64,000 nt of DNA from Clostridiaceae bacterium (GTDB lineage: Bacteria; Bacillota; Clostridia; DSM-8532). The stretch's first letter is position 1. Each line of letters starts with the position of its first letter. The position numbers and the translations under genes were made by a program. The DNA lies in the NCBI GenBank assembly GCA_012521615.1, contig JAAYMA010000073.1, positions 1 to 64,000 on the forward strand, in the 5' to 3' direction. The notes below the pieces were generated by a model. That model was not told where the DNA came from. It searched no databases and saw only the letters and a list, made by a program, of their open reading frames with translations. Of this stretch, positions 1 to 64,000 are shown in pieces.

Positions 1-72
1 GAGGCACCACCTTAATAACATCATAACTTTTTGAATAACTAAATTCCAGCACAAACTTTTATCTGATTTGCA

Positions 73-118
73 AAAGTAATTTCCACACCAACCTTCTGAG
101 GGGTGGAATTTACTTTTT
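73..118 (+). terminator. Hairpin with T-tract, probable terminator of a gene lying upstream of the window
   Basis: aaagtaatttccac ... gtggaatttactttttt-type inverted repeat with one mismatch, followed by T-run. Confidence 0.55.
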
Positions 119-224
119 CGAATGAGGTTATTTTGTATTATAGGCATATATGCAGAATTTCGTCCTCAAGCCTTGACATATTTATAGATAAAAGCATATA
201 ATCATATGATGTAAAGTTATAAAT

Positions 225-505
225 ACCTGAAAAATGTGATGACCGGACGAGTAGGATTTATCGATGCCTTTAAGAGAACGGGGGATGGTGGGAACCCGCA
301 GGATAGATAAATCTGAAGATCAGCCGTGAACAGCAGCCTGAACAGGGCATATATTTGCCGTCAGTAGGGTGAGCCGATCAAGGATCGTTACTCCTTTCAA
401 GTGACAGCATTTACAAAGAGTATTTATTAAGAATGTAATTGCTGTAATTTGGGTGGTACCGCGAAAACAGCCTTTCGTCCCATTAACATGGACGGAAGGC
501 TTTTC
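225..505 (+). promoter_or_regulatory. T-box leader upstream of ileS
   Basis: Canonical T-box sequence GGGTGGTACCGCG at 451-463, then terminator helix gcctttcgtcc(470-480)/ggacggaaggc(490-500)+TTTT, immediately upstream of ileS. 5' boundary approximate; specifier codon not confidently assigned. Confidence 0.92.
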
Positions 506-540
506 TGATATTGACAGTATAGAAGAGAGGAATGAGAACC

Positions 541-3306
541 ATGTCAGTGGATTATGGAAAAACTCTTAATTTACCAAAAACCGATTTCCCCATGAGAGGC
601 GGGCTTCCTCAAAAAGAACCCGGTATGCTGAAAGAGTGGGAAGAGAAGGATCTTTATAGAAAACGTCTGGAAAGAAACAGAAATTCGGGCAAAAAGTTTG
701 TTTTGCATGATGGACCTCCTTATGCAAATGGGGGCATACATCTTGGAACGGCTCTTAATAAAGTTTTGAAAGATATAATTATCAGATATTATGATATGAA
801 GGGTTATTTCACCCCCTATATTCCCGGATGGGATACCCACGGACTTCCAACCGAGACAAGAGCTATTAAAGAACTGGGATTAAACCGTCATGAGGTTGGA
901 CCGGTTGTATTCCGCGAGGCATGTGAAAAAATCGCACTAAAATATCTGGATATCCAGCGTGAATCTTTTAAAAGACTTGGTGTTGCAGGTGATTGGGATA
1001 ACCCTTATATAACCTTGCTGCCCGAATATGAAGCAAAGCAGATCGAAGTTTTTGGAAAGATGGCCGAACTTGGATGCATTTACAAGGGAATGCGTCCGGT
1101 TATCTGGTGTTCTACTTGTGAAACTGCTCTTGCAGAAGCCGAAATTGAATACCAGCAGGATCCCGGTCATTCTATTTATGTAAAATTCCCTGTTAGGGAT
1201 GACAAGGGTAAACTAAGAGGAATAGTTGATAATCTTGACAATTTATACGTGGTCATATGGACTACCACAACCTGGACCTTGCCGGGTAACCTTGCTATAT
1301 CTTTGAACCCTGATTTTGTTTATGTGGTAGTAGAAGCAAATAATGAGCGTTATATTATGGCAAGGGACCTTGTGGAAAATGTAATGAAAGTCGCAGGCAT
1401 AACAGATTACAAGATCCTCGGTGAAATAATGGGCAGCGACCTGGAATATACAGTGTGCAAACATCCCTTTTTTGACAGGGATTCCCTGGTTATAGTTGGA
1501 GATCATGTAACACTTGATGCCGGTACCGGTTGCGTTCATACTGCACCCGGTCATGGTGCTGAAGACTTTGAAGTCTGCAGAAATTATCCTGGAATAGAAG
1601 TCATTACCCCTGTTGATAAAAGAGGTCATATGACCGAAGAAGCAGGTAAGTTTGCCGGACTTTATTATAAAAAAGCCAACAAGGCAATATTAGAAGAATT
1701 AAAAGAAACAGGAATGCTTCTGGCAGAGGAAGATATTACCCACCAGTATGCACATTGCTGGCGTTGTAAAGACCCTATAATTTATCGTGCTACAGAACAG
1801 TGGTTTATCTCTATAGACAAATTCAGAAAAGAAGCGCTTGATGCTATTAAAGAAGTTCGCTGGATTCCTGCCTGGGGTGAAGAGAGAATTTCAAGCATGG
1901 TAGAAGGAAGGAACGATTGGTGTATTTCACGTCAACGCCTCTGGGGTGTGCCCATTCCGATTTTCTACTGCAGTGATTGTGGCAAGGAGATTATTAATAA
2001 AGATACAATAGAAGCTGTTAAAAATTTATTTGCAAAAGAAGGTTCAAATGCATGGTACAAATATGAAGCCTCTGAAATACTTCCTGAGGGCTTTAAGTGC
2101 GAATGTGGCTGTACTGAATTTACAAAAGAAACAGATATAATGGATGTCTGGTTTGATTCAGGTTCAAGCCATATAGCCGTTGCCGAACAGCACCCTGATC
2201 TGGGATGGCCGGTAGATATGTATCTTGAAGGAAGTGATCAGCACAGAGGCTGGTTCCAGTCATCTCTACTGACAGCAACTGCAGTTAAAGGCAAGGCTCC
2301 TTATCGTCAGGTTCTGACCCACGGATATGTGGTTGACGGACAGGGACGAAAAATGAGTAAATCACTGGGCAATGGAATAGATCCCATGGATGTCTGCAAA
2401 CAGTATGGTGCCGATATACTCCGTTTGTGGGTAGCATCCAGTGACTACAAGGTCGATATACGTATTTCAAATGATATATTAAAACAGCTTTCAGAAAGCT
2501 ACAGAAAAATCCGTAACACTGCAAGATTTATATTAGGAAATATACATGATTTTGATCCTGACACTGACAGCGTACCTTATAATGAATTGGATGAAATTGA
2601 TAAGTGGGCGCTGCTGAGGCTCAATCAGCTGGTTGACAAAGTGGAAAAGGCATTTTTAGAGTATGAATTCCATACTGTGGTACATGCCATCCACAACTTC
2701 TGCGTTGTTGACATGAGCAGTTTCTATCTGGATGTTTCAAAAGACAGAATGTATGCGTCACGACCGGACAGTAGAGAACGCCGTGCCGGACAAACTGCCA
2801 TGTATATAATTTTAGATACATTGACAAGGCTGTTGGCTCCTGTTTTGGTCTTTACAGCAGAGGAAATATGGAAGTATCTTCCACACAGAAAAGAAGACAA
2901 TCCTGAAAGCGTAATGCTTAATGACTGGCCGAAAGTAAATCCTGCATATGAAAACAAGGAACTGGAAGTAAAGTGGGATAAACTGTTGGAAGTGCGGGAT
3001 GCAGTTCTCAAGGCACTGGAAGAGGCAAGAAATCAGAAACTCATTGGTCAGTCACTTCAGGCAAATGTGATATTGAAAGCCAAAGGTGAGCTGTTGGAGT
3101 TCTTAAAAGAGAATGAAGATTTACTCCCCTTGGTGTTTATTACCTCACAGGTAGAGATTAAAGAGGGGGATGCTGAGCTTGAGGTTGAAGTTGCTCTTGC
3201 AGAAGGTGAAAAATGCGAGAGATGCTGGATTTATTCTGATACAGTAGGAAAAGATGATGAACATCCAACTCTTTGCGCCCGCTGTAATGAAGTTTGCAAC
3301 GGATAA
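541..3306 (+). CDS. ileS: Isoleucyl-tRNA synthetase
   Basis: Class I aaRS motifs (PPYANGGIHLGTALNK HIGH-type; KMSKS), C-terminal CxxC zinc motif (CERCWIY...CARC). ORF opens at 532, but AGAGAGG spacing favours ATG 541. Confidence 0.97.
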   Translation: MSVDYGKTLNLPKTDFPMRGGLPQKEPGMLKEWEEKDLYRKRLERNRNSGKKFVLHDGPPYANGGIHLGTALNKVLKDIIIRYYDMKGYFTPYIPGWDTHGLPTETRAIKELGLNRHEVGPVVFREACEKIALKYLDIQRESFKRLGVAGDWDNPYITLLPEYEAKQIEVFGKMAELGCIYKGMRPVIWCSTCETALAEAEIEYQQDPGHSIYVKFPVRDDKGKLRGIVDNLDNLYVVIWTTTTWTLPGNLAISLNPDFVYVVVEANNERYIMARDLVENVMKVAGITDYKILGEIMGSDLEYTVCKHPFFDRDSLVIVGDHVTLDAGTGCVHTAPGHGAEDFEVCRNYPGIEVITPVDKRGHMTEEAGKFAGLYYKKANKAILEELKETGMLLAEEDITHQYAHCWRCKDPIIYRATEQWFISIDKFRKEALDAIKEVRWIPAWGEERISSMVEGRNDWCISRQRLWGVPIPIFYCSDCGKEIINKDTIEAVKNLFAKEGSNAWYKYEASEILPEGFKCECGCTEFTKETDIMDVWFDSGSSHIAVAEQHPDLGWPVDMYLEGSDQHRGWFQSSLLTATAVKGKAPYRQVLTHGYVVDGQGRKMSKSLGNGIDPMDVCKQYGADILRLWVASSDYKVDIRISNDILKQLSESYRKIRNTARFILGNIHDFDPDTDSVPYNELDEIDKWALLRLNQLVDKVEKAFLEYEFHTVVHAIHNFCVVDMSSFYLDVSKDRMYASRPDSRERRAGQTAMYIILDTLTRLLAPVLVFTAEEIWKYLPHRKEDNPESVMLNDWPKVNPAYENKELEVKWDKLLEVRDAVLKALEEARNQKLIGQSLQANVILKAKGELLEFLKENEDLLPLVFITSQVEIKEGDAELEVEVALAEGEKCERCWIYSDTVGKDDEHPTLCARCNEVCNG

Positions 3307-3331
3307 AAGAAACAACTTTAAGTTGGAGTTA

Positions 3332-3373
3332 AGTTGGGGTATAGATAAACAAATCTTGCCCCAGCTTTTTTAT
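3332..3373 (+). terminator. Rho-independent terminator of ileS
   Basis: agttgggg(3332-3339)/ccccagct(3359-3366) with one G-U pair, followed by T-rich tract. Confidence 0.7.
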
Positions 3374-3381
3374 TTGTATTA

Positions 3382-5103
3382 TTGCATAGCGGCGATTTTA
3401 GAAACAAGAACATCTATATGCCGGATCAGGTCCAGTCGCCTGCGCCTATATTATGTACAGATATTTACAGCAGTTGGGATTTATATATTCTGTTCGGCGA
3501 GATAGAAGCAGTTTACACAATTAATTCTGAGGTTGCGGCAAGGGCAAGGGAACAGGGCTTTGTTGTTACGGAAGGGGGAAATACCTGGTCAAATCCAGAC
3601 TGGGGATTATACGACCAGCCGCTACCTCTGCCTTTGAAGAAAGAAGGCGGAGCTCCTGGTATATTTGACTTGGCAGACCAGTACGGAGTTAAGGTTTTAG
3701 CTTCAATTGGCGGATGGAGCATGTGTAAGCATTTTCCGGAGGTTGCTGCCGATCCGGTCAAGAGAGCAAGATTTGTAAGTGATTGTGTTAAACTGATTAA
3801 CATGGGCTTTGACGGGATCGACCTCGATTGGGAATATCCGGGTCCGTTCAGCGGAATGAATTTTACAGGCACACAGGCAGACTATGAAAATTTCTATACC
3901 CTCGTCAGTGAAATCAGGCAGGCAATCGGACAGGATAAACTTATAACTTCATGTTTCTCCGCAGATCCCGTAAAAATTTCAGGATTCAACTGGTCAGCTC
4001 TGAATTCGGTCCTTGACTATTATAATTTCATGACATACGATTTTAACGGCGGGTGGTCAAACAAAGCCGGGCACAATTCGCCTTTATATTCTTATTCTGA
4101 TGCAGAAGAGCCTACATTCAACTGGGATACATTATATACTTACCTTCTTACAACCGATATAGATCTGGGCAAGGTCAACATGGGCATACCTTTCTATGGC
4201 AGAGGCGTCATCACTGACGGACCGGCTGCTTTGAATGCCCCCACTGTGAAGCGTTCCGAAACAGTTCAGCCTGATGGCCCGATTCAGACATGTGCTGATT
4301 TCACAAACTGGCCAAGAGATGTATTTGACGGTACTCCAATGTATTACTATATAAGACAGACAGCATTGGCTCCTAACAGCGGTTGGACGAGACACTGGGA
4401 CGATGAGGCCAAGGTTCCTTATCTCACAAAGGATAACTTCTTCCTAAGTTATGACGATGAAGAATCAATCGGGTACAAGGCACAATATATAAAGGACAGA
4501 AATCTGGCCGGAGCAATTATCTGGACAGTTTACGGAGATTTGGAATTGGGCGGTTCAGTAACAAATTACGGGTCAAAATTGAAAAAATGGTCTGATGTTA
4601 ATTCACCATTGGTCAATAAAATAAATGAAGTTTTTGCCGAAGGGTATGTGCCTGTTCCGACCGTAGCAACTCCCACTTTCAATTTACCCGGCGGAACATA
4701 TACATCTGAGCAGACAGTTTCGATAAGCTGCGCAACAGAAGGTGCGACTATCAGATATACAACCGACGGCAGTGAGCCTAAGGAATCCTCGCCTGTATAT
4801 ACCGCACCTATTAATATTACATCAACCACTACCCTGAAGGCGAAAGCGTTCAAGGCGGGAATGAACCCTTCTGCAACTGCTGTTGCAGTATACACTATCA
4901 ACATTGATGACGGCGGAAGCAACGGAGGCGATAATGGGGGAACCGATCCTTCTGTGGCTCCCTGGGAACCATACAAGAACTATGTGCAGGGAGATATTGT
5001 TTCATACAGTGGCAGGAATTATGAATGTATCCAGCCTCATATGTCCCTGCCCGGATGGGAACCTCCAAATGTTCCTGCCCTTTGGCGGGAATACGTCCGA
5101 TAG
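3382..5103 (+). CDS. GH18 chitinase-like protein with chitobiase C-terminal-type domain and C-terminal CBM5/12-like domain; apparently 5'-truncated
   Basis: GH18 catalytic motif GFDGIDLDWEYPG; CHB_HEX_C-like repeat (TPTFNLPGGTYTSEQTVSISC...); CBM5/12-like APWEPYKNYVQGDIVSYSGRNYECIQPHMS. ORF opens with TTG; no RBS or signal peptide seen. Confidence 0.8.
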   Translation: MHSGDFRNKNIYMPDQVQSPAPILCTDIYSSWDLYILFGEIEAVYTINSEVAARAREQGFVVTEGGNTWSNPDWGLYDQPLPLPLKKEGGAPGIFDLADQYGVKVLASIGGWSMCKHFPEVAADPVKRARFVSDCVKLINMGFDGIDLDWEYPGPFSGMNFTGTQADYENFYTLVSEIRQAIGQDKLITSCFSADPVKISGFNWSALNSVLDYYNFMTYDFNGGWSNKAGHNSPLYSYSDAEEPTFNWDTLYTYLLTTDIDLGKVNMGIPFYGRGVITDGPAALNAPTVKRSETVQPDGPIQTCADFTNWPRDVFDGTPMYYYIRQTALAPNSGWTRHWDDEAKVPYLTKDNFFLSYDDEESIGYKAQYIKDRNLAGAIIWTVYGDLELGGSVTNYGSKLKKWSDVNSPLVNKINEVFAEGYVPVPTVATPTFNLPGGTYTSEQTVSISCATEGATIRYTTDGSEPKESSPVYTAPINITSTTTLKAKAFKAGMNPSATAVAVYTINIDDGGSNGGDNGGTDPSVAPWEPYKNYVQGDIVSYSGRNYECIQPHMSLPGWEPPNVPALWREYVR

Positions 5104-5180
5104 GAATATGAAGCCTGCCTAAGTGAAATAGTTTTGTGGCATGCATCATAAGAGCTGAAAATTAAAGGTTCTACGTCAAT

Positions 5181-5216
5181 TGGCAGATAATCATTAAGAT
5201 TGTCTGCCAGTTTCAT
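5181..5216 (+). terminator. Terminator downstream of chitinase gene
   Basis: tggcagataat/attgtctgcca inverted repeat followed by tttcatttta. Confidence 0.5.
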
Positions 5217-5496
5217 TTTAATATTGCCCCCTTCATATTTTGTTTTTCATTTTTTCAACCTATAACATTATACATAGTATATCGAGTCATTCTTACTTCC
5301 AGGCAGCCTTGGATTATATATCTTTTTCATTATTGTGCAATATTCCGACAGTGATTTTATTGATTATATACATAATTATTAAAAAAAATAACTAAACCTA
5401 TAACACACTATTACCGGTATGATAATGTTTGTCGAGCTAAATATGATAAGAAGCTGATAAAAGAGATTGAAGTGATGCCGCTACGTTAAATAAAAG

Positions 5497-5529
5497 CAGG
5501 AGTTGAGCAGATAATTACCCAACTCCTGC
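5497..5529 (-). terminator. Terminator of natAB-like operon
   Basis: gcaggagttg/caactcctgc perfect 10-bp stem; A-run on the + strand side gives a T tract on the - strand. Confidence 0.65.
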
Positions 5530-5556
5530 ACACTTATATCTAAACCATATCCTGAA

Positions 5557-6762
5557 TTAGCTTCTAAACATGAATTTTTCTTTACTGAACATCCAGGCTG
5601 CAAGTAACAGTGCGAGAATAACATATACAATTGAAGAGATTGTTGCCATGACTAATTCGGCATAATTTACCACGCCACCAAGAATAAGTTTGAAAGCTGA
5701 TATTGTATTCATAATTGGAAGAACAAACATGTGAGGCTGAATGTCATTGGGCATAATCATCATGGTCGAATAAGCGGGTATCATGACAGCAAAGATGAGT
5801 AAAGAAAGGTATGTTTGCCCTTCCTTGAAGGATCTGGCGTATGTACTTATTGCAAGCTGTATTCCTGAAAAAGTCATTCCCATAAGCAGAGTTATGAGAA
5901 GTGAGAGTACAAATGCCAATGGCTCTACTGAAAAACCCCCAATTTCGCCCTGCCCTAAGGATAAAGCTGCAGGGTTTATGACATATGCTAAAACCATACC
6001 TGCCAGAGTTGAAATAACACTTGCAAAACTAAACAGGTTTATAGTCAGATATTTCCCTATGAGTATGGACATTCTGCTTGAACGTGTTGTAAGAAGGGGC
6101 TCAAGAGTCATTCTTTCCTTTTCACCGGCTACAAGATCGGTTGCAGCCGGAATTCCGCCTACAGCTACCAGGAGAGCTATCATCATGGGCAATATCATCA
6201 TCAAAAACTGGTTGCCGTCTTTTGTACGGGCAATATTTTGCCTTTCGACATTAACCAGGGATAAAATATCAGGATTAATTCCAAGTGCATTGAGCTTTTC
6301 CACGGCCAATGCTGTATTTAACCTGTCTATAGTGGCCTGGAAAGTGCCGACAGCACCGCCGGATCTTGCAAGGGAGTTATCATAAATCAGCGTCAGATTA
6401 ATTGGTTCTGAATTTTTAAGCTTTTCCTCAAAACCATTTTCAAGCTCTATAACCAGTTTAACTTCTTTATCGTTTATAGCCTGCCAGGGATCATCTACCG
6501 GGTCTGCAACAATAATGTTTTCGTCCAGCTCAGCAAGACTGTTTAAAAAGTTGCGGGCACTTTCTGTATCGCTGTTTTTAGTCAGGGCAACAGTAATATC
6601 TTCATACATCTCCTGAGTCATCTTCTGCGTACTGCCGCCTACAATCGTCATTAATATAGGAATAATGATTATAGGTGCCAATATACTGGAAAACAATGTT
6701 TTTTTATCCCTGACAATATCCTTTAATTCTTTATTGAATACTATCCAGATATGTTTAAGCTT
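5557..6762 (-). CDS. natB: ABC-2 type permease (NatB-like)
   Basis: ABC-2 membrane protein with large extracytoplasmic insert and LVAGEKERMTLEPLLTTRSSR motif; adjacent NatA-like ATPase. Start taken at MKLKHIW rather than the ORF-track start. Confidence 0.75.
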   Translation of the reverse strand, partial: KLKHIWIVFNKELKDIVRDKKTLFSSILAPIIIIPILMTIVGGSTQKMTQEMYEDITVALTKNSDTESARNFLNSLAELDENIIVADPVDDPWQAINDKEVKLVIELENGFEEKLKNSEPINLTLIYDNSLARSGGAVGTFQATIDRLNTALAVEKLNALGINPDILSLVNVERQNIARTKDGNQFLMMILPMMIALLVAVGGIPAATDLVAGEKERMTLEPLLTTRSSRMSILIGKYLTINLFSFASVISTLAGMVLAYVINPAALSLGQGEIGGFSVEPLAFVLSLLITLLMGMTFSGIQLAISTYARSFKEGQTYLSLLIFAVMIPAYSTMMIMPNDIQPHMFVLPIMNTISAFKLILGGVVNYAELVMATISSIVYVILALLLAAWMFSKEKFMFRS

Positions 6763-7486
6763 CATGTTCTTCTCCCACCAATCTGACAAATAATTCTTCG
6801 AGACTTAAATTCTGATTTTGTTGTCTGAGCTCATCAATTGTTCCGATTGCAACAAGCTTTCCTTTATGTATAATAGCTATTCTGTCGCAGAGCTTTTCTA
6901 TCTCGCTCATTGTATGGCTGGAAAACAAAACAGTCTTGCCCTGTCTTTTCTGTTCAAGAATAAAATTCTGTACTTCTCTTATGGCACTCACATCCAGACC
7001 TGTTGTAGGTTCGTCCAGAAGGAGTATGTCGGGATTATGAATTATTGCTCTGGCAAATGCTGCTTTTTGTCTCATACCTTTGGAGAGCTTTCCTGCCCTT
7101 TTATGAAGAAAATCATTCATGCCAAAGGTATCAGCCAGCATTTTTGTGCGTTCATTTATTTCATCGATGCTTATGTCATTTAGTTCCCCAAAATACCTGA
7201 TGTTTTCAGCCACAGTCAGCCGGTCATAAAGACCGCTTTCGCCGCCAAAAAGAATTCCTACTTTTCCTCTGACTTTTTCGGGCTCTTTTACAATATCGTA
7301 ACCTGAAAGAACTGCTGTACCGGATGTTGGAGAAAGCATGGTAGCAAGCATGCGTAGTGTTGTTGTTTTTCCTGCTCCATTTTCACCAATCAGACCAAAA
7401 ATCTCACCTTTTCTGACCGTAAAAGAAAGCGAATGGACTGCATTTAAATTTCCAAATCTTTTAGAAAGATTAAACAGCTCAATCAT
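6755..7486 (-). CDS. natA: ABC transporter ATP-binding protein (NatA-like)
   Basis: Walker A GENGAGKTT, signature LSKGMRQK, Walker B ILLLDEPTTGLD. Confidence 0.85.
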   Translation of the reverse strand: MIELFNLSKRFGNLNAVHSLSFTVRKGEIFGLIGENGAGKTTTLRMLATMLSPTSGTAVLSGYDIVKEPEKVRGKVGILFGGESGLYDRLTVAENIRYFGELNDISIDEINERTKMLADTFGMNDFLHKRAGKLSKGMRQKAAFARAIIHNPDILLLDEPTTGLDVSAIREVQNFILEQKRQGKTVLFSSHTMSEIEKLCDRIAIIHKGKLVAIGTIDELRQQNQNLSLEELFVRLVGEEHEA

Positions 7487-7656
7487 GATATATCCTCCGT
7501 AATTGGTATGGGTTCAAAAATTAGGTATATTATACCAAAAAGCTTATTGACAGACAAGAAAAAATATCAGGTATTTTGTGCAAGAATTCTTGTACTAATG
7601 ATATAATAAAGACTGTTCGATTAGCATTGAAGTATTTGGAATGAGAGGTGTTACAT

Positions 7657-8688
7657 TTGAATGAGTGCCGCGACCTTTTGAAAAAGCTTGGCAGCATGAA
7701 AGCCGTTGCTGGCCGGGAAAACATGGCGGCTGAGAAGATTGCTGATCTTTTTCGAGAGTATTGTGATGAGGTTAAAATTGATAGATTCTTTAATGTGATT
7801 GGGTTAAAAAAAGGCCAGTCGAAAAACCCGGGAAATGTTCTGGTGACAGCCCACTATGATGAAATAGGTCTGATTGTCACCGGGATAGAAGACAGTGGTT
7901 TTTTAAGGTTTGCTGCAGTAGGGGGTGTGGATCCGAAAGCAATAGCTGCCATGGAGGTTACTGTCCATGGAAAAGAGGAGCTGTTTGGAGTTATAGGAAC
8001 AAAGCCTCCCCACCTTATTCCGCCTGAAGATAAGTCAAAGGCTGTAAAAATGGAAGATATGCTCATAGATATAGGCTATGATGGAGAAAAAGCCCGTGAG
8101 CTCGTTTCAATAGGGGATATGGTTTCCTTTAAAAATCCTCCCCAGGAGCTTTTAAATAATCGGGTAGCAGGAAAGAGCATGGACAACAGAAGCGGGGTTG
8201 CAACCCTTATTGAGATATTGAAAGAGCTTAAAAAACTTAAGCATGATGATAATGTCTACGTAGTTGCCACAGTACAGGAAGAACTGGGACTGATCGGTGC
8301 GTTTTGTGCCACTTATAATATAAAAGCAGACCTGGGCATTGTAATAGACGTGTGCCACGGTGATATGCCAGATGCACCAAGCGATGAAACTTTTCCTTTG
8401 GGCAAGGGTGTGGCTGTTGCCGTTGGTCCCATTTTGAGCAGAAAGGATACAAAAGCCATTATAAAGCTGGCTAAGAGCGAAAATATACCTTATCAGATAG
8501 ATCCCGAAACAGCCGATACAGGAACTGAGGCTGCTGTACACTCTGTTGCACGGGAAGGCATACCGGTAGTACTTTTATCTATACCGTCAAAATATATGCA
8601 TACCACAGTAGAAATGGTACAAATAGATGACATTATTTCGGCAGGCAGACTTGCGGCACGCTATATTGCAGGAAGGGTGAAAGAATAG
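7657..8688 (+). CDS. M42 family metallopeptidase (copy 1)
   Basis: M42 metal-ligand motifs VTAHYDEIG, SMDNRSG, QEELG, VIDVCHGD, MHTTVEM; probable TTG start 7657 after GAGAGGTG (ORF from 7648). Confidence 0.9.
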   Translation: MNECRDLLKKLGSMKAVAGRENMAAEKIADLFREYCDEVKIDRFFNVIGLKKGQSKNPGNVLVTAHYDEIGLIVTGIEDSGFLRFAAVGGVDPKAIAAMEVTVHGKEELFGVIGTKPPHLIPPEDKSKAVKMEDMLIDIGYDGEKARELVSIGDMVSFKNPPQELLNNRVAGKSMDNRSGVATLIEILKELKKLKHDDNVYVVATVQEELGLIGAFCATYNIKADLGIVIDVCHGDMPDAPSDETFPLGKGVAVAVGPILSRKDTKAIIKLAKSENIPYQIDPETADTGTEAAVHSVAREGIPVVLLSIPSKYMHTTVEMVQIDDIISAGRLAARYIAGRVKE

Positions 8689-9791
8689 TGAGTGCGTTGG
8701 ATAATTTGAAAAAATTAACGGCTCTGGACGGTGTTTCAGGGGATGAAAAGCCTGTAAGGGATTATATATTGTCCCAGGTAAAAGATTATGTGGATGATTA
8801 TTGGATAGACAACCTGGGCAATCTTATAACATACAAAAAAGGATCGGGAAATGGTCCCAGGGTTATGCTGGACGCTCACATGGATGAAGTGGGCATGATG
8901 GTTACTCAGATTAATTCAGATGGGTTACTCAAGTTCCAGATAGTAGGCGGGATCGAGGACAGGGTTCTGGTTGGAAAACGTGTCCGCATCGGTGAGAATA
9001 AGATTCCCGGTGTGATAGGATTAAAGCCAATCCACCTTCAGGACAGTACAGAAAGAACCGGTGCTGTTAATAAAAAGAAACTTACTATAGATATTGGTGC
9101 AAAGGATAAGGAACAGGCTGAAGCAAAGGTAGAGGTCGGTGATACAGTAGCTTTTGCATATGATCCGGTGGACTTTGGCGACAATAAACTCATGGCCAAG
9201 GCTTTGGATGACAGGGTTGGATGTGCGGCTCTGATAGAAATTTTAAAAGACAATTATGATTGTGATATATACGGCTGTTTTACAGTTCAGGAAGAGATAG
9301 GGCTTAAAGGCGCCAAAACCGCCAGTTTTCAGGTTAATCCGGACATTGCCATTGTATTGGAAGGCACTACCTGCTATGACCTGCCTGGCGCAGAGGAGCA
9401 AAGTATGAGCACCAGGTGTGGACAGGGTCCGGCTCTTACCATTATGGACCGGTCGGTGATAGTAGACAGCGAACTTTTGAAGCTGATTGAGGATGTAGCC
9501 AAAATAAAGGCCATTCCCTATCAGTACAAACAGACAGTATCAGGAGGTACCAATGCCGGTCGGATACAGGTAAATGGTACCGGAGTAAAAGTGGCGGTCA
9601 TTGCAGTTCCTTGCAGGTACATCCATACTCCTGTTTCAGTTATGGATAAATCTGATTTTGAAAATATGCTGAAACTTGCAAAAGAAGTGTTAAAAGTTAT
9701 TCCTCAGGTAGACTCCAGCGGGCGGTTTAAAAACCATGGAGAACCACATATTAATCTGTACAGGGAAGAAGGAGGAAAAAAGTATGTTTGA
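8688..9791 (+). CDS. M42 family metallopeptidase (copy 2)
   Basis: DAHMDEVG, ALDDRVG, QEEIG, IHTPVSV; GTG start overlapping the copy 1 stop. Confidence 0.9.
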   Translation: MSALDNLKKLTALDGVSGDEKPVRDYILSQVKDYVDDYWIDNLGNLITYKKGSGNGPRVMLDAHMDEVGMMVTQINSDGLLKFQIVGGIEDRVLVGKRVRIGENKIPGVIGLKPIHLQDSTERTGAVNKKKLTIDIGAKDKEQAEAKVEVGDTVAFAYDPVDFGDNKLMAKALDDRVGCAALIEILKDNYDCDIYGCFTVQEEIGLKGAKTASFQVNPDIAIVLEGTTCYDLPGAEEQSMSTRCGQGPALTIMDRSVIVDSELLKLIEDVAKIKAIPYQYKQTVSGGTNAGRIQVNGTGVKVAVIAVPCRYIHTPVSVMDKSDFENMLKLAKEVLKVIPQVDSSGRFKNHGEPHINLYREEGGKKYV

Positions 9792-10770
9792 GAATATAAA
9801 AATATTGACCCAGACCTTCGGTCCTTCGGGCCGGGAAGGAAAAATATCAGATACCATCAGAGGTCTTATGGAAGGCCATGTCGATGAGATATTGAGCGAT
9901 GCCATGGGCAATCTTATCTGTGTCAAGAAGGGCAGCGGCAAAAAAATAATGCTGGCTGCACATATGGATGAAATTGGAGTAATTGTAACCTATATTGATG
10001 AAAAAGGATTTTTAAGATTTGGAAATATTGGCGGACTACCCCCGTTTATTATACTCGGTCAGCGTGTTAGGTTCGAAAGTGGTGTTACAGGGGTCATCTG
10101 GTACGAAGAGGATATTGACAATATCAAAAATGTCAACTTAGGGAAAATGTATATTGATATAGGCGCAGTTTCAAGAGAGGAAGCAGAGAAACTTGTCAGA
10201 GTGGGGGACATGGCTGTATTTACAGCAGATACAATCAAACAAGATGGAAAAATTATTTCAAAAGCTCTGGACGATCGTATAGGCTGTGCAATTCTGATTG
10301 AGCTGGCAAAGCAAAACCCTGATACCGACAATGAGATATATTATGTGTTCACTACTCAGGAAGAAGTGGGACTGCGCGGAGCCAGGACTGCAGCTTTTGG
10401 TATCCTGCCGGATATGGCTCTGGCAGTGGATGTGTGCGACACTGGAGATACACCCAGGTGTAAGCCCATGGCTGTAAAATTAGGTGAGGGGCCAGCTATA
10501 AAGATAAAGGACAGAAGTGTTATTGCCCATCCCCATATCAAGGACAGACTGATTGAACTTGCTGAAGGAAATGGTATTCCATATCAGCTTGAAATTATGA
10601 AGGATGGAGGAACTGATGCCGGGAGTATACATATCACGGCAGGTGGTATTCCATCAGGTGGTGTGTCGATTCCTACAAGATATATTCATGGTACTGCAGA
10701 AATGGTTGATATGAACGATGTTGAGAATTCCGTAAAATTATTAAAGAAGTTTGTAGAATCAAAGTTCTGA
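9784..10770 (+). CDS. M42 family metallopeptidase (copy 3)
   Basis: AAHMDEIG, ALDDRIG, QEEVG, AVDVCDTGD, IHGTAEM; ATG 9784 overlaps the copy 2 stop. Confidence 0.9.
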   Translation: MFENIKILTQTFGPSGREGKISDTIRGLMEGHVDEILSDAMGNLICVKKGSGKKIMLAAHMDEIGVIVTYIDEKGFLRFGNIGGLPPFIILGQRVRFESGVTGVIWYEEDIDNIKNVNLGKMYIDIGAVSREEAEKLVRVGDMAVFTADTIKQDGKIISKALDDRIGCAILIELAKQNPDTDNEIYYVFTTQEEVGLRGARTAAFGILPDMALAVDVCDTGDTPRCKPMAVKLGEGPAIKIKDRSVIAHPHIKDRLIELAEGNGIPYQLEIMKDGGTDAGSIHITAGGIPSGGVSIPTRYIHGTAEMVDMNDVENSVKLLKKFVESKF

Positions 10771-10797
10771 TATTCTTAATTCCAAAATTGTTTTCAA

Positions 10798-10829
10798 AAG
10801 CCCGGAGATTGAATTTCGGGCTTTTTTGC
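10798..10829 (+). terminator. Terminator of M42 operon
   Basis: aaaagcccg...cgggcttttttg hairpin plus T-run. Confidence 0.8.
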
Positions 10830-10911
10830 TGGGTAATTTCTTACATTTTGTTCAATAATAATTATTTACAAATATCAAATAATAAAAAATGAAAGGAGGT
10901 AAGAATCACAA

Positions 10912-11346
10912 ATGACTTTTTTTGACAAACTGTTGAATACGGGAGTTTCCAGAAAAAAAAACAGGGAAAAGAAAAATCCTGATTCGCATAAACAAGAATT
11001 TAAGGAAGAGTTTTCAGAAGCTTTAGCAACGAATGTATCTCCATTGGACATACAAACCTATACAAAAGCAGGGGTTTCTTTTGAGAAATTATCCGAGACC
11101 AGGGCAAAGATAAAATACTCAGGACAGCTTGCACAAAATGGTGCACAAAATATAAGGGCAGTATATGGATATGGTAGTAATCAGCAGTGGGAAAACATAT
11201 CTGAAGCTGAATTAATAAAAGAAGGCGCAGGGACATTTTCTGCCTTATTACCTCTCGAGGAGGGGAAAAACCTGAATATGATCTTTAAGGACAATTTTGA
11301 TAACCTGGATAATAATTCGGGAATGAACTATACTTTTGTTAATTAA
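10912..11346 (+). CDS. Small cytoplasmic protein with a CBM25/53-like carbohydrate-binding domain
   Basis: RBS ggaggt before ATG; AKIKYSGQLAQNGAQNIRAVYGYGSNQQWENI...LNMIFKDNFDNLDNNSGMNYTF resembles the starch-binding CBM25/53 fold; no signal peptide. Confidence 0.6.
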   Translation: MTFFDKLLNTGVSRKKNREKKNPDSHKQEFKEEFSEALATNVSPLDIQTYTKAGVSFEKLSETRAKIKYSGQLAQNGAQNIRAVYGYGSNQQWENISEAELIKEGAGTFSALLPLEEGKNLNMIFKDNFDNLDNNSGMNYTFVN

Positions 11347-11371
11347 TTTATGCCGAAATGATGTAGTAATG

Positions 11372-11400
11372 AATTATGGGGGCAATAAGCCCCCATAATT
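11372..11400. terminator. Bidirectional terminator
   Basis: Perfect 12-bp stem aattatgggggc/gcccccataatt with 5-nt loop between convergent genes. Confidence 0.85.
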
Positions 11401-11588
11401 TATAACTTACTTCCATCATTAACCCATTCACGTGCTTTCTCCACCGCATCATCTGAGGCGATAGGTATATTGGTTTCAGGTTCGGTTTCGTAGTTTTCTA
11501 TAGCTGCATAAGTTATATATCCATTGGTACCAATCAGATTATTTGATCTTATTTTGTAATTCATATTAGTTTTCTTTTTGTCTTTCAC
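11400..11588 (-). CDS. Small protein resembling the DUF3787 / spore-surface family
   Basis: Strong RBS GGAGGTGATC before GTG (complement of 11588-11586); VKDKKKTNMNYKIRSNNLIGTNGYITYAAIENYETEPETNIPIASDDAVEKAREWVNDGSKL resembles the 'AWANIE..P.S.V.IPSE..VE.AKEWVD' pattern of DUF3787. Confidence 0.5.
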   Translation of the reverse strand: MKDKKKTNMNYKIRSNNLIGTNGYITYAAIENYETEPETNIPIASDDAVEKAREWVNDGSKL

Positions 11589-11709
11589 AGAGATCACCTC
11601 CATGAATAGTTTTTCTTTGTAGTTACAGTCTATTCAAAAATGCTGCAAGTGTCATTAAATAGTTTAAATGCATAATATGAATAAGACTGATTAGATGTGG
11701 GGTGTAACT

Positions 11710-11868
11710 ATGGGAGATTGTTGTAAACCGGATTATGGATGTGGTGGTGGCATTTTCGGAGGAGAAAGTAATATATGGTGGATAATCCTCATTGTGATTC
11801 TTATTATTTGCCTGTGCCCGGGAATTTTTGGTGGCGGGAAATGTGATTTCCATGATCCGTGCTGCTAA
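11710..11868 (+). CDS. 52-aa Gly/Cys-rich small membrane protein, YjcZ-like sporulation protein candidate (missed by ORF track)
   Basis: ATG 11710 after tggggtg; MGDCCKPDYGCGGGIFGGESNIWWIILIVILIICLCPGIFGGGKCDFHDPCC, followed directly by a strong terminator. Confidence 0.7.
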   Translation: MGDCCKPDYGCGGGIFGGESNIWWIILIVILIICLCPGIFGGGKCDFHDPCC

Positions 11869-11889
11869 AGAGCAAAATTTGCATAATAA

Positions 11890-11920
11890 GGGGAGGGATG
11901 AAAATCCCTCCCCATTTTTG
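11890..11920 (+). terminator. Terminator after the 52-aa ORF
   Basis: ggggagggat-gaaa-atccctccccattttt perfect 10-bp stem. Confidence 0.85.
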
Positions 11921-11953
11921 TCAGCACCGGATATTAATTTTTGTTTTCAGTTA

Positions 11954-13051
11954 TCAATAAAATTTTACACAAACAGGAGTTGATATAGGATAATCAGATA
12001 ATTTTGTGAGTTTTCCTGATTTTTGATCTATTCTGAACACAACGATATTATCTGTGTCTTGATTGCAGATTAATGCATAATTTCCTGTAGGGTCAATTGC
12101 AAAGTTTCTCGGAGTTCTGCCACCACTTGGCTCAATGTCTACATATTCAAGGAATCCGGCCTTTTCATCAATTGAATAGATAACAATGCTGTCGTGGCCA
12201 CGGTTTGATCCATACAAGAATTTTCCGTCAGGTGTGATGTGAATATCAGCACAGGTGTTTTCTCCTTCAAAAGGAACAGTAACTGTAGGTACTTCTTGAA
12301 TCTTAGTCAGTGAACCATTTTCAGGATTGTATGAAAGGACAGATATTGTGCAGGATAGTTCATTAATTACGTAACAGAAATTCTCCCTGAATTCACAATG
12401 ACGTGGTCCGTCGCCAGGATTGGCTTTGTACCATGGAATTTCGTTGGGAATAAGCTTCCCGTTTATAAAATCTGTCTTATATATCATGATTTTGTCAGTT
12501 CCCAAATCAGGGACAAAGGCTCGTTTGTTGTCTTTGTCGAAGGAAAGGGAGTGGGCGTGGGGAGAAGACTGGCGAACAGTATCTATACTTGAACCTGTAT
12601 GCTGAATAAAATCCGAAGCTTCTCCCAATGAACCATCTTTTTCAATAGGAAAAACACAAACACTGCCACTCATAAAATTGGAAACAAAAACATGTGTATT
12701 TGCATCGTTAACTGTCACATGACAAGGGTCTGTTCCCCCGGTAGCTCTGGTATTGAGGTAAGTGAGATCAAAAGTTTCTGGATCAATTTTATATGAGCTG
12801 ACACTTCCGGATTCTTTACCTTCATATTCTTTTAATTCATTAACTGCATACAAAAAGTTTCCGGTTTTATCAATAGCGAGATAGGAAGGATTTACTGCTT
12901 CTTTTACCTCACCGCCATTTACTAATTCTCCTGTATCCAAATTAAACTTAAGACGATAAATACCCTTTCCTTTTCCATTCAGGATTTGACCTGTACCAAA
13001 CTTTATAGGTTGCGTGTATGTTCCGACATATATTAATAGGTCTTTGTGCAT
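11954..13051 (-). CDS. Lactonase family beta-propeller (6-phosphogluconolactonase-like, Pgl/YbhE type)
   Basis: DPCHVTV...GDGPRHCEF...GGRTPRNFAIDPTGNYALICNQDTDNIVVF motifs. Confidence 0.85.
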   Translation of the reverse strand: MHKDLLIYVGTYTQPIKFGTGQILNGKGKGIYRLKFNLDTGELVNGGEVKEAVNPSYLAIDKTGNFLYAVNELKEYEGKESGSVSSYKIDPETFDLTYLNTRATGGTDPCHVTVNDANTHVFVSNFMSGSVCVFPIEKDGSLGEASDFIQHTGSSIDTVRQSSPHAHSLSFDKDNKRAFVPDLGTDKIMIYKTDFINGKLIPNEIPWYKANPGDGPRHCEFRENFCYVINELSCTISVLSYNPENGSLTKIQEVPTVTVPFEGENTCADIHITPDGKFLYGSNRGHDSIVIYSIDEKAGFLEYVDIEPSGGRTPRNFAIDPTGNYALICNQDTDNIVVFRIDQKSGKLTKLSDYPISTPVCVKFY

Positions 13052-13095
13052 ATTGTATCCTCCATAGATGTAATAGTATTCAGGAATTATGCCTT

Positions 13096-14136
13096 TTACA
13101 TTACAAGCACTGTTCTTCCAAGTGATTTTCCTTCTTTAAGCTCTTCCAAAGCCAGGTTAATATCTTCTAAAGCATATGTTTTATAGATGTAAGGGTCTAT
13201 AATTCCTTTTTCTACAAGACGGATAGTTTCTACTAAATCCCGACGGTTGCTGCCTCTTATACCGATAATTTCTTTTTCTTTCATTGCAGTGCTTTGAAGT
13301 TCTGCCTGAAATGTGTCTTCTGAATAACCGACAATAATTACTTTGCCTCCGGGACGGCAGATATCAAGTCCTGTCTGGATGGAAGAACTGATACCAATGT
13401 TGTCAAAAACAGCATCACACATCTCACCAGAGGTTGCATCCTTAATGTATTCATACAAATCTTGCTTTGAAGTATTTATGATGTGATCAGCACCAAATTT
13501 TTTAGCAGTCTCTAATTTTTCATCGTTCCGGCTGGTACAGAAGACTTCAGCTCCGAAGTGTTTAGCAATTTGGATGCCCTGAAAACCAAGACCGCCTACT
13601 CCTAAGATACAGATTCTATCTGTTGCTCTTACCTGAGCTTGGTTTTTAATTGCATGATACATGCATGCAACTGCATCAGGGATTATTGCAGCTTTTTCAA
13701 ACGGGACCTTATCATTAAATTTTAACAGGTTTGTAGCTGGAGCAATCATATATTCCTGGTGTCCGCCGTCACGTTCAAAACCTAAACGCGTAAGATTCAC
13801 GCACAGATTTCCTCTTCCTGTTGTACAGAAACGGCATGTATTGCAAAGAATATCAATTGCTACTATGACCCGGTCTCCAATTTCAAAGCCTTCGACATCC
13901 TCTCCTATAGCCCAGACTTCACCGGCAGTTTCATGCCCGGGCACATAGGGGAGTTTAATTGTGGGCAAACGACCGTCCTGTATATGTAGGTCGGTACCAC
14001 AAAGTCCACTGGCTCTTACTTTAATCAGTACCTCGCCGCGCTTTGGGACTGGTATAGGAATTTCTTTTATAACAAGCTCTTTTTTGAACTCTTCCAATAC
14101 GGCAGCTTTCATTGTTTTCTTTTCCATAGATTGCAC
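13096..14136 (-). CDS. Zinc-dependent alcohol dehydrogenase family protein
   Basis: GHETAGEV, structural Cys cluster CNTCRFCTTGRGNLC, Rossmann ILGVGGLG. Confidence 0.88.
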   Translation of the reverse strand: MQSMEKKTMKAAVLEEFKKELVIKEIPIPVPKRGEVLIKVRASGLCGTDLHIQDGRLPTIKLPYVPGHETAGEVWAIGEDVEGFEIGDRVIVAIDILCNTCRFCTTGRGNLCVNLTRLGFERDGGHQEYMIAPATNLLKFNDKVPFEKAAIIPDAVACMYHAIKNQAQVRATDRICILGVGGLGFQGIQIAKHFGAEVFCTSRNDEKLETAKKFGADHIINTSKQDLYEYIKDATSGEMCDAVFDNIGISSSIQTGLDICRPGGKVIIVGYSEDTFQAELQSTAMKEKEIIGIRGSNRRDLVETIRLVEKGIIDPYIYKTYALEDINLALEELKEGKSLGRTVLVM

Positions 14137-14204
14137 CGCCTTCTCTTAGTTATTATCAGAAGATTTTCTGCAGAAGTTTTGTTATTTATAGCCGTAAAGT
14201 ACAC

Positions 14205-15209
14205 TTATTTCTTCTTAATGTATTTTTTTGTGTCTATTACAACGGCAATGAGGATTATAAGCCCTTTAATGAAATAGACCAAATATGGGTTTACCTGAAT
14301 ATAAACTAATCCATAGCTTATTACCTGGAAGAGCAGGACACCTGTAATAATACCTTTTATAGTACCAATACCGCCGCGCATGGAAACTCCACCGACAACG
14401 CAGGAAGCAATTGCATCCAGTTCATAACCTTGTCCAAGGGCATTGGTGGCACTTCCGGTACGTGCTACTTCAAGTGCACCGCCAAAACCATAAAGGAGAC
14501 CTGCAAGTACATAAATTGCCAGCATGTTTACTACAATATTTACTCCAGAAACAGTGGCTGCCTCTATATTGCCGCCTATGGCAAACATATTTTTTCCAAG
14601 TTTGGTCTTGTTCCAGATAAACCAGACTAATGCAACAATTATTACTGCGTAAAGTATTATGAATTGAAATCTGAAACCGAAAATTGTAATGCCGTTTTGG
14701 GCAAATCCTGTGAATCTTGCATCCAATACACCAATGGGTGCAGAGTCGCTAACTGCATCAAAGTAAACAGACATTAATCCATAAACCACAAGCTGCATTC
14801 CAAGGGAAGCAATAAATGGTGCAACTTTCAGCTTGGCTACCAGGTATCCGTGGATTAATGAAAAAAGTGCACAAATCAACATTGCTAAAATTATGGGTAA
14901 CCATATAGGAAGCTGTGGGAGATTAGGGAAGACTCTGGCGATATAATCAGGTGCCTGTAAGAGTGAAGCAGTTATCAGACCTGACAGACCTATAAGTCGT
15001 CCTGCAGAGAGGTCTGTACCTCCCAATACGATAGGACCTGCAATAGCACAGGCAAAGATCATCCTTGTTGCCGACTGGCTGAGAATGAAGCCGGCATTCT
15101 TTAGACTTAAAAACGAAGGATCAATAATTATAATTGTTACGAATAATAGTAGTAAAACTATGTAAATAGCGTTATTGGTTAATATGTCTTTTATGCTTTT
15201 GGATTTCAT
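14205..15209 (-). CDS. Sugar ABC transporter permease, MglC/RbsC family
   Basis: Hydrophobic; GGTDLSAGRLIGLSGLI and GKNMFAIGGNIEAATVSGVNI motifs typical of MglC. Confidence 0.85.
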   Translation of the reverse strand: MKSKSIKDILTNNAIYIVLLLLFVTIIIIDPSFLSLKNAGFILSQSATRMIFACAIAGPIVLGGTDLSAGRLIGLSGLITASLLQAPDYIARVFPNLPQLPIWLPIILAMLICALFSLIHGYLVAKLKVAPFIASLGMQLVVYGLMSVYFDAVSDSAPIGVLDARFTGFAQNGITIFGFRFQFIILYAVIIVALVWFIWNKTKLGKNMFAIGGNIEAATVSGVNIVVNMLAIYVLAGLLYGFGGALEVARTGSATNALGQGYELDAIASCVVGGVSMRGGIGTIKGIITGVLLFQVISYGLVYIQVNPYLVYFIKGLIILIAVVIDTKKYIKKK

Positions 15210-15227
15210 AGGCTAATTCATCCTTCC

Positions 15228-16754
15228 TTAAAGGTATTTTGAAGCAAGCCTGAGCAATTCTTCCTGAGTAGTAGTTTTTGCATCAACAATACCTGCTACG
15301 CGTCCGTTGCTCATTACCATAATTCGATCTGATATTCCGAGTAACTCCGGCATCTCAGAAGAGATAAATATAATTGCATTACCTTTTTCCGCACATTCTA
15401 TAATAAGTTCATATATGTCATATTTCGCCCCTACGTCGATACCTCTGGTAGGCTCATCAAGTAACATGATTGTAGGTTCGGTCAAAAGCCAGCGTCCCAT
15501 GATAACCTTTTGCTGATTCCCACCGGACAAATTTTGTATTTTAGTTTTACTGCCCGGGGTTTTTACACTGAGTGTATCAATAACCCATTTGGTGTCCTCA
15601 GCAATTTTTTTCTCATTGAGTATGCCGAATTTATTGGTATAATTATCAATATTGGCAATAATACTGTTGAATGTGATGTCTAAAGTAGGGAAGATGCCGG
15701 TTTCGCGGCGCTCTTCGGTCAGGAGAGCAAATCCGTTGGATATTGCTTCGCGGGGATTGTTGTTTTCAATTTGTTTTCCTTTTAGCTTGATAACCCCGCC
15801 TTTACGTTTCCGAAGCCCAAAGAGAGTCTCAATAGTTTCGGTTCTGCGTGATCCCATTAGACCTGCCACACCCAATATTTCACCTTTTCTTAATTCAAAA
15901 GATGCATCGACCACAGTCGGCATATACTCTCCGGCCAGATTTTCAACACGAAGAATAATTTCGTCTGAAGGTTTTGATTTTCTTGAGGGAAAACGATTGG
16001 TAAGTTCACGTCCAACAATGAGTGTGATTAGTTTATCAATATCAAGATCCTTGCTACTGCCTGTATAGACCCATTTGCCATCTCGCAGTACCGTTACTTC
16101 ATCAGATATTTCGAGAATCTCTTCAAGTTTGTGTGAAATATAAATTATACCGCATCCGTCATTACGGAGCCTGTCGATGATCCGGAACAGATGTTTTACC
16201 TCAACTTCAGTCAGTGAAGAAGTTGGTTCGTCAAATACAATGATTTTCGCATTTGATGATACGGCTTTGGCTATTTCAACCATTTGCCTCTGGGATACTG
16301 AAAGTGAACCGACTAAAGCGTTGGGGTCAATGTCTATTGATAAATCATCAAATATTTTTTTTGTGTCATTATACATTTTTTTTCTGTCTACCACGATCCC
16401 TTTCATAGGGAAACGTCCTAGCCAGATGTTTTCCATTACACTTCTTTCCTGTACCTGATTAAGCTCCTGATGTACCATGGAAACACCGTTGTCCAGTGCC
16501 TGCCTTGGATTTCGGAAGTGGATCTTTTCGTTATTGAAAATGATTTCACCTTCATCATGCTGATAAATACCGAATAAGCATTTCATCAACGTCGACTTTC
16601 CGGCACCATTTTCACCCATCAGGGCATGAACTGTATGAGGTCTCACTTTTAAATGGACATTATCCAGGGCTTTAACACCAGGAAAACTTTTGCTTATTCC
16701 ATTCATTTCTAATAAATAGGAATCAGGGTTTTGTACCTTAAGTTGTGTCATCAT
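15228..16754 (-). CDS. Sugar ABC transporter ATP-binding protein, MglA/RbsA family (two ATPase domains)
   Basis: [30 protein letters not shown]; second domain [15 protein letters not shown]. Confidence 0.92.
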
Positions 16755-16836
16755 ATATCACCCTATTCAATTAACGCATAGGCTGCTTTGAACAACCTAT
16801 GCGCTATTATAATTGCTGGAAATTTTAGTTAGTTCA

Positions 16837-17946
16837 TTAATTTAAAGCTTTCTCGTACATTTCCTCTGCAATGTGGACATTATATACGCTTATCGGAATA
16901 TATGGCACTCTTATAGCTTTCATTTCGTCAGGTTTAATATCAATGCCTTTGTAAACGTCTTCACCTGTTGCAACGTTATAAGCCATGGTGAAGATACACA
17001 GACCTTCTGTATAAGCATCGGACAATACGGAGCCGATTATGGTACCATCTTTTATAGCGGGAAGTATTTCAGGAAGTGCATTTATACCTATAGCACCCAT
17101 TACTTTTGAAGAATCACCGCTGAAATATCCTTCGGCTCTGGCAGCTTCTATTGCACCCAGGAGCATGGCGTCATTGTTGGCGAGTATCATTTCGATTTGA
17201 TCGCCGAATTTGCCCATCCAGACGTCAGTAATGTCTTTTGCAGTTTGGGTTTTGAAATCGCCTGGCTGGACATCAAGAAGTTCAGCCTCGAATCCTTCAA
17301 CTGCGGCAAATGTATCCTGGACAGCCTGAGTTCTTGCTTCAGCATCAGGATGTCCTAAAGTACCTTTAAGAATAACATACTGAAGAACACCGTCACCGTT
17401 TTTGTCAAAAGAAGGGTCGTTACTAAATGCTTCTATGGCCATTTCCGCCTGCATTCTTCCGGAATCTTCAGGGGTTGTTCCAACATACCAGCATTTATCA
17501 TAGCTGTGCATGTCTTCAGCAGATGGGCATCTGTTGAAGAAAATGATGGGCACATCAGCAGCTTTTGCTTTTGCAATAATAGTTGATGCAGCCTTAGGAT
17601 CAACAGCATTTACACACAGAACGTCCACACCTTTACTTAAAAGGATATCAATCTGTTCAACCTGTTTTGCCTGATCGTTCTGAGCGTCTACCATCTGAAT
17701 TTCCGCTTTGTCACCTGCAACCGCCATTAGAGAGTTGCGGATATAGGTAACATAGTTGTTTGAGTAGTCGAAGATTGCTACTCCTATTACAGGTTTTTTG
17801 TTGTTCTTGGACTCTTCAGAAGATTGTTCTGAAGGTGCATTGGATGCTGATGGAGTTTCTGAGGAAGCAGGGGCATTGTTATTGCCGCATGCTGTAAGAG
17901 AAATCAGCATAACCAAGATTAAGAGAATTGATAAGATCCTTTTCAT
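16837..17946 (-). CDS. Sugar ABC transporter substrate-binding lipoprotein, MglB-like
   Basis: Lipobox LISLTACG; periplasmic binding protein fold KPVIGVAIFDYSNNYVT...DVLCVNAVDPKAAS...IEMILANNDAMLLGA. Confidence 0.9.
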   Translation of the reverse strand: MKRILSILLILVMLISLTACGNNNAPASSETPSASNAPSEQSSEESKNNKKPVIGVAIFDYSNNYVTYIRNSLMAVAGDKAEIQMVDAQNDQAKQVEQIDILLSKGVDVLCVNAVDPKAASTIIAKAKAADVPIIFFNRCPSAEDMHSYDKCWYVGTTPEDSGRMQAEMAIEAFSNDPSFDKNGDGVLQYVILKGTLGHPDAEARTQAVQDTFAAVEGFEAELLDVQPGDFKTQTAKDITDVWMGKFGDQIEMILANNDAMLLGAIEAARAEGYFSGDSSKVMGAIGINALPEILPAIKDGTIIGSVLSDAYTEGLCIFTMAYNVATGEDVYKGIDIKPDEMKAIRVPYIPISVYNVHIAEEMYEKALN

Positions 17947-18036
17947 GTTTTTCTCCTTTCGTTCCTCCTGTTATTTTCTTTAAAGCCATGAAAACTTTAA
18001 ATACAACATTAAATACTCCGGACTTTGAATTATGAA

Positions 18037-19125
18037 CTATTCTTTTCCGTTAGGGAAAATGACGACTTTTACAGCATTGCCTTTTCTGTTTACAAAGGTG
18101 TCAAGTGCTTCTGCAAAATCATCAAGTTCAAATTCATGTGTAATAAGAGGTTTTACATTGAGCTGACCTGTTGACATTAAATTAAGAACTTTTTGACTTA
18201 CGTTCGGATTTGCCCTTGAACCGAATATAGCTACTTCATTATGTGTTATATATTTGAACGGAAGTTCTTCCATAACATCGTCAGTAGCAACTCCAAGAAG
18301 AGAAACCTGGCCGCCTTTTCTAACCATTCTTACCGCCTGGTTAAATGTACCTTTGGCACCGGAGCACTCAAAGGCCTGGTCCACACCAAGATTATCAGTA
18401 ATTCTTCTGACTGCCTCAACAGGATCTTCCTTTGTAAAGTCCACACAGTAATCTGCACCAAATTTTTTTGCAGCTTCCAGTCTTGCTCCACGTCCAACAA
18501 CAATAACCTTGGCGGCTCCCATTGATTTGGCGAGCAACATGGCGCACAAGCCTATCGGACCGGGTCCAATGACAGCCACAGTACCTCCCGGAGTTATGCC
18601 GGATAACTCAAGTCCGTGCAATGCAACACCAGCAGTATCATTCATTGCCGCTTCCGCAAATGTTACATTTTCAGGCATGCGGGAAATGCTCTTGATAGAA
18701 TATTTCTGATATTGACAATATGCACCGTCGGTAATGAAACCATAATGCTCATGCCCTGTAGATTTGTCCCCATAATTCAGGCATATGGTATACCTGCCAT
18801 TTTTACAGTTATCACAGTATCCGCAGCCTTTATGAGCTTCGCCGGCTACACGGTCTCCTACTTTAAAATCATGCACATCTTCACCAACGGCCACAATTTC
18901 GCCTGACCATTCGTGTCCGGCAATAAAGGGATAGGATGGAGGCCACGAACCTGCCAGATCGCCCCTGATTATTTCAGGATCACTGCCACAAATTGCTACT
19001 GCACGGATTTTACAGAGAACCTCATGTTTACCCGGTTTAGGTACTTCCACTTCTCTTATTTCGAACTTGCCAGGTTCGGTTAAAACACATGCTTTTGCAA
19101 ACTTAGGTATGTCATATTTTTTCAT
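18037..19125 (-). CDS. Zinc-binding dehydrogenase (sorbitol/galactitol-phosphate dehydrogenase type)
   Basis: GHEWSGEIVAVG, CGYCDNCKNGRYTIC, AVIGPGPIGL. Confidence 0.85.
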   Translation of the reverse strand: MKKYDIPKFAKACVLTEPGKFEIREVEVPKPGKHEVLCKIRAVAICGSDPEIIRGDLAGSWPPSYPFIAGHEWSGEIVAVGEDVHDFKVGDRVAGEAHKGCGYCDNCKNGRYTICLNYGDKSTGHEHYGFITDGAYCQYQKYSIKSISRMPENVTFAEAAMNDTAGVALHGLELSGITPGGTVAVIGPGPIGLCAMLLAKSMGAAKVIVVGRGARLEAAKKFGADYCVDFTKEDPVEAVRRITDNLGVDQAFECSGAKGTFNQAVRMVRKGGQVSLLGVATDDVMEELPFKYITHNEVAIFGSRANPNVSQKVLNLMSTGQLNVKPLITHEFELDDFAEALDTFVNRKGNAVKVVIFPNGKE

Positions 19126-19150
19126 CGGAAACCCCCCTAATACACTTTTG

Positions 19151-19795
19151 TTATATTTTTTTCAAAGCATGAACTATGAACTCATTACGTTTTTTAATGA
19201 GACTGTTCATGTCTTTTTTTGACCAATCATAAAATCCTTTTCCTGATCTGTAACCTCGATGCCCTTCTTTGAGTAATTTTTCAAAGAGTAGTGAAGCATC
19301 TGTCCGGTTAGATATCTCAGGCAAAACTGTGTTTTGAACAGAACAACATAAATCAACACCGGCTGCATCCACATGCTCCAGAGGACCCCAGACCGGAAAA
19401 CGAAGAGCCATTCCCATCTTAATTGCTGTGTCAACATCTTCAGGTGAGGCAAGACCTATTTCTACAATATTAACTGCTTCTCTTATCACAGCCTGCAATA
19501 TGCGGTTGGCAAGTTGACCGGGAAGATCCTTTTTTACTATGACCGGAGCTTTTCCCCAGGATATGAGCATTTTTTTAACTTTTTCAGCAACAGCAGGGGA
19601 AGAATTGTCCCCAATTACTATTTCAACTAACGGTATTAGTGTCGCCGGGAGCCAGAAGTGTGCGGTAAGAGTACGTTCCGGATGTTTGGTTTTTGAACTG
19701 ATATCTGTTATTCTCAATCCTGAAGTGTTACTTAGAATTGGAACATCAAAGGAAGTATTTTTGAAGATATATGTGATTTTCTGCGATGATTCGCA
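19151..19795 (-). pseudogene. 5'-truncated 3-hydroxyacyl-CoA dehydrogenase remnant
   Basis: ORF from 19717 continues in frame upstream to 19795 as ITYIFKNTSFDVPILSNTSGLRITDISSKTKHPERTLTAHFW (cf. family SNTSxLxI / RPER..HF motifs), then an in-frame stop; whole N-terminal Rossmann domain absent. Confidence 0.75.
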
Positions 19796-19878
19796 TTAGT
19801 TTTGATTAATTTGATATTACTGTAAGTAATTGCATATAAAAGTGATATGAATAGCTAATCATATTTTTACAGTAAGCG

Positions 19879-20331
19879 TTAATCTTTTAATGCAGTATAC
19901 TTTTTTCTGATGAGTCTGAACAAAGCTGTAACAATCAGAATACCAAAAGCAATGGTAAAAGCTTTGAACAATGTATCAACTGCATGCCTGACAGCTTTTT
20001 GAACATTGTTTTCAACAAGGCTTTGTATAGTTTGATAGGCAGCTATTCCCGGCAAAAACGGAAATATGCCCGGAACACAAAAAACAGTAGCCGGGGCCTT
20101 AAGCTTTTTCGCCATAAGCTCACTGAAAATGGCTACAGTAACGGTTCCTATAAATATCTGCGATATACTTAATGAAGGTGCTGAAGTATTTAAAGCATAG
20201 GCGATGCAATATCCTACAGAACCGCCGAGCCCGGTCCACAAAAGCAACCGTTTTTCAATATTCATGGCAATGGCTGGAGCAATGCTTCCCAGGAAAGCCA
20301 GGATGAAATTTTTTATAAAATGAATAATCAT
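19879..20331 (-). CDS. Threonine/serine exporter family protein, small (ThrE_2 / DUF3815-type) subunit
   Basis: Multi-TM; PATVFCVPGIFPFLPGIAAYQTI motif. Confidence 0.8.
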   Translation of the reverse strand: MIIHFIKNFILAFLGSIAPAIAMNIEKRLLLWTGLGGSVGYCIAYALNTSAPSLSISQIFIGTVTVAIFSELMAKKLKAPATVFCVPGIFPFLPGIAAYQTIQSLVENNVQKAVRHAVDTLFKAFTIAFGILIVTALFRLIRKKYTALKD

Positions 20332-21080
20332 GAGAAACCTCCCCAGAAGAATAAGCCGACAGCTGTTCCTGCAGCAATTACTGCAACAATTATAATGGCC
20401 TCACCAAGCTTCGCAAGTCCGCTTATGGTGTCGCCATGCAGAAGATCTCTGACACCATTTGTTAAAGCAACACCGGGGACTAAATTGGTCAGGACGCCCG
20501 TAATGATAACATAGGCATTTGTATCGGGAATCACCCTTGGAATAACCGGACCTAAAATACCAGTTACAAATCCATCGACGAAAAGGTCTATAAAAGGGAA
20601 GCTGTTATCTTTGGAAAAAACAAAGCGTAATAAGCCTAAAATAACTCCTATAAAAAGCGCTGACAATGCATCGGTTCTGCTTCCTCCAAAAATCAGGGCA
20701 TAAGTAAAGGAGGTCAGGGCATAGCTTATAATCACAGTAAGACGGGAATAGGAACTGTCCTGTGCAATATTGTCCAGCTCTGATTTTATTTCTTCATAAT
20801 CGGGCTTATGATATTCGATGCGCCGTGATAAATCATTAATACGGGCAATTTTTTTAAGATCCACTGTTCTGGATGAAACTCTTTTGCATATGGTGGTTAC
20901 ACCCTTTTCGCCCTCTGCACTAACAAATAATCCGGTAGGCAGAACAAATGGCTCGCATTTTAAGTTGTAGCTTAAACATATCCTCTTTATCGTATCTTCT
21001 ACACGGTAGGTTTCTCCTCCGAAACTCAGAAGCATTAATCCGGCACGGACTGCTATATCAAGTATTTTTTCCTGTTCCAT
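20328..21080 (-). CDS. Threonine/serine exporter family protein, DUF1212-type subunit
   Basis: LLSFGGETYRVEDTIKRI and GAVxNxxPGVALTNGVRDLLHGDTISGLAKLGEA motifs; overlaps the small subunit by 4 nt. Confidence 0.85.
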   Translation of the reverse strand: MEQEKILDIAVRAGLMLLSFGGETYRVEDTIKRICLSYNLKCEPFVLPTGLFVSAEGEKGVTTICKRVSSRTVDLKKIARINDLSRRIEYHKPDYEEIKSELDNIAQDSSYSRLTVIISYALTSFTYALIFGGSRTDALSALFIGVILGLLRFVFSKDNSFPFIDLFVDGFVTGILGPVIPRVIPDTNAYVIITGVLTNLVPGVALTNGVRDLLHGDTISGLAKLGEAIIIVAVIAAGTAVGLFFWGGFS

Positions 21081-21348
21081 ATCAACCCTGCTTTATTTGA
21101 ATTTTCTAAATATCAGTTATTTGTGATTGGACTTGCCACAGTAAAAAATTTTGGGAAAAGCCTTTACATATTTTGAGCTTGATTTCGACTCTATTTTCAT
21201 AAATATATTATATTTATTAACAATATAAATATCCAGTCAATGCTTTAAAATCAGGCTATAAAGATGACAAAGCCGGTGTATGTATGTATAATGATATTGT
21301 TTTCAGTTTTTTATCGTTGCTTATTTTATGTAAGAAAGGGATGATAAT

Positions 21349-22453
21349 ATGAGCCTTGTAGAACTTGAACAATTAAGCATTGAGCTTAAAGGGCTTGCCA
21401 AGGATATTAAAGAACTGAGGGATTCACTTTGACCTCCCAGGTTTAGAAAAAGAACTGGAAGAGCTTGAACACAAGTCCAGTGAACCGGACTTCTGGAATG
21501 ATACTGAAAACTCACAAAAAATCCTTCAGAGAATAAAAAATATCAGAACCAGGATAGAAAATTACAGTACACTTCTTTCGGATTGCGAAGATGCCATTAC
21601 TCTTGCAGAATTAGGACTGGAAGAAAAGGAAGAATCTGTAGCTGAAGAATTGAAGGAAAGTTTTGAGGATATAAAGTCCAGATATGACAAGTTCCGTTTG
21701 GAAACACTGATGAAGGGTGAATTTGACGCAAATAATGCTATTATTACTCTCCATGCAGGTGCAGGTGGAACAGAGGCTATGGACTGGGTCCAGATGCTGT
21801 TCAGAATGTATTCGCGCTGGGCCGATAAAAATGGTTTTGAAGTCAGAGTGCTTGATCTTCTTGAAGGGGAAGAGGCAGGTATAAAAAGTGTAACAGCTGC
21901 TATCAACGGCGAATATGCATATGGCTATTTAAAGGCTGAAAAGGGAGTTCACAGACTTGTGAGAATATCTCCTTTCGATTCATCGGGCAGAAGGCATACA
22001 TCATTTGCATCCATGGAAGTATTGCCTGAACTTGATGATACAGTTGAGGTTGAGATAAATCCGGATGACATAAAAATGGACGTATATCGTGCCTCAGGAG
22101 CAGGAGGACAGCACGTCAACAAAACTTCTTCAGCTGTCAGATTGACTCACATTCCAACAGGAATTATTGTTGCCTGCCAGAATGAACGTTCCCAGTTTCA
22201 GAACCGGGAGATGGCAATGAAAATGCTAAAAGCAAAACTGCTTGAGCTGAAAGAGAAGGAACAGGCTGAAAAAATAAATCAGATAAAAGGCGAGCAGAAA
22301 GACATAGCCTGGGGAAATCAGATCCGGTCCTATGTATTTTGTCCATATACATTGGTGAAGGATCACCGTACCAATTATGAAGAAGGAAATGTGCAAAAGG
22401 TTATGGATGGAGAGATAGATCCGTTCATTCAAGCATATCTGAGCATGTTTTAG
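21349..22453 (+). CDS. prfB: Peptide chain release factor 2 with programmed +1 ribosomal frameshift
   Basis: ATG 21349 (MSLVELEQLSIELKGLAKDIKELRDSL) then CTT-TGA-C at 21427-21433; +1 frame continues DLPGLEKELEEL... to 22453; GGQ motif GASGAGGQHVNKTSSAVRLTH. ORF track shows only 21650 onward. Confidence 0.97.
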
Positions 22454-22470
22454 TTCGGATGCGGGGCTTT

Positions 22471-22500
22471 ACTGAAGAACAGCCGGGTCTGTTCTTCAGT
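22471..22500. terminator. Terminator hairpin between convergent prfB and dacF-like gene
   Basis: actgaagaacag-ccgggt-ctgttcttcagt, perfect 12-bp stem. Confidence 0.7.
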
Positions 22501-23785
22501 GAAACCTTCCTCGTGTTATTTTTCTTGCCCTTGCCTTAATGGCTTTTTTTCGTATATATTTTATAATCTTGTATATGATAATGACAACTTCTACGAATAC
22601 AAGGAATGCTATTAAATAGAGCAGCTCTTTATTTTCTCTAAGTCTGTCGGCCATAATCTGGCGTGTGGTTTTTTGAGGCAGGATTTCTCTGTCGGGATAA
22701 AGTTCCACATTAATAACTGTATCGTCCAACAGTGTATATGTCAGCATACCGATAATAGTGGTCTTTGTAATCGGTGGCTTAAGTTTCGATTCATCTATAT
22801 TAATATCAATACTTTTAATAAAATTCTGACCTTTCGGATAAATGTAATGAACATCTGTTGTAGCAACAAGGTTTAGATTCTGCCCTTCAACAGTAATTGT
22901 CCTTTGGCTTGCACCTGCCGATACAAGAGTGCCATAAAGGTAATTGGTGAATCCGTAATCAAGATATGCGATGGAGTCAGTATACATATTTTTAGTAGGG
23001 ACATCCAGAAGCACACATACTAACCGCATGTTATTTTTAGTTGCTGTTGTTACCAGGCTTTGTATTTCATTATTGATACTTGCGGTCAAACCTCCATCTG
23101 TGCCCGGATAGCTCCAGAACATATTATTTGTGTTTGTCAGAAGAAGAGTTTTTTCTTTGTCATACCAGGGTTTAGCCTGAGTTCCGAAAAAACGGTTGAA
23201 ATTGCTGTTAGAAAGTGCATATTTCATTAATTTTGCAATATCGTTTGCTGTGGTTACCTGTTTTTCATGATAGTCACCTGTACAGTTAACGAACACGGTA
23301 TCAGTCATTTCAAGGTTGGCAGCATATTCGTTCATCATTTTTACAAATCCTTCTTCGCTGCCCCCGACATATTCGGCAAGTGCTATGGATGCATCGGGAG
23401 ACCCGGTTAAAAGCAGTGCATAAAGCAGGTTCTTAACGGCGTACTTTTCGCCAACAGTGAGATTCAGAGTTGCATTTTTTGTATTTGTAGCATCTTTACT
23501 GGCAGTTACCATAGCATCCACGTCTGCTTTTTCAAGTGTTATCAAAACAGCCATTATCCGGTTGGCAAGGGAAGAGTGAGATAATTCATCGGCTGCTTTT
23601 GAAAGAATTACCTGACCTCTGCGTGCATCAAAAAGAAGCGCAGAAACAGCTTCGGTCTGAGGTTTTTCCTGACCGTCTGCTGCAAGCACAAAGTTTTCCA
23701 TACTCATAAAAGAGCATGTAAGAATTATGAATACCATTATGAAAATTGAAACCGGTCTAAATTTTATTTTATGACCATAATTCAT
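22496..23785 (-). CDS. DacF/PBP5-like D-Ala-D-Ala carboxypeptidase homologue with degenerate catalytic motifs
   Basis: Signal/TM N-terminus, peptidase S11-like fold sequence (GSEEGFVKMMNEYAANLEMTDTVFVNCTG...), C-terminal TM; SxxK/SxN/KTG not recognisable. Confidence 0.75.
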   Translation of the reverse strand: MNYGHKIKFRPVSIFIMVFIILTCSFMSMENFVLAADGQEKPQTEAVSALLFDARRGQVILSKAADELSHSSLANRIMAVLITLEKADVDAMVTASKDATNTKNATLNLTVGEKYAVKNLLYALLLTGSPDASIALAEYVGGSEEGFVKMMNEYAANLEMTDTVFVNCTGDYHEKQVTTANDIAKLMKYALSNSNFNRFFGTQAKPWYDKEKTLLLTNTNNMFWSYPGTDGGLTASINNEIQSLVTTATKNNMRLVCVLLDVPTKNMYTDSIAYLDYGFTNYLYGTLVSAGASQRTITVEGQNLNLVATTDVHYIYPKGQNFIKSIDINIDESKLKPPITKTTIIGMLTYTLLDDTVINVELYPDREILPQKTTRQIMADRLRENKELLYLIAFLVFVEVVIIIYKIIKYIRKKAIKARARKITRGRFH

Positions 23786-24283
23786 CGCAATTCTTCCCTA
23801 AAGAGATGTTCTGAAATTTCACTCAACACCAATATGAATAGTGAGCATTCATAAAAAATTATAACACACTGATAAAGCATGTCAATCAATTAACATAACA
23901 GCTAAACAGCATGTTACATCTATATTTTAGCATATATATCATCACTTAATTTTAAATTCGTTTATGGGTTTTGTAAATATATTACCAATTAATTTAACCA
24001 AAAATGTAAAATACCAGTCATATTGTTATTCCAATTTTTATTATACTAATCGATGTATGTAAAATATGTGACTTTAATTTTGTTTTTAAAGATTCTTACT
24101 AAGGTTCGTAGTACTTAATGGCTTTTTACCAAAAAGGTTTTGAGGGTAAACAAAAAGTTTAAAATTGTAAAATATATGATAATTATATGATAATTATATG
24201 GTTGTAAAGTTTCCGATAATAATATAGACTATAAAATAACAAATAATTAAAAAAAAGCATTTGCTTAAGAAGGTGTAACCCTG

Positions 24284-24613
24284 GTGACTTTTGAGAACAT
24301 ACTTGACATAGGAAGGGAAAATTATAGTAAAATTGTTTTAAACTCATCGTTTCCGGTGTTGCTTAATTTTTGGGCAATGTGGTGTGCTCCTTGCAAACCT
24401 CTGGAACCCATTCTGGAATATCTTGCAAAAGAGTATAAAGGGCGTTTGATAATCGGGAGAATTAATGTCGATGACGAATTTCAACTGGTAAAAGATTTTA
24501 AAATCATGAATATACCTACACTCATATTGATTAAAGACGGCAGAGTACAGGAGACTGTTATAGGCGCCCGTTCGAGGTTTGGTTTAAGAATATTAATAGA
24601 AAAGTATCTTTGA
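24284..24613 (+). CDS. Thioredoxin family protein (WCAPC active site)
   Basis: FPVLLNFWAMWCAPCKPLEPILEYLAKEY...INVDDEFQLVKDFKIMNIPTLILIKDG. Confidence 0.92.
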   Translation: MTFENILDIGRENYSKIVLNSSFPVLLNFWAMWCAPCKPLEPILEYLAKEYKGRLIIGRINVDDEFQLVKDFKIMNIPTLILIKDGRVQETVIGARSRFGLRILIEKYL

Positions 24614-24650
24614 TACTTGTTTATAAAATATTAATTAAGGGGTGTTATTT

Positions 24651-25133
24651 ATGCCGGGTGAAAGGAAATTTGGTACTTCTCCATTTGGATTTAACAAATC
24701 TGATGTGAACGCATATATAGAGAAGCTTGTTCGTGAGTTTGACCAACGTATCAAAGAGAAAGATGATGAAATATCAAACCTCAAGATGCAGATAAGAGAG
24801 ATGAAAGCCCGCTACGATACTGCAGAGACAGACAGCGCCCAAATCAATAAAGATAAAGAACTGATAGCAAATACATTAATCCAGGCACAGGACAAAGCTG
24901 CTGCCATAGTTGAAGATGCAAGGAAGCAGGCAGAACAGGAAAAAATTAAACTGGAAGCGGAACTTGAAAATGAGAGGGAAAAAATTATAGATTTAAAACG
25001 TGATATTAAATCTATAAAAGAAGATGTTATCGAAATGCTCTCTAAGTTTCGGTCTTCACTGGAACAGGCCGAGAATTACATAGAAGAAATTGAAACTAAA
25101 TATTTTGAACCTGGCAGTGAGCAAGCAAGCTAA
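24651..25133 (+). CDS. DivIVA-domain protein
   Basis: FGTSPFGFNKSDVNAYIEKLVREF N-terminal DivIVA-like motif plus coiled coil. Confidence 0.75.
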   Translation: MPGERKFGTSPFGFNKSDVNAYIEKLVREFDQRIKEKDDEISNLKMQIREMKARYDTAETDSAQINKDKELIANTLIQAQDKAAAIVEDARKQAEQEKIKLEAELENEREKIIDLKRDIKSIKEDVIEMLSKFRSSLEQAENYIEEIETKYFEPGSEQAS

Positions 25134-25271
25134 AGATAATGACAAATATAATATTCTTATATGAGAAAGCCACGGCCCTGCAGACAGCAGGGTCTTGATT
25201 TATAACTATTTATTTCTTGATCAATTTCAATCTCTGTTAGAAATAGTCAAATCATTTTGGAGGGAGAAAAT

Positions 25272-25754
25272 ATGGAAAAGCAGCTTCTTGATATTTTAAA
25301 AACCAATGGAAGAATCAAGGAAGAAGACCTGGCTGTAATGCTGAATACTTCGGTGGATGAAGTAAAAAGCACCATAGAGAGGTTGGAAAAGGAAGGTGTT
25401 ATTTTAGGATATGACACCTTAATTGACTGGGAAAAAACGGATTATGAAAAGGTCATTGCGTATATTGAGGTTAAAGTAACTCCTCAAAGAGGGCAGGGTT
25501 TTGATAAAGTTGCTGAAAGAATTTATAACTATCCTCAGGTTACTGCCTGCAGCCTTATGTCAGGACGCTATGATCTTTTTGTTGTAGTAGAAGGAAAAAC
25601 TATGAAAGAAGTGGCGTTATTTGTTGCGGAAAAGCTTGCGCCTATTGAATCAGTTTTAAGTACAGCCACTCATTTCGTTTTGAAAAAATATAAGGATAAT
25701 GGAATTGTCTTTAATAAGCCCAGGAAAGATAAGCGGGAGGCAGTAGTATTATGA
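25272..25754 (+). CDS. Lrp/AsnC family transcriptional regulator
   Basis: N-terminal HTH plus AsnC ligand-binding domain (TACSLMSGRYDLFVVVEGKTMKEVALFV); RBS ggaggga; ATGA overlap with next gene. Confidence 0.88.
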   Translation: MEKQLLDILKTNGRIKEEDLAVMLNTSVDEVKSTIERLEKEGVILGYDTLIDWEKTDYEKVIAYIEVKVTPQRGQGFDKVAERIYNYPQVTACSLMSGRYDLFVVVEGKTMKEVALFVAEKLAPIESVLSTATHFVLKKYKDNGIVFNKPRKDKREAVVL

Positions 25755-26920
25755 GCATCGAACAAATGATTAAAGAGAATATAGTCAATACACCGCCATC
25801 CGGTATCAGAAAGTATTTTGATCTTATTAATGACATGAAGGATGCAATTTCACTTGGAATAGGGGAGCCCGATTTTGAAACTCCCTGGAGTATCCGGGAA
25901 GAAGGTATATATTCACTTGAGCAGGGAAGAACCTTTTATACGTCAAATGCCGGACTTCCGGAACTCAGACGCGAGATTTCAAGGTATATGAAAGACCGTT
26001 TTAATCTTGCATATCAGGCCGAAGATGAGGTGCTTGTCACTGTTGGCGGTAGTGAAGCCATTGATCTGGCCATTCGTACCTTTGCGGGCCCAGGAGACGA
26101 GGTTATTATTCCTGAGCCTTGTTTTGTCGCTTATAAAGGCTGTGTCATGTTTACAGGTGCTACCCCTGTTACAATAGAATTAAAGGCAGAACACGATTTT
26201 AAGCTACAGCCTGAACAGGTTTTAAATGCTATTACAGACAAAACAAAAGCAATTATTCTTGGATATCCAAATAATCCTACAGGCGCAACCATGGGTTACG
26301 ATGATTATAAAGCTTTGGTAGAAGTTCTGAAGGATAAAAATATAGTGGTTATATCGGACGAGTTATACGCTGAGCTCACATATAAAGGGAAACATGTTTC
26401 CATAGCAAACTTTCCTGAGATGAAAGATAAAACCATTGTTATAAATGGTTTTTCAAAGGCTTTTGCCATGACGGGCTGGAGGATTGGATTTGCTTGTGGA
26501 CATCCGGCTGCCATAAAACAAATGCAAAAGATCCACCAGTATGCTATTATGTGCAGTCCAACCACTGCTCAGTTTGCTGCAATAGAAGCATTAAAAAATG
26601 GGCTCGAAGAAGTTGAAAAGATGGTTGAAGAGTATAACAGAAGAAGGCTTGTAATGGTGGATGGTTTCAGAAAAGCTGGACTTGACTGCTATGAGCCCAC
26701 AGGTGCATTTTATGTGTTTCCTGATTTAAGAAAATTTGGACTTAGCTCCGATGAGTTTTGTGAACGTCTTTTGCTTGAAGAAAAGGTCCTGATGGTTCCC
26801 GGCAACGCTTTTGGTGAGTGCGGGGAAGGGTTTGCAAGGGCGACATATGCCACCTCATTGGAGAATATCAAGGAAGCATTGAGAAGAATTAAGCGTTTTG
26901 TTGACAAATTGAACCGATAA
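25751..26920 (+). CDS. Class I/II pyridoxal-phosphate aminotransferase
   Basis: NPTGATM, SDELYAELTY, NGFSKAFAMTGWRIGF. Confidence 0.93.
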   Translation: MSIEQMIKENIVNTPPSGIRKYFDLINDMKDAISLGIGEPDFETPWSIREEGIYSLEQGRTFYTSNAGLPELRREISRYMKDRFNLAYQAEDEVLVTVGGSEAIDLAIRTFAGPGDEVIIPEPCFVAYKGCVMFTGATPVTIELKAEHDFKLQPEQVLNAITDKTKAIILGYPNNPTGATMGYDDYKALVEVLKDKNIVVISDELYAELTYKGKHVSIANFPEMKDKTIVINGFSKAFAMTGWRIGFACGHPAAIKQMQKIHQYAIMCSPTTAQFAAIEALKNGLEEVEKMVEEYNRRRLVMVDGFRKAGLDCYEPTGAFYVFPDLRKFGLSSDEFCERLLLEEKVLMVPGNAFGECGEGFARATYATSLENIKEALRRIKRFVDKLNR

Positions 26921-26934
26921 AAATTATGAAAAAA

Positions 26935-26967
26935 AAGGGGCAAAAACCTTTCCGGCTATTGCCCCTT
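26935..26967. terminator. Terminator between convergent aminotransferase and spo0E-like genes
   Basis: aaggggcaa/ttgcccctt 9-bp stem. Confidence 0.65.
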
Positions 26968-27114
26968 AATTCTGAATTTTTTATTTTTCTGCGATTTCAT
27001 TTTCTCTACAATTAAATTATCCAGTTGTCTGCTTATCGAAAGTATAACATCCATGCTGTACCCTGATGAAATAGCTTTGTTTAACCTGCTTCTCACCCGT
27101 TCAATCTTTTTCAT
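26956..27114 (-). CDS. Spo0E-like sporulation regulatory protein, 52 aa (missed by ORF track)
   Basis: RBS GGAGGGG then ATG (complement 27114-27112): MKKIERVRSRLNKAISSGYSMDVILSISRQLDNLIVEKMKSQKNKKFRIKGQ; S-x-x-LD motif and length fit the Spo0E-like family. Confidence 0.75.
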   Translation of the reverse strand: MKKIERVRSRLNKAISSGYSMDVILSISRQLDNLIVEKMKSQKNKKFRIKGQ

Positions 27115-27365
27115 TTGTAAACCCCTCCACTTCAAGGAAAGCAGATCTTACAAGAGAATAATAGCATAATTCGTCTAAAAAGTCAATGAAACCTGCATTA
27201 TATCTGGGTTTGCGACAATTTTCGTCAAAATTCGCCTTTTTACTACAATTATCTGATGTGCTTTGTTTTTTCTTTGGGGTTCTTAATTCTTGAATTAGGA
27301 CAGTAAATAATATATATTATTTATTATCAGATAATAATAATTGATGATAAACGGAGGTTATAGTA

Positions 27366-28136
27366 ATGCAGGATATATTCAAAGGAAAAAATATACTCAT
27401 TATGGGCGTGAGAAACAAATGGAGCATTGCCTGGGGGATAGCCAGGGCAGTACAGCCTTTAGGTGCTAATTTGATATTCACTTATCTTGGAGACAGGGAA
27501 AAAGAATCCATTGAGAAGCTTACAGCAAATATGGATAATGTATCAATATATCCCTGTGATGTATCAAGCGACAAAGAACTGGATGATTTATTTGCTGAAA
27601 TAAAAGAGAAATATGGAGTGCTTCATGGGGTAGTTCATGCTATTGCTTTTGCAAAAAGTGAAGATTTGCAGGACACTTTTGTAAATACATCCAGGGATGG
27701 TTTTCATACTGCAATGGATATAAGTGCTTATTCTTTGCTGGCTGTATCTAAAAGGGCAAAGGAGCTCATGACTGAAGGCGGAAGTATTGTTACCCTGACT
27801 TACAGGGGCTCAGAAAAGGTATATCCGGGATACAACATAATGGGAGTTGCGAAGGCTGCTTTGGAAGCCAGTGTCCGCTATATAGCCTATGAACTGGGGC
27901 CAAGTAATATAAGGGTTAATGCCATATCGGCTGGTCCTGTTAAAACTATGTCAGCAAGAGGTGTAAAGAATTTCACAGACATTCTTGGAGTAGTGGCGGA
28001 AAAATCATTCCTTAAGCGCAATGTTACCCTTGAGGATTTGGGGGGCACTTCTGTTTTCCTGCTCAGTGACCTGTCTTCCGGGGTGACTGGTGAGATTATT
28101 TATGTAGATGCCGGATACAATAATATGGGTCTGTAA
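27366..28136 (+). CDS. fabI: Enoyl-[acyl-carrier-protein] reductase, FabI type
   Basis: IMGVRNKWSIAWGIA, YNIMGVAKAALEASVRYIA (Y-x6-K), NAISAGPVKTMSARG. Confidence 0.95.
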   Translation: MQDIFKGKNILIMGVRNKWSIAWGIARAVQPLGANLIFTYLGDREKESIEKLTANMDNVSIYPCDVSSDKELDDLFAEIKEKYGVLHGVVHAIAFAKSEDLQDTFVNTSRDGFHTAMDISAYSLLAVSKRAKELMTEGGSIVTLTYRGSEKVYPGYNIMGVAKAALEASVRYIAYELGPSNIRVNAISAGPVKTMSARGVKNFTDILGVVAEKSFLKRNVTLEDLGGTSVFLLSDLSSGVTGEIIYVDAGYNNMGL

Positions 28137-28300
28137 ATTTAAGGTTATAGTCCGATGATGCAGTTTTTTATTAACAATTTGTTCATATTATGTTCATTTA
28201 TATAATTCATAATTGATTTAACTTTAATAATGCGGGTTTACAGAAATAGCCCGCTATCTTTTTGATTTTTAACTGTGAATCAAAAAGAAGGAGGATTAGT

Positions 28301-29251
28301 ATGATAGAAATACAAAATCTGACCAAAGAATACGGTAAGATAAAAGCTGTTGACAATATCAGCTTTTCGGTCGAAAAAGGCGAAATACTAGGCTTTTTGG
28401 GACCTAATGGCGCTGGAAAATCAACTACTATGAATATTCTTACCGGATATATTTCTTCTACATCAGGAACAATCAAGGTAGCAGGTCATGATATACTTGA
28501 AAATCCTGTAGAAGTGAAAAAACGAATAGGATATCTTCCTGAACAGCCACCTCTTTATCTGGACATGACCGTTGATGAATATCTTAATTTCTGTGCACAA
28601 CTGAAATCTGTTCCTGCAAAGAGATGGAGAAGCGAAAAAAAAGATATTATGGAACTTGTGAAGATAAGTCATGTAAGCCACCGGCTTATCAAAAACCTTT
28701 CAAAAGGTTATAAGCAAAGGGTTGGTCTTGCACAGGCCCTGATAGGTACACCTGACGTTCTTATTTTGGACGAGCCTACTGTCGGGCTGGACCCAAAGCA
28801 AATAATAGAAATCAGAAAATTAATAAAGGCTCTGGGCAAGAATCACACTATTATTTTAAGTACCCACATCCTTCCTGAAGTAAGTGCAGTCTGCGATCGT
28901 GTGGTAATTATCAATAAAGGAAGGATAGCTGCCATAGATACACCGGATAATCTTTCAAAAATGCTATCGGACTTTTCAAGATTCTCAGTAACAATTGCAG
29001 GTCCTGAAAATAAAGTCAGGAATGCCCTTTCTGATATTTATGGGGTTAAATATCTTGAAGTCAGCAACAGAATAAAGGATGACGAGTACAGCTATATAAT
29101 TGAAGCTGATAAGGATGTGGATGTCAGAAAACCTATGTTCAACAGGCTTGCTCAGTTAGGTTTTCCTATTCTTGAACTGAAATCTTTGAATCTTTCTTTG
29201 GAAGAAATATTTATCCAATTGACCACCACTGAAGAAATGGAGGTTCAATAA
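28301..29251 (+). CDS. ABC transporter ATP-binding protein (GldA-like)
   Basis: GPNGAGKSTTMNILTG, LSKGYKQRVGLAQALIG, VLILDEPTVGLDP. Confidence 0.88.
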   Translation: MIEIQNLTKEYGKIKAVDNISFSVEKGEILGFLGPNGAGKSTTMNILTGYISSTSGTIKVAGHDILENPVEVKKRIGYLPEQPPLYLDMTVDEYLNFCAQLKSVPAKRWRSEKKDIMELVKISHVSHRLIKNLSKGYKQRVGLAQALIGTPDVLILDEPTVGLDPKQIIEIRKLIKALGKNHTIILSTHILPEVSAVCDRVVIINKGRIAAIDTPDNLSKMLSDFSRFSVTIAGPENKVRNALSDIYGVKYLEVSNRIKDDEYSYIIEADKDVDVRKPMFNRLAQLGFPILELKSLNLSLEEIFIQLTTTEEMEVQ

Positions 29252-29252
29252 G

Positions 29253-29960
29253 ATGTTTGCAGTTTTAAAACGTGATTTCAAATCCTATTTTAATTCTCCC
29301 ATTGCTTATGTACTGATAGGTTTGTTCATGTTTTTGTCCAGTTATTTCTTTAATAGTTATCTCTCCTATGGTGTTTCAGACATTACAAGCAATGTAGTAA
29401 GTGATATGAGTTTTTTATTGTTGTTTGTTATTCCCATTTTGACAATGAAATCAATGGCTGAAGATAAAAAGAACGGTACAGAAGTTTTGCTTTTGACTTC
29501 TCCTGCCAGGATCACAGAAATCGTTATGGGAAAATTTCTGGCACTTTATTGTGTTTTTCTGATAATGACCGGGTTTACATTAATATTCCCGATCATTCTT
29601 ACAGTATTCGGCGATCCTGATTTAGCCCTTATTTTCAGCTCCTATTTAGGATTTGTTCTTTACGGTGCCGTATTTGTTGCCGTTGGACTTTTTGCATCGT
29701 CCCTTACTGAAAATCAGATAGTAGCTGCTATTATAGGTTTTGTTGGATTATTTGCCCTTTACACAATAAGATACCTGGCCAGTTATTTCAGCGGTTTTCT
29801 TTATGATGTCTTTACCTGGCTTTCAATAGCTGACCGGTACAATGATTTTATGAACGGGATTATAGATATCTCATCAGTTATTTTTATGATTAGCCTTGCA
29901 GCTATATTCATTTATCTGACAGTAAGAGTAGTTGAACGCAAACGTTGGAGTCAGGGGTGA
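29253..29960 (+). CDS. ABC-2 permease (GldF-like)
   Basis: 6-TM ABC-2 protein; RDFKSYFNSPIAYV..., TMKSMAEDKKNGTEVLLLTSP. Confidence 0.8.
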   Translation: MFAVLKRDFKSYFNSPIAYVLIGLFMFLSSYFFNSYLSYGVSDITSNVVSDMSFLLLFVIPILTMKSMAEDKKNGTEVLLLTSPARITEIVMGKFLALYCVFLIMTGFTLIFPIILTVFGDPDLALIFSSYLGFVLYGAVFVAVGLFASSLTENQIVAAIIGFVGLFALYTIRYLASYFSGFLYDVFTWLSIADRYNDFMNGIIDISSVIFMISLAAIFIYLTVRVVERKRWSQG

Positions 29961-29962
29961 TG

Positions 29963-31384
29963 GGTATGAAAAAATTAGGAATAAACAAGAAAAGCTTAAA
30001 ATATGGGTCATATGCACTATTATCAACTGTTTTGGTAATTTCGCTCATAATAATATTCAATGCTTTGGCAGGACTGGATATTGTAAGAAACAGACTGCGT
30101 TTTGATATCACCAAAAATAAAATGTTCTCGCTCAGTGAGCAAAGTCTGAATATATTGAAAGAACTTGACAAAGATGTTGAGGTTATAATTCTGACAGAAG
30201 AAAAGAATTTTAATGTTCCCGAAATCACTGAAATGCTTATTCAGTACAATGTTAAGAGTAACGGTAAAGTTACTACCCGTTTTGTTGATGTGGAGAAAGA
30301 TCCTTTGTTTATAGAACGGGAACTTGATCCGGAACAGGTCAAGGGTATCAGCAAGGGAAGCATTGTGGTTAAATCAGGGGAAAAGAATATGGTCATATCA
30401 CAAAATGATATGATTGAATATGATTACAGTTACGGTATGCCGCAGGCTTCCGGTTTAAAGATTGAACAGGCATTCACAAGTGCAATTAAAAATGTTACTT
30501 CAGAACATACACCCGTGGTGTATTTTGTCCAGGGTCACGGGGAATATGTTTTGGACGATTATCTAAATGAGCTTAAATCTGCAATTACAGCAAACAGCTA
30601 TGAGGTAAAGGAGTTGTCTCTCGGAAACGGGATTCCTGAGGATGCAGCTGTCCTGTTTTTTGTTTCGCCGAAGAGTGATTTGTTGCCCGATGAGATGGAG
30701 CATCTTTTAACTTATTTGGAAAATGGCGGAGATGCAATTTTCCTGATGGATGTACAGCAGAGCAGCAATGAGCTTGCCAATTTTAATTCTGTACTGGAGC
30801 GGTATAATCTGGCTGTAAATAACGACTTAATACTTGAGCTGGATCAAAGCAGTTATTTACAGGATTTCACCATAGTTATACCGAAAATTTTTGAAACCGA
30901 TGTATCCACTAATCTTGATCCTTATTCACAGGCGCTTTACCTGCCCCAGTGCAGAAGTATTGAGATTTTACAGGCTGAAAAAGAGTGGATCACAACTAAG
31001 CCTTTATTTATGACATCTGCCAGATCACAAAGTCAAAACATAGTGACCGGGGAGACACAGATAGGTCCTTTCCTTCTGGGAGCCATATCAGAATATCAGG
31101 GTATGAAAACAAGCAGAGTTGTCCTTGTAGGAAATGCACAGTTTGTTTCAGACAACTGGATGAACTACAGAAATGACAATGGAAAAAGGTATGTTATGTC
31201 AATGCTTAACTGGATGCAGGATCAGGAAGGTTCAGTTTATATTCCGTCCAAGAGCCTGGCATCCAAAAGAATACAGCTTACTGCACAGAGCAGATATATT
31301 GCTTTCATTTCTCTGACATTCCTTCTGCCTCTGATAATCATAGGATTTGGCATATTTGTATGGATAAGGAGGAAACATCTATGA
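29963..31384 (+). CDS. GldG-like auxiliary ABC protein (ABC_transp_aux type)
   Basis: N-terminal TM, NRLRFDITKNKMFSLSEQSLNILKEL, C-terminal TM; position after GldF-like gene. Start approximate. Confidence 0.8.
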   Translation, partial: GMKKLGINKKSLKYGSYALLSTVLVISLIIIFNALAGLDIVRNRLRFDITKNKMFSLSEQSLNILKELDKDVEVIILTEEKNFNVPEITEMLIQYNVKSNGKVTTRFVDVEKDPLFIERELDPEQVKGISKGSIVVKSGEKNMVISQNDMIEYDYSYGMPQASGLKIEQAFTSAIKNVTSEHTPVVYFVQGHGEYVLDDYLNELKSAITANSYEVKELSLGNGIPEDAAVLFFVSPKSDLLPDEMEHLLTYLENGGDAIFLMDVQQSSNELANFNSVLERYNLAVNNDLILELDQSSYLQDFTIVIPKIFETDVSTNLDPYSQALYLPQCRSIEILQAEKEWITTKPLFMTSARSQSQNIVTGETQIGPFLLGAISEYQGMKTSRVVLVGNAQFVSDNWMNYRNDNGKRYVMSMLNWMQDQEGSVYIPSKSLASKRIQLTAQSRYIAFISLTFLLPLIIIGFGIFVWIRRKHL

Positions 31385-32844
31385 TGAAGGACTGGAAAAA
31401 AATTATAGTCCTCGCAGTTGTCCTTGTCGTGTTTATAGGTGCCTTTGTATTTTTAAGCAATATCAAAGATACGCAAAATTCAGATCAAACTGATACAGAT
31501 TCTGAAGAGAGACTGCTTAATATAGACAGGGAGGAAATAAAAAGCATTACATTGAAGCATGGTCAGGAAGAGCTTGTTTTCAACAAGGAAGAAGTAGAAG
31601 TTGAAAGTGAGGTAACTGACGAAGAAGGTAATACCAAAACTGTAACTCAGAAGAAGGAGATTTGGACAAACAGTGACTTTAGAGTAGATGAATCCAAAAT
31701 TAACAATATCGCGCTGTCTGCTGAAATCACCACCATAACGCGAACTATTGATGAAGATCCTCAGAACCTTGCGGCTTATGGTCTGGATGACCCAATTGTT
31801 GTAAGCATTTTAATGAAAGATGGCAGCAGTCATTATATTGAAATCGGAGGGCAGACTCCCACTCAAGACAGCTATTATGCAAGAAGAAGCGGTGACAGGA
31901 CTGTTTATACCATCAGCAAATACAGAGGAGAAATATTCAGCTACGGCAAATTTGACATTATGAGCAAGAACCTGTATGAGAAGGATGAAGTAACTGCTGA
32001 GGATATCACAGCCTTGACCTTTACCAGAAATGGTGAAAAAATATTTGCTTCAGCCTATGATACTTCTTCTTCCAAATGGTATATCAACTGGCCTTTGGAA
32101 GTTGAAGTCGATGTGATGGAGTTTCCGAAATTTATTGAATGGCTCTCAGGTGTTAATGTAGCCGAATATATTGAGAAAAACCCCTCGGATTTAAGTGAGT
32201 ATGGGCTGGACAAACCTTCATATGTCTTTGATTTTGTATTGGACGGCAAAGAATACAGTATTAAGCTTGGAAGCAAGAACGAGGATGATACACGTTATTA
32301 TGCCCAACTGAATGATGAACCCACGGTATTTGCTGTAAGCAGTTCTTCACTGAATTTTGTGGATTCGCCGCTCATCGACCTTATTTCAAGATTTATTTTC
32401 ATTCCCAACATTGCCGATGTTGAAAAACTTGTTATAGAAATGGACGGGCGGGTTGATACACTTCTTATTAATGCAAATAACGAGGATAAATCCAAAGAGG
32501 AATTCTTCTTCAATGGAAGAAAGATGGAGACAGACAAGGAAGTATCGTTGTTTAGAGGCTACTATCAGGGGGCTATAGGCATAATTGCCGACAGGCTGGA
32601 TTTTGAAGCAAAACCTGAAGGCAAAGCCGAAATCCGGCTGACATACACCATGAAAGAGGCCAAACCCGATAAAGTAGTTGTAGTGGAATTAATTCCTACC
32701 AATGACGGATATGGATATTATCTGGTAAAGAACGGGGAGTATTTTGGATTTGTTATGGGCAAAAGACAGCTGGATAAAGATCACGGTATCAATACCTTAT
32801 ATAAAAAGCTTATAGATGGGCTTGCAGAAAGCTCTTCTGAGTAA
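31381..32844 (+). CDS. DUF4340-domain protein
   Basis: N-terminal TM then repeated YGLDDPIVV..., YGLDKPSYVFDF motifs; in operon with Gld-like genes. Confidence 0.75.
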   Translation: MMKDWKKIIVLAVVLVVFIGAFVFLSNIKDTQNSDQTDTDSEERLLNIDREEIKSITLKHGQEELVFNKEEVEVESEVTDEEGNTKTVTQKKEIWTNSDFRVDESKINNIALSAEITTITRTIDEDPQNLAAYGLDDPIVVSILMKDGSSHYIEIGGQTPTQDSYYARRSGDRTVYTISKYRGEIFSYGKFDIMSKNLYEKDEVTAEDITALTFTRNGEKIFASAYDTSSSKWYINWPLEVEVDVMEFPKFIEWLSGVNVAEYIEKNPSDLSEYGLDKPSYVFDFVLDGKEYSIKLGSKNEDDTRYYAQLNDEPTVFAVSSSSLNFVDSPLIDLISRFIFIPNIADVEKLVIEMDGRVDTLLINANNEDKSKEEFFFNGRKMETDKEVSLFRGYYQGAIGIIADRLDFEAKPEGKAEIRLTYTMKEAKPDKVVVVELIPTNDGYGYYLVKNGEYFGFVMGKRQLDKDHGINTLYKKLIDGLAESSSE

Positions 32845-32889
32845 TACCCCACATTATAAAAAATTACACTGTACCGGCATTGTATTATG

Positions 32890-32919
32890 GCTGCAGAATT
32901 AATTTCTGCAGCTTTTTTT
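32890..32919 (+). terminator. Terminator of Gld-like operon
   Basis: gctgcagaa/ttctgcagc followed by ttttttt. Confidence 0.85.
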
Positions 32920-32967
32920 CATACATATTAATACAGTATTATGTATACAAAAAAAGCGCGAAATTTA

Positions 32968-33026
32968 TTGAATTATCACCCGCTATGTGATATAATTAAC
33001 AAGAATTTTTGTTAACTGTTTAACAA
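32968..33026 (+). promoter_or_regulatory. Hydrogenase operon promoter with Rex operator
   Basis: TTGAAT (32968-32973) - 17 nt - TATAAT (32991-32996); perfect Rex consensus TTGTTAA-CTGT-TTAACAA at 33009-33026. Confidence 0.88.
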
Positions 33027-33057
33027 GTATTTATCAGAATAAACAGGAGGTTTTTAT

Positions 33058-33582
33058 ATGAGCTGCACTGGCTGCTGTGCTGATAATAAGTTGAAGGAAC
33101 TGGAAAAAATAATTGAAAAATATAAGGATATTCGTGGAGCTTTGATTCCTGTTCTTCATGAGGCACAAGAATTGTACGGCTATTTGCCATTAAGTGTTCA
33201 GAAAAAAATTGCTGAAGGACTTAATATACCTTTGTCTGAAGTATATGGTGTCGTTACGTTTTACACTCAGTTCTCTTTAAATCCCAAAGGAAAATACAAG
33301 ATCAGCGTTTGTCTTGGAACGGCCTGTTATGTTAAAGGGGCTGGCGAAATTTACGACAAGATCTCTGAAATCCTTAATATAAAGAGTGGAGAATGTACAC
33401 CAGACGGGCTTTTCTCTTTGGATGCCTGCCGTTGTATAGGTGCATGTGGTTTGGCTCCTGTTATTACAATCAATGAGGATGTCCATGGCAGACTCACAGT
33501 TGATGATGTTCCTGGCATCATTCAGAAATATATTGATAAAGAAAAAGAAGCAAAGGACCAAGAAAAATTAGTTGAGGCATGA
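33058..33582 (+). CDS. hydC: NuoE-like [2Fe-2S] subunit of bifurcating hydrogenase
   Basis: EVYGVVTFYTQFSLNPKGKYKISVCLGTACYVKGA...SLDACRCIGACGLAPVI. Confidence 0.9.
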   Translation: MSCTGCCADNKLKELEKIIEKYKDIRGALIPVLHEAQELYGYLPLSVQKKIAEGLNIPLSEVYGVVTFYTQFSLNPKGKYKISVCLGTACYVKGAGEIYDKISEILNIKSGECTPDGLFSLDACRCIGACGLAPVITINEDVHGRLTVDDVPGIIQKYIDKEKEAKDQEKLVEA

Positions 33583-34187
33583 AAGATATAGCGCATCACT
33601 TGCTGGATATTGCGCAGAATTCAGTTTCAGCTGGAGCCAATATTATCACAATAAAAATAACGGTGTCTCCTAAAAGTAAATCTGCCGGTAAACAAGATCT
33701 GATAATCGAAGAAAAAGTATCTGATACACTGACATGTGAAATTATTGACAATGGCCGGGGAATGGATCAGGAGTTCTGTAAAAAAGTATTGGATCCTTTT
33801 GAAACAACCAGGGAAACACGAGATGTAGGGCTGGGGATTCCTTTGCTTAAACAATCTTGTGAATTGGCAGGCGGAAAGCTTTCTATCAACTCGGTACCTT
33901 ACGAGGGTACGACTGTCAAAGCTGAGTTTGAAATTGATCATATTGACAGGATACCTTTAGGAGATGTTGCCGGAACCGTTAAAATGCTGATAATAGCTAA
34001 CCCTGAAATTACCTGGAACATAAAATTCAGTTCACCTGAAAAAGAATTTGGCCTCAACACATGTGAAATCAAACATTATTTAGAAGATATCCCGTTAAAC
34101 AATTATGACGTTTTAGTCTGGATAGAACAGAAAATCAATGAGGGAATCCGAGAAGTTTTTGGAGGTGTTTTGGATGAAATCAGTTGA
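33579..34187 (+). CDS. HATPase-domain ATP-binding protein of the hydrogenase operon
   Basis: HHLLDIAQNSVSAGA (N box), EIIDNGRGM (G1), GLGIPLLKQ (G2); no DHp phospho-acceptor helix. Confidence 0.85.
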   Translation: MKDIAHHLLDIAQNSVSAGANIITIKITVSPKSKSAGKQDLIIEEKVSDTLTCEIIDNGRGMDQEFCKKVLDPFETTRETRDVGLGIPLLKQSCELAGGKLSINSVPYEGTTVKAEFEIDHIDRIPLGDVAGTVKMLIIANPEITWNIKFSSPEKEFGLNTCEIKHYLEDIPLNNYDVLVWIEQKINEGIREVFGGVLDEIS

Positions 34188-34542
34188 AGAATTGAAAGCC
34201 ATTCGGGAGAAAGCCCTTAAAGAAATTTCAATTCGCGACAACGAAAACAAAATAAGAATAGTTGTCGGTATGGCTACATGTGGCATTGCTGCAGGAGCCA
34301 AATCAGTAATGAATGCCTTTGCGGAAGAATTAGCCAAGAGAAATATCAACAACGCTACCGTATCAATGACAGGATGTATTGGTATATGCCGGTTGGAGCC
34401 AATTGCAGAAGTAATTGGTGTTGATGGCGAAAAGACCACTTATGTTAAGCTTGATGCTGAAAAAGCAAGAAGAATTGTAGCTGAGCATATAGTCAATCAA
34501 AAGCCCGTTGTTGAGTATACAATTGGTGAGGCAGAAAAGTAA
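34174..34542 (+). CDS. Thioredoxin-like (2Fe-2S) ferredoxin
   Basis: VGMATCGIAAGAK...VSMTGCIGICRLEP; ATG 34174 after GGAGGTG, overlapping the previous stop. Confidence 0.88.
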   Translation: MKSVEELKAIREKALKEISIRDNENKIRIVVGMATCGIAAGAKSVMNAFAEELAKRNINNATVSMTGCIGICRLEPIAEVIGVDGEKTTYVKLDAEKARRIVAEHIVNQKPVVEYTIGEAEK

Positions 34543-34557
34543 GGAGGTCAATTAGCA

Positions 34558-36348
34558 ATGATATACAGATCACATGTCCTCGTTTGTAACGGTACCGGTT
34601 GTGTTTCTTCAAAGTCTCCGGATCTGATGGCGAAAATGGAGGAACTCCTGGTTGCAAACGGTATTGAAAACGAGGTTAAGATTATCAAAACAGGATGTTT
34701 CGGTCTTTGTGAGAAAGGTCCCATCTTGGTCATCTATCCAGAGGGTGCCACATATTGCAATGTGTCAGTTGATGATATTGAAGAGATTGTAAATGAACAT
34801 CTTGTAAAGGGTCGTATTGTAAAACGTCTTCTTTTAGGCGATAAAGAAGCTGAGGACGTATCCAAATCCCGTGACAATGTCGGCTTCTTTGCAAAACAGA
34901 AACGTATCGCCCTTAGAAACTGTGGTGTCATTAACCCGGAGAATATTGAAGAGTACATAGCACATGACGGTTATTTGGCTCTTGCAAAAGCGGTTACTGA
35001 AATGACACCTGCAGAAGTTATAGCTGAAATTACTAAATCAGGTCTCCGTGGACGCGGCGGCGCAGGTTTCCCTGTAGGCAGAAAATGGCAGTTTGCTGCT
35101 CAGGAAGTAAGCGATCAAAAATATGTCTGCTGTAATGCTGACGAAGGTGACCCCGGAGCTTTCATGGACAGGTCCATTTTGGAAGGTGACCCTCATTCAG
35201 TAATTGAAGCAATGGCCATTGCAGGCTATGCAATTGGTGCAAATCAGGGATATATTTATGTACGTGCTGAATATCCCATTGCGGTAGAAAGACTTAATAT
35301 TGCCATTAAGCAGGCTCATGAGTATGGACTTCTCGGAAAGAATATATTCAATACTGATTTCTCCTTTAATTTGGAGCTTCGCCTTGGTGCAGGTGCTTTT
35401 GTATGTGGTGAAGAAACTGCTCTTATGACATCTATTGAAGGAAATCGCGGAGAACCGAGAACACGTCCGCCTTTCCCGGCAGTGAAGGGTCTTTGGGGTA
35501 AACCCACATTGCTCAACAATGTTGAGACCTACGCAAATATACCTGTTATATTACTCAAAGGTGCTGACTGGTTCTCTTCAATTGGTACCGAAAAGAGCAA
35601 GGGAACAAAGGTTTTTGCTATAGGCGGTAAAATTCATAATACAGGTCTTGTTGAAATTCCTATGGGAACTACTTTAAGAGAAGTAGTCTACGACATAGGC
35701 GGTGGTATACCCAACGGCAAGAAGTTTAAAGCTGCACAGACCGGCGGACCATCCGGCGGCTGTATACCAGCAGATCATCTCGATATACCCATCGACTATG
35801 ATAACCTGCTTGAAATTGGTTCAATGATGGGTTCAGGCGGTATGATTATAATGGATGAAGATACTTGTATGGTGGACATTGCAAAGTTCTTCCTTGAATT
35901 CACCGTTGATGAATCCTGTGGTAAATGTCCTCCTTGCCGTATCGGTACTAAACGCATGCTTGAAATCCTTGACAGAATTACTCAGGGTAAAGGCGAAGAG
36001 GGAGATATCGAAAAACTTGAAGCTCTGGCTGAAAGCATTAATAAGGGTGCACTTTGTGGATTGGGCCAGACTGCTCCTAACCCGGTGCTGAGCACATTGA
36101 AATTCTTCAGGGACGAATATGAGGCCCATGTTAAAGACAAGAAGTGTCCTGCAGGTGTTTGTACTGCACTGCTCAACTATGTTATCATTGCTGATAAATG
36201 TAAAGGCTGCAGTCTCTGTGCAAGAAAGTGCCCTGTTAACGCTATTTCTGGTGAAGTAAAGAAACCTTATGTAATAGATCAGGATAAATGTATTAAATGC
36301 GGAGTTTGTATGGAATCATGTAAATTTGCCGCCATTGAAAAGAAGTAA
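34558..36348 (+). CDS. hydB: NuoF-like flavin/iron-sulfur subunit of bifurcating hydrogenase
   Basis: GLRGRGGAGFPVGRKW, NADEGDPGAFMDR, SCGKCPPCRIGT, C-terminal 2x[4Fe-4S] CKGCSLCARKCP / CIKCGVCMESCKF. Confidence 0.95.
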   Translation: MIYRSHVLVCNGTGCVSSKSPDLMAKMEELLVANGIENEVKIIKTGCFGLCEKGPILVIYPEGATYCNVSVDDIEEIVNEHLVKGRIVKRLLLGDKEAEDVSKSRDNVGFFAKQKRIALRNCGVINPENIEEYIAHDGYLALAKAVTEMTPAEVIAEITKSGLRGRGGAGFPVGRKWQFAAQEVSDQKYVCCNADEGDPGAFMDRSILEGDPHSVIEAMAIAGYAIGANQGYIYVRAEYPIAVERLNIAIKQAHEYGLLGKNIFNTDFSFNLELRLGAGAFVCGEETALMTSIEGNRGEPRTRPPFPAVKGLWGKPTLLNNVETYANIPVILLKGADWFSSIGTEKSKGTKVFAIGGKIHNTGLVEIPMGTTLREVVYDIGGGIPNGKKFKAAQTGGPSGGCIPADHLDIPIDYDNLLEIGSMMGSGGMIIMDEDTCMVDIAKFFLEFTVDESCGKCPPCRIGTKRMLEILDRITQGKGEEGDIEKLEALAESINKGALCGLGQTAPNPVLSTLKFFRDEYEAHVKDKKCPAGVCTALLNYVIIADKCKGCSLCARKCPVNAISGEVKKPYVIDQDKCIKCGVCMESCKFAAIEKK

Positions 36349-36365
36349 GAGGGAGTGTGAAATAA

Positions 36366-38114
36366 ATGTCTGAGTTTGTTACCTTAACAATAGATGGTAA
36401 AGAAGTCAAAGCCCCAAAGGGAGCAACTGTTCTTGAGGCTGCAAAGAGTGCTGGCATACATATCCCTACCCTCTGCTTCCTCAAGGATATTAACGAGATT
36501 GGCGCCTGCCGTATGTGTATAGTGGATGTGGGTGCAAGGAGTTTCCAGGCAGCTTGTGCCTATCCGGTATCTGAAGGTTTGAATGTTATAACTAATAGCC
36601 CTAAAATTCGTGAGACACGCAGGGTTACTCTTGAACTCATATTGTCAAACCATGACAGAGAATGTCTGACATGTGTAAGAAGCCAGAACTGTGAGCTTCA
36701 AAAATTAGCAAAAGAACTTAACGTAAAAGATATACGTTATGAAGGTGAAAACCAGGAGTTCCCGATAGATGATCTCTCACCTTCAATTGTCCGTGATCCC
36801 AACAAATGTGTTTTGTGCAGACGTTGCGTAAGTGTTTGTAATGAAGTACAATCAGTTGGTGCAATAGGTGTGGTGGACCGCGGATTTAATTCCACAGTTT
36901 CATCTCCGTTTAATTTTGCACTTAATGATACACCTTGTGTGAATTGCGGACAGTGTATTGTGGTATGTCCTGTAGGTGCTCTGTACGAGAAGAGTTCAGT
37001 TGAAAAAGTATGGGATGCACTGGCCAATGAGGATCTTCATGTTGTAGTTCAAACTGCTCCTGCTGTAAGAGCAGCCCTGGGCGAAGAGTTCGGCTATCCC
37101 ATCGGCACACGTGTTACAGGAAAAATGGTAGCAGCTCTTAAGAGATTGGGATTTGCAAAGGTATTTGATACTGATACAGCTGCAGACCTGACAATTATGG
37201 AAGAAGGCACAGAGCTTGTTGAGAGAATTAAGAACAATGGTAAGCTTCCGCTTATAACTTCCTGCAGCCCCGGATGGATTAAATTCTGTGAGCATAACTA
37301 TCCTGATATGCTTGACAATCTTTCCAGCTGTAAGTCACCTCAAAATATGTTTGGTGCTGTGTTGAAGTCATATTACGCAGAGAAAATGGGCATAGATCCT
37401 TCAAAGATATTTGTAGTATCAGTTATGCCCTGTACTGCAAAGAAATTTGAGGCTGGAAGACCTGAACTTGCTTCAACAGGTTATCCTGATGTTGATGAAG
37501 TTATTACTACACGTGAGCTTGCACAAATGATAAAAGAAGCGGGAATTGATTTCATGAACCTTCCTGATGAACAGTTTGATGACCCCATGGGTGAAGCAAC
37601 CGGTGCAGGTGTCATATTCGGTGCTACCGGCGGTGTTATGGAAGCTGCATTAAGAAGCGTTCCGTATCTTCTCACAGGCAAGGATGACGAGAATATTGAC
37701 ATTAAGGTCGTAAGAGGTGTAGAAGACTTCAAAGAGGCCGAACTTGAAGTTAATGGTATCAAAATCAAGGCTGCTGTTGTTCATGGCCTGGGTAATGCAA
37801 GAAAACTTCTTGATAAAATAAGATCAGGAGAAGCTGAATATCACTTTATCGAAGTTATGGCATGTCCCGGAGGCTGTGTAAACGGGGGCGGACAGCCCAT
37901 ACAGCCCGCATCTGTCAGAAATGAAACCGATCTTCGTACCGAAAGGGCAAAGGCCATTTATGAAGAAGATGAGGCTATGACAATCAGAAGATCACATCAA
38001 AATCCAAGAGTTCTCAAAATGTATGAGGAATACTTTGAGAAACCCGGCAGCGAAAAGTCTCATAAACTTCTCCATACTCATTATGTGGCCAGAGAAAATT
38101 ATCCTGAAAACTAA
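36366..38114 (+). CDS. hydA: [FeFe]-hydrogenase catalytic subunit
   Basis: H-cluster motifs TSCSPGWIKF, MPCTAKKFE, MACPGGCVNGGGQ; N-terminal [2Fe-2S], His-Cys and 2x[4Fe-4S] motifs. Confidence 0.97.
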   Translation: MSEFVTLTIDGKEVKAPKGATVLEAAKSAGIHIPTLCFLKDINEIGACRMCIVDVGARSFQAACAYPVSEGLNVITNSPKIRETRRVTLELILSNHDRECLTCVRSQNCELQKLAKELNVKDIRYEGENQEFPIDDLSPSIVRDPNKCVLCRRCVSVCNEVQSVGAIGVVDRGFNSTVSSPFNFALNDTPCVNCGQCIVVCPVGALYEKSSVEKVWDALANEDLHVVVQTAPAVRAALGEEFGYPIGTRVTGKMVAALKRLGFAKVFDTDTAADLTIMEEGTELVERIKNNGKLPLITSCSPGWIKFCEHNYPDMLDNLSSCKSPQNMFGAVLKSYYAEKMGIDPSKIFVVSVMPCTAKKFEAGRPELASTGYPDVDEVITTRELAQMIKEAGIDFMNLPDEQFDDPMGEATGAGVIFGATGGVMEAALRSVPYLLTGKDDENIDIKVVRGVEDFKEAELEVNGIKIKAAVVHGLGNARKLLDKIRSGEAEYHFIEVMACPGGCVNGGGQPIQPASVRNETDLRTERAKAIYEEDEAMTIRRSHQNPRVLKMYEEYFEKPGSEKSHKLLHTHYVARENYPEN

Positions 38115-38142
38115 CTTTTGTAAAAATAGCCTTTCATAAAAC

Positions 38143-38180
38143 AACAAGCCATCCTGTATATAAAGGGTGGCTTGTTTTCG
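38143..38180 (+). terminator. Terminator of hydrogenase operon
   Basis: aacaagccatcc/gggtggcttgtt (one G-U) followed by ttcgttgt. Confidence 0.7.
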
Positions 38181-38270
38181 TTGTGCTGAAACTGAAATAG
38201 TTTAATCATTAGGCACGTTTCCGGAGGAAAGATGATATAATTGGAATAGATTGTTCAGGAGGTTACATCA

Positions 38271-39191
38271 TTGGTGGAATTAGTTACAGTTATAAATCAG
38301 GTTGCAACCTTGTTTGTCATATTAGTGATAGGAGTAGTTGCAGGCAGGTTCAAAATTCTGGATACTACAGGTACAATGAAATTATCTGAAATTCTTCTTT
38401 ATGTGACATCGCCCATGTTGGTGCTAAGTTCTTTTTCTGTAGAATTTTCAAGCGATAAGATTATCAATATTATTTGGGTTATGGGAATTTCATCCCTTGT
38501 TTATATTGTTGCAATAGTACTTTCAAAAGTAATTTACAGAAAATTCGATTCTCAAATAGAACCGGTTCTGCGTTTCACCACGATATTTTCCAACTCGGGA
38601 TACATGGGAGTGCCGTTAATGAAGGCCCTCTTTGGGACTGAAGGTGCCTTTTTAGGTTCTTTTATAATTGTCGTATTCAATATCTTTCTTTGGAGCGCAG
38701 GATATGTGTTGTTTGGCGGGAAGGGAACGAAAAAACAGATATTGAAGAAAGTCCTTACTTCACCTGCCGTAATAGCGATGTATGCGGGTACTTTATTGCT
38801 TGTTTTTGGCTTTAAGATCCCTGATGCCATCATGACAGCCATAACTTCAATCGGGGACATGACTATGCCGCTTTCTATGCTTATTATCGGTGGAGTTATG
38901 AGCAGAATGAAATTTACAGATATATTTAAAGACTGGAGGGTTTATTTTTCATCCTTCATTCGTCTGATATTTATGCCTTTAGCTGGTCTTATGATTTCAA
39001 AAATTATCGGCATGCCTGAGCTTCCGGGTCTTATAATTGTTACTGCTCTTGCCATGCCGGCAGCCGCAAATACCACTATTTTTGCCGAGATGTTTGACAA
39101 GGATTCCATTTTTGCATCCAAATGTGTGGTCGTATCAACCATACTTTCAATAGCGACAATACCATTAATTGTTTATATTACCATGCTATAG
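38271..39191 (+). CDS. AEC family (auxin efflux carrier-type) transporter
   Basis: 10-TM pattern; SNSGYMGVPLMKALFG, LAMPAAANTTIFAEMF motifs. Confidence 0.88.
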   Translation: MVELVTVINQVATLFVILVIGVVAGRFKILDTTGTMKLSEILLYVTSPMLVLSSFSVEFSSDKIINIIWVMGISSLVYIVAIVLSKVIYRKFDSQIEPVLRFTTIFSNSGYMGVPLMKALFGTEGAFLGSFIIVVFNIFLWSAGYVLFGGKGTKKQILKKVLTSPAVIAMYAGTLLLVFGFKIPDAIMTAITSIGDMTMPLSMLIIGGVMSRMKFTDIFKDWRVYFSSFIRLIFMPLAGLMISKIIGMPELPGLIIVTALAMPAAANTTIFAEMFDKDSIFASKCVVVSTILSIATIPLIVYITML

Positions 39192-39332
39192 CCTGAAATT
39201 CCGTGGAGATTATCAGATAAAAGACAGGATTTTATGAGCAACCCAATTCTGGAACCGTTGATTGCAGAGAATTTAGCTCTTGCAGACATAAGCAAAATGA
39301 CTTAGAATATACAAAATAAGGGAGTGTTGCTG

Positions 39333-40196
39333 GTGAAGATAATAGATTTGTTTAAGCAGAACAGACCTGTCATATCTTTTGAGATATTCCCTCCAAAGCC
39401 TGATGTGCCTTTGGATACGCTTTTTGAATCGATCGAAGGATTTAAAAAACTGTCTCCTGATTATATAAGTGTCACATATGGTGCTGGCGGCAGCCAGAGG
39501 GGCAGGACTGTTGAAATTGCTTCCAGGATAAAAAATCATTACGGTATTGAGTCCATGTGTCATTTAACCTGTGTTGGACATACGGCAGAAGAAATTGATG
39601 AGCTTTTGCTTCAGATGAAACAAGAAAATATCCACAATGTTTTGGCATTGAGGGGTGATCCGCCTCTGGATCAGCCTGATTTCGACTTTTCAAAAGGAAC
39701 ATTCAGGTATGCAAATGAGCTTATTGAATATATCAACAGCAAGCATGATTTTTGTATTGCTGCAGCAGCATATCTGGAAGGACATGTAGACAGTAAAAGG
39801 CTTGACGAGGACAGAAGATATTTAAAAAACAAAGTTGATGCGGGTGTTGATTTACTGATAACCCAACTTTTCTTTGATACCAGGCTGTATTTTGACTTTC
39901 TGGACAGATGTGCACAGCTAAATATTAATTGCCCTGTCGTGCCGGGAATTATGCCCATTTTCAGCAGCAGAATAAAGAATATGACTGCAAGGAGCGGCTG
40001 TTCCATACCTGCCAAACTCGTACTTATGATGGATAAATATGAGAATAATTCGGAGGATTTGAAAAAGGCTGGAGAGGAATATGCAGGATTAATGATAAGA
40101 GAGCTGTTGGATGGCGGTGCGCCGGGAATTCATCTGTATACCATGAACAAGCTTCAGTCAACTATAGAGATAATGAAAATTGCGGGTCTCAGATAA
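39333..40196 (+). CDS. metF: Methylenetetrahydrofolate reductase
   Basis: ISFEIFPPKPD, VTYGAGGSQRG, ALRGDPP, TQLFFD; GTG start 39333 after aaggga. Confidence 0.93.
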   Translation: MKIIDLFKQNRPVISFEIFPPKPDVPLDTLFESIEGFKKLSPDYISVTYGAGGSQRGRTVEIASRIKNHYGIESMCHLTCVGHTAEEIDELLLQMKQENIHNVLALRGDPPLDQPDFDFSKGTFRYANELIEYINSKHDFCIAAAAYLEGHVDSKRLDEDRRYLKNKVDAGVDLLITQLFFDTRLYFDFLDRCAQLNINCPVVPGIMPIFSSRIKNMTARSGCSIPAKLVLMMDKYENNSEDLKKAGEEYAGLMIRELLDGGAPGIHLYTMNKLQSTIEIMKIAGLR

Positions 40197-40228
40197 CGAA
40201 CAATTCTATATGAACATGCCTAAAAAAA

Positions 40229-40262
40229 GGACATGGCTCAATAACCCCGCCATGTCCCGACA
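40229..40262. terminator. Terminator between metF and the convergent ECF S-component gene
   Basis: ggacatggc/gccatgtcc 9-bp stem. Confidence 0.5.
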
Positions 40263-40309
40263 CATGTGATTTGCACAAAATCATTGCAGTCAACAGCTGC
40301 TACAAAATA

Positions 40310-41077
40310 TTACATCATATTTTCTTTTATTCGGATGAAAGCCGGAGCGAGCAGCACTGCCACTATCAAACCACCGAAAAATTGAATCATATTGGGCGGA
40401 ATACTGAAAATTGCAGCTATGGGACTGTACATGAAAGACTCCACAATAAAATATCCCATAACCATGCAAGTGCCTGCTGCGCTCATGGCAATAACAGAAT
40501 TTAAAGCCAAAACTTTTGTACCTTGGTGTTTTGAAATAAACCAGGCTGCAATAGAAAAAATTACTATGAGAATTGCAATTCCAGCTGTAAAATAAACGGG
40601 AAGATTATTAATCAATTCAGTTGCCTCAGCAATTGCATTAGAATCAGCATCTGATTCTAAAACCATATCTATTATTTTGTCTGCACCAAATATTTGAATT
40701 TGCTTTTTTATATAGAGGTAAGTGCCGGCTGATAAGCCTGCCCACATTGTCAATGTAGTAATTAATGAAGTAACAAATGAACGTCGATTTTCAGAATTAA
40801 GGACTATCCCCGTGACAAAAGCCATCAGTGATTTTATTATCAGTGTGGGAAGGGCATAATGTACATAACCGCCGGCAATGTCTGCAAGCATTGAACCTAC
40901 ACCTGAAGCAAATGCACCTGAAACCGGACCCAATATTATTACTGACAAATAAATCATACTATCGCCGAGATGGATATAACCTGATGTGTAAGGCACAGGA
41001 ATTTTTATTGAAAAAGTCAAGACAAACACAAGGGCAGTCATAAGACCGGTAAAAATGTATTTTTTAGTTTTATTCAT
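40310..41077 (-). CDS. ECF transporter S component
   Basis: IPVPYTSGYIHLGDSMIYLSVIILGPVSGAFASGVGSMLADI; hydrophobic; ECF S-type start. Substrate not assignable. Confidence 0.8.
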   Translation of the reverse strand: MNKTKKYIFTGLMTALVFVLTFSIKIPVPYTSGYIHLGDSMIYLSVIILGPVSGAFASGVGSMLADIAGGYVHYALPTLIIKSLMAFVTGIVLNSENRRSFVTSLITTLTMWAGLSAGTYLYIKKQIQIFGADKIIDMVLESDADSNAIAEATELINNLPVYFTAGIAILIVIFSIAAWFISKHQGTKVLALNSVIAMSAAGTCMVMGYFIVESFMYSPIAAIFSIPPNMIQFFGGLIVAVLLAPAFIRIKENMM

Positions 41078-41289
41078 ATAATCTCCCCCTTAAATTGGGT
41101 TTAGCTAATAATATAGCATGTAGATCCGACTTTTTAAATAGTTATATTTCATAATTTTTTATTTAAATTAATAAGAATAATCTACTTGTTAGTTTGCAGT
41201 TTCGACACATTTTACAATTATTATATCAGAAAAAGTGATAAGATAATGTAGTGTAAGCAATAGGCTGTATGGAAGGACGTTGATTTTAA

Positions 41290-41850
41290 GTGGTAACTGA
41301 TTATATCAGAGGATTTGTTAAGGAAGAATGCAATAAAAACCAGCTTACCCGGGAGCTTTATGATAATCATATTCTTGTGGTGGTTGATTACGGGGCAAGG
41401 CTTGGAAGATTGTTGGAAGCAGATCCGTTGGTGCTGGAATTGGCCTGCTATCTTCATGATTTCTCTCCTCATCATAATTTTGAGCATAAAAACAGCCATA
41501 ACTTTAAGAGTTCAAAGAGTATTGAAGATCTTTTGTCCAAATTTAAGTTCCCTAAACAAATAATAGAACAAGTTTGCGAGACAATTTCGGCAAATGCCAA
41601 TCCTGCCAGAATAAAAAATGCGACAAAAGAACAAATATGCCTGTTTAATGCCGAAGCTATGTCGCTTTTGGCCAAGCCTGTTTTTTGGCTTTATTACAGC
41701 AACTCCATCAGAGAAAATAAAATGACACATAAAGATAATCTCAAAGTATATATCGACTGGATTGAATATAACTGGAATAATATGATCAGTGAGGCCCGGG
41801 ATATGATGGCTGAAGAATATAGCTTTGTACAAAAGCTTGTGAACAAATAA
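41290..41850 (+). CDS. HD-domain protein
   Basis: ELACYLHDFSPHHNFEHKNSHN HD motif; GTG start. Confidence 0.7.
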   Translation: MVTDYIRGFVKEECNKNQLTRELYDNHILVVVDYGARLGRLLEADPLVLELACYLHDFSPHHNFEHKNSHNFKSSKSIEDLLSKFKFPKQIIEQVCETISANANPARIKNATKEQICLFNAEAMSLLAKPVFWLYYSNSIRENKMTHKDNLKVYIDWIEYNWNNMISEARDMMAEEYSFVQKLVNK

Positions 41851-41973
41851 TTTCAGATTTAGTATGTATTTGATTATGGATATAACATTCCGGATGTATT
41901 ATGATATTATTAGAAAATAAATACGGCATTGCAGAAAATAATCCTGTGGGAGTTATTAAAGGAGTAATTTTAT

Positions 41974-42393
41974 ATGTTTCTGAAAAAGAAGGTAAAAAAA
42001 ACAGAGGCCCCAGAGGGAATGAAGTTATTAATCACAACTTCTGACAATTTTGAAGCTGATATAATTGAATCATATCTTAAACCATCTGGCATACCGGTTA
42101 TAAGAAGGTATAGGGAATCCGGAGCTTATTTAACACTTTTGTTTGGAAATTCAGCCTTTGGTGTTGATTTGTTTGTTCCTGAAGACAGGGCGGAAGAGGC
42201 AAGGGAGTTGCTTGAAACGGCCAATAGTGTCAGGGATGAAGAGATACTGTCCGACCCCTCTTTTAATGATGAGAGTCTGATTTGTGAAAGTCAGGACTTC
42301 TTGAAGAAGCTTGAAAAAAGAACAAAATGGATGGCGGTCATATTTATAGCAATAGTTTTAATTCTTATTTGTCTCATCATTTCAGAGCTTTAA
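41974..42393 (+). CDS. DUF2007-like putative signal-transducing protein with C-terminal TM
   Basis: KLLITTSDNFEADIIESYLKPSGIPV...VDLFVPEDRAEEARELLE; C-terminal TM segment. Confidence 0.75.
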   Translation: MFLKKKVKKTEAPEGMKLLITTSDNFEADIIESYLKPSGIPVIRRYRESGAYLTLLFGNSAFGVDLFVPEDRAEEARELLETANSVRDEEILSDPSFNDESLICESQDFLKKLEKRTKWMAVIFIAIVLILICLIISEL

Positions 42394-42511
42394 TTTCCGG
42401 TGGGAGTATTCAGGAAAGGCTGCTCCTCTTGAATAATGTGTATATAATGTTTATAATTTAATGATAAATGCTGAAAATGTTCAAGATTATTATTATGGAG
42501 ATGATTTATAT

Positions 42512-43903
42512 ATGAAAAGGATTGAAATCCGAGAACTTAACACATCCTTTCAGCAATTGGACGGAAAAGAGGTCTTTGTTTGTGGATGGGTACGGACTAT
42601 AAGAGATTCAAAGACATTCGGTTTTATTGAAATAAATGACGGTACATTTTTCAAAAATCTTCAGGTTGTATTTGATGATAGTCTGGAAAATTTTCAGGAA
42701 ATCAGAAAACTTGGCGTAGGGAGCGCTATAAAGGTTAAGGGGAATGTTGTTCTGACGCCTCAGGCAAAACAACCTTATGAAGTTAAGGCTACTTCTGTTG
42801 AGGTAGAAGGTGCATGTCCCTCTGATTATCCTTTACAGAAAAAGCGCCATTCATTTGAGTTTTTAAGAACAATTGCCCACTTGCGCCCAAGGACAAATAC
42901 TTTTTCAGCAGTGTTCAGGGTTCGTTCGATATTGTCTTACGCTATTCATAAATTCTTCCAGGAAAGAAGATTTGTCTATGTGCATACTCCTATTATAACA
43001 AGCAGCGACTGTGAAGGCGCAGGGGACATGTTTCAGGTAACAACCCTGGACATAGGAAACCCTCCCAGAAATGAAAATGGTGAGGTTGATTTTTCTGAAG
43101 ATTTCTTTGGAAAAGCCACCAATCTTACCGTAAGCGGTCAGCTCGCGGTAGAGCCCTATGCACTGGCTTTTGATAAAGTTTATACTTTTGGTCCTACTTT
43201 CCGTGCAGAAAACAGTAATACAACCCGTCACGCGGCTGAATTCTGGATGGTTGAGCCAGAGATTGCTTTTGCAGATTTGAATGACAATATGAAGCTTGCC
43301 GAAGAAATGATGCGCTATCTCATAAGTTATGTATTGGAAAATGCAAAAGAAGAGATGGACTTCTTTAATAAATTTATTGATAAGGGTCTTATTGACAGGC
43401 TTAATAACATTCTTAACTCTGAGTTCGGAATTATAACTTATACTGAAGCCATTGACATACTGAAAAAGAGTGGTCAGAATTTCCAGTATCCTGTTGAGTG
43501 GGGATGCGATCTTCAGACTGAGCATGAGAGATACCTGACTGAACAGGTTATGAAAAAGCCAGTATTTGTGACTGATTATCCCAAAGATATTAAAGCGTTC
43601 TATATGAGACTTAATGATGATGATAAAACCGTTGCTGCTATGGATCTACTGGTTCCCGGGGTTGGTGAGATAATAGGTGGAAGCCAGAGAGAGGAGCGTT
43701 TGGATAAGCTCGAAAAACGGATGGAAGAACTTGGGCTTGATAAAGAAGAGTATGACTGGTATCTGGACACCCGCCGTTATGGAGGGACCAAACATGCAGG
43801 TTACGGTCTGGGATTTGAACGAATGCTCATGTATATTACAGGAATGCAAAATATCAGAGACGTAATACCCTATCCAAGAACAGTAAACAATGCTCATTTC
43901 TAA
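42512..43903 (+). CDS. asnS: Asparaginyl-tRNA synthetase
   Basis: OB-fold [21 protein letters not shown]; class II motifs ([44 protein letters not shown]). Confidence 0.97.
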
Positions 43904-43998
43904 AAAACTTTTTTAAGTTCAAACAAAGGCAGCAGCTGTATTCCGGCTGCTGCTTCAATATTGTTTCCATACCCTTCCTGATATATTTCTTAAAGCTG

Positions 43999-44131
43999 TT
44001 GACATTACTTATTGTAAAAGTATATAATGGACGTGTAAAATGTACACACGTGTTTATACATAAGTGACACATAATTTTATAACCTGTTGCCGGCAATATT
44101 TTATAATTTTCACAATATACACACGAGTGTA
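43999..44131 (+). promoter_or_regulatory. Promoter and LacI-type operator boxes of sugar ABC operon 1
   Basis: TTGACA (43999-44004) - 18 nt - TATAAT (44023-44028); ACACGTGT palindrome 44046-44053; TATACACACGAGTG 44116-44129. Confidence 0.75.
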
Positions 44132-44212
44132 CGTGTCTGGGAAAAATTCCCTAGTTTTTGTACTTATTTAATAGTACAAAATAATAATAAAAAAACAGGA
44201 GGGAAAGGGTAA

Positions 44213-45517
44213 ATGAAAAAGTTTTTATCATTGCTTCTCGTAGTAGTCATGAGCCTTTCAATTGTTGCCTGTAACAAAACTCCAGGGACTACTTCACCAT
44301 CGCCAACCGGACAGGGTGACAATAAGGAATCTGTGACTATCAAATTTGCAAATTACGCTATTTTGGAGACAGGTTATGAAGAATTCTGGAATAGTGTAAA
44401 AGAAGGTTTTGAGAAAAAATATGATCACATCACTATTGAATGGGTCACAGCTCCTTATGGCGAGATTGTAAATCAGGTTATAAATATGGCCGGCGGCGGC
44501 GACAAGGTTGATATCATGTTTGCTGAAATAGGCTGGACTCCAACTCTTGAAGATGCAGGTCTCGCAGTTCCGGTAGACACAATTCTTACTGAAGAATTCT
44601 TAAGCGACTTCTATCCATCCATCCTTGATGCAGCAAGCATTGATGGTAAAGTGTACGCTCTTCCTATGTACGTTTCTCCTTATGTGCTGTATTACAATAA
44701 AGATTTGTTTGAAAAAGCAGGACTGGATCCTAATTCGCCACCAAAGACCTATGACGAAATGTTAGAGATGGCTGAGAAACTCTCCAAGCTTACTACAGAA
44801 GACGGAAATAAAGTTTACGCTTTTGGTCAGACAACAGCATCAGTTCCCATTTCAGGTTCATCACTGACCAGCATGGTATACAACTTCGGTGGCAGAGTTC
44901 TTAATGAAGAAGGTAAACTCGATGTTGACACCAAAGAATTCAAGGATGCTATGGAAATGCTTAAGCTTCTCGATGAAAAAGGATATAATCCTCAAAATGC
45001 CAAGCTTAAGGATTTAAGAAACCTGTTCGCACTTGGACAGTTGGCAATGTACTACGATCAGTCCTGGGGCTTTAACGGCGTAAGCAGTATTAATCCGGAT
45101 GCTAAGAATTTCACAGCTTCTGCAGCGCCTCTGGCCGGTGGAAATGGTACAGGTGAGAGTGTAATTGAGGCTCATACACTTGTGCTCATGGATAACGGAG
45201 AAAAACAGAAAGAGGCAGTAAGACTTCTTGTTGAATATCTGGTAACACCAGAAGTTCTTAATGACTATTTGGCAGATATAACTCCTGCATACCCGGCAAG
45301 ACAGTCAATGAAGGATATAGAGGCAGTGGTTAACAGCAGTGTTCTGAAAGGTGCAGCAAATTCTCTGGATAAAGCCAGACCTACCCCGTTCATTCCTGCA
45401 ATGAATGACCTGAATCTTGAACTTACCACCCTTGCTCAAGCCATTACTGTTGGCGGCAAAGATATTGATACAGCTATAGAAGAGTTCAAGACTGCTGCAA
45501 ATGCACTGATTGACTAA
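44213..45517 (+). CDS. Sugar ABC transporter extracellular binding lipoprotein (family 1)
   Basis: Lipobox LSIVACNK; family 1 SBP fold; followed by two MalF/MalG-type permeases. Confidence 0.93.
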   Translation: MKKFLSLLLVVVMSLSIVACNKTPGTTSPSPTGQGDNKESVTIKFANYAILETGYEEFWNSVKEGFEKKYDHITIEWVTAPYGEIVNQVINMAGGGDKVDIMFAEIGWTPTLEDAGLAVPVDTILTEEFLSDFYPSILDAASIDGKVYALPMYVSPYVLYYNKDLFEKAGLDPNSPPKTYDEMLEMAEKLSKLTTEDGNKVYAFGQTTASVPISGSSLTSMVYNFGGRVLNEEGKLDVDTKEFKDAMEMLKLLDEKGYNPQNAKLKDLRNLFALGQLAMYYDQSWGFNGVSSINPDAKNFTASAAPLAGGNGTGESVIEAHTLVLMDNGEKQKEAVRLLVEYLVTPEVLNDYLADITPAYPARQSMKDIEAVVNSSVLKGAANSLDKARPTPFIPAMNDLNLELTTLAQAITVGGKDIDTAIEEFKTAANALID

Positions 45518-45598
45518 TTTTTCAGGGAGATGGCAAAAGTGAAATCATTCACTTTTGCTTTCTCCGAATTAAGTAATAAAAAAAGGCGGGAATATTTC

Positions 45599-46531
45599 AT
45601 GGTTTCAACTGCCAGAAAAATTAAAAAACCATTATTAAAGAGATCGACCGGGGACAAGTTATTTTCAGGAATACTTGTTCTGCCGGCGGTTGTAATAACT
45701 TTTATATTTATAATTGTTCCAATTATAGATTCGGTTATCAAGAGCTTTTTGGACTTCCGAGTTAAAAATATTATATCCAATCAACCCGGAACATGGAATA
45801 ATTTTGAAAACTATATAAAGTTATTCCAGAATCAAAAATTAACAGGCGCTGTAATCAATACTTTTTCCTTTGTAATTTTCGTTGTTGCTTTGCAGTTTAT
45901 CTTTGGTATGATACTGGCTCTCATATTGAACTCAAATATTAAAGGAGCAAGATTCTTAAGAAGTATTATGATGACACCCTGGGTTGTGCCAACTATTATT
46001 TCGGCTTTGATCTGGATGTGGATCTTTCAGCCGCAATACGGGCTTATGAAATATCTTGTACAGGTATTTACAGGTGGAACAGTTGCTGATTTCGCAATTC
46101 TGAACAATCCCTCAACTGCATTGTTGGGCATAGGAATTGCTGCTCTTTGGAAACAGGTTCCGCTTACCACTTTGCTGCTTTTGGCAGGCCTTCAGAATGT
46201 TCCCGATGATATGCTGGAGGCTGCAAGAATAGATGGAGCAGGCAAAGTAAGAACTTTTTTCAGTATTGTCTTACCTTATATGAAAAGTGTAATTAATGTT
46301 TCTATGACAATGGCTATTATAAGCAACTTCAAGCAATTTCCTTTAATTTGGACAATGACCGGTGGCGGACCTGATAATTCTACTACCACGCTTGCGATTT
46401 TAAGTTACCGGGAGGCGTTTGTTTCAAACAATATGGGCTCAGGTGCTGCTGTTACAACGGTATGGATGCTGCTTATGCTGGTAGTTGTGTTTGTATATAA
46501 CAAACTCATGGGTGAGACAGAGGTAGATTAA
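45599..46531 (+). CDS. Sugar ABC transporter permease (MalF/UgpA type)
   Basis: EAA motif EAARIDGAGKVRTFFSIVLPYM; ATG 45599 favoured (ORF open from 45530). Confidence 0.92.
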   Translation: MVSTARKIKKPLLKRSTGDKLFSGILVLPAVVITFIFIIVPIIDSVIKSFLDFRVKNIISNQPGTWNNFENYIKLFQNQKLTGAVINTFSFVIFVVALQFIFGMILALILNSNIKGARFLRSIMMTPWVVPTIISALIWMWIFQPQYGLMKYLVQVFTGGTVADFAILNNPSTALLGIGIAALWKQVPLTTLLLLAGLQNVPDDMLEAARIDGAGKVRTFFSIVLPYMKSVINVSMTMAIISNFKQFPLIWTMTGGGPDNSTTTLAILSYREAFVSNNMGSGAAVTTVWMLLMLVVVFVYNKLMGETEVD

Positions 46532-46543
46532 GGAGGAGTATTG

Positions 46544-47380
46544 ATGAAAAAGAACTTTTTGGGCAGCCTCCTGAAATACAGTATGCTTGTGATAATATTG
46601 CTGTTTTTGTTATTCCCGATTTACTGGGTGCTGTTAACATCCTTCAAAAGCAATATGGAAGCATACAAATTTCCACCTACATTTATTCCGGAGTCTCCCA
46701 CTATTTCAAGTTACATTAATCTATTCACAAAAAATAATGCATTTTTTGTTTATTACAAAAACAATTTCATAGTATCAGGTTTCACATCATTTTTCACCAC
46801 TATATTGGCAATTCTGGCCGGATATGCTCTGTCCAGATTTAAGTTCAGATGGAATGCCTGGATACTTGCGGTGTTACTGACTTCCCAGATGTTCCCGGTA
46901 GTAAGCCGAATGATTTCACTGTATGACCTGATGGGAGATATGGGGCTTATAAATACAATGCCGGGGTTAATTCTGGCCTTGATCGCGGATATGCTTCCTT
47001 TTGCTGTAATGCTTATGACCAGCTTTTTCCAAAGTATACCCCGTGCTGTTGAGGAAGCGGCCTATATTGATGGAGCATCGAGAATGGGGATACTCTATAG
47101 AATTGTAACACCTTTGGTCAAACCCGGAATGGTTGCAGTTGTACTGTATGCATTTTTGATGACATGGGATGATTATCTCCATGCTGCAACCCTTATCCAG
47201 AACGATGCATTAAGAACCTTATCAGTAGGTGTTGCACTCAGATACTTAGGAGAGCTTTCGTATGACTGGTCATTGATAAACACCATATCAATTATTGGCA
47301 CCATTCCTATGGTCCTGCTGTTCTTCTCCTTCCAGAAATATATGATCAAGGGATTGGTAGCAGGAGCCGTTAAAGGTTAA
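46544..47380 (+). CDS. Sugar ABC transporter permease (MalG/UgpE type)
   Basis: EAA motif EEAAYIDGASRMGILYRIVTPLV. Confidence 0.92.
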   Translation: MKKNFLGSLLKYSMLVIILLFLLFPIYWVLLTSFKSNMEAYKFPPTFIPESPTISSYINLFTKNNAFFVYYKNNFIVSGFTSFFTTILAILAGYALSRFKFRWNAWILAVLLTSQMFPVVSRMISLYDLMGDMGLINTMPGLILALIADMLPFAVMLMTSFFQSIPRAVEEAAYIDGASRMGILYRIVTPLVKPGMVAVVLYAFLMTWDDYLHAATLIQNDALRTLSVGVALRYLGELSYDWSLINTISIIGTIPMVLLFFSFQKYMIKGLVAGAVKG

Positions 47381-47408
47381 TAATATAACTGGCTTAAATT
47401 GTCAATAT

Positions 47409-47478
47409 GAAGTATATTAGGGGATCAGAATACAGAAGTATATTAGGGGATAAAAATAAGAGAAGTATATTAGGGGAT
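47409..47478 (+). repeat. Three direct copies of GAAGTATATTAGGGGAT
   Basis: Identical 17-mers at 47409-47425, 47435-47451, 47462-47478 (26-27 bp period). Confidence 0.95.
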
Positions 47479-47508
47479 AAAATATAGATATATAGAAAGG
47501 TAGTTAAC

Positions 47509-48363
47509 ATGCTAGTCAATAACAGAGAACAACTAATTAAAGCACGCAAAAATGGTTATGCAATACCGGCAATAAATACGCAAGGCGGGAATTACGATAT
47601 TATTTGGGCTGTCTGCAAGACAGCGGAAGAGATGCAGTCACCAATTATCCTGGCTCATTATATATCAACCGGGGCATATTCAGGACATGACTGGTTTGTT
47701 GAAGTTGCAAAATGGTGCGCCAATAAAGTTTCAGTTCCAGTTTCAATTCATCTTGATCATGGTGACAGCTTTGAAACTTGTATGAAAATGCTGAAGCTTG
47801 GATTTACTTCAATTATGATTGACGGATCCACTTTGCCTGTAAAAGAGAATGCAGCATTGACAAATAAAGTGGTGGAAGTATGTCGTCAATTCGATGTACC
47901 AGTGGAAGCAGAGATTGGCGAACTCTTGAGATTGGATAATACAGGCGAAGTCATGGAAAATAAGAATATAGCCGATCCTGAAGAGGTAAAAGAGTTTTTA
48001 AGACTTTGCCAACCTGATACTTTGGCTGTTGGTATAGGAAATGCGCATGGTTATTATAAAGGTGAGCCAGATATCAGGCTGGATGTCCTCAGAGAAGTAG
48101 CAGAATTTACCGATATCCCTCTTGTTTTGCATGGTTGCACCGGTATGTCAGATGATGTAATCAAAGAAGCTATAAAGATTGGCGTGTCAAAAATAAACTT
48201 TGGAACTGAAATCAGATATAAATATGTTGAAGCTTATAAAGAAGCCATTGATACTTGGGATCACCAGGGGCATTCCTGGAAAATTTCCGAGTATGCCTGC
48301 AATAAGCTTGGAGAAGTCATAAGAAAGATAATTAATCTCTCAGGTTCAGCGGGCAAGGCTTAA
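47509..48363 (+). CDS. Class II ketose-bisphosphate aldolase (fructose/tagatose-bisphosphate aldolase family)
   Basis: YAIPAINTQGGNYD, VSIHLDHGDSFETCMKML, FTSIMIDGSTLP, VPVEAEIGEL, LVLHGCTGMSDDVIKEAI. Confidence 0.9.
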   Translation: MLVNNREQLIKARKNGYAIPAINTQGGNYDIIWAVCKTAEEMQSPIILAHYISTGAYSGHDWFVEVAKWCANKVSVPVSIHLDHGDSFETCMKMLKLGFTSIMIDGSTLPVKENAALTNKVVEVCRQFDVPVEAEIGELLRLDNTGEVMENKNIADPEEVKEFLRLCQPDTLAVGIGNAHGYYKGEPDIRLDVLREVAEFTDIPLVLHGCTGMSDDVIKEAIKIGVSKINFGTEIRYKYVEAYKEAIDTWDHQGHSWKISEYACNKLGEVIRKIINLSGSAGKA

Positions 48364-48382
48364 TATCAAGAGGGGGATATTC

Positions 48383-49732
48383 ATGAATAAAAAACTGAAT
48401 GTTGGCTTCATTACAACATTATCAGGACGTTGGCCAAGGGAGCTTCCTCAAAAGAGACTTGAGGAATACGGAAAATGGCTTGGGGAAAACCTTAAAGATA
48501 TTATTCTGGTTAAGGAAAACGAGATAGTAGATTCTCCGGCAAGAGCCGGTGAAGTTATAAGCAAATTCAAACAGGCCGAAGTAGATATAGTAATAATGGT
48601 TTATGGAGCATTTACCGGTGATGATATACCTTGTCAGATAGCCGATGCTCTTAATGTACCCATGGTTTTATGGGCACCTTATGAGCCTCCGTTTGATAAG
48701 GATACGAGACTGTGGGCGAATGCTTTAGTGGCTGCAACAATGAACTCTGCTTCACTGAATAGACTGGGTCATAAAGTGTATGTGCTGTATGGCAGTAAAG
48801 AGGATGAAAGAATAGCAACCAGACTTAAAAAGCTTATAACTGCCTATAATGTAACAAAGAAATTAAAAGGCACACTTCTCGGATTACTGGGCTATCGCCC
48901 GACTGCGTTTTATAACTCAGCTTTTGATGAGGGCTTGATTCGGAGAACTTTTGGAATACGAATGGAGTCAACCGATTTAAAGGTTGTATTTGACAGAATG
49001 GGCCAGATTCCGGAAGACAGAGTTAAAGCAGATATGGATAAAATTTCGCGAATATTTGATGTAAATCGTCTCCCTGAAGGCCATCTTGAGAATCACTCAA
49101 GGCTATATTTTGCTTTACAGGAAGTCATAAAAGAACAGGGTTATGACTTTACCACCATTAAATGCTGGCCTGAAATGGGTCAATTAAAAACCACCCCCTG
49201 TGCTGTTATGTCCAGACTTGCTGATGATGCCGGCATGAATATTGTATGCGAAGGCGATGTGGATGCAGGTCTTGCACTGATTGTTCAAAACTATATAACA
49301 GGACTTCCAGGTTTTATAACCGATATGATTGATATAGATGAAGAGGAAAACACAATGTCGTTCTGGCATTGTGGTCAGGCACCCTTATCATTGATGAATC
49401 CCAATCATGAAGTTACAATAGATAATCACCCTCTTGCCGGACAGGGTACAGCTTTTTATGGATCATTAAAACCCGGCAAGGTGACAATAGGTCGTTACTG
49501 TAATATTAATGGAGTTTACAAACTCTTCCTTTTGAGGGGTGAAGCTATTGATTCACCGAGAAAGACAAAAGGTGTTATGGTCGATGTCAAAGTTAAAGCC
49601 CCTGTACGTGAAATTGTTGAAAACATTATAAAGGAACAGATACCCCATCATTACAGTATGGTATGGGAAGATATTGCTGATGAAATGATTGCAGTATCTG
49701 AACTTCTTGGAATAGAAGTTATTGAAATGTAG
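48383..49732 (+). CDS. L-fucose/L-arabinose isomerase-like protein
   Basis: Length and motifs (PMVLWAPYEPP..., GMNIVCEGDVDAGLALIVQNYITGLPGFITDM) resemble the FucI/AraA-like family. Confidence 0.75.
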   Translation: MNKKLNVGFITTLSGRWPRELPQKRLEEYGKWLGENLKDIILVKENEIVDSPARAGEVISKFKQAEVDIVIMVYGAFTGDDIPCQIADALNVPMVLWAPYEPPFDKDTRLWANALVAATMNSASLNRLGHKVYVLYGSKEDERIATRLKKLITAYNVTKKLKGTLLGLLGYRPTAFYNSAFDEGLIRRTFGIRMESTDLKVVFDRMGQIPEDRVKADMDKISRIFDVNRLPEGHLENHSRLYFALQEVIKEQGYDFTTIKCWPEMGQLKTTPCAVMSRLADDAGMNIVCEGDVDAGLALIVQNYITGLPGFITDMIDIDEEENTMSFWHCGQAPLSLMNPNHEVTIDNHPLAGQGTAFYGSLKPGKVTIGRYCNINGVYKLFLLRGEAIDSPRKTKGVMVDVKVKAPVREIVENIIKEQIPHHYSMVWEDIADEMIAVSELLGIEVIEM

Positions 49733-49773
49733 TTGTTAAAATTATGATAATCAAATTTGAAAGGAGTAATATA

Positions 49774-50826
49774 ATGAGTAAAAAAGGTCAGGTAACATAC
49801 AATGAAATTTACCAGCAGCCTGCTTCTTTTAAAGGTGTAAACGATACACTCCGTGATATTTATGAGGTGTTGGACAAGGTTTTTGCTGAGGAAAATCATT
49901 ATGATGAGCTTATTTTCACAGGTTGCGGAACCTCATTATACATTGCTCAGACTGCTGCTTATGTATTTTCTTCGTATACAGGTATTTCTGCAAAGGCAGT
50001 TCCATGTTCAGAGCTGTATTTCTCTCCTGAAACATATGTGAAGAATAAAAAAGTTCTGGTTCTGCCCATAACAAGAAAAAGCTATACCACTGAGGTTCGT
50101 ATGGCTATTGATAAAGTAAGGAGCTATCCGAATGTCAAATCACTTGCTATAACCTGTGATCCTGACAGTCAGAAATATAATGACTATTTTATTCTTTCAC
50201 CTGTTTCTGCTGAGGACAGTGTAATTATGACCCGTTCCTACTCCAGCATGGTGTACCTTGCTGTTATCATGTCCATGTATGTTGCAGGCAAAAAAGATGA
50301 AATAGAAGCTATGGCCGATTACGACAAAATTGCTGAAAAAATGCTTTCTGAAGTGGACGAGCTTGCAAAGAAAATAGTGGAGGAGAATCCTAACTTAAAT
50401 CTCTTCATAACATTAGGTCAGGGTGCTTTTTACGGTGTGGCCAACGAATGTATGAACAAGATTAAAGAGATGAGCATTTCCAATACAGAAGCTTATTACA
50501 GCCTTGAATACCGTCATGGACCCATGAGCCTGGTGGACGAAAATACTCTTGTTGTAATTTTGTCCGGAACAGATTCCATGGAATATGAATCAAAGCTTTT
50601 GACTCAGCTTAAAGGCTATGGTGCAGTTACAGTTGCAATAGGTCAAAATGTAAGTGAAAAAATGGAGGATGCCCATTATAAATTTGATCTCAATCATGGA
50701 TTGAGCGATATGCAATATGCACCCCTTGCTGTCTTTATAGGTCAGTTCCTCGGCTACCACTTAGCCCTTAAAAAAGATGTAGATGCTGACGCACCAAGAC
50801 ATTTGACCCAGGCTATTGTTTTATAA
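49774..50826 (+). CDS. SIS-domain sugar isomerase/deaminase (AgaS/GlmS-like)
   Basis: Two SIS domains; GCGTSLYIAQTAAYVFSSYTG, SRSYSSM-like TRSYSSMVY, SLEYRHGPMSLV. Confidence 0.85.
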   Translation: MSKKGQVTYNEIYQQPASFKGVNDTLRDIYEVLDKVFAEENHYDELIFTGCGTSLYIAQTAAYVFSSYTGISAKAVPCSELYFSPETYVKNKKVLVLPITRKSYTTEVRMAIDKVRSYPNVKSLAITCDPDSQKYNDYFILSPVSAEDSVIMTRSYSSMVYLAVIMSMYVAGKKDEIEAMADYDKIAEKMLSEVDELAKKIVEENPNLNLFITLGQGAFYGVANECMNKIKEMSISNTEAYYSLEYRHGPMSLVDENTLVVILSGTDSMEYESKLLTQLKGYGAVTVAIGQNVSEKMEDAHYKFDLNHGLSDMQYAPLAVFIGQFLGYHLALKKDVDADAPRHLTQAIVL

Positions 50827-50862
50827 ATTCAGACAATAATATAATTGTTTTAAACTTATTTA

Positions 50863-50962
50863 CATGATGTTCAGATCTTTTTGCAGCCCATCGCAGGAAG
50901 TTGTTAATGAAAGGCATACAACTTCAATGCTACAGACAAAGGTTAAAGATCTGAACATCATG
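50863..50962. repeat. 100-nt element bounded by an 18-bp perfect inverted repeat, with internal hairpin
   Basis: CATGATGTTCAGATCTTT (50863-50880) and AAAGATCTGAACATCATG (50945-50962); inner stem gaagttgt (50897-50904)/acaacttc (50918-50925). Confidence 0.9.
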
Positions 50963-51061
50963 GCTCATTTCAGGGCAATTATTTGAGACAGCTATCCGAA
51001 AAGCTGTCCGTTGGTCAAAATAGACGAAGCTTTGAGTAAATTTTTGACACTAAATATGATG

Positions 51062-51250
51062 TTGACAAGTATATTCATAGCATATATAATAAAAACTAAT
51101 TTGATAAACACGTGTTTATAGTCTGTTTGCACTAAGTGCACACTAAAAAATTGTGAATATCCCCTAATTATACTTCATTGCTCAAGTGAGCAATCAGAAA
51201 ATTTAAAATTTAAAGGTTTTTTTTAAAACAGCTATACACACGAGTGGATA
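51062..51250 (+). promoter_or_regulatory. Promoter and LacI-type operator boxes of sugar operon 2
   Basis: TTGACA (51062-51067) - 17 nt - TATAAT (51085-51090); 16-bp perfect palindrome ATAAACACGTGTTTAT (51104-51119); TATACACACGAGTG (51233-51246). Confidence 0.78.
51159..51176 (-). repeat. Near-identical inverted copy of the GAAGTATATTAGGGGAT repeat
   Basis: ATCCCCTAATTATACTTC versus reverse complement ATCCCCTAATATACTTC (one inserted base). Confidence 0.8.
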
Positions 51251-51320
51251 TATTATCCATATTACACATGGATGAATGGATTATAAGATCTTCTATATTT
51301 TCAAATAATAAAAGGAGTAA

Positions 51321-52130
51321 GTCGGACGAAGTTTAAAATCTGCATTCACTTCTTTCTTCGATCAGAGCCTCCTTAGTCTACAAACAAAGACTTGGAATAA
51401 TTTTCAGCACTACAAGGATATATTCACTAACTTTTTCGAAGGTGAATTCTGGCAAGCATTCCTGTTATCCAACAAGTTTGCTTTTACTGTTGTTATAATC
51501 CAACTATTCTTAAGTTTAGTACTTGCCATAGTTTTAAATGAAAATATTCGCGGAAAACGCGTTTTAAGATCAGTGTTGTTAATGCCATGGGTTATACCTA
51601 CAGCCGTTACTGCATTGCTTTGGATGTGGCTGTACCAGCCAGACTATGGTGTTCTGAATTATATCCTTAAGACTTTAGGATTGAAACAAAGTCTATGGCT
51701 GGGAAGTGTAGATACAGCGCTCACTTCTGTAATGATAGTTGCCATATGGAAACAAATGCCGTTTACAACTACTATGTTAATTGCCGGAATGCAGAGTATT
51801 TCTCATGATTATTATGAGGCATCGTCTATTGATGGTGCAAATAAACTGCAAAATTATTACTACATTACAATACCATTTTTGAAAAATGTAATTAAATCAA
51901 CTACACTTGTATCGATAATTGAAAACTTCAAAATGTTCCCATTGTTCTGGATTATGACACAGGGTGGGCCTATTAATGCTACCACAACTTTGGCGGTTCT
52001 GACATATCAGACTTCCTTCGTATCTATGGATATGGGAAAAGGAGCAACAATAGGTGTTCTCTGGATTATATTCCTTGTAGTTTTCTCCAGACTGTTTAAT
52101 TCTGTATTTAAAGAAGAAAGTTTTGTCTAA
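51321..52130 (+). pseudogene. MalF/UgpA-type sugar permease lacking its N-terminus (TM1 region)
   Basis: Open frame from 51321 after in-frame TAA 51318-51320 reads VGRSLKSAFTSFFDQSLLSLQTKTWNNFQHYKDIF..., aligning with the mid-N-terminal region of the permease at 45599 (DSVIKSFLDFRVKNIISNQPGTWNNFENYIKLF); no start codon or TM1. ORF track starts only at internal GTG 51573. Confidence 0.75.
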
Positions 52131-52142
52131 GGAGGTGTAATA

Positions 52143-53018
52143 ATGGAGAATATAGCGAAAAACAAGAAAAGTTTCAGTAACAGATTAATGCGTTCAATTC
52201 GTACAAACTCAATTTTTTATTTGATTATAATTGTAATGTTTGCATTCTTGTTATTTCCGATATATTGGATGATAGTAAGTTCATTCAAGGAGAATAATGT
52301 TCTTTTTACATTGCCTCCTGAATTTTTACCGGTAAATCCTACTTTGGTCAACTACAAATCAATCTTTGTTGACAATATATTCGTCACCTATTATAAAAAC
52401 AGTTTATTTGTATCTTTTGGAGCAACAGCTCTTACCATGTTTGTAGCGACATTTTGCGGATATGCTTTTTCCAGGTTTAACTATAAACTAAATGAGATAA
52501 TAATTACACTCATTCTTTCAGCCTCCATGTTCCCAGTTGTATCTCAGCTTATTTCCATCTACGGTATTTTTAAGAACAACGGGCTGCTTAATAATCATTA
52601 TGCATTGATGATGATCCTTACAAGTGTTTCTCTGCCATTCTGTATTTTAATGATCAGAAGCTATTTTAATGATATACCAAAAGAGCTCGATGAGGCTGCT
52701 AAAATTGATGGCTGTGGAAGAATGAGAACCATGTTCCAGATTATACTTCCATTAGTTAAACCAGGTCTTCTGGCTGTTGCCATATATACTTTCATGAGAG
52801 CATGGGACGATTATCAGTACGGATTGACACTGATTAACAGGGATGAAATGCGTACCTTAGGTCCAGGTATATCTCTCAGATTTTTAGGTGATGTTCAGTT
52901 TGACTGGGGTAAAACCTTGTCAGTTGCAGTAGCTGCTAGTTTGCCCGTACTTTTAATCTTTATGTTCCTCCAGAAATATATGGTTTCCGGTCTTACTGCT
53001 GGTGCTGTTAAAGGTTAA
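52143..53018 (+). CDS. Sugar ABC transporter permease (MalG/UgpE type)
   Basis: EAA motif DEAAKIDGCGRMRTMFQIILPLV; RBS aaggaggtg. Confidence 0.92.
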   Translation: MENIAKNKKSFSNRLMRSIRTNSIFYLIIIVMFAFLLFPIYWMIVSSFKENNVLFTLPPEFLPVNPTLVNYKSIFVDNIFVTYYKNSLFVSFGATALTMFVATFCGYAFSRFNYKLNEIIITLILSASMFPVVSQLISIYGIFKNNGLLNNHYALMMILTSVSLPFCILMIRSYFNDIPKELDEAAKIDGCGRMRTMFQIILPLVKPGLLAVAIYTFMRAWDDYQYGLTLINRDEMRTLGPGISLRFLGDVQFDWGKTLSVAVAASLPVLLIFMFLQKYMVSGLTAGAVKG

Positions 53019-53047
53019 TAAATACTGTGTATAAGGAGGAAGATAAT

Positions 53048-54448
53048 ATGCAAAAAAAGCCCAATATACTTTTTATACTATCGGATGATCATGGTGTATG
53101 GGCAAATGGTTGCTATGGAAATCATGAAATAATTACTCCTAATATTGATAATCTTGCTGAAAGGGGAACAAGGTTTGAAAACTTCTTCTGTGTTTCTCCT
53201 GTCTGTTCCCCTGCAAGAGCCTCCATATTAACAGGACGCATTCCTCCACAGCATGGTATCCATGATTATCTGTGTGATGGGAATGGTTATGAGAATCAAG
53301 AATCAATTGAGTTCCTGGAAGGTCAGCGAGGGTACACTGATTTTCTGAATGAGCATGGATATCAGTGTGCTTTAAGTGGTAAGTGGCATATGGGAGACAG
53401 CTTCCGTCCTCAAAAAGGCTTCAGTTTCTGGTATTGCCATCAGAAAGGCGGCGGACCTTATTATGGTGCACCTATGGTAAGGGACGGCAAAGCTGTGACA
53501 GAAGAGAGGTATATCACTGATGTCATTACTGATGAAGCATTGAGGTTTTTGGATATCCGCGATAAATCCAGACCTTTCTATCTCAGTGTACACTATACTG
53601 CTCCTCACAGTCCCTGGATTGACAATCATCCGGAAGAATATGTTAAACTATATGAGGACTGTGCTTTTGAAACCTGTCCGCAAGGCGAGCCCCATCCATG
53701 GGCGCTTACTGATATAATGCCCGGTTATACCAACCCACGTGAAAATTTGAAGGGATACTTTGCTGCTGTTACCGCTATGGACTACAATATCGGGCGATTG
53801 ATCAAACGGCTTGAGGATGAAGGAATATTAGAGGATACATTAATCATTTTCACAGGCGATAATGGAATGAACTGCGGGCATCATGGAATATGGGGTAAAG
53901 GAAACGGTACCTTTCCAATGAATATGTATGATTATTCTGTGAAAGTACCTTTTATAATCTCCCATCCCGGGGTATTACCCGAAGGTAAAGTTTGTGATGA
54001 GCTGTTCAGTGCTTATGATATCATGCCAACTCTGCTTGATTATTTAGGCATTGAAAATCCTGAAGCAGATAAGCTTCCCGGCCGGAGTTTCCTGCCTTTA
54101 CTGAAGGGGGAGACTATTGATGAAAAGCCGGTAATGGTATTTGATGAATATGGTCCTGTTCGTATGATAAGAACAAAGGAGTATAAATACATTCACCGTT
54201 ATGTTTATGGTCCTAACGAATTCTATGATTTAAAAACTGATCCTAACGAGGATAATAACCTTATAGATCATCCGGAATACCAGGACATAATAGGTGAAAT
54301 GAAACGGAAAATGGATACATGGTTTAACAAATACGTTGATCCTGAAATAGACGGAGCCCGTGAACCTGTAATGGGAGGCGGACAAAAGAATTTGGCAGGA
54401 CTGAGAGGTCCTATGTATGATGTATACCGTGAAAACAAATATGTTTGA
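53048..54448 (+). CDS. Type I (formylglycine-dependent, Cys-type) sulfatase
   Basis: PNILFILSDDHG; sulfatase signature CSPARASILTGR; GKWHMGD; no signal peptide. Confidence 0.93.
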   Translation: MQKKPNILFILSDDHGVWANGCYGNHEIITPNIDNLAERGTRFENFFCVSPVCSPARASILTGRIPPQHGIHDYLCDGNGYENQESIEFLEGQRGYTDFLNEHGYQCALSGKWHMGDSFRPQKGFSFWYCHQKGGGPYYGAPMVRDGKAVTEERYITDVITDEALRFLDIRDKSRPFYLSVHYTAPHSPWIDNHPEEYVKLYEDCAFETCPQGEPHPWALTDIMPGYTNPRENLKGYFAAVTAMDYNIGRLIKRLEDEGILEDTLIIFTGDNGMNCGHHGIWGKGNGTFPMNMYDYSVKVPFIISHPGVLPEGKVCDELFSAYDIMPTLLDYLGIENPEADKLPGRSFLPLLKGETIDEKPVMVFDEYGPVRMIRTKEYKYIHRYVYGPNEFYDLKTDPNEDNNLIDHPEYQDIIGEMKRKMDTWFNKYVDPEIDGAREPVMGGGQKNLAGLRGPMYDVYRENKYV

Positions 54449-54470
54449 TTAAGCTTAGAGCATATTGATT

Positions 54471-54504
54471 AACTGTTTATACTGAGATATCAGTGTAAAC
54501 AGTT
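54471..54504 (+). terminator. Long hairpin downstream of the sulfatase gene (terminator or processing element)
   Basis: aactgtttatactga-gata-tcagtgtaaacagtt, 15-bp stem with one G-U; weak T tract. Confidence 0.5.
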
Positions 54505-54613
54505 ATTTGATAAATATCTGTTTTACGACAATAATGAATACCTCAGTATTCATAATTTTTCTTATTAAATTGTTAAGATATTAACCTAAAGATAAGGGTA
54601 AGGAGTAAATAAA

Positions 54614-55858
54614 TTGAAACTGGATAAATTTTCTGCACGTAATTTGGAAGACCTTTACAGGTCGCAACTTCAGGAAATTATGGATGAATGGGCAGACCAT
54701 ACTGAAGATACAGAGTGTGGGGGGTATATCACTAACTTCGATGAGAACTGGAATGTAACCGGCACTCAAAAAAATATCTGGGCCCAGGCCCGTCAAACTT
54801 ACATGTTTTCAGTAATGTATAGTTATATAGATAAGAACGAAAAATGGCTGAAACTTGCCAAAACGGGCCGGGATTTCCTTGTTTCTCATGCCTATGCAGG
54901 TGAGGGCAGATGGTATTATGAACTTGACAGAACCGGAAAAAAAGTTTTAGAGGGTACAACGTCAATCTTTACCGATTTATTTGTACTTTCTGCTCTCTCA
55001 CAATATGCTTTTGCAAGTAATGATAAGAGTGATTTGGATTTGATAGAAAAAACCTTCTTAAGTGCCGAGAAGAATGTCCTTGACCCTTATTTTAAAGATA
55101 TAAAACCTCATAAATGGAAAGAGGGGATACTGAGGCACTCTGTATATATGATTTCTGTCAATGCGGCAGGGATTGCCGGAAATGTGCGGGGAAGGGACAA
55201 GGTCCTGCCTTTTATTAAAACCTGTATAGATAAAATATTAAATTTCTTCAATTGCAATACGAGTGGCTTTTTACTTGAAAGTATAAAGGAAGACGGAACT
55301 ATATGGGATACAGATGAAGGCAGGCTTGTTAATCCCGGACATATTTTTGAGGGAATGTGGTTTTGCATTGATGAGGCGAGAGTTGATAACAGAGAAAATG
55401 AAATATTGGATCAAGTTCTGAAAATTATCGACATTACATATAAAGCGGCAACTGATAAAATAAATGGGGGTATAATTCACCGTTTTGACTGTTTTGGAAG
55501 ATCTGACAACAGACTTTTAGCATCTACAGATCAGCCTAATGCAGATGATAAAGTTGACTGGGTGCACTGTGAATCATTGTATGCTTTAGCACTCGTTGCA
55601 GTGTTGACAAAAGATCAGCAAAGATTCAAGTCTTTTCTTGAATTGCATGATTTTTGTCAGAAATATTTCAGACCAGCAAATGGTGGTGACTGGTATCCCC
55701 TTCTATCAGCTGATGGAAAAGTGCTTAAAAAACATAAAGGAGCAAAGCACAGAGTTGCATTTCATGTACCAAGAGCACTGATGAAACTAACACTGTTGTT
55801 TCGGGAAAATGCTGACCAACTTGTAGCAGCGACTAACAATACAGATATTGGGAAATAG
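54614..55858 (+). CDS. AGE-family (N-acylglucosamine 2-epimerase-like) epimerase/isomerase
   Basis: TECGGYITNFDENWNVTGTQKNIWAQARQTYMFSVMY; LVNPGHIFEGMWFC; TTG start. Confidence 0.82.
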   Translation: MKLDKFSARNLEDLYRSQLQEIMDEWADHTEDTECGGYITNFDENWNVTGTQKNIWAQARQTYMFSVMYSYIDKNEKWLKLAKTGRDFLVSHAYAGEGRWYYELDRTGKKVLEGTTSIFTDLFVLSALSQYAFASNDKSDLDLIEKTFLSAEKNVLDPYFKDIKPHKWKEGILRHSVYMISVNAAGIAGNVRGRDKVLPFIKTCIDKILNFFNCNTSGFLLESIKEDGTIWDTDEGRLVNPGHIFEGMWFCIDEARVDNRENEILDQVLKIIDITYKAATDKINGGIIHRFDCFGRSDNRLLASTDQPNADDKVDWVHCESLYALALVAVLTKDQQRFKSFLELHDFCQKYFRPANGGDWYPLLSADGKVLKKHKGAKHRVAFHVPRALMKLTLLFRENADQLVAATNNTDIGK

Positions 55859-55939
55859 CATACTGCAAATAAAAAATTTGCCATTGAACTAATATAGCAT
55901 ATACAATATTTATGCATGATTGTTCATATAAAAGGAGAT

Positions 55940-56965
55940 ATGAAGATGGGCAACAGACAACAAAGCTTTAAAAGGGTGACTCGTGCTGATGTAGCGAGAT
56001 ATGCCGGTGTAAGCGAGACAATAGTATCATATGTAATAAATAATAACAGGTATGTCAGTAAAGAAAAGAGAAAGCGTGTAGAAGAAGCTATAAAGGCACT
56101 CAATTATCGACCTAATTACATAGCCCGCGCATTAAAAGGCAAAAACAGCAACCACATAATATTCATAGCAGATCATATAACTAACGAGCACTTTAGCAAG
56201 TTAATATGCGAAATGGATAAATATGCATACAAGGAAGGCTATCTGATCTCACTTTGCCAAAATCGCAATACTGAGGAATTTGTTTCTCAGATAATAAGCA
56301 GGCAGTATGACGGAATAATCATAAGCTCGATCAGTTTTCCGGAATCCTATATACGTCAGTTCATAAGTGCAAATATACCTGTTGTAGTTCTTTTGAACAG
56401 GCTTTATGACAATATTGAAGGAGCAGGTTTAATTTATACCGGATTATATGAAGGAGCAAAAAAATGCGTCGAGCATTTAGTTAATAAGGGAAGAAAAAAT
56501 ATTCTGTATCTGGACAGAATAAGTTCACATGGAAATTTCAGTACTGAATCCGATCTGAGGCTCCGTGGATTTAAGGATCAGATGAAGGAAAGTAATCTTC
56601 CGGTTTCTGAAGAAAATATAATTACCGGATGTACCAGTGAAGACGAAGTAATTGCAAAAATCAAGAAGCGGTTTAAAGATGGATTTCCGATAGATGCGAT
56701 TTTTGGTCGTAATGACAGAATTGCATGTATAGGAATGGAAGCAGTAAAACAATTAGGTTTAAGAATTCCAGAAGATGTTTCTGTAGTCGGTTTTGACAAC
56801 TCAAGCATAAGTATGTATACCAGTCCGGCTCTTACAACTGTTGAAATACCCAGGGCCGATATTGGAAAAGCAGCTGTAGAAATGCTGCATCACATGATTA
56901 ATGAAAAATCAGTGCCCGATAAAATATATTTCGAAACCAAATTAATTGAAAGGGAGAGTTCATAG
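55940..56965 (+). CDS. LacI family transcriptional regulator
   Basis: HTH VTRADVARYAGVSETIVSYVINNNRYVSKEKRKRVEEAIKALNYRPN; RBS aaaggag. Confidence 0.93.
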   Translation: MKMGNRQQSFKRVTRADVARYAGVSETIVSYVINNNRYVSKEKRKRVEEAIKALNYRPNYIARALKGKNSNHIIFIADHITNEHFSKLICEMDKYAYKEGYLISLCQNRNTEEFVSQIISRQYDGIIISSISFPESYIRQFISANIPVVVLLNRLYDNIEGAGLIYTGLYEGAKKCVEHLVNKGRKNILYLDRISSHGNFSTESDLRLRGFKDQMKESNLPVSEENIITGCTSEDEVIAKIKKRFKDGFPIDAIFGRNDRIACIGMEAVKQLGLRIPEDVSVVGFDNSSISMYTSPALTTVEIPRADIGKAAVEMLHHMINEKSVPDKIYFETKLIERESS

Positions 56966-56977
56966 CTCTCCCTTTTT
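56949..56977. terminator. Terminator between convergent lacI-type gene and nagA
   Basis: aaagggagag-ttcatag-ctctccctttt perfect 10-bp stem. Confidence 0.85.
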
Positions 56978-57010
56978 AAGGTCAAAAAACCTTTGAATTT
57001 GTCATGGTCT

Positions 57011-58168
57011 TTATTTAGTCTTCGTATAAACCACTTTTCCATTGACAATGGTTGTTTCCACATTGAGTTCGTTATCAAGAATAACCAGATCGGCATCTTT
57101 ACCTTCTTCAATAGTCCCTTTCCTGTCATCTATTTTCATTAAAACCGCAGGATTGGTTGTCAGAAGCGGGATGATCTCTTCAAGAGGTCTCCCTGTAAAT
57201 TTAAGAATGTTTTTAAGGGCTGTGTTAGTTGTAAGAGTACTGCCTGCCCTTGTACCGTCGCTGATAAGTCTGGCATCACCGTCAGTAACTCTTACCTTAT
57301 TTACTCCAAGGATATAATCTCCATCAGGCAGACCGGTGGCCATTATACTGTCTGTGACAGCAACTACTCTGTCAAGGCCTTTAGTTTTTATCAGAAGTCT
57401 GACCACTGCCGGATGAAGATGTCTTCCGTCGCAGATAGCCTCGCAATAAATATCACTTTCAAGAGCTGCACCTGAAATAGCAGGATGATGCTGATGCATC
57501 AGCTTCATTCCGTTAAAAGTATGTGTAACCGAAGTAGCACCATTTTTAATGCTTTCCATTGTGGTTTCATAATCTGCACCTGAGTGTCCAATGGAAACTA
57601 CAACTCCTGTTTTTACCGCTTCCCTTATAAGCTCCATTCCACCTTCTATTTCAGGGGCAATAGTAATGTAGGTAATTTTGCCCTCCGAAGCATCATAATA
57701 TTTCTTAAAAAGGTCTATGTCAGCCTTTTTGAGCAGATGTTCAGCCATTGATCCTCTGTACTCAGAATCAAGGAAAGGCCCTTCCAGATGTATACCGATA
57801 AGGTTTGCGCCATCTGTATCAATATCCATGGCCTTCTTTATCTGATCAATGCACCAGAGAGTATTTTCCTCTGTATCAGTAACTATTGATGCCTGATAGC
57901 TTGTGGTACCCTGGGAAGCAAAAAATTTGGCGAGCTTGCAATAATCATCAGTTGTGGCATGATTAACATCAATATTATCGGCGCCATGAGTGTGAATATC
58001 TATAAAGCCGGGAATTACCTTCTTACCCATTGCATCTATTTCAGGGTATTTCTCTTTGTTGTCAGAATCATTGCTGATGGCAGCAATTTTTCCATCCTTC
58101 ACCGTTATATTTCTTTTAACAAAATCACCGCCAATGAAAGCTTCGGCATTTTTTATAAACAAGTTCAT
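57011..58168 (-). CDS. nagA: N-acetylglucosamine-6-phosphate deacetylase
   Basis: GFIDIHTHGADNIDVNHA, GIHLEGPFLD, VVSIGHSGADYETT, THTFNGM, AVTDSIMATGLPDGDY; start MNLFIKNAEAF after aaggagttgat. Confidence 0.93.
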   Translation of the reverse strand: MNLFIKNAEAFIGGDFVKRNITVKDGKIAAISNDSDNKEKYPEIDAMGKKVIPGFIDIHTHGADNIDVNHATTDDYCKLAKFFASQGTTSYQASIVTDTEENTLWCIDQIKKAMDIDTDGANLIGIHLEGPFLDSEYRGSMAEHLLKKADIDLFKKYYDASEGKITYITIAPEIEGGMELIREAVKTGVVVSIGHSGADYETTMESIKNGATSVTHTFNGMKLMHQHHPAISGAALESDIYCEAICDGRHLHPAVVRLLIKTKGLDRVVAVTDSIMATGLPDGDYILGVNKVRVTDGDARLISDGTRAGSTLTTNTALKNILKFTGRPLEEIIPLLTTNPAVLMKIDDRKGTIEEGKDADLVILDNELNVETTIVNGKVVYTKTK

Positions 58169-58351
58169 AAATATCAACTCCTTAAAATATAATCTACCCC
58201 TTGAAAAAGGAAAATACCATGGATTCATTATTTTATTAGAATTGTTGTCTTAAATCTGATATAATTATTCTCATTATTATGATTAAAATATAAAACATAA
58301 TACAACTTAATTATACAAAAATAAACAGTAAATTTGATAAAAAATAGGGAT

Positions 58352-58360
58352 AACGTTTGC
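58352..58360. promoter_or_regulatory. Candidate LacI-family half-operator upstream of nagA/chrA
   Basis: gggataACGTTTGCgt shares AACGTTTGC with the GCAAACGTTTGC palindrome at 61645-61656. Confidence 0.4.
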
Positions 58361-58553
58361 GTAAATTATAATTCAATCTATGTACGCGAAGATATATAAT
58401 AAAATTTATAAATACATATATGGCCGCGTAATAATGGCCATATAATGTTTTTACCTGCTTTTAATTAATGTCATGTTAGTTTTTACAACATTTATACAGT
58501 ATAGATTCAGATAGAATTTTTCAGCATAGTAGTATAAACAATCTGGTAAAGGG

Positions 58554-60032
58554 ATGAATATGAGAGAGAAAAAAGTCAGTATTATCAATTTGTTTTTATC
58601 TTTTTTAAAGGTGGGCACTATAGGATTTGGTGGGGGTAGTGCTTTAATTCCTGTTGTCGAAAATGAAATTGTTCAGAACAAAAAGGCAATGAGCGAACAG
58701 GATTATTTAAAACACACTGTGGTAGCCAATATTACTCCAGGAGCATTGCCGGTTAAACTGGGGGCTACCTGCGGGCATCAGTTAAAAGGACCGGCTGGTT
58801 CTCTCGCAGGAGCATTAGGTGTAACAATTCCCGGTTTAATATTCACAGTGGCCTTTATGGCGCTTTTTTCAATTTTAGGTGGCGATGCCATCAACTATTT
58901 TAACTATGCTTCGGTTGGAATTACTGCTTTCATTGTATTTCTGCTCATAAGCTATGTGGTAAAGATCGTTAAATCTGGCGATTTTAAGATTAATATGTCT
59001 TTGTGTATCGCAGCATTTGCCCTGACAGGCGGCAAAGAGGTGCGTGAAATTCTAAGCCAGCTTCTTAAAGTAGAGCCAGAAGTTTTTGGTACACCGCTAT
59101 TTGATATTTCCACCATCGATCTTATAATCTTATCTTTTTTTGTGATACTGTTGCTTGAAAAAATAAGAAATAAAACTGAGTTCTATTTTGTCTTGTCATT
59201 ATGCCTGCTGTATGCTTTTTGTAAGGGTAAGACAGGAAAACTTCTTGGGCTGAATACAGTGGGCAGTATACTGTTAATATTAATGATTGGTATTGCCATT
59301 ATGGCTTTTGTTGTAAGGCGTGAGAAAAGCAAAAACAAGACTAAATTGTCCTTTGGAAAATCAGATATAGTAATAACTTTATTATATTTACTAATTCCAA
59401 TTCTGCTTACAGTTGCTGCAATGATTTTCATCCCAATGAAGGGATATAATTTGATTGATTTTCTTGTTAAGATTACTTCTTCGACTGTGACATCCTTTGG
59501 CGGTGGTGAAGCTTATGTTTCAGTTGCCGATGGGATTTTTGTCCAGGGTGGATATATAAAGCCTGATCTGTTTTATACAAGGCTTGTACCCGTGGCCAAC
59601 TCTCTGCCGGGTCCTATTTTAGTTAAAATTGCTGCAGGAATGGGCTTTCTGTTCGGGCAGCAGGCTGGTGGTACTGTTGCCGGATGGGTAGTTGCTCTTA
59701 TTTCAGGGGTTACGGCTATGGGAGTCTGCTGTGCAATTGCCATTGTGGTGTTGACACTGTATGACAGCGTTAAGGAATTGCAGTTTATAACCAACCTCAA
59801 AAAATATATACTTCCGGTTATCTGCGGAATGTTGATTTCAACATCGGCTGCCATGCTTTTTGAAAGTATGAAAATAACTGGCGGGAAAGGTATTTCAGGT
59901 TTTATTTCCCTTCCTGCTATTCTTCTTAGCATTTACGGATTAAATTTCCTTCACAGGAAATATGGTCTGCATGACGTAATACTCCTCATTTTGTCAGCAG
60001 TCTTAAGTCTTGGAGTGCTTTTAGTTTTCTAA
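58554..60032 (+). CDS. Chromate transporter family protein (two-domain, ChrA-like)
   Basis: Two repeats: FLKVGTIGFGGGSALIPVVENEIV...ITPGALPVKLGATCGHQLKG and TSSTVTSFGGGEAYVSVADGIFV...PGPILVKIAAGMG. Confidence 0.88.
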   Translation: MNMREKKVSIINLFLSFLKVGTIGFGGGSALIPVVENEIVQNKKAMSEQDYLKHTVVANITPGALPVKLGATCGHQLKGPAGSLAGALGVTIPGLIFTVAFMALFSILGGDAINYFNYASVGITAFIVFLLISYVVKIVKSGDFKINMSLCIAAFALTGGKEVREILSQLLKVEPEVFGTPLFDISTIDLIILSFFVILLLEKIRNKTEFYFVLSLCLLYAFCKGKTGKLLGLNTVGSILLILMIGIAIMAFVVRREKSKNKTKLSFGKSDIVITLLYLLIPILLTVAAMIFIPMKGYNLIDFLVKITSSTVTSFGGGEAYVSVADGIFVQGGYIKPDLFYTRLVPVANSLPGPILVKIAAGMGFLFGQQAGGTVAGWVVALISGVTAMGVCCAIAIVVLTLYDSVKELQFITNLKKYILPVICGMLISTSAAMLFESMKITGGKGISGFISLPAILLSIYGLNFLHRKYGLHDVILLILSAVLSLGVLLVF

Positions 60033-60169
60033 CAATCTATTAATTATTGTGTTTGAGAATAAATATTCTGAAAATTAATTATCAGGTCTGGATAAACCAG
60101 GCCTATTTTTATCTCTCGTAAAAAGATAAAAGATCTGTATATTTCAAATGCAAAAATTAAATGAAATGA

Positions 60170-60447
60170 TTAATTTAAAATATCTAAAATGAATGATGCG
60201 GCACAACCTTTAATGGTCATTATTTTTTCGTCGTCTGCTGTTACTATATTTAGATCAGGCATTATTTTTCTGAATTTATTCTTGATAACGTTAGAAAATA
60301 GTTTGGAGTTTTCGGCAATTCCGCCGCCTAAAATTATTAATTCTATTTCAAGAATATTGAGAAAATTCTCCAATCCCACAGAGAATATACATGCGGCATT
60401 CTCAACAATATATGATGCCAGTTTATCACCATTATCTGCGGCTTTGC
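60170..60447 (-). pseudogene. C-terminal fragment of a ROK-type sugar kinase
   Basis: Frame from in-frame TAA reads CKAADNGDKLASYIVENAACIFSVGLENFLNILEIELIILGGGIAENSKLF...GCAASFILDILN*; resembles the ROK C-terminus (GGG motif); N-terminal domain absent. Confidence 0.65.
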
Positions 60448-60448
60448 A

Positions 60449-60481
60449 TTAAAACCCCCTGACTTTTAGCGGGGGTTTTAA
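60449..60481 (-). terminator. Terminator of the second lacI-type gene
   Basis: ttaaaaccccc/gggggttttaa perfect 11-bp stem, 36 bp past the lacI-type stop. Confidence 0.85.
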
Positions 60482-60516
60482 TATATACAAAAATAACGAT
60501 GGGCGTCCTGCGTTAC

Positions 60517-61533
60517 TTATTTGCGGGCTGCACAGCTTTCACGCTGGATTATTTTGAATGGAACCTCTAATTTTACTGGTAATTTATGTCCGCCTTTTAT
60601 TCGGTCGAGTAAAATTTTGAATGCAAATTTACCCATGTCGGTCTTGGGGATATCAATACTTGTAAGCATGGGTGAAACGAATTGGCACATTTCAATATTA
60701 TCTATGCTGATAACCGAAATATCATCCGGAACTTTTATGTTGGCTTCACTTAAAGCTTTTAATACTCCTATAGCTGTAATATCATTTGCACAAAAAACAG
60801 CTGTAGGAGTATCTGATGATATTTTTAAAAGCTTTTCCACAGCTTCATATCCTCCTTTAACAGACAAAGGCGCATCAATGATAAAGTTGCGTTCAACTGG
60901 TATTTTTAATTCAACCAATGCATCGAAATAACCACGATAACGGGCTTCATTTGACATTTCACCAATATATCCTATATTGGAGTGACCCAAAGAATGCAAA
61001 CGTTTTACTGCTGTTTTTGCGGCAGTATATCCATCGCATATTATTTGGTCGCATTCATCGCTGACTTTATTTAGACCTGTATAAACAATATTCTTAAATT
61101 TCTTGCTCAAATATGTATAAAGGGGTTTGGAGTATCTGCCAATAAGTATTATTCCATCGGGTTCTGAAAGAATAAGATCATCGTAGATTCCATCGCTATT
61201 CATGCTCTGGGCCGAAAATACTCCAGTAACAGTACATGAATTTTTAATAGCTTCCTGCTCGATTGCCTGAAATATTTGAGAAAAAAATGGATCGGATAAA
61301 CCGTCGGTGGTCCTTGCAAAAACACAGGCTATATTATGTGTTTTCATTTTTGTGTTCTTTATACCTTTTCTTAGTTTTTGTGCGGCAGTGTTTGGTATAT
61401 AATTTGTTTCCCGGACAAGCTTCCAAATTTTTTCCCTTGTTTTGGCGCTTGCTGAATTTTCATCACCATTAATAACCCGTGAAACAGTTGATACTGATAC
61501 ATTAGCCAGTTTAGCAAGTTCTTTTAGCGTCAA
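60517..61533 (-). CDS. LacI family transcriptional regulator
   Basis: MTLKELAKLANVSVSTVSRVINGDENSASAKTREKIWKLVRETNYIPNTAAQKLRKG. Confidence 0.95.
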   Translation of the reverse strand: MTLKELAKLANVSVSTVSRVINGDENSASAKTREKIWKLVRETNYIPNTAAQKLRKGIKNTKMKTHNIACVFARTTDGLSDPFFSQIFQAIEQEAIKNSCTVTGVFSAQSMNSDGIYDDLILSEPDGIILIGRYSKPLYTYLSKKFKNIVYTGLNKVSDECDQIICDGYTAAKTAVKRLHSLGHSNIGYIGEMSNEARYRGYFDALVELKIPVERNFIIDAPLSVKGGYEAVEKLLKISSDTPTAVFCANDITAIGVLKALSEANIKVPDDISVISIDNIEMCQFVSPMLTSIDIPKTDMGKFAFKILLDRIKGGHKLPVKLEVPFKIIQRESCAARK

Positions 61534-61644
61534 AAAAACCCTCTCCTGTTTTAATATAAAGTTATATTAGTAAGTAAATCAGAAAAATTAAGAATGTTCA
61601 GTTTGATTATAGCACAGTCATTATAGCATTTAGTCTGTATGAAC

Positions 61645-61656
61645 GCAAACGTTTGC
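61645..61656. promoter_or_regulatory. LacI-family operator between divergent lacI-type gene and manA-like gene
   Basis: Perfect palindrome GCAAACGTTTGC. Confidence 0.75.
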
Positions 61657-61757
61657 TTAAATTCTGGAATAATTTATGATTTATTATGGTAATATCGAAT
61701 TGAGCCTTTAAGGGAATAAGGGAAGAACAATTAATTTTTTTTAAAGAGGATCAATGA

Positions 61758-62867
61758 ATGCAATTGCAAGATTTGTCTACAAGACCACTAAAATTAAAAC
61801 CTGCAAGAGTTCGTCGAAATTATTCAGGCGGTCTTCTTTTGGAGCAATGGCAAAACAGATCTAATCCTGAAGATGGCAACATGCCTGAAAATTGGGTAGC
61901 TTCTACAGTAGATGTCCGAACTGACGACTATGTTGAAAATGAAGGGCTAAGTACTGTTGTAATTGATAAAGATACCGAAATACTGCTTCGTGATCTTATA
62001 AATAGCAATCCGGAAGTTTTTCTTGGAAAAGAACATGTAAACACATATTCTGCCAGTTTAGGGGTACTTGTTAAATTAATAGATTCATGTACCAGACTCT
62101 ATATCCAAGTACATCCTGACAGGGATTTTGCGAAGAAATATCTGAATTCTGAATTTGGCAAAACCGAGGCGTGGTACATACTTGGCGGCAGAAGGATAAA
62201 TGGTGAAGACCCATATGTCTATTTTGGTTTTAAAGAAGGTGTCACAAAAAAGTTATGGAAGGAATTATTTGAGAAACAGGATATTGAAGGAATGCTTAAT
62301 TGCCTTCATAGATTCTCAGTTAAAGCAGGAGATATATTCCTGATTGAAAGCGGTATGCCTCATGCAATTGGTGCCGGCTGTTTTGTCCTTGAAGTTCAGG
62401 AACCGACGGATTATACATTCAGAGTAGAAAGGACAAGCCATGATGGCAGAAAGCTTCCTGATACATTTTGTCACCAGGGTATTGGATTTGAAAGAATGCT
62501 TGAAGCATTCAGGTATGAAACTTATAGCAGGGATGATATGCTGAGACAGTTTTATTTAAAAACCGATGTGATTGAATATCAGGAAGGGGGAACCAAATCA
62601 TCCATTATTCCTGATAGATATTCTGATTTTTTCACAATGGAAGAACTTAATATCACCCACAAGTTTTTCATGAAAAAAAGTGATGAATTCATCATAGCTG
62701 TTGTACTTTCCGGGCAGGGAAGAATTGAATGGCATGGTGGGGAAATGAGAATAAAACAGTCAAACGAACTATTTATTCCTGCTGGTTTAAAAGAATTTAT
62801 ATGGGAATCTGATGATGGTAAAAATTTAAAAGTAGTGCTTAGTTATCCACCGAAGTTTAAAGTATAA
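61758..62867 (+). CDS. manA: Mannose-6-phosphate isomerase-like (type I PMI / ManA)
   Basis: LIDSCTRLYIQVHPDRDFAKKYLNSEFGKTEAWYIL; GDIFLIESGMPHAIGAGCFVLEVQEPTDYTFRVE. Confidence 0.88.
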   Translation: MQLQDLSTRPLKLKPARVRRNYSGGLLLEQWQNRSNPEDGNMPENWVASTVDVRTDDYVENEGLSTVVIDKDTEILLRDLINSNPEVFLGKEHVNTYSASLGVLVKLIDSCTRLYIQVHPDRDFAKKYLNSEFGKTEAWYILGGRRINGEDPYVYFGFKEGVTKKLWKELFEKQDIEGMLNCLHRFSVKAGDIFLIESGMPHAIGAGCFVLEVQEPTDYTFRVERTSHDGRKLPDTFCHQGIGFERMLEAFRYETYSRDDMLRQFYLKTDVIEYQEGGTKSSIIPDRYSDFFTMEELNITHKFFMKKSDEFIIAVVLSGQGRIEWHGGEMRIKQSNELFIPAGLKEFIWESDDGKNLKVVLSYPPKFKV

Positions 62868-62906
62868 ATTTTCGTAAACAATAGAGAAAAAAGGAGTTGA
62901 ATTGAT

Positions 62907-64000
62907 TTGAAAGGAAATTTGTTAGTGGTACATGGCGGGGCGCCTACAGCTGTTATAAATTCTTCGTTATATGGTGTTGTTACCGAAGCAAAAAAACATG
63001 AGGAAATTGACAAGGTATATGCGGCTATAGGCGGCTCAAAGGCTATCCTTGATGAGAATTTTATGGATTTAAAACAAGTTGATGATGAGAGGCTCAAGCT
63101 TCTGCTGCAAACTCCCGCATCAGCTATAGGCACTTCCAGATACGAACTTGAGAAGTCTGATTATGAACAGATGGTTGAGGTATTCAAGCGCAATAATATC
63201 AAGTATGTTCTGGTCAACGGCGGCAATGGTTCGATGGATACCTGCGGAAAAATTTACAAGGCATGCGGCGATGCGGGGATAAATGTGGTTGGAATACCTA
63301 AGACTATTGATAATGATATCTCGGTTACCGACCATGCTCCAGGCTTTGGAAGCGCTGCAAGATATATTGCTGCAACTGTCAGTGAAGTTGCCCAGGATGT
63401 CAAGTCACTGCCAATACATGTATGTGTTATAGAAGCAATGGGAAGAAATGCCGGCTGGCTTGCTGCGGCTTCTGCACTTGCCCGAAAGAAAAAGGGAGAT
63501 GCACCACATCTCATTTATCTTCCGGAAAGACCTTTTAATGAGGATGAATTCCTCAAGGATGTAAAAGAGCTGTATGACAAACTGGGCGGTGTTGTGGTTG
63601 TTGTAAGTGAAGGGCTTAAGGATAAAGAAGGCAAACCTGTTGTTCCTCCGATTTTCCAGGTGGGAAGATCTGTTTATTACGGGGATGTCAGTGCTCATCT
63701 GGCAAACCTTATCATTAAGCGCCTGGGTATAAAGGCAAGAAACGAAAAACCTGGAATCTGCGGAAGAGCATCTATAGCTTTTCAATCCAATGTTGACAGG
63801 GAAGAGGCTGTTATTGCAGGTGCCACTGCAGTAAAAGCGGCTGTAGAAGGAAAATCAGGAGTAATGGTAGGTTTTGAAAGAATTCCGGGAGAAAAATATG
63901 AATGCAAAACCATTTTAATACCTATCGAAGAAGTTATGCTCCATGAAAGAACTCTTCCGGACAAGTTTATAAATGAACGCGGTAATGACGTGACTGACGA
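62907..64000 (+). CDS. 6-phosphofructokinase family protein, partial (runs off window end)
   Basis: TTG 62907 after aaaaaaggag; MKGNLLVVHGGAPTAVINSSLYG...VNGGNGSMDT...PKTIDNDISVTDHAPGFGSAARY...IEAMGRNAGWLA; absent from the ORF track because it has no stop in the window. Confidence 0.9.
   Translation, partial: MKGNLLVVHGGAPTAVINSSLYGVVTEAKKHEEIDKVYAAIGGSKAILDENFMDLKQVDDERLKLLLQTPASAIGTSRYELEKSDYEQMVEVFKRNNIKYVLVNGGNGSMDTCGKIYKACGDAGINVVGIPKTIDNDISVTDHAPGFGSAARYIAATVSEVAQDVKSLPIHVCVIEAMGRNAGWLAAASALARKKKGDAPHLIYLPERPFNEDEFLKDVKELYDKLGGVVVVVSEGLKDKEGKPVVPPIFQVGRSVYYGDVSAHLANLIIKRLGIKARNEKPGICGRASIAFQSNVDREEAVIAGATAVKAAVEGKSGVMVGFERIPGEKYECKTILIPIEEVMLHERTLPDKFINERGNDVTD

Follow-up and report, generated by a model that had tools for sequence, protein, structure and literature searches.

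A predicted local LacI-family regulon with paired 18-bp operators at two sugar operons of a Clostridiaceae bacterium

Results

Gene content of the two operons

The window, by which we mean the whole stretch of 64,000 nucleotides that was analysed, contains two sugar operons with the following genes.

44213–50826, + strand: operon 1 (ABC binding protein, two permeases, aldolase, fucose-isomerase-fold enzyme, SIS-domain enzyme)
44213–45517, + strand: ABC sugar-binding protein (SBP_bac_1; Pfam)
45530–46531, + strand: ABC permease (Pfam PF00528)
46541–47380, + strand: ABC permease (Pfam PF00528)
47509–48363, + strand: class II ketose-bisphosphate aldolase (NCBIfam TIGR00167 above cut-off; Pfam)
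48383–49732, + strand: fucose-isomerase-fold isomerase, distant from the sulfoquinovose isomerase SftI (238 bits, cut-off 700)
49744–50826, + strand: SIS-domain amino-sugar phosphate deaminase/isomerase, GlmD/AgaS-like (profile matches, Pfam, nearest relatives)
51321–56965, + strand: operon 2 (two permeases, sulfatase, N-acylglucosamine 2-epimerase family protein, LacI-family regulator)
51321–52130, + strand: ABC permease frame, probably truncated (no ATG, GTG or TTG start before 51573; first membrane helix missing)
52143–53018, + strand: ABC permease (Pfam PF00528)
53027–54448, + strand: type I sulfatase (CSPAR active-site motif; nearest solved relative GlcNAc-6-sulfatase 5g2v)
54614–55858, + strand: N-acylglucosamine 2-epimerase family protein (profile matches, Pfam)
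55946–56965, + strand: LacI-family regulator, proposed binder of all four operators (last gene of operon 2; ORF readable from 55916)

Besides 5g2v, the nearest solved relatives of the sulfatase include the mucin-desulfating sulfatase 7p24. For the SIS protein, the nearest relatives are glucosamine-6-phosphate deaminase-like proteins, with matches to AgaS-type enzymes too; no solved relative of the fucose-isomerase-fold enzyme (48383–49732) was found by sequence. Operon 2 has no binding-protein gene. Compared to its homologs, the permease frame at 51321–52130 lacks roughly 40–60 N-terminal residues, and no trace of the missing helix was seen upstream of it in any forward frame; the defect is either a deletion that fused the leader to the gene or an assembly fault.

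Promoters and operators

Each operon is preceded by a promoter and by two copies of a palindromic sequence located downstream of the -10 box.

43999–44028, + strand: operon 1 promoter (TTGACA-18-TATAAT; 12/12 consensus match; position conserved in the sister species)
44041–44058, + strand: operon 1 proximal operator, TGTACACACGTGTTTATA (centre 44049.5; block conserved in the sister species G005)
44116–44133, + strand: operon 1 distal operator, TATACACACGAGTGTACG (centre 44124.5; block conserved in G005)
51062–51090, + strand: operon 2 promoter (TTGACA-17-TATAAT; 12/12 consensus match)
51103–51120, + strand: operon 2 proximal operator, GATAAACACGTGTTTATA (centre 51111.5)
51233–51250, + strand: operon 2 distal operator, TATACACACGAGTGGATA (centre 51241.5)

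A previous sequence-only reading of this DNA had proposed TTGACA/TATAAT boxes at both promoters, and each was found to match the consensus at all 12 positions. No other 12/12 match to this sigma-A-type consensus occurs in the stretch that was scanned. The same reading had described a proximal palindrome (ACACGTGT at 44046–44053 and ATAAACACGTGTTTAT at 51104–51119) and, further downstream, a 14-mer shared by both promoters (TATACACACGAGTG at 44116–44129 and 51233–51246), all of which are present at these positions. The register that it gave for the palindrome centre, 21.5 bp beyond the end of the -10 box, is exact at both promoters and also in the sister species, and its approximate spacings of 75 and 130 bp between proximal and distal boxes agree with the centre-to-centre distances of 75 bp in operon 1 and 130 bp in operon 2. 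The division into two box types did not hold, however: when the central CG is used to align them, the proximal palindromes and the 14-mer stretches prove to be one motif, and each promoter thus has two copies of one operator. This operator is an even-length, CG-centred palindrome of 18 bp with the consensus TATACAC[A/T]CG[A/T]GTGTATA, present in four copies, two per promoter.

The four window sites are the only matches to TATAMACACGWGTKTATA with at most two mismatches in the whole 2.2-Mb genome. We also trained an operator matrix on six sites from the window and the sister species; the four window sites score 22.3–26.5 bits, the six training sites together span 22.3–27.0 bits, and 3 Mb of simulated sequence of the same composition contained no match of at least 18 bits. 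Within the window, only the four operators score above 10.3 bits, and the gene for NagA at 57011–58228 (- strand) has no operator in this genome. The genome-wide scan suggested by the sequence-only reading thus did not place the boxes at random, its four best matches being those at the two promoters. With an earlier, looser pattern, the total count was not above that of the reversed control, and the window sites were among the best. Two other sites were set aside as chance matches: one of 10.5 bits inside a dehydrogenase-like gene (C41:15240), and one of 14.9 bits (C104:26216) that precedes a Crp/Fnr-type gene by about 360 bp and occurs at about the rate predicted by the null.

A CG-centred palindrome is what most LacI-family proteins typically recognise (PMC4052901), so in principle the boxes could be chance palindromes or belong to a global regulator such as CcpA. 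Close matches are confined to these promoters and to genomes that have this LacI, and we reject such an origin, which on this restriction of the sites is extremely improbable.

The LacI-family regulator

The gene for the regulator was correctly placed at the end of operon 2 by the sequence-only reading, but rather than at 55940 it more likely starts at the ATG at 55946, which is well spaced after a GGAG sequence. The protein has an N-terminal helix-turn-helix domain (PF00356, 61.7 bits) and a sensor domain of the periplasmic-binding-protein-like type (PF13377, 123 bits), both above the cut-off. Its recognition helix, VSETIVSYV, conforms to the pattern V[S/T][E/P]T[I/V]VSYV that is common to all relatives compared. 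The alignment to E. coli LacI ends at residue 347 of 349, corresponding to LacI residue 327 of 360, and the protein has no tetramerisation tail.

Seven LacI genes are present in the genome, and at the five loci outside the window no site of at least 12 bits was identified in the matrix scan. The remaining gene (60517–61533, - strand) is located 3.6 kb from the first and encodes a protein with a recognition helix of a different class (VSVSTVSRV). Homologs of this protein, 43–46% identical, adjoin the same cluster in G137 and in two Blautia genomes, and it may be a partner regulator. That this second protein binds or shares the operators is an alternative suggested by its proximity and by these neighboring homologs, but it is one to which we assign a very low probability: its helix differs in class, there is no operator at its own locus, and most operator loci (L016, L020, L023, L028 and L053–L060 among them) have a close homolog of the 55946 protein, but nothing that resembles the 60517 protein more than family members do in general.

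The sister species

A homolog with 74% identity to the window LacI is present in the sister species G005, together with an orthologous operon 1, while operon 2 is absent. Only these two of the 32 genomes in the family contain the LacI protein (E ≤ 1e-50), and the same two are the only ones with TATACACACGAGTG, which occurs once in G005. The G005 leader has diverged outside the -35 and -10 boxes and two blocks, ATGTACACACGTGTTTATACA and TATACACACGAGTGTA. At 65 bp, the operator spacing in G005 is ten bp shorter than that in operon 1 of the window; the distance from the -10 box to the palindrome centre is once more 21.5 bp. A half-good operator, TTAGTGACACGAGTGTATAT (L003:16202, 14.4 bits), is located about 106 bp before lacI in G005 and is possibly a site in the promoter of that gene itself.

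Operator and regulator in other genomes

The exact 18-mer TATACACACGAGTGTATA was found on 15 contigs among 84,980 species genomes, of which 14 carry homologous gene clusters from Clostridia and Spirochaetales; the sole unrelated contig is L026 (Xanthomarina). In the 8 kb fetched per site, a homolog of the window LacI with 40–56% identity was identified in 12 of the 15 contigs. On L018, the sulfatase gene of the cluster comes right after the site and the record ends before lacI would come; L030 corresponds to operon 1 of G005. Leaving out this contig and L021 (G137), which were known from the protein search, 12 of the 13 further matches are located at a homologous cluster. When up to two mismatches were allowed, the operator was found in a single place in each of those 13 genomes, or in two places on the same contig in G415, and in G000, G005 and G137 it occurs, with at most one mismatch, nowhere but at this cluster.

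A search of genome contigs with LacI alone returned no relative, whereas the operator pattern did find relatives. Relatives also came from protein searches that covered the class (391 genomes), the family of G415 (397) and the order of G408 (294). For the reverse comparison, from gene to operator, the matrix was derived from the window and G005 alone and G415 was set aside. Each of the eight clostridial relatives, namely G137 and seven members of the G415 family, carries one or more sites of at least 20.6 bits in the cluster; these sites, often two or three of them, lie before lacI, before the gene for the binding protein or before that for the isomerase. Two of the three spirochaetes have sites of 22.5–23.0 bits, while the third has only a weak site of 14.9 bits, which is not CG-centred, just before the sulfatase gene. 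In G137 and several other relatives, the operator precedes lacI itself. Most relatives have one site per promoter. One spirochaete has a pair of strong operators that overlap just before the sulfatase gene, their centres being separated by 16 bp (L071:8144 and 8160). The fucose-isomerase-fold enzyme is kept in the regulon in the family of G415, with 53–66% identity, and has its own operator in several of these genomes.

The operators are thus confined to the adjacent gene set and conserved along with the regulator, as expected of a local regulon. The proposal of the sequence-only reading that one local LacI regulon covers both operons is backed by the genome restriction, by the sister species and by the linkage across genomes, and on this sequence evidence the local LacI repressor almost certainly controls both operons.

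Predicted substrate

Further functions come with the gene clusters of the relatives: NagA, TauE-type sulfite exporters, and a PTS IIC-IID protein that has an operator of its own. The PTS protein is encoded in G633 (L055:11691–13316), with an operator of 24.5 bits at L055:13347, and two TauE-type exporters are encoded near the cluster in G777 (L058:16327–18035). Because of the sulfatase, the SIS protein and these added genes, the predicted substrates, as judged from family membership, are sulfated N-acetylamino sugars, with GlcNAc-6-sulfate as the first candidate.

Discussion

Proposed mechanism

We consider it highly probable that the whole is explained by a local, dimeric LacI-family protein acting on paired 18-bp operators at both promoters. 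The dimer encoded at the end of operon 2 would bind the consensus operator twice at each promoter. With the transcription start taken to be about 7 bases beyond the -10 box, the proximal operator would lie about 15 bp past the start, and its position suggests that the bound protein blocks initiation or early elongation. A block of transcription is the usual effect of LacI-family proteins at such a position, and we infer repression rather than activation here. The distal copy would strengthen the repression through higher local occupancy, through road-blocking, or possibly through a GalR-like loop. The repressor would be released by a sugar or sugar phosphate of the pathway for sulfated N-acetylamino sugars. 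The lacI gene is probably co-transcribed with operon 2, and since it follows that operon and has no operator of its own, it is likely to be self-regulated via the operators of operon 2.

In the E. coli lac operon, the main operator is located just past the transcription start and is accompanied by an auxiliary operator. The promoters in the window likewise have an operator just past the start plus a second one, but the window protein has no tetramerisation tail, and the operator and the gene set differ. In the gal operon of E. coli, the dimeric LacI-family protein GalR acts on two operators about a hundred bp apart; the regulator of the window is proposed to work likewise, as a dimer with two operators, although here both are downstream of the -10 box. 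In a loop of the GalR type, dimers together with HU bridge two operators that are in helical phase; the window has the two operators, and their phasing is weak.

Looping between the proximal and distal boxes had also been put forward in the sequence-only reading. A loop held by a LacI-type tetramer can be dismissed because the tetramerisation tail is absent; another route is possible, and a loop, if any, would have to be GalR-like, with two dimers joined across 65–130 bp. Such a loop would add to the explanation given above rather than replace it. It is consistent with the operator pairs at all three promoters of the genus (75, 130 and 65 bp), with the difference between the orthologous promoters of exactly 10 bp, about one helical turn, and with a weak clustering of phases at 10.5 bp per turn when two more pairs (149 and 452 bp) are included. 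This clustering, however, is a post hoc observation on five spacings that are not independent, and it disappears for the full set of five when a turn is taken as 10.6 bp; the single site per promoter in most relatives and the absence of the tail also argue against a loop, which we consider doubtful.

Relation to known systems

According to Ravcheev et al. (2014; PMC4052901), local LacI-family sugar regulons have an even palindrome with a central CG and sites in the promoter and leader, and they control the adjacent sugar cluster, with self-regulation being common. The form of the palindrome, the placement of the sites and the predicted control of an adjacent cluster all match in the window; the combination of sulfatase and amino-sugar genes is not mentioned in the main text of their paper, where “sulfat” has no occurrences. 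The circuit is a normal LacI-family local regulon of an ordinary kind of control, and is well supported as such.

Like the Aga/Nag amino-sugar pathways (PMC5583593), the locus has an SIS-type deaminase/isomerase, a class II aldolase and a NagA-type deacetylase nearby, and the relative G633 has a PTS IIC-IID protein with its own operator. Unlike in those pathways, a sulfatase and an ABC transporter are under the same operator here. Among the gut genomes in that study, GlcNAc-6-sulfatases occur in Bacteroidetes and Akkermansia only. No published description of the regulon was found in a search whose reach excluded most subscription journals and RegPrecise.

The most notable feature is that the operator is near-identical across two phyla, at 40–50% identity between the proteins. 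A tentative and rather unlikely extension is that these proteins form an undescribed subfamily of regulators, with one near-invariant operator, for the catabolism of sulfated N-acetylamino sugars in Clostridia and Spirochaetales; the unit of regulator, operator, transporter and sulfatase may then have crossed phyla, and in the genus of the window the paired operators would act together without a LacI-type tetramer. What had been a guess from two promoters is now a regulon that can be tested and whose defined operator extends across phyla; with this operator, genes for the use of sulfated amino sugars, of the mucin or glycosaminoglycan type, can be sought in Lachnospiraceae and spirochaetes.
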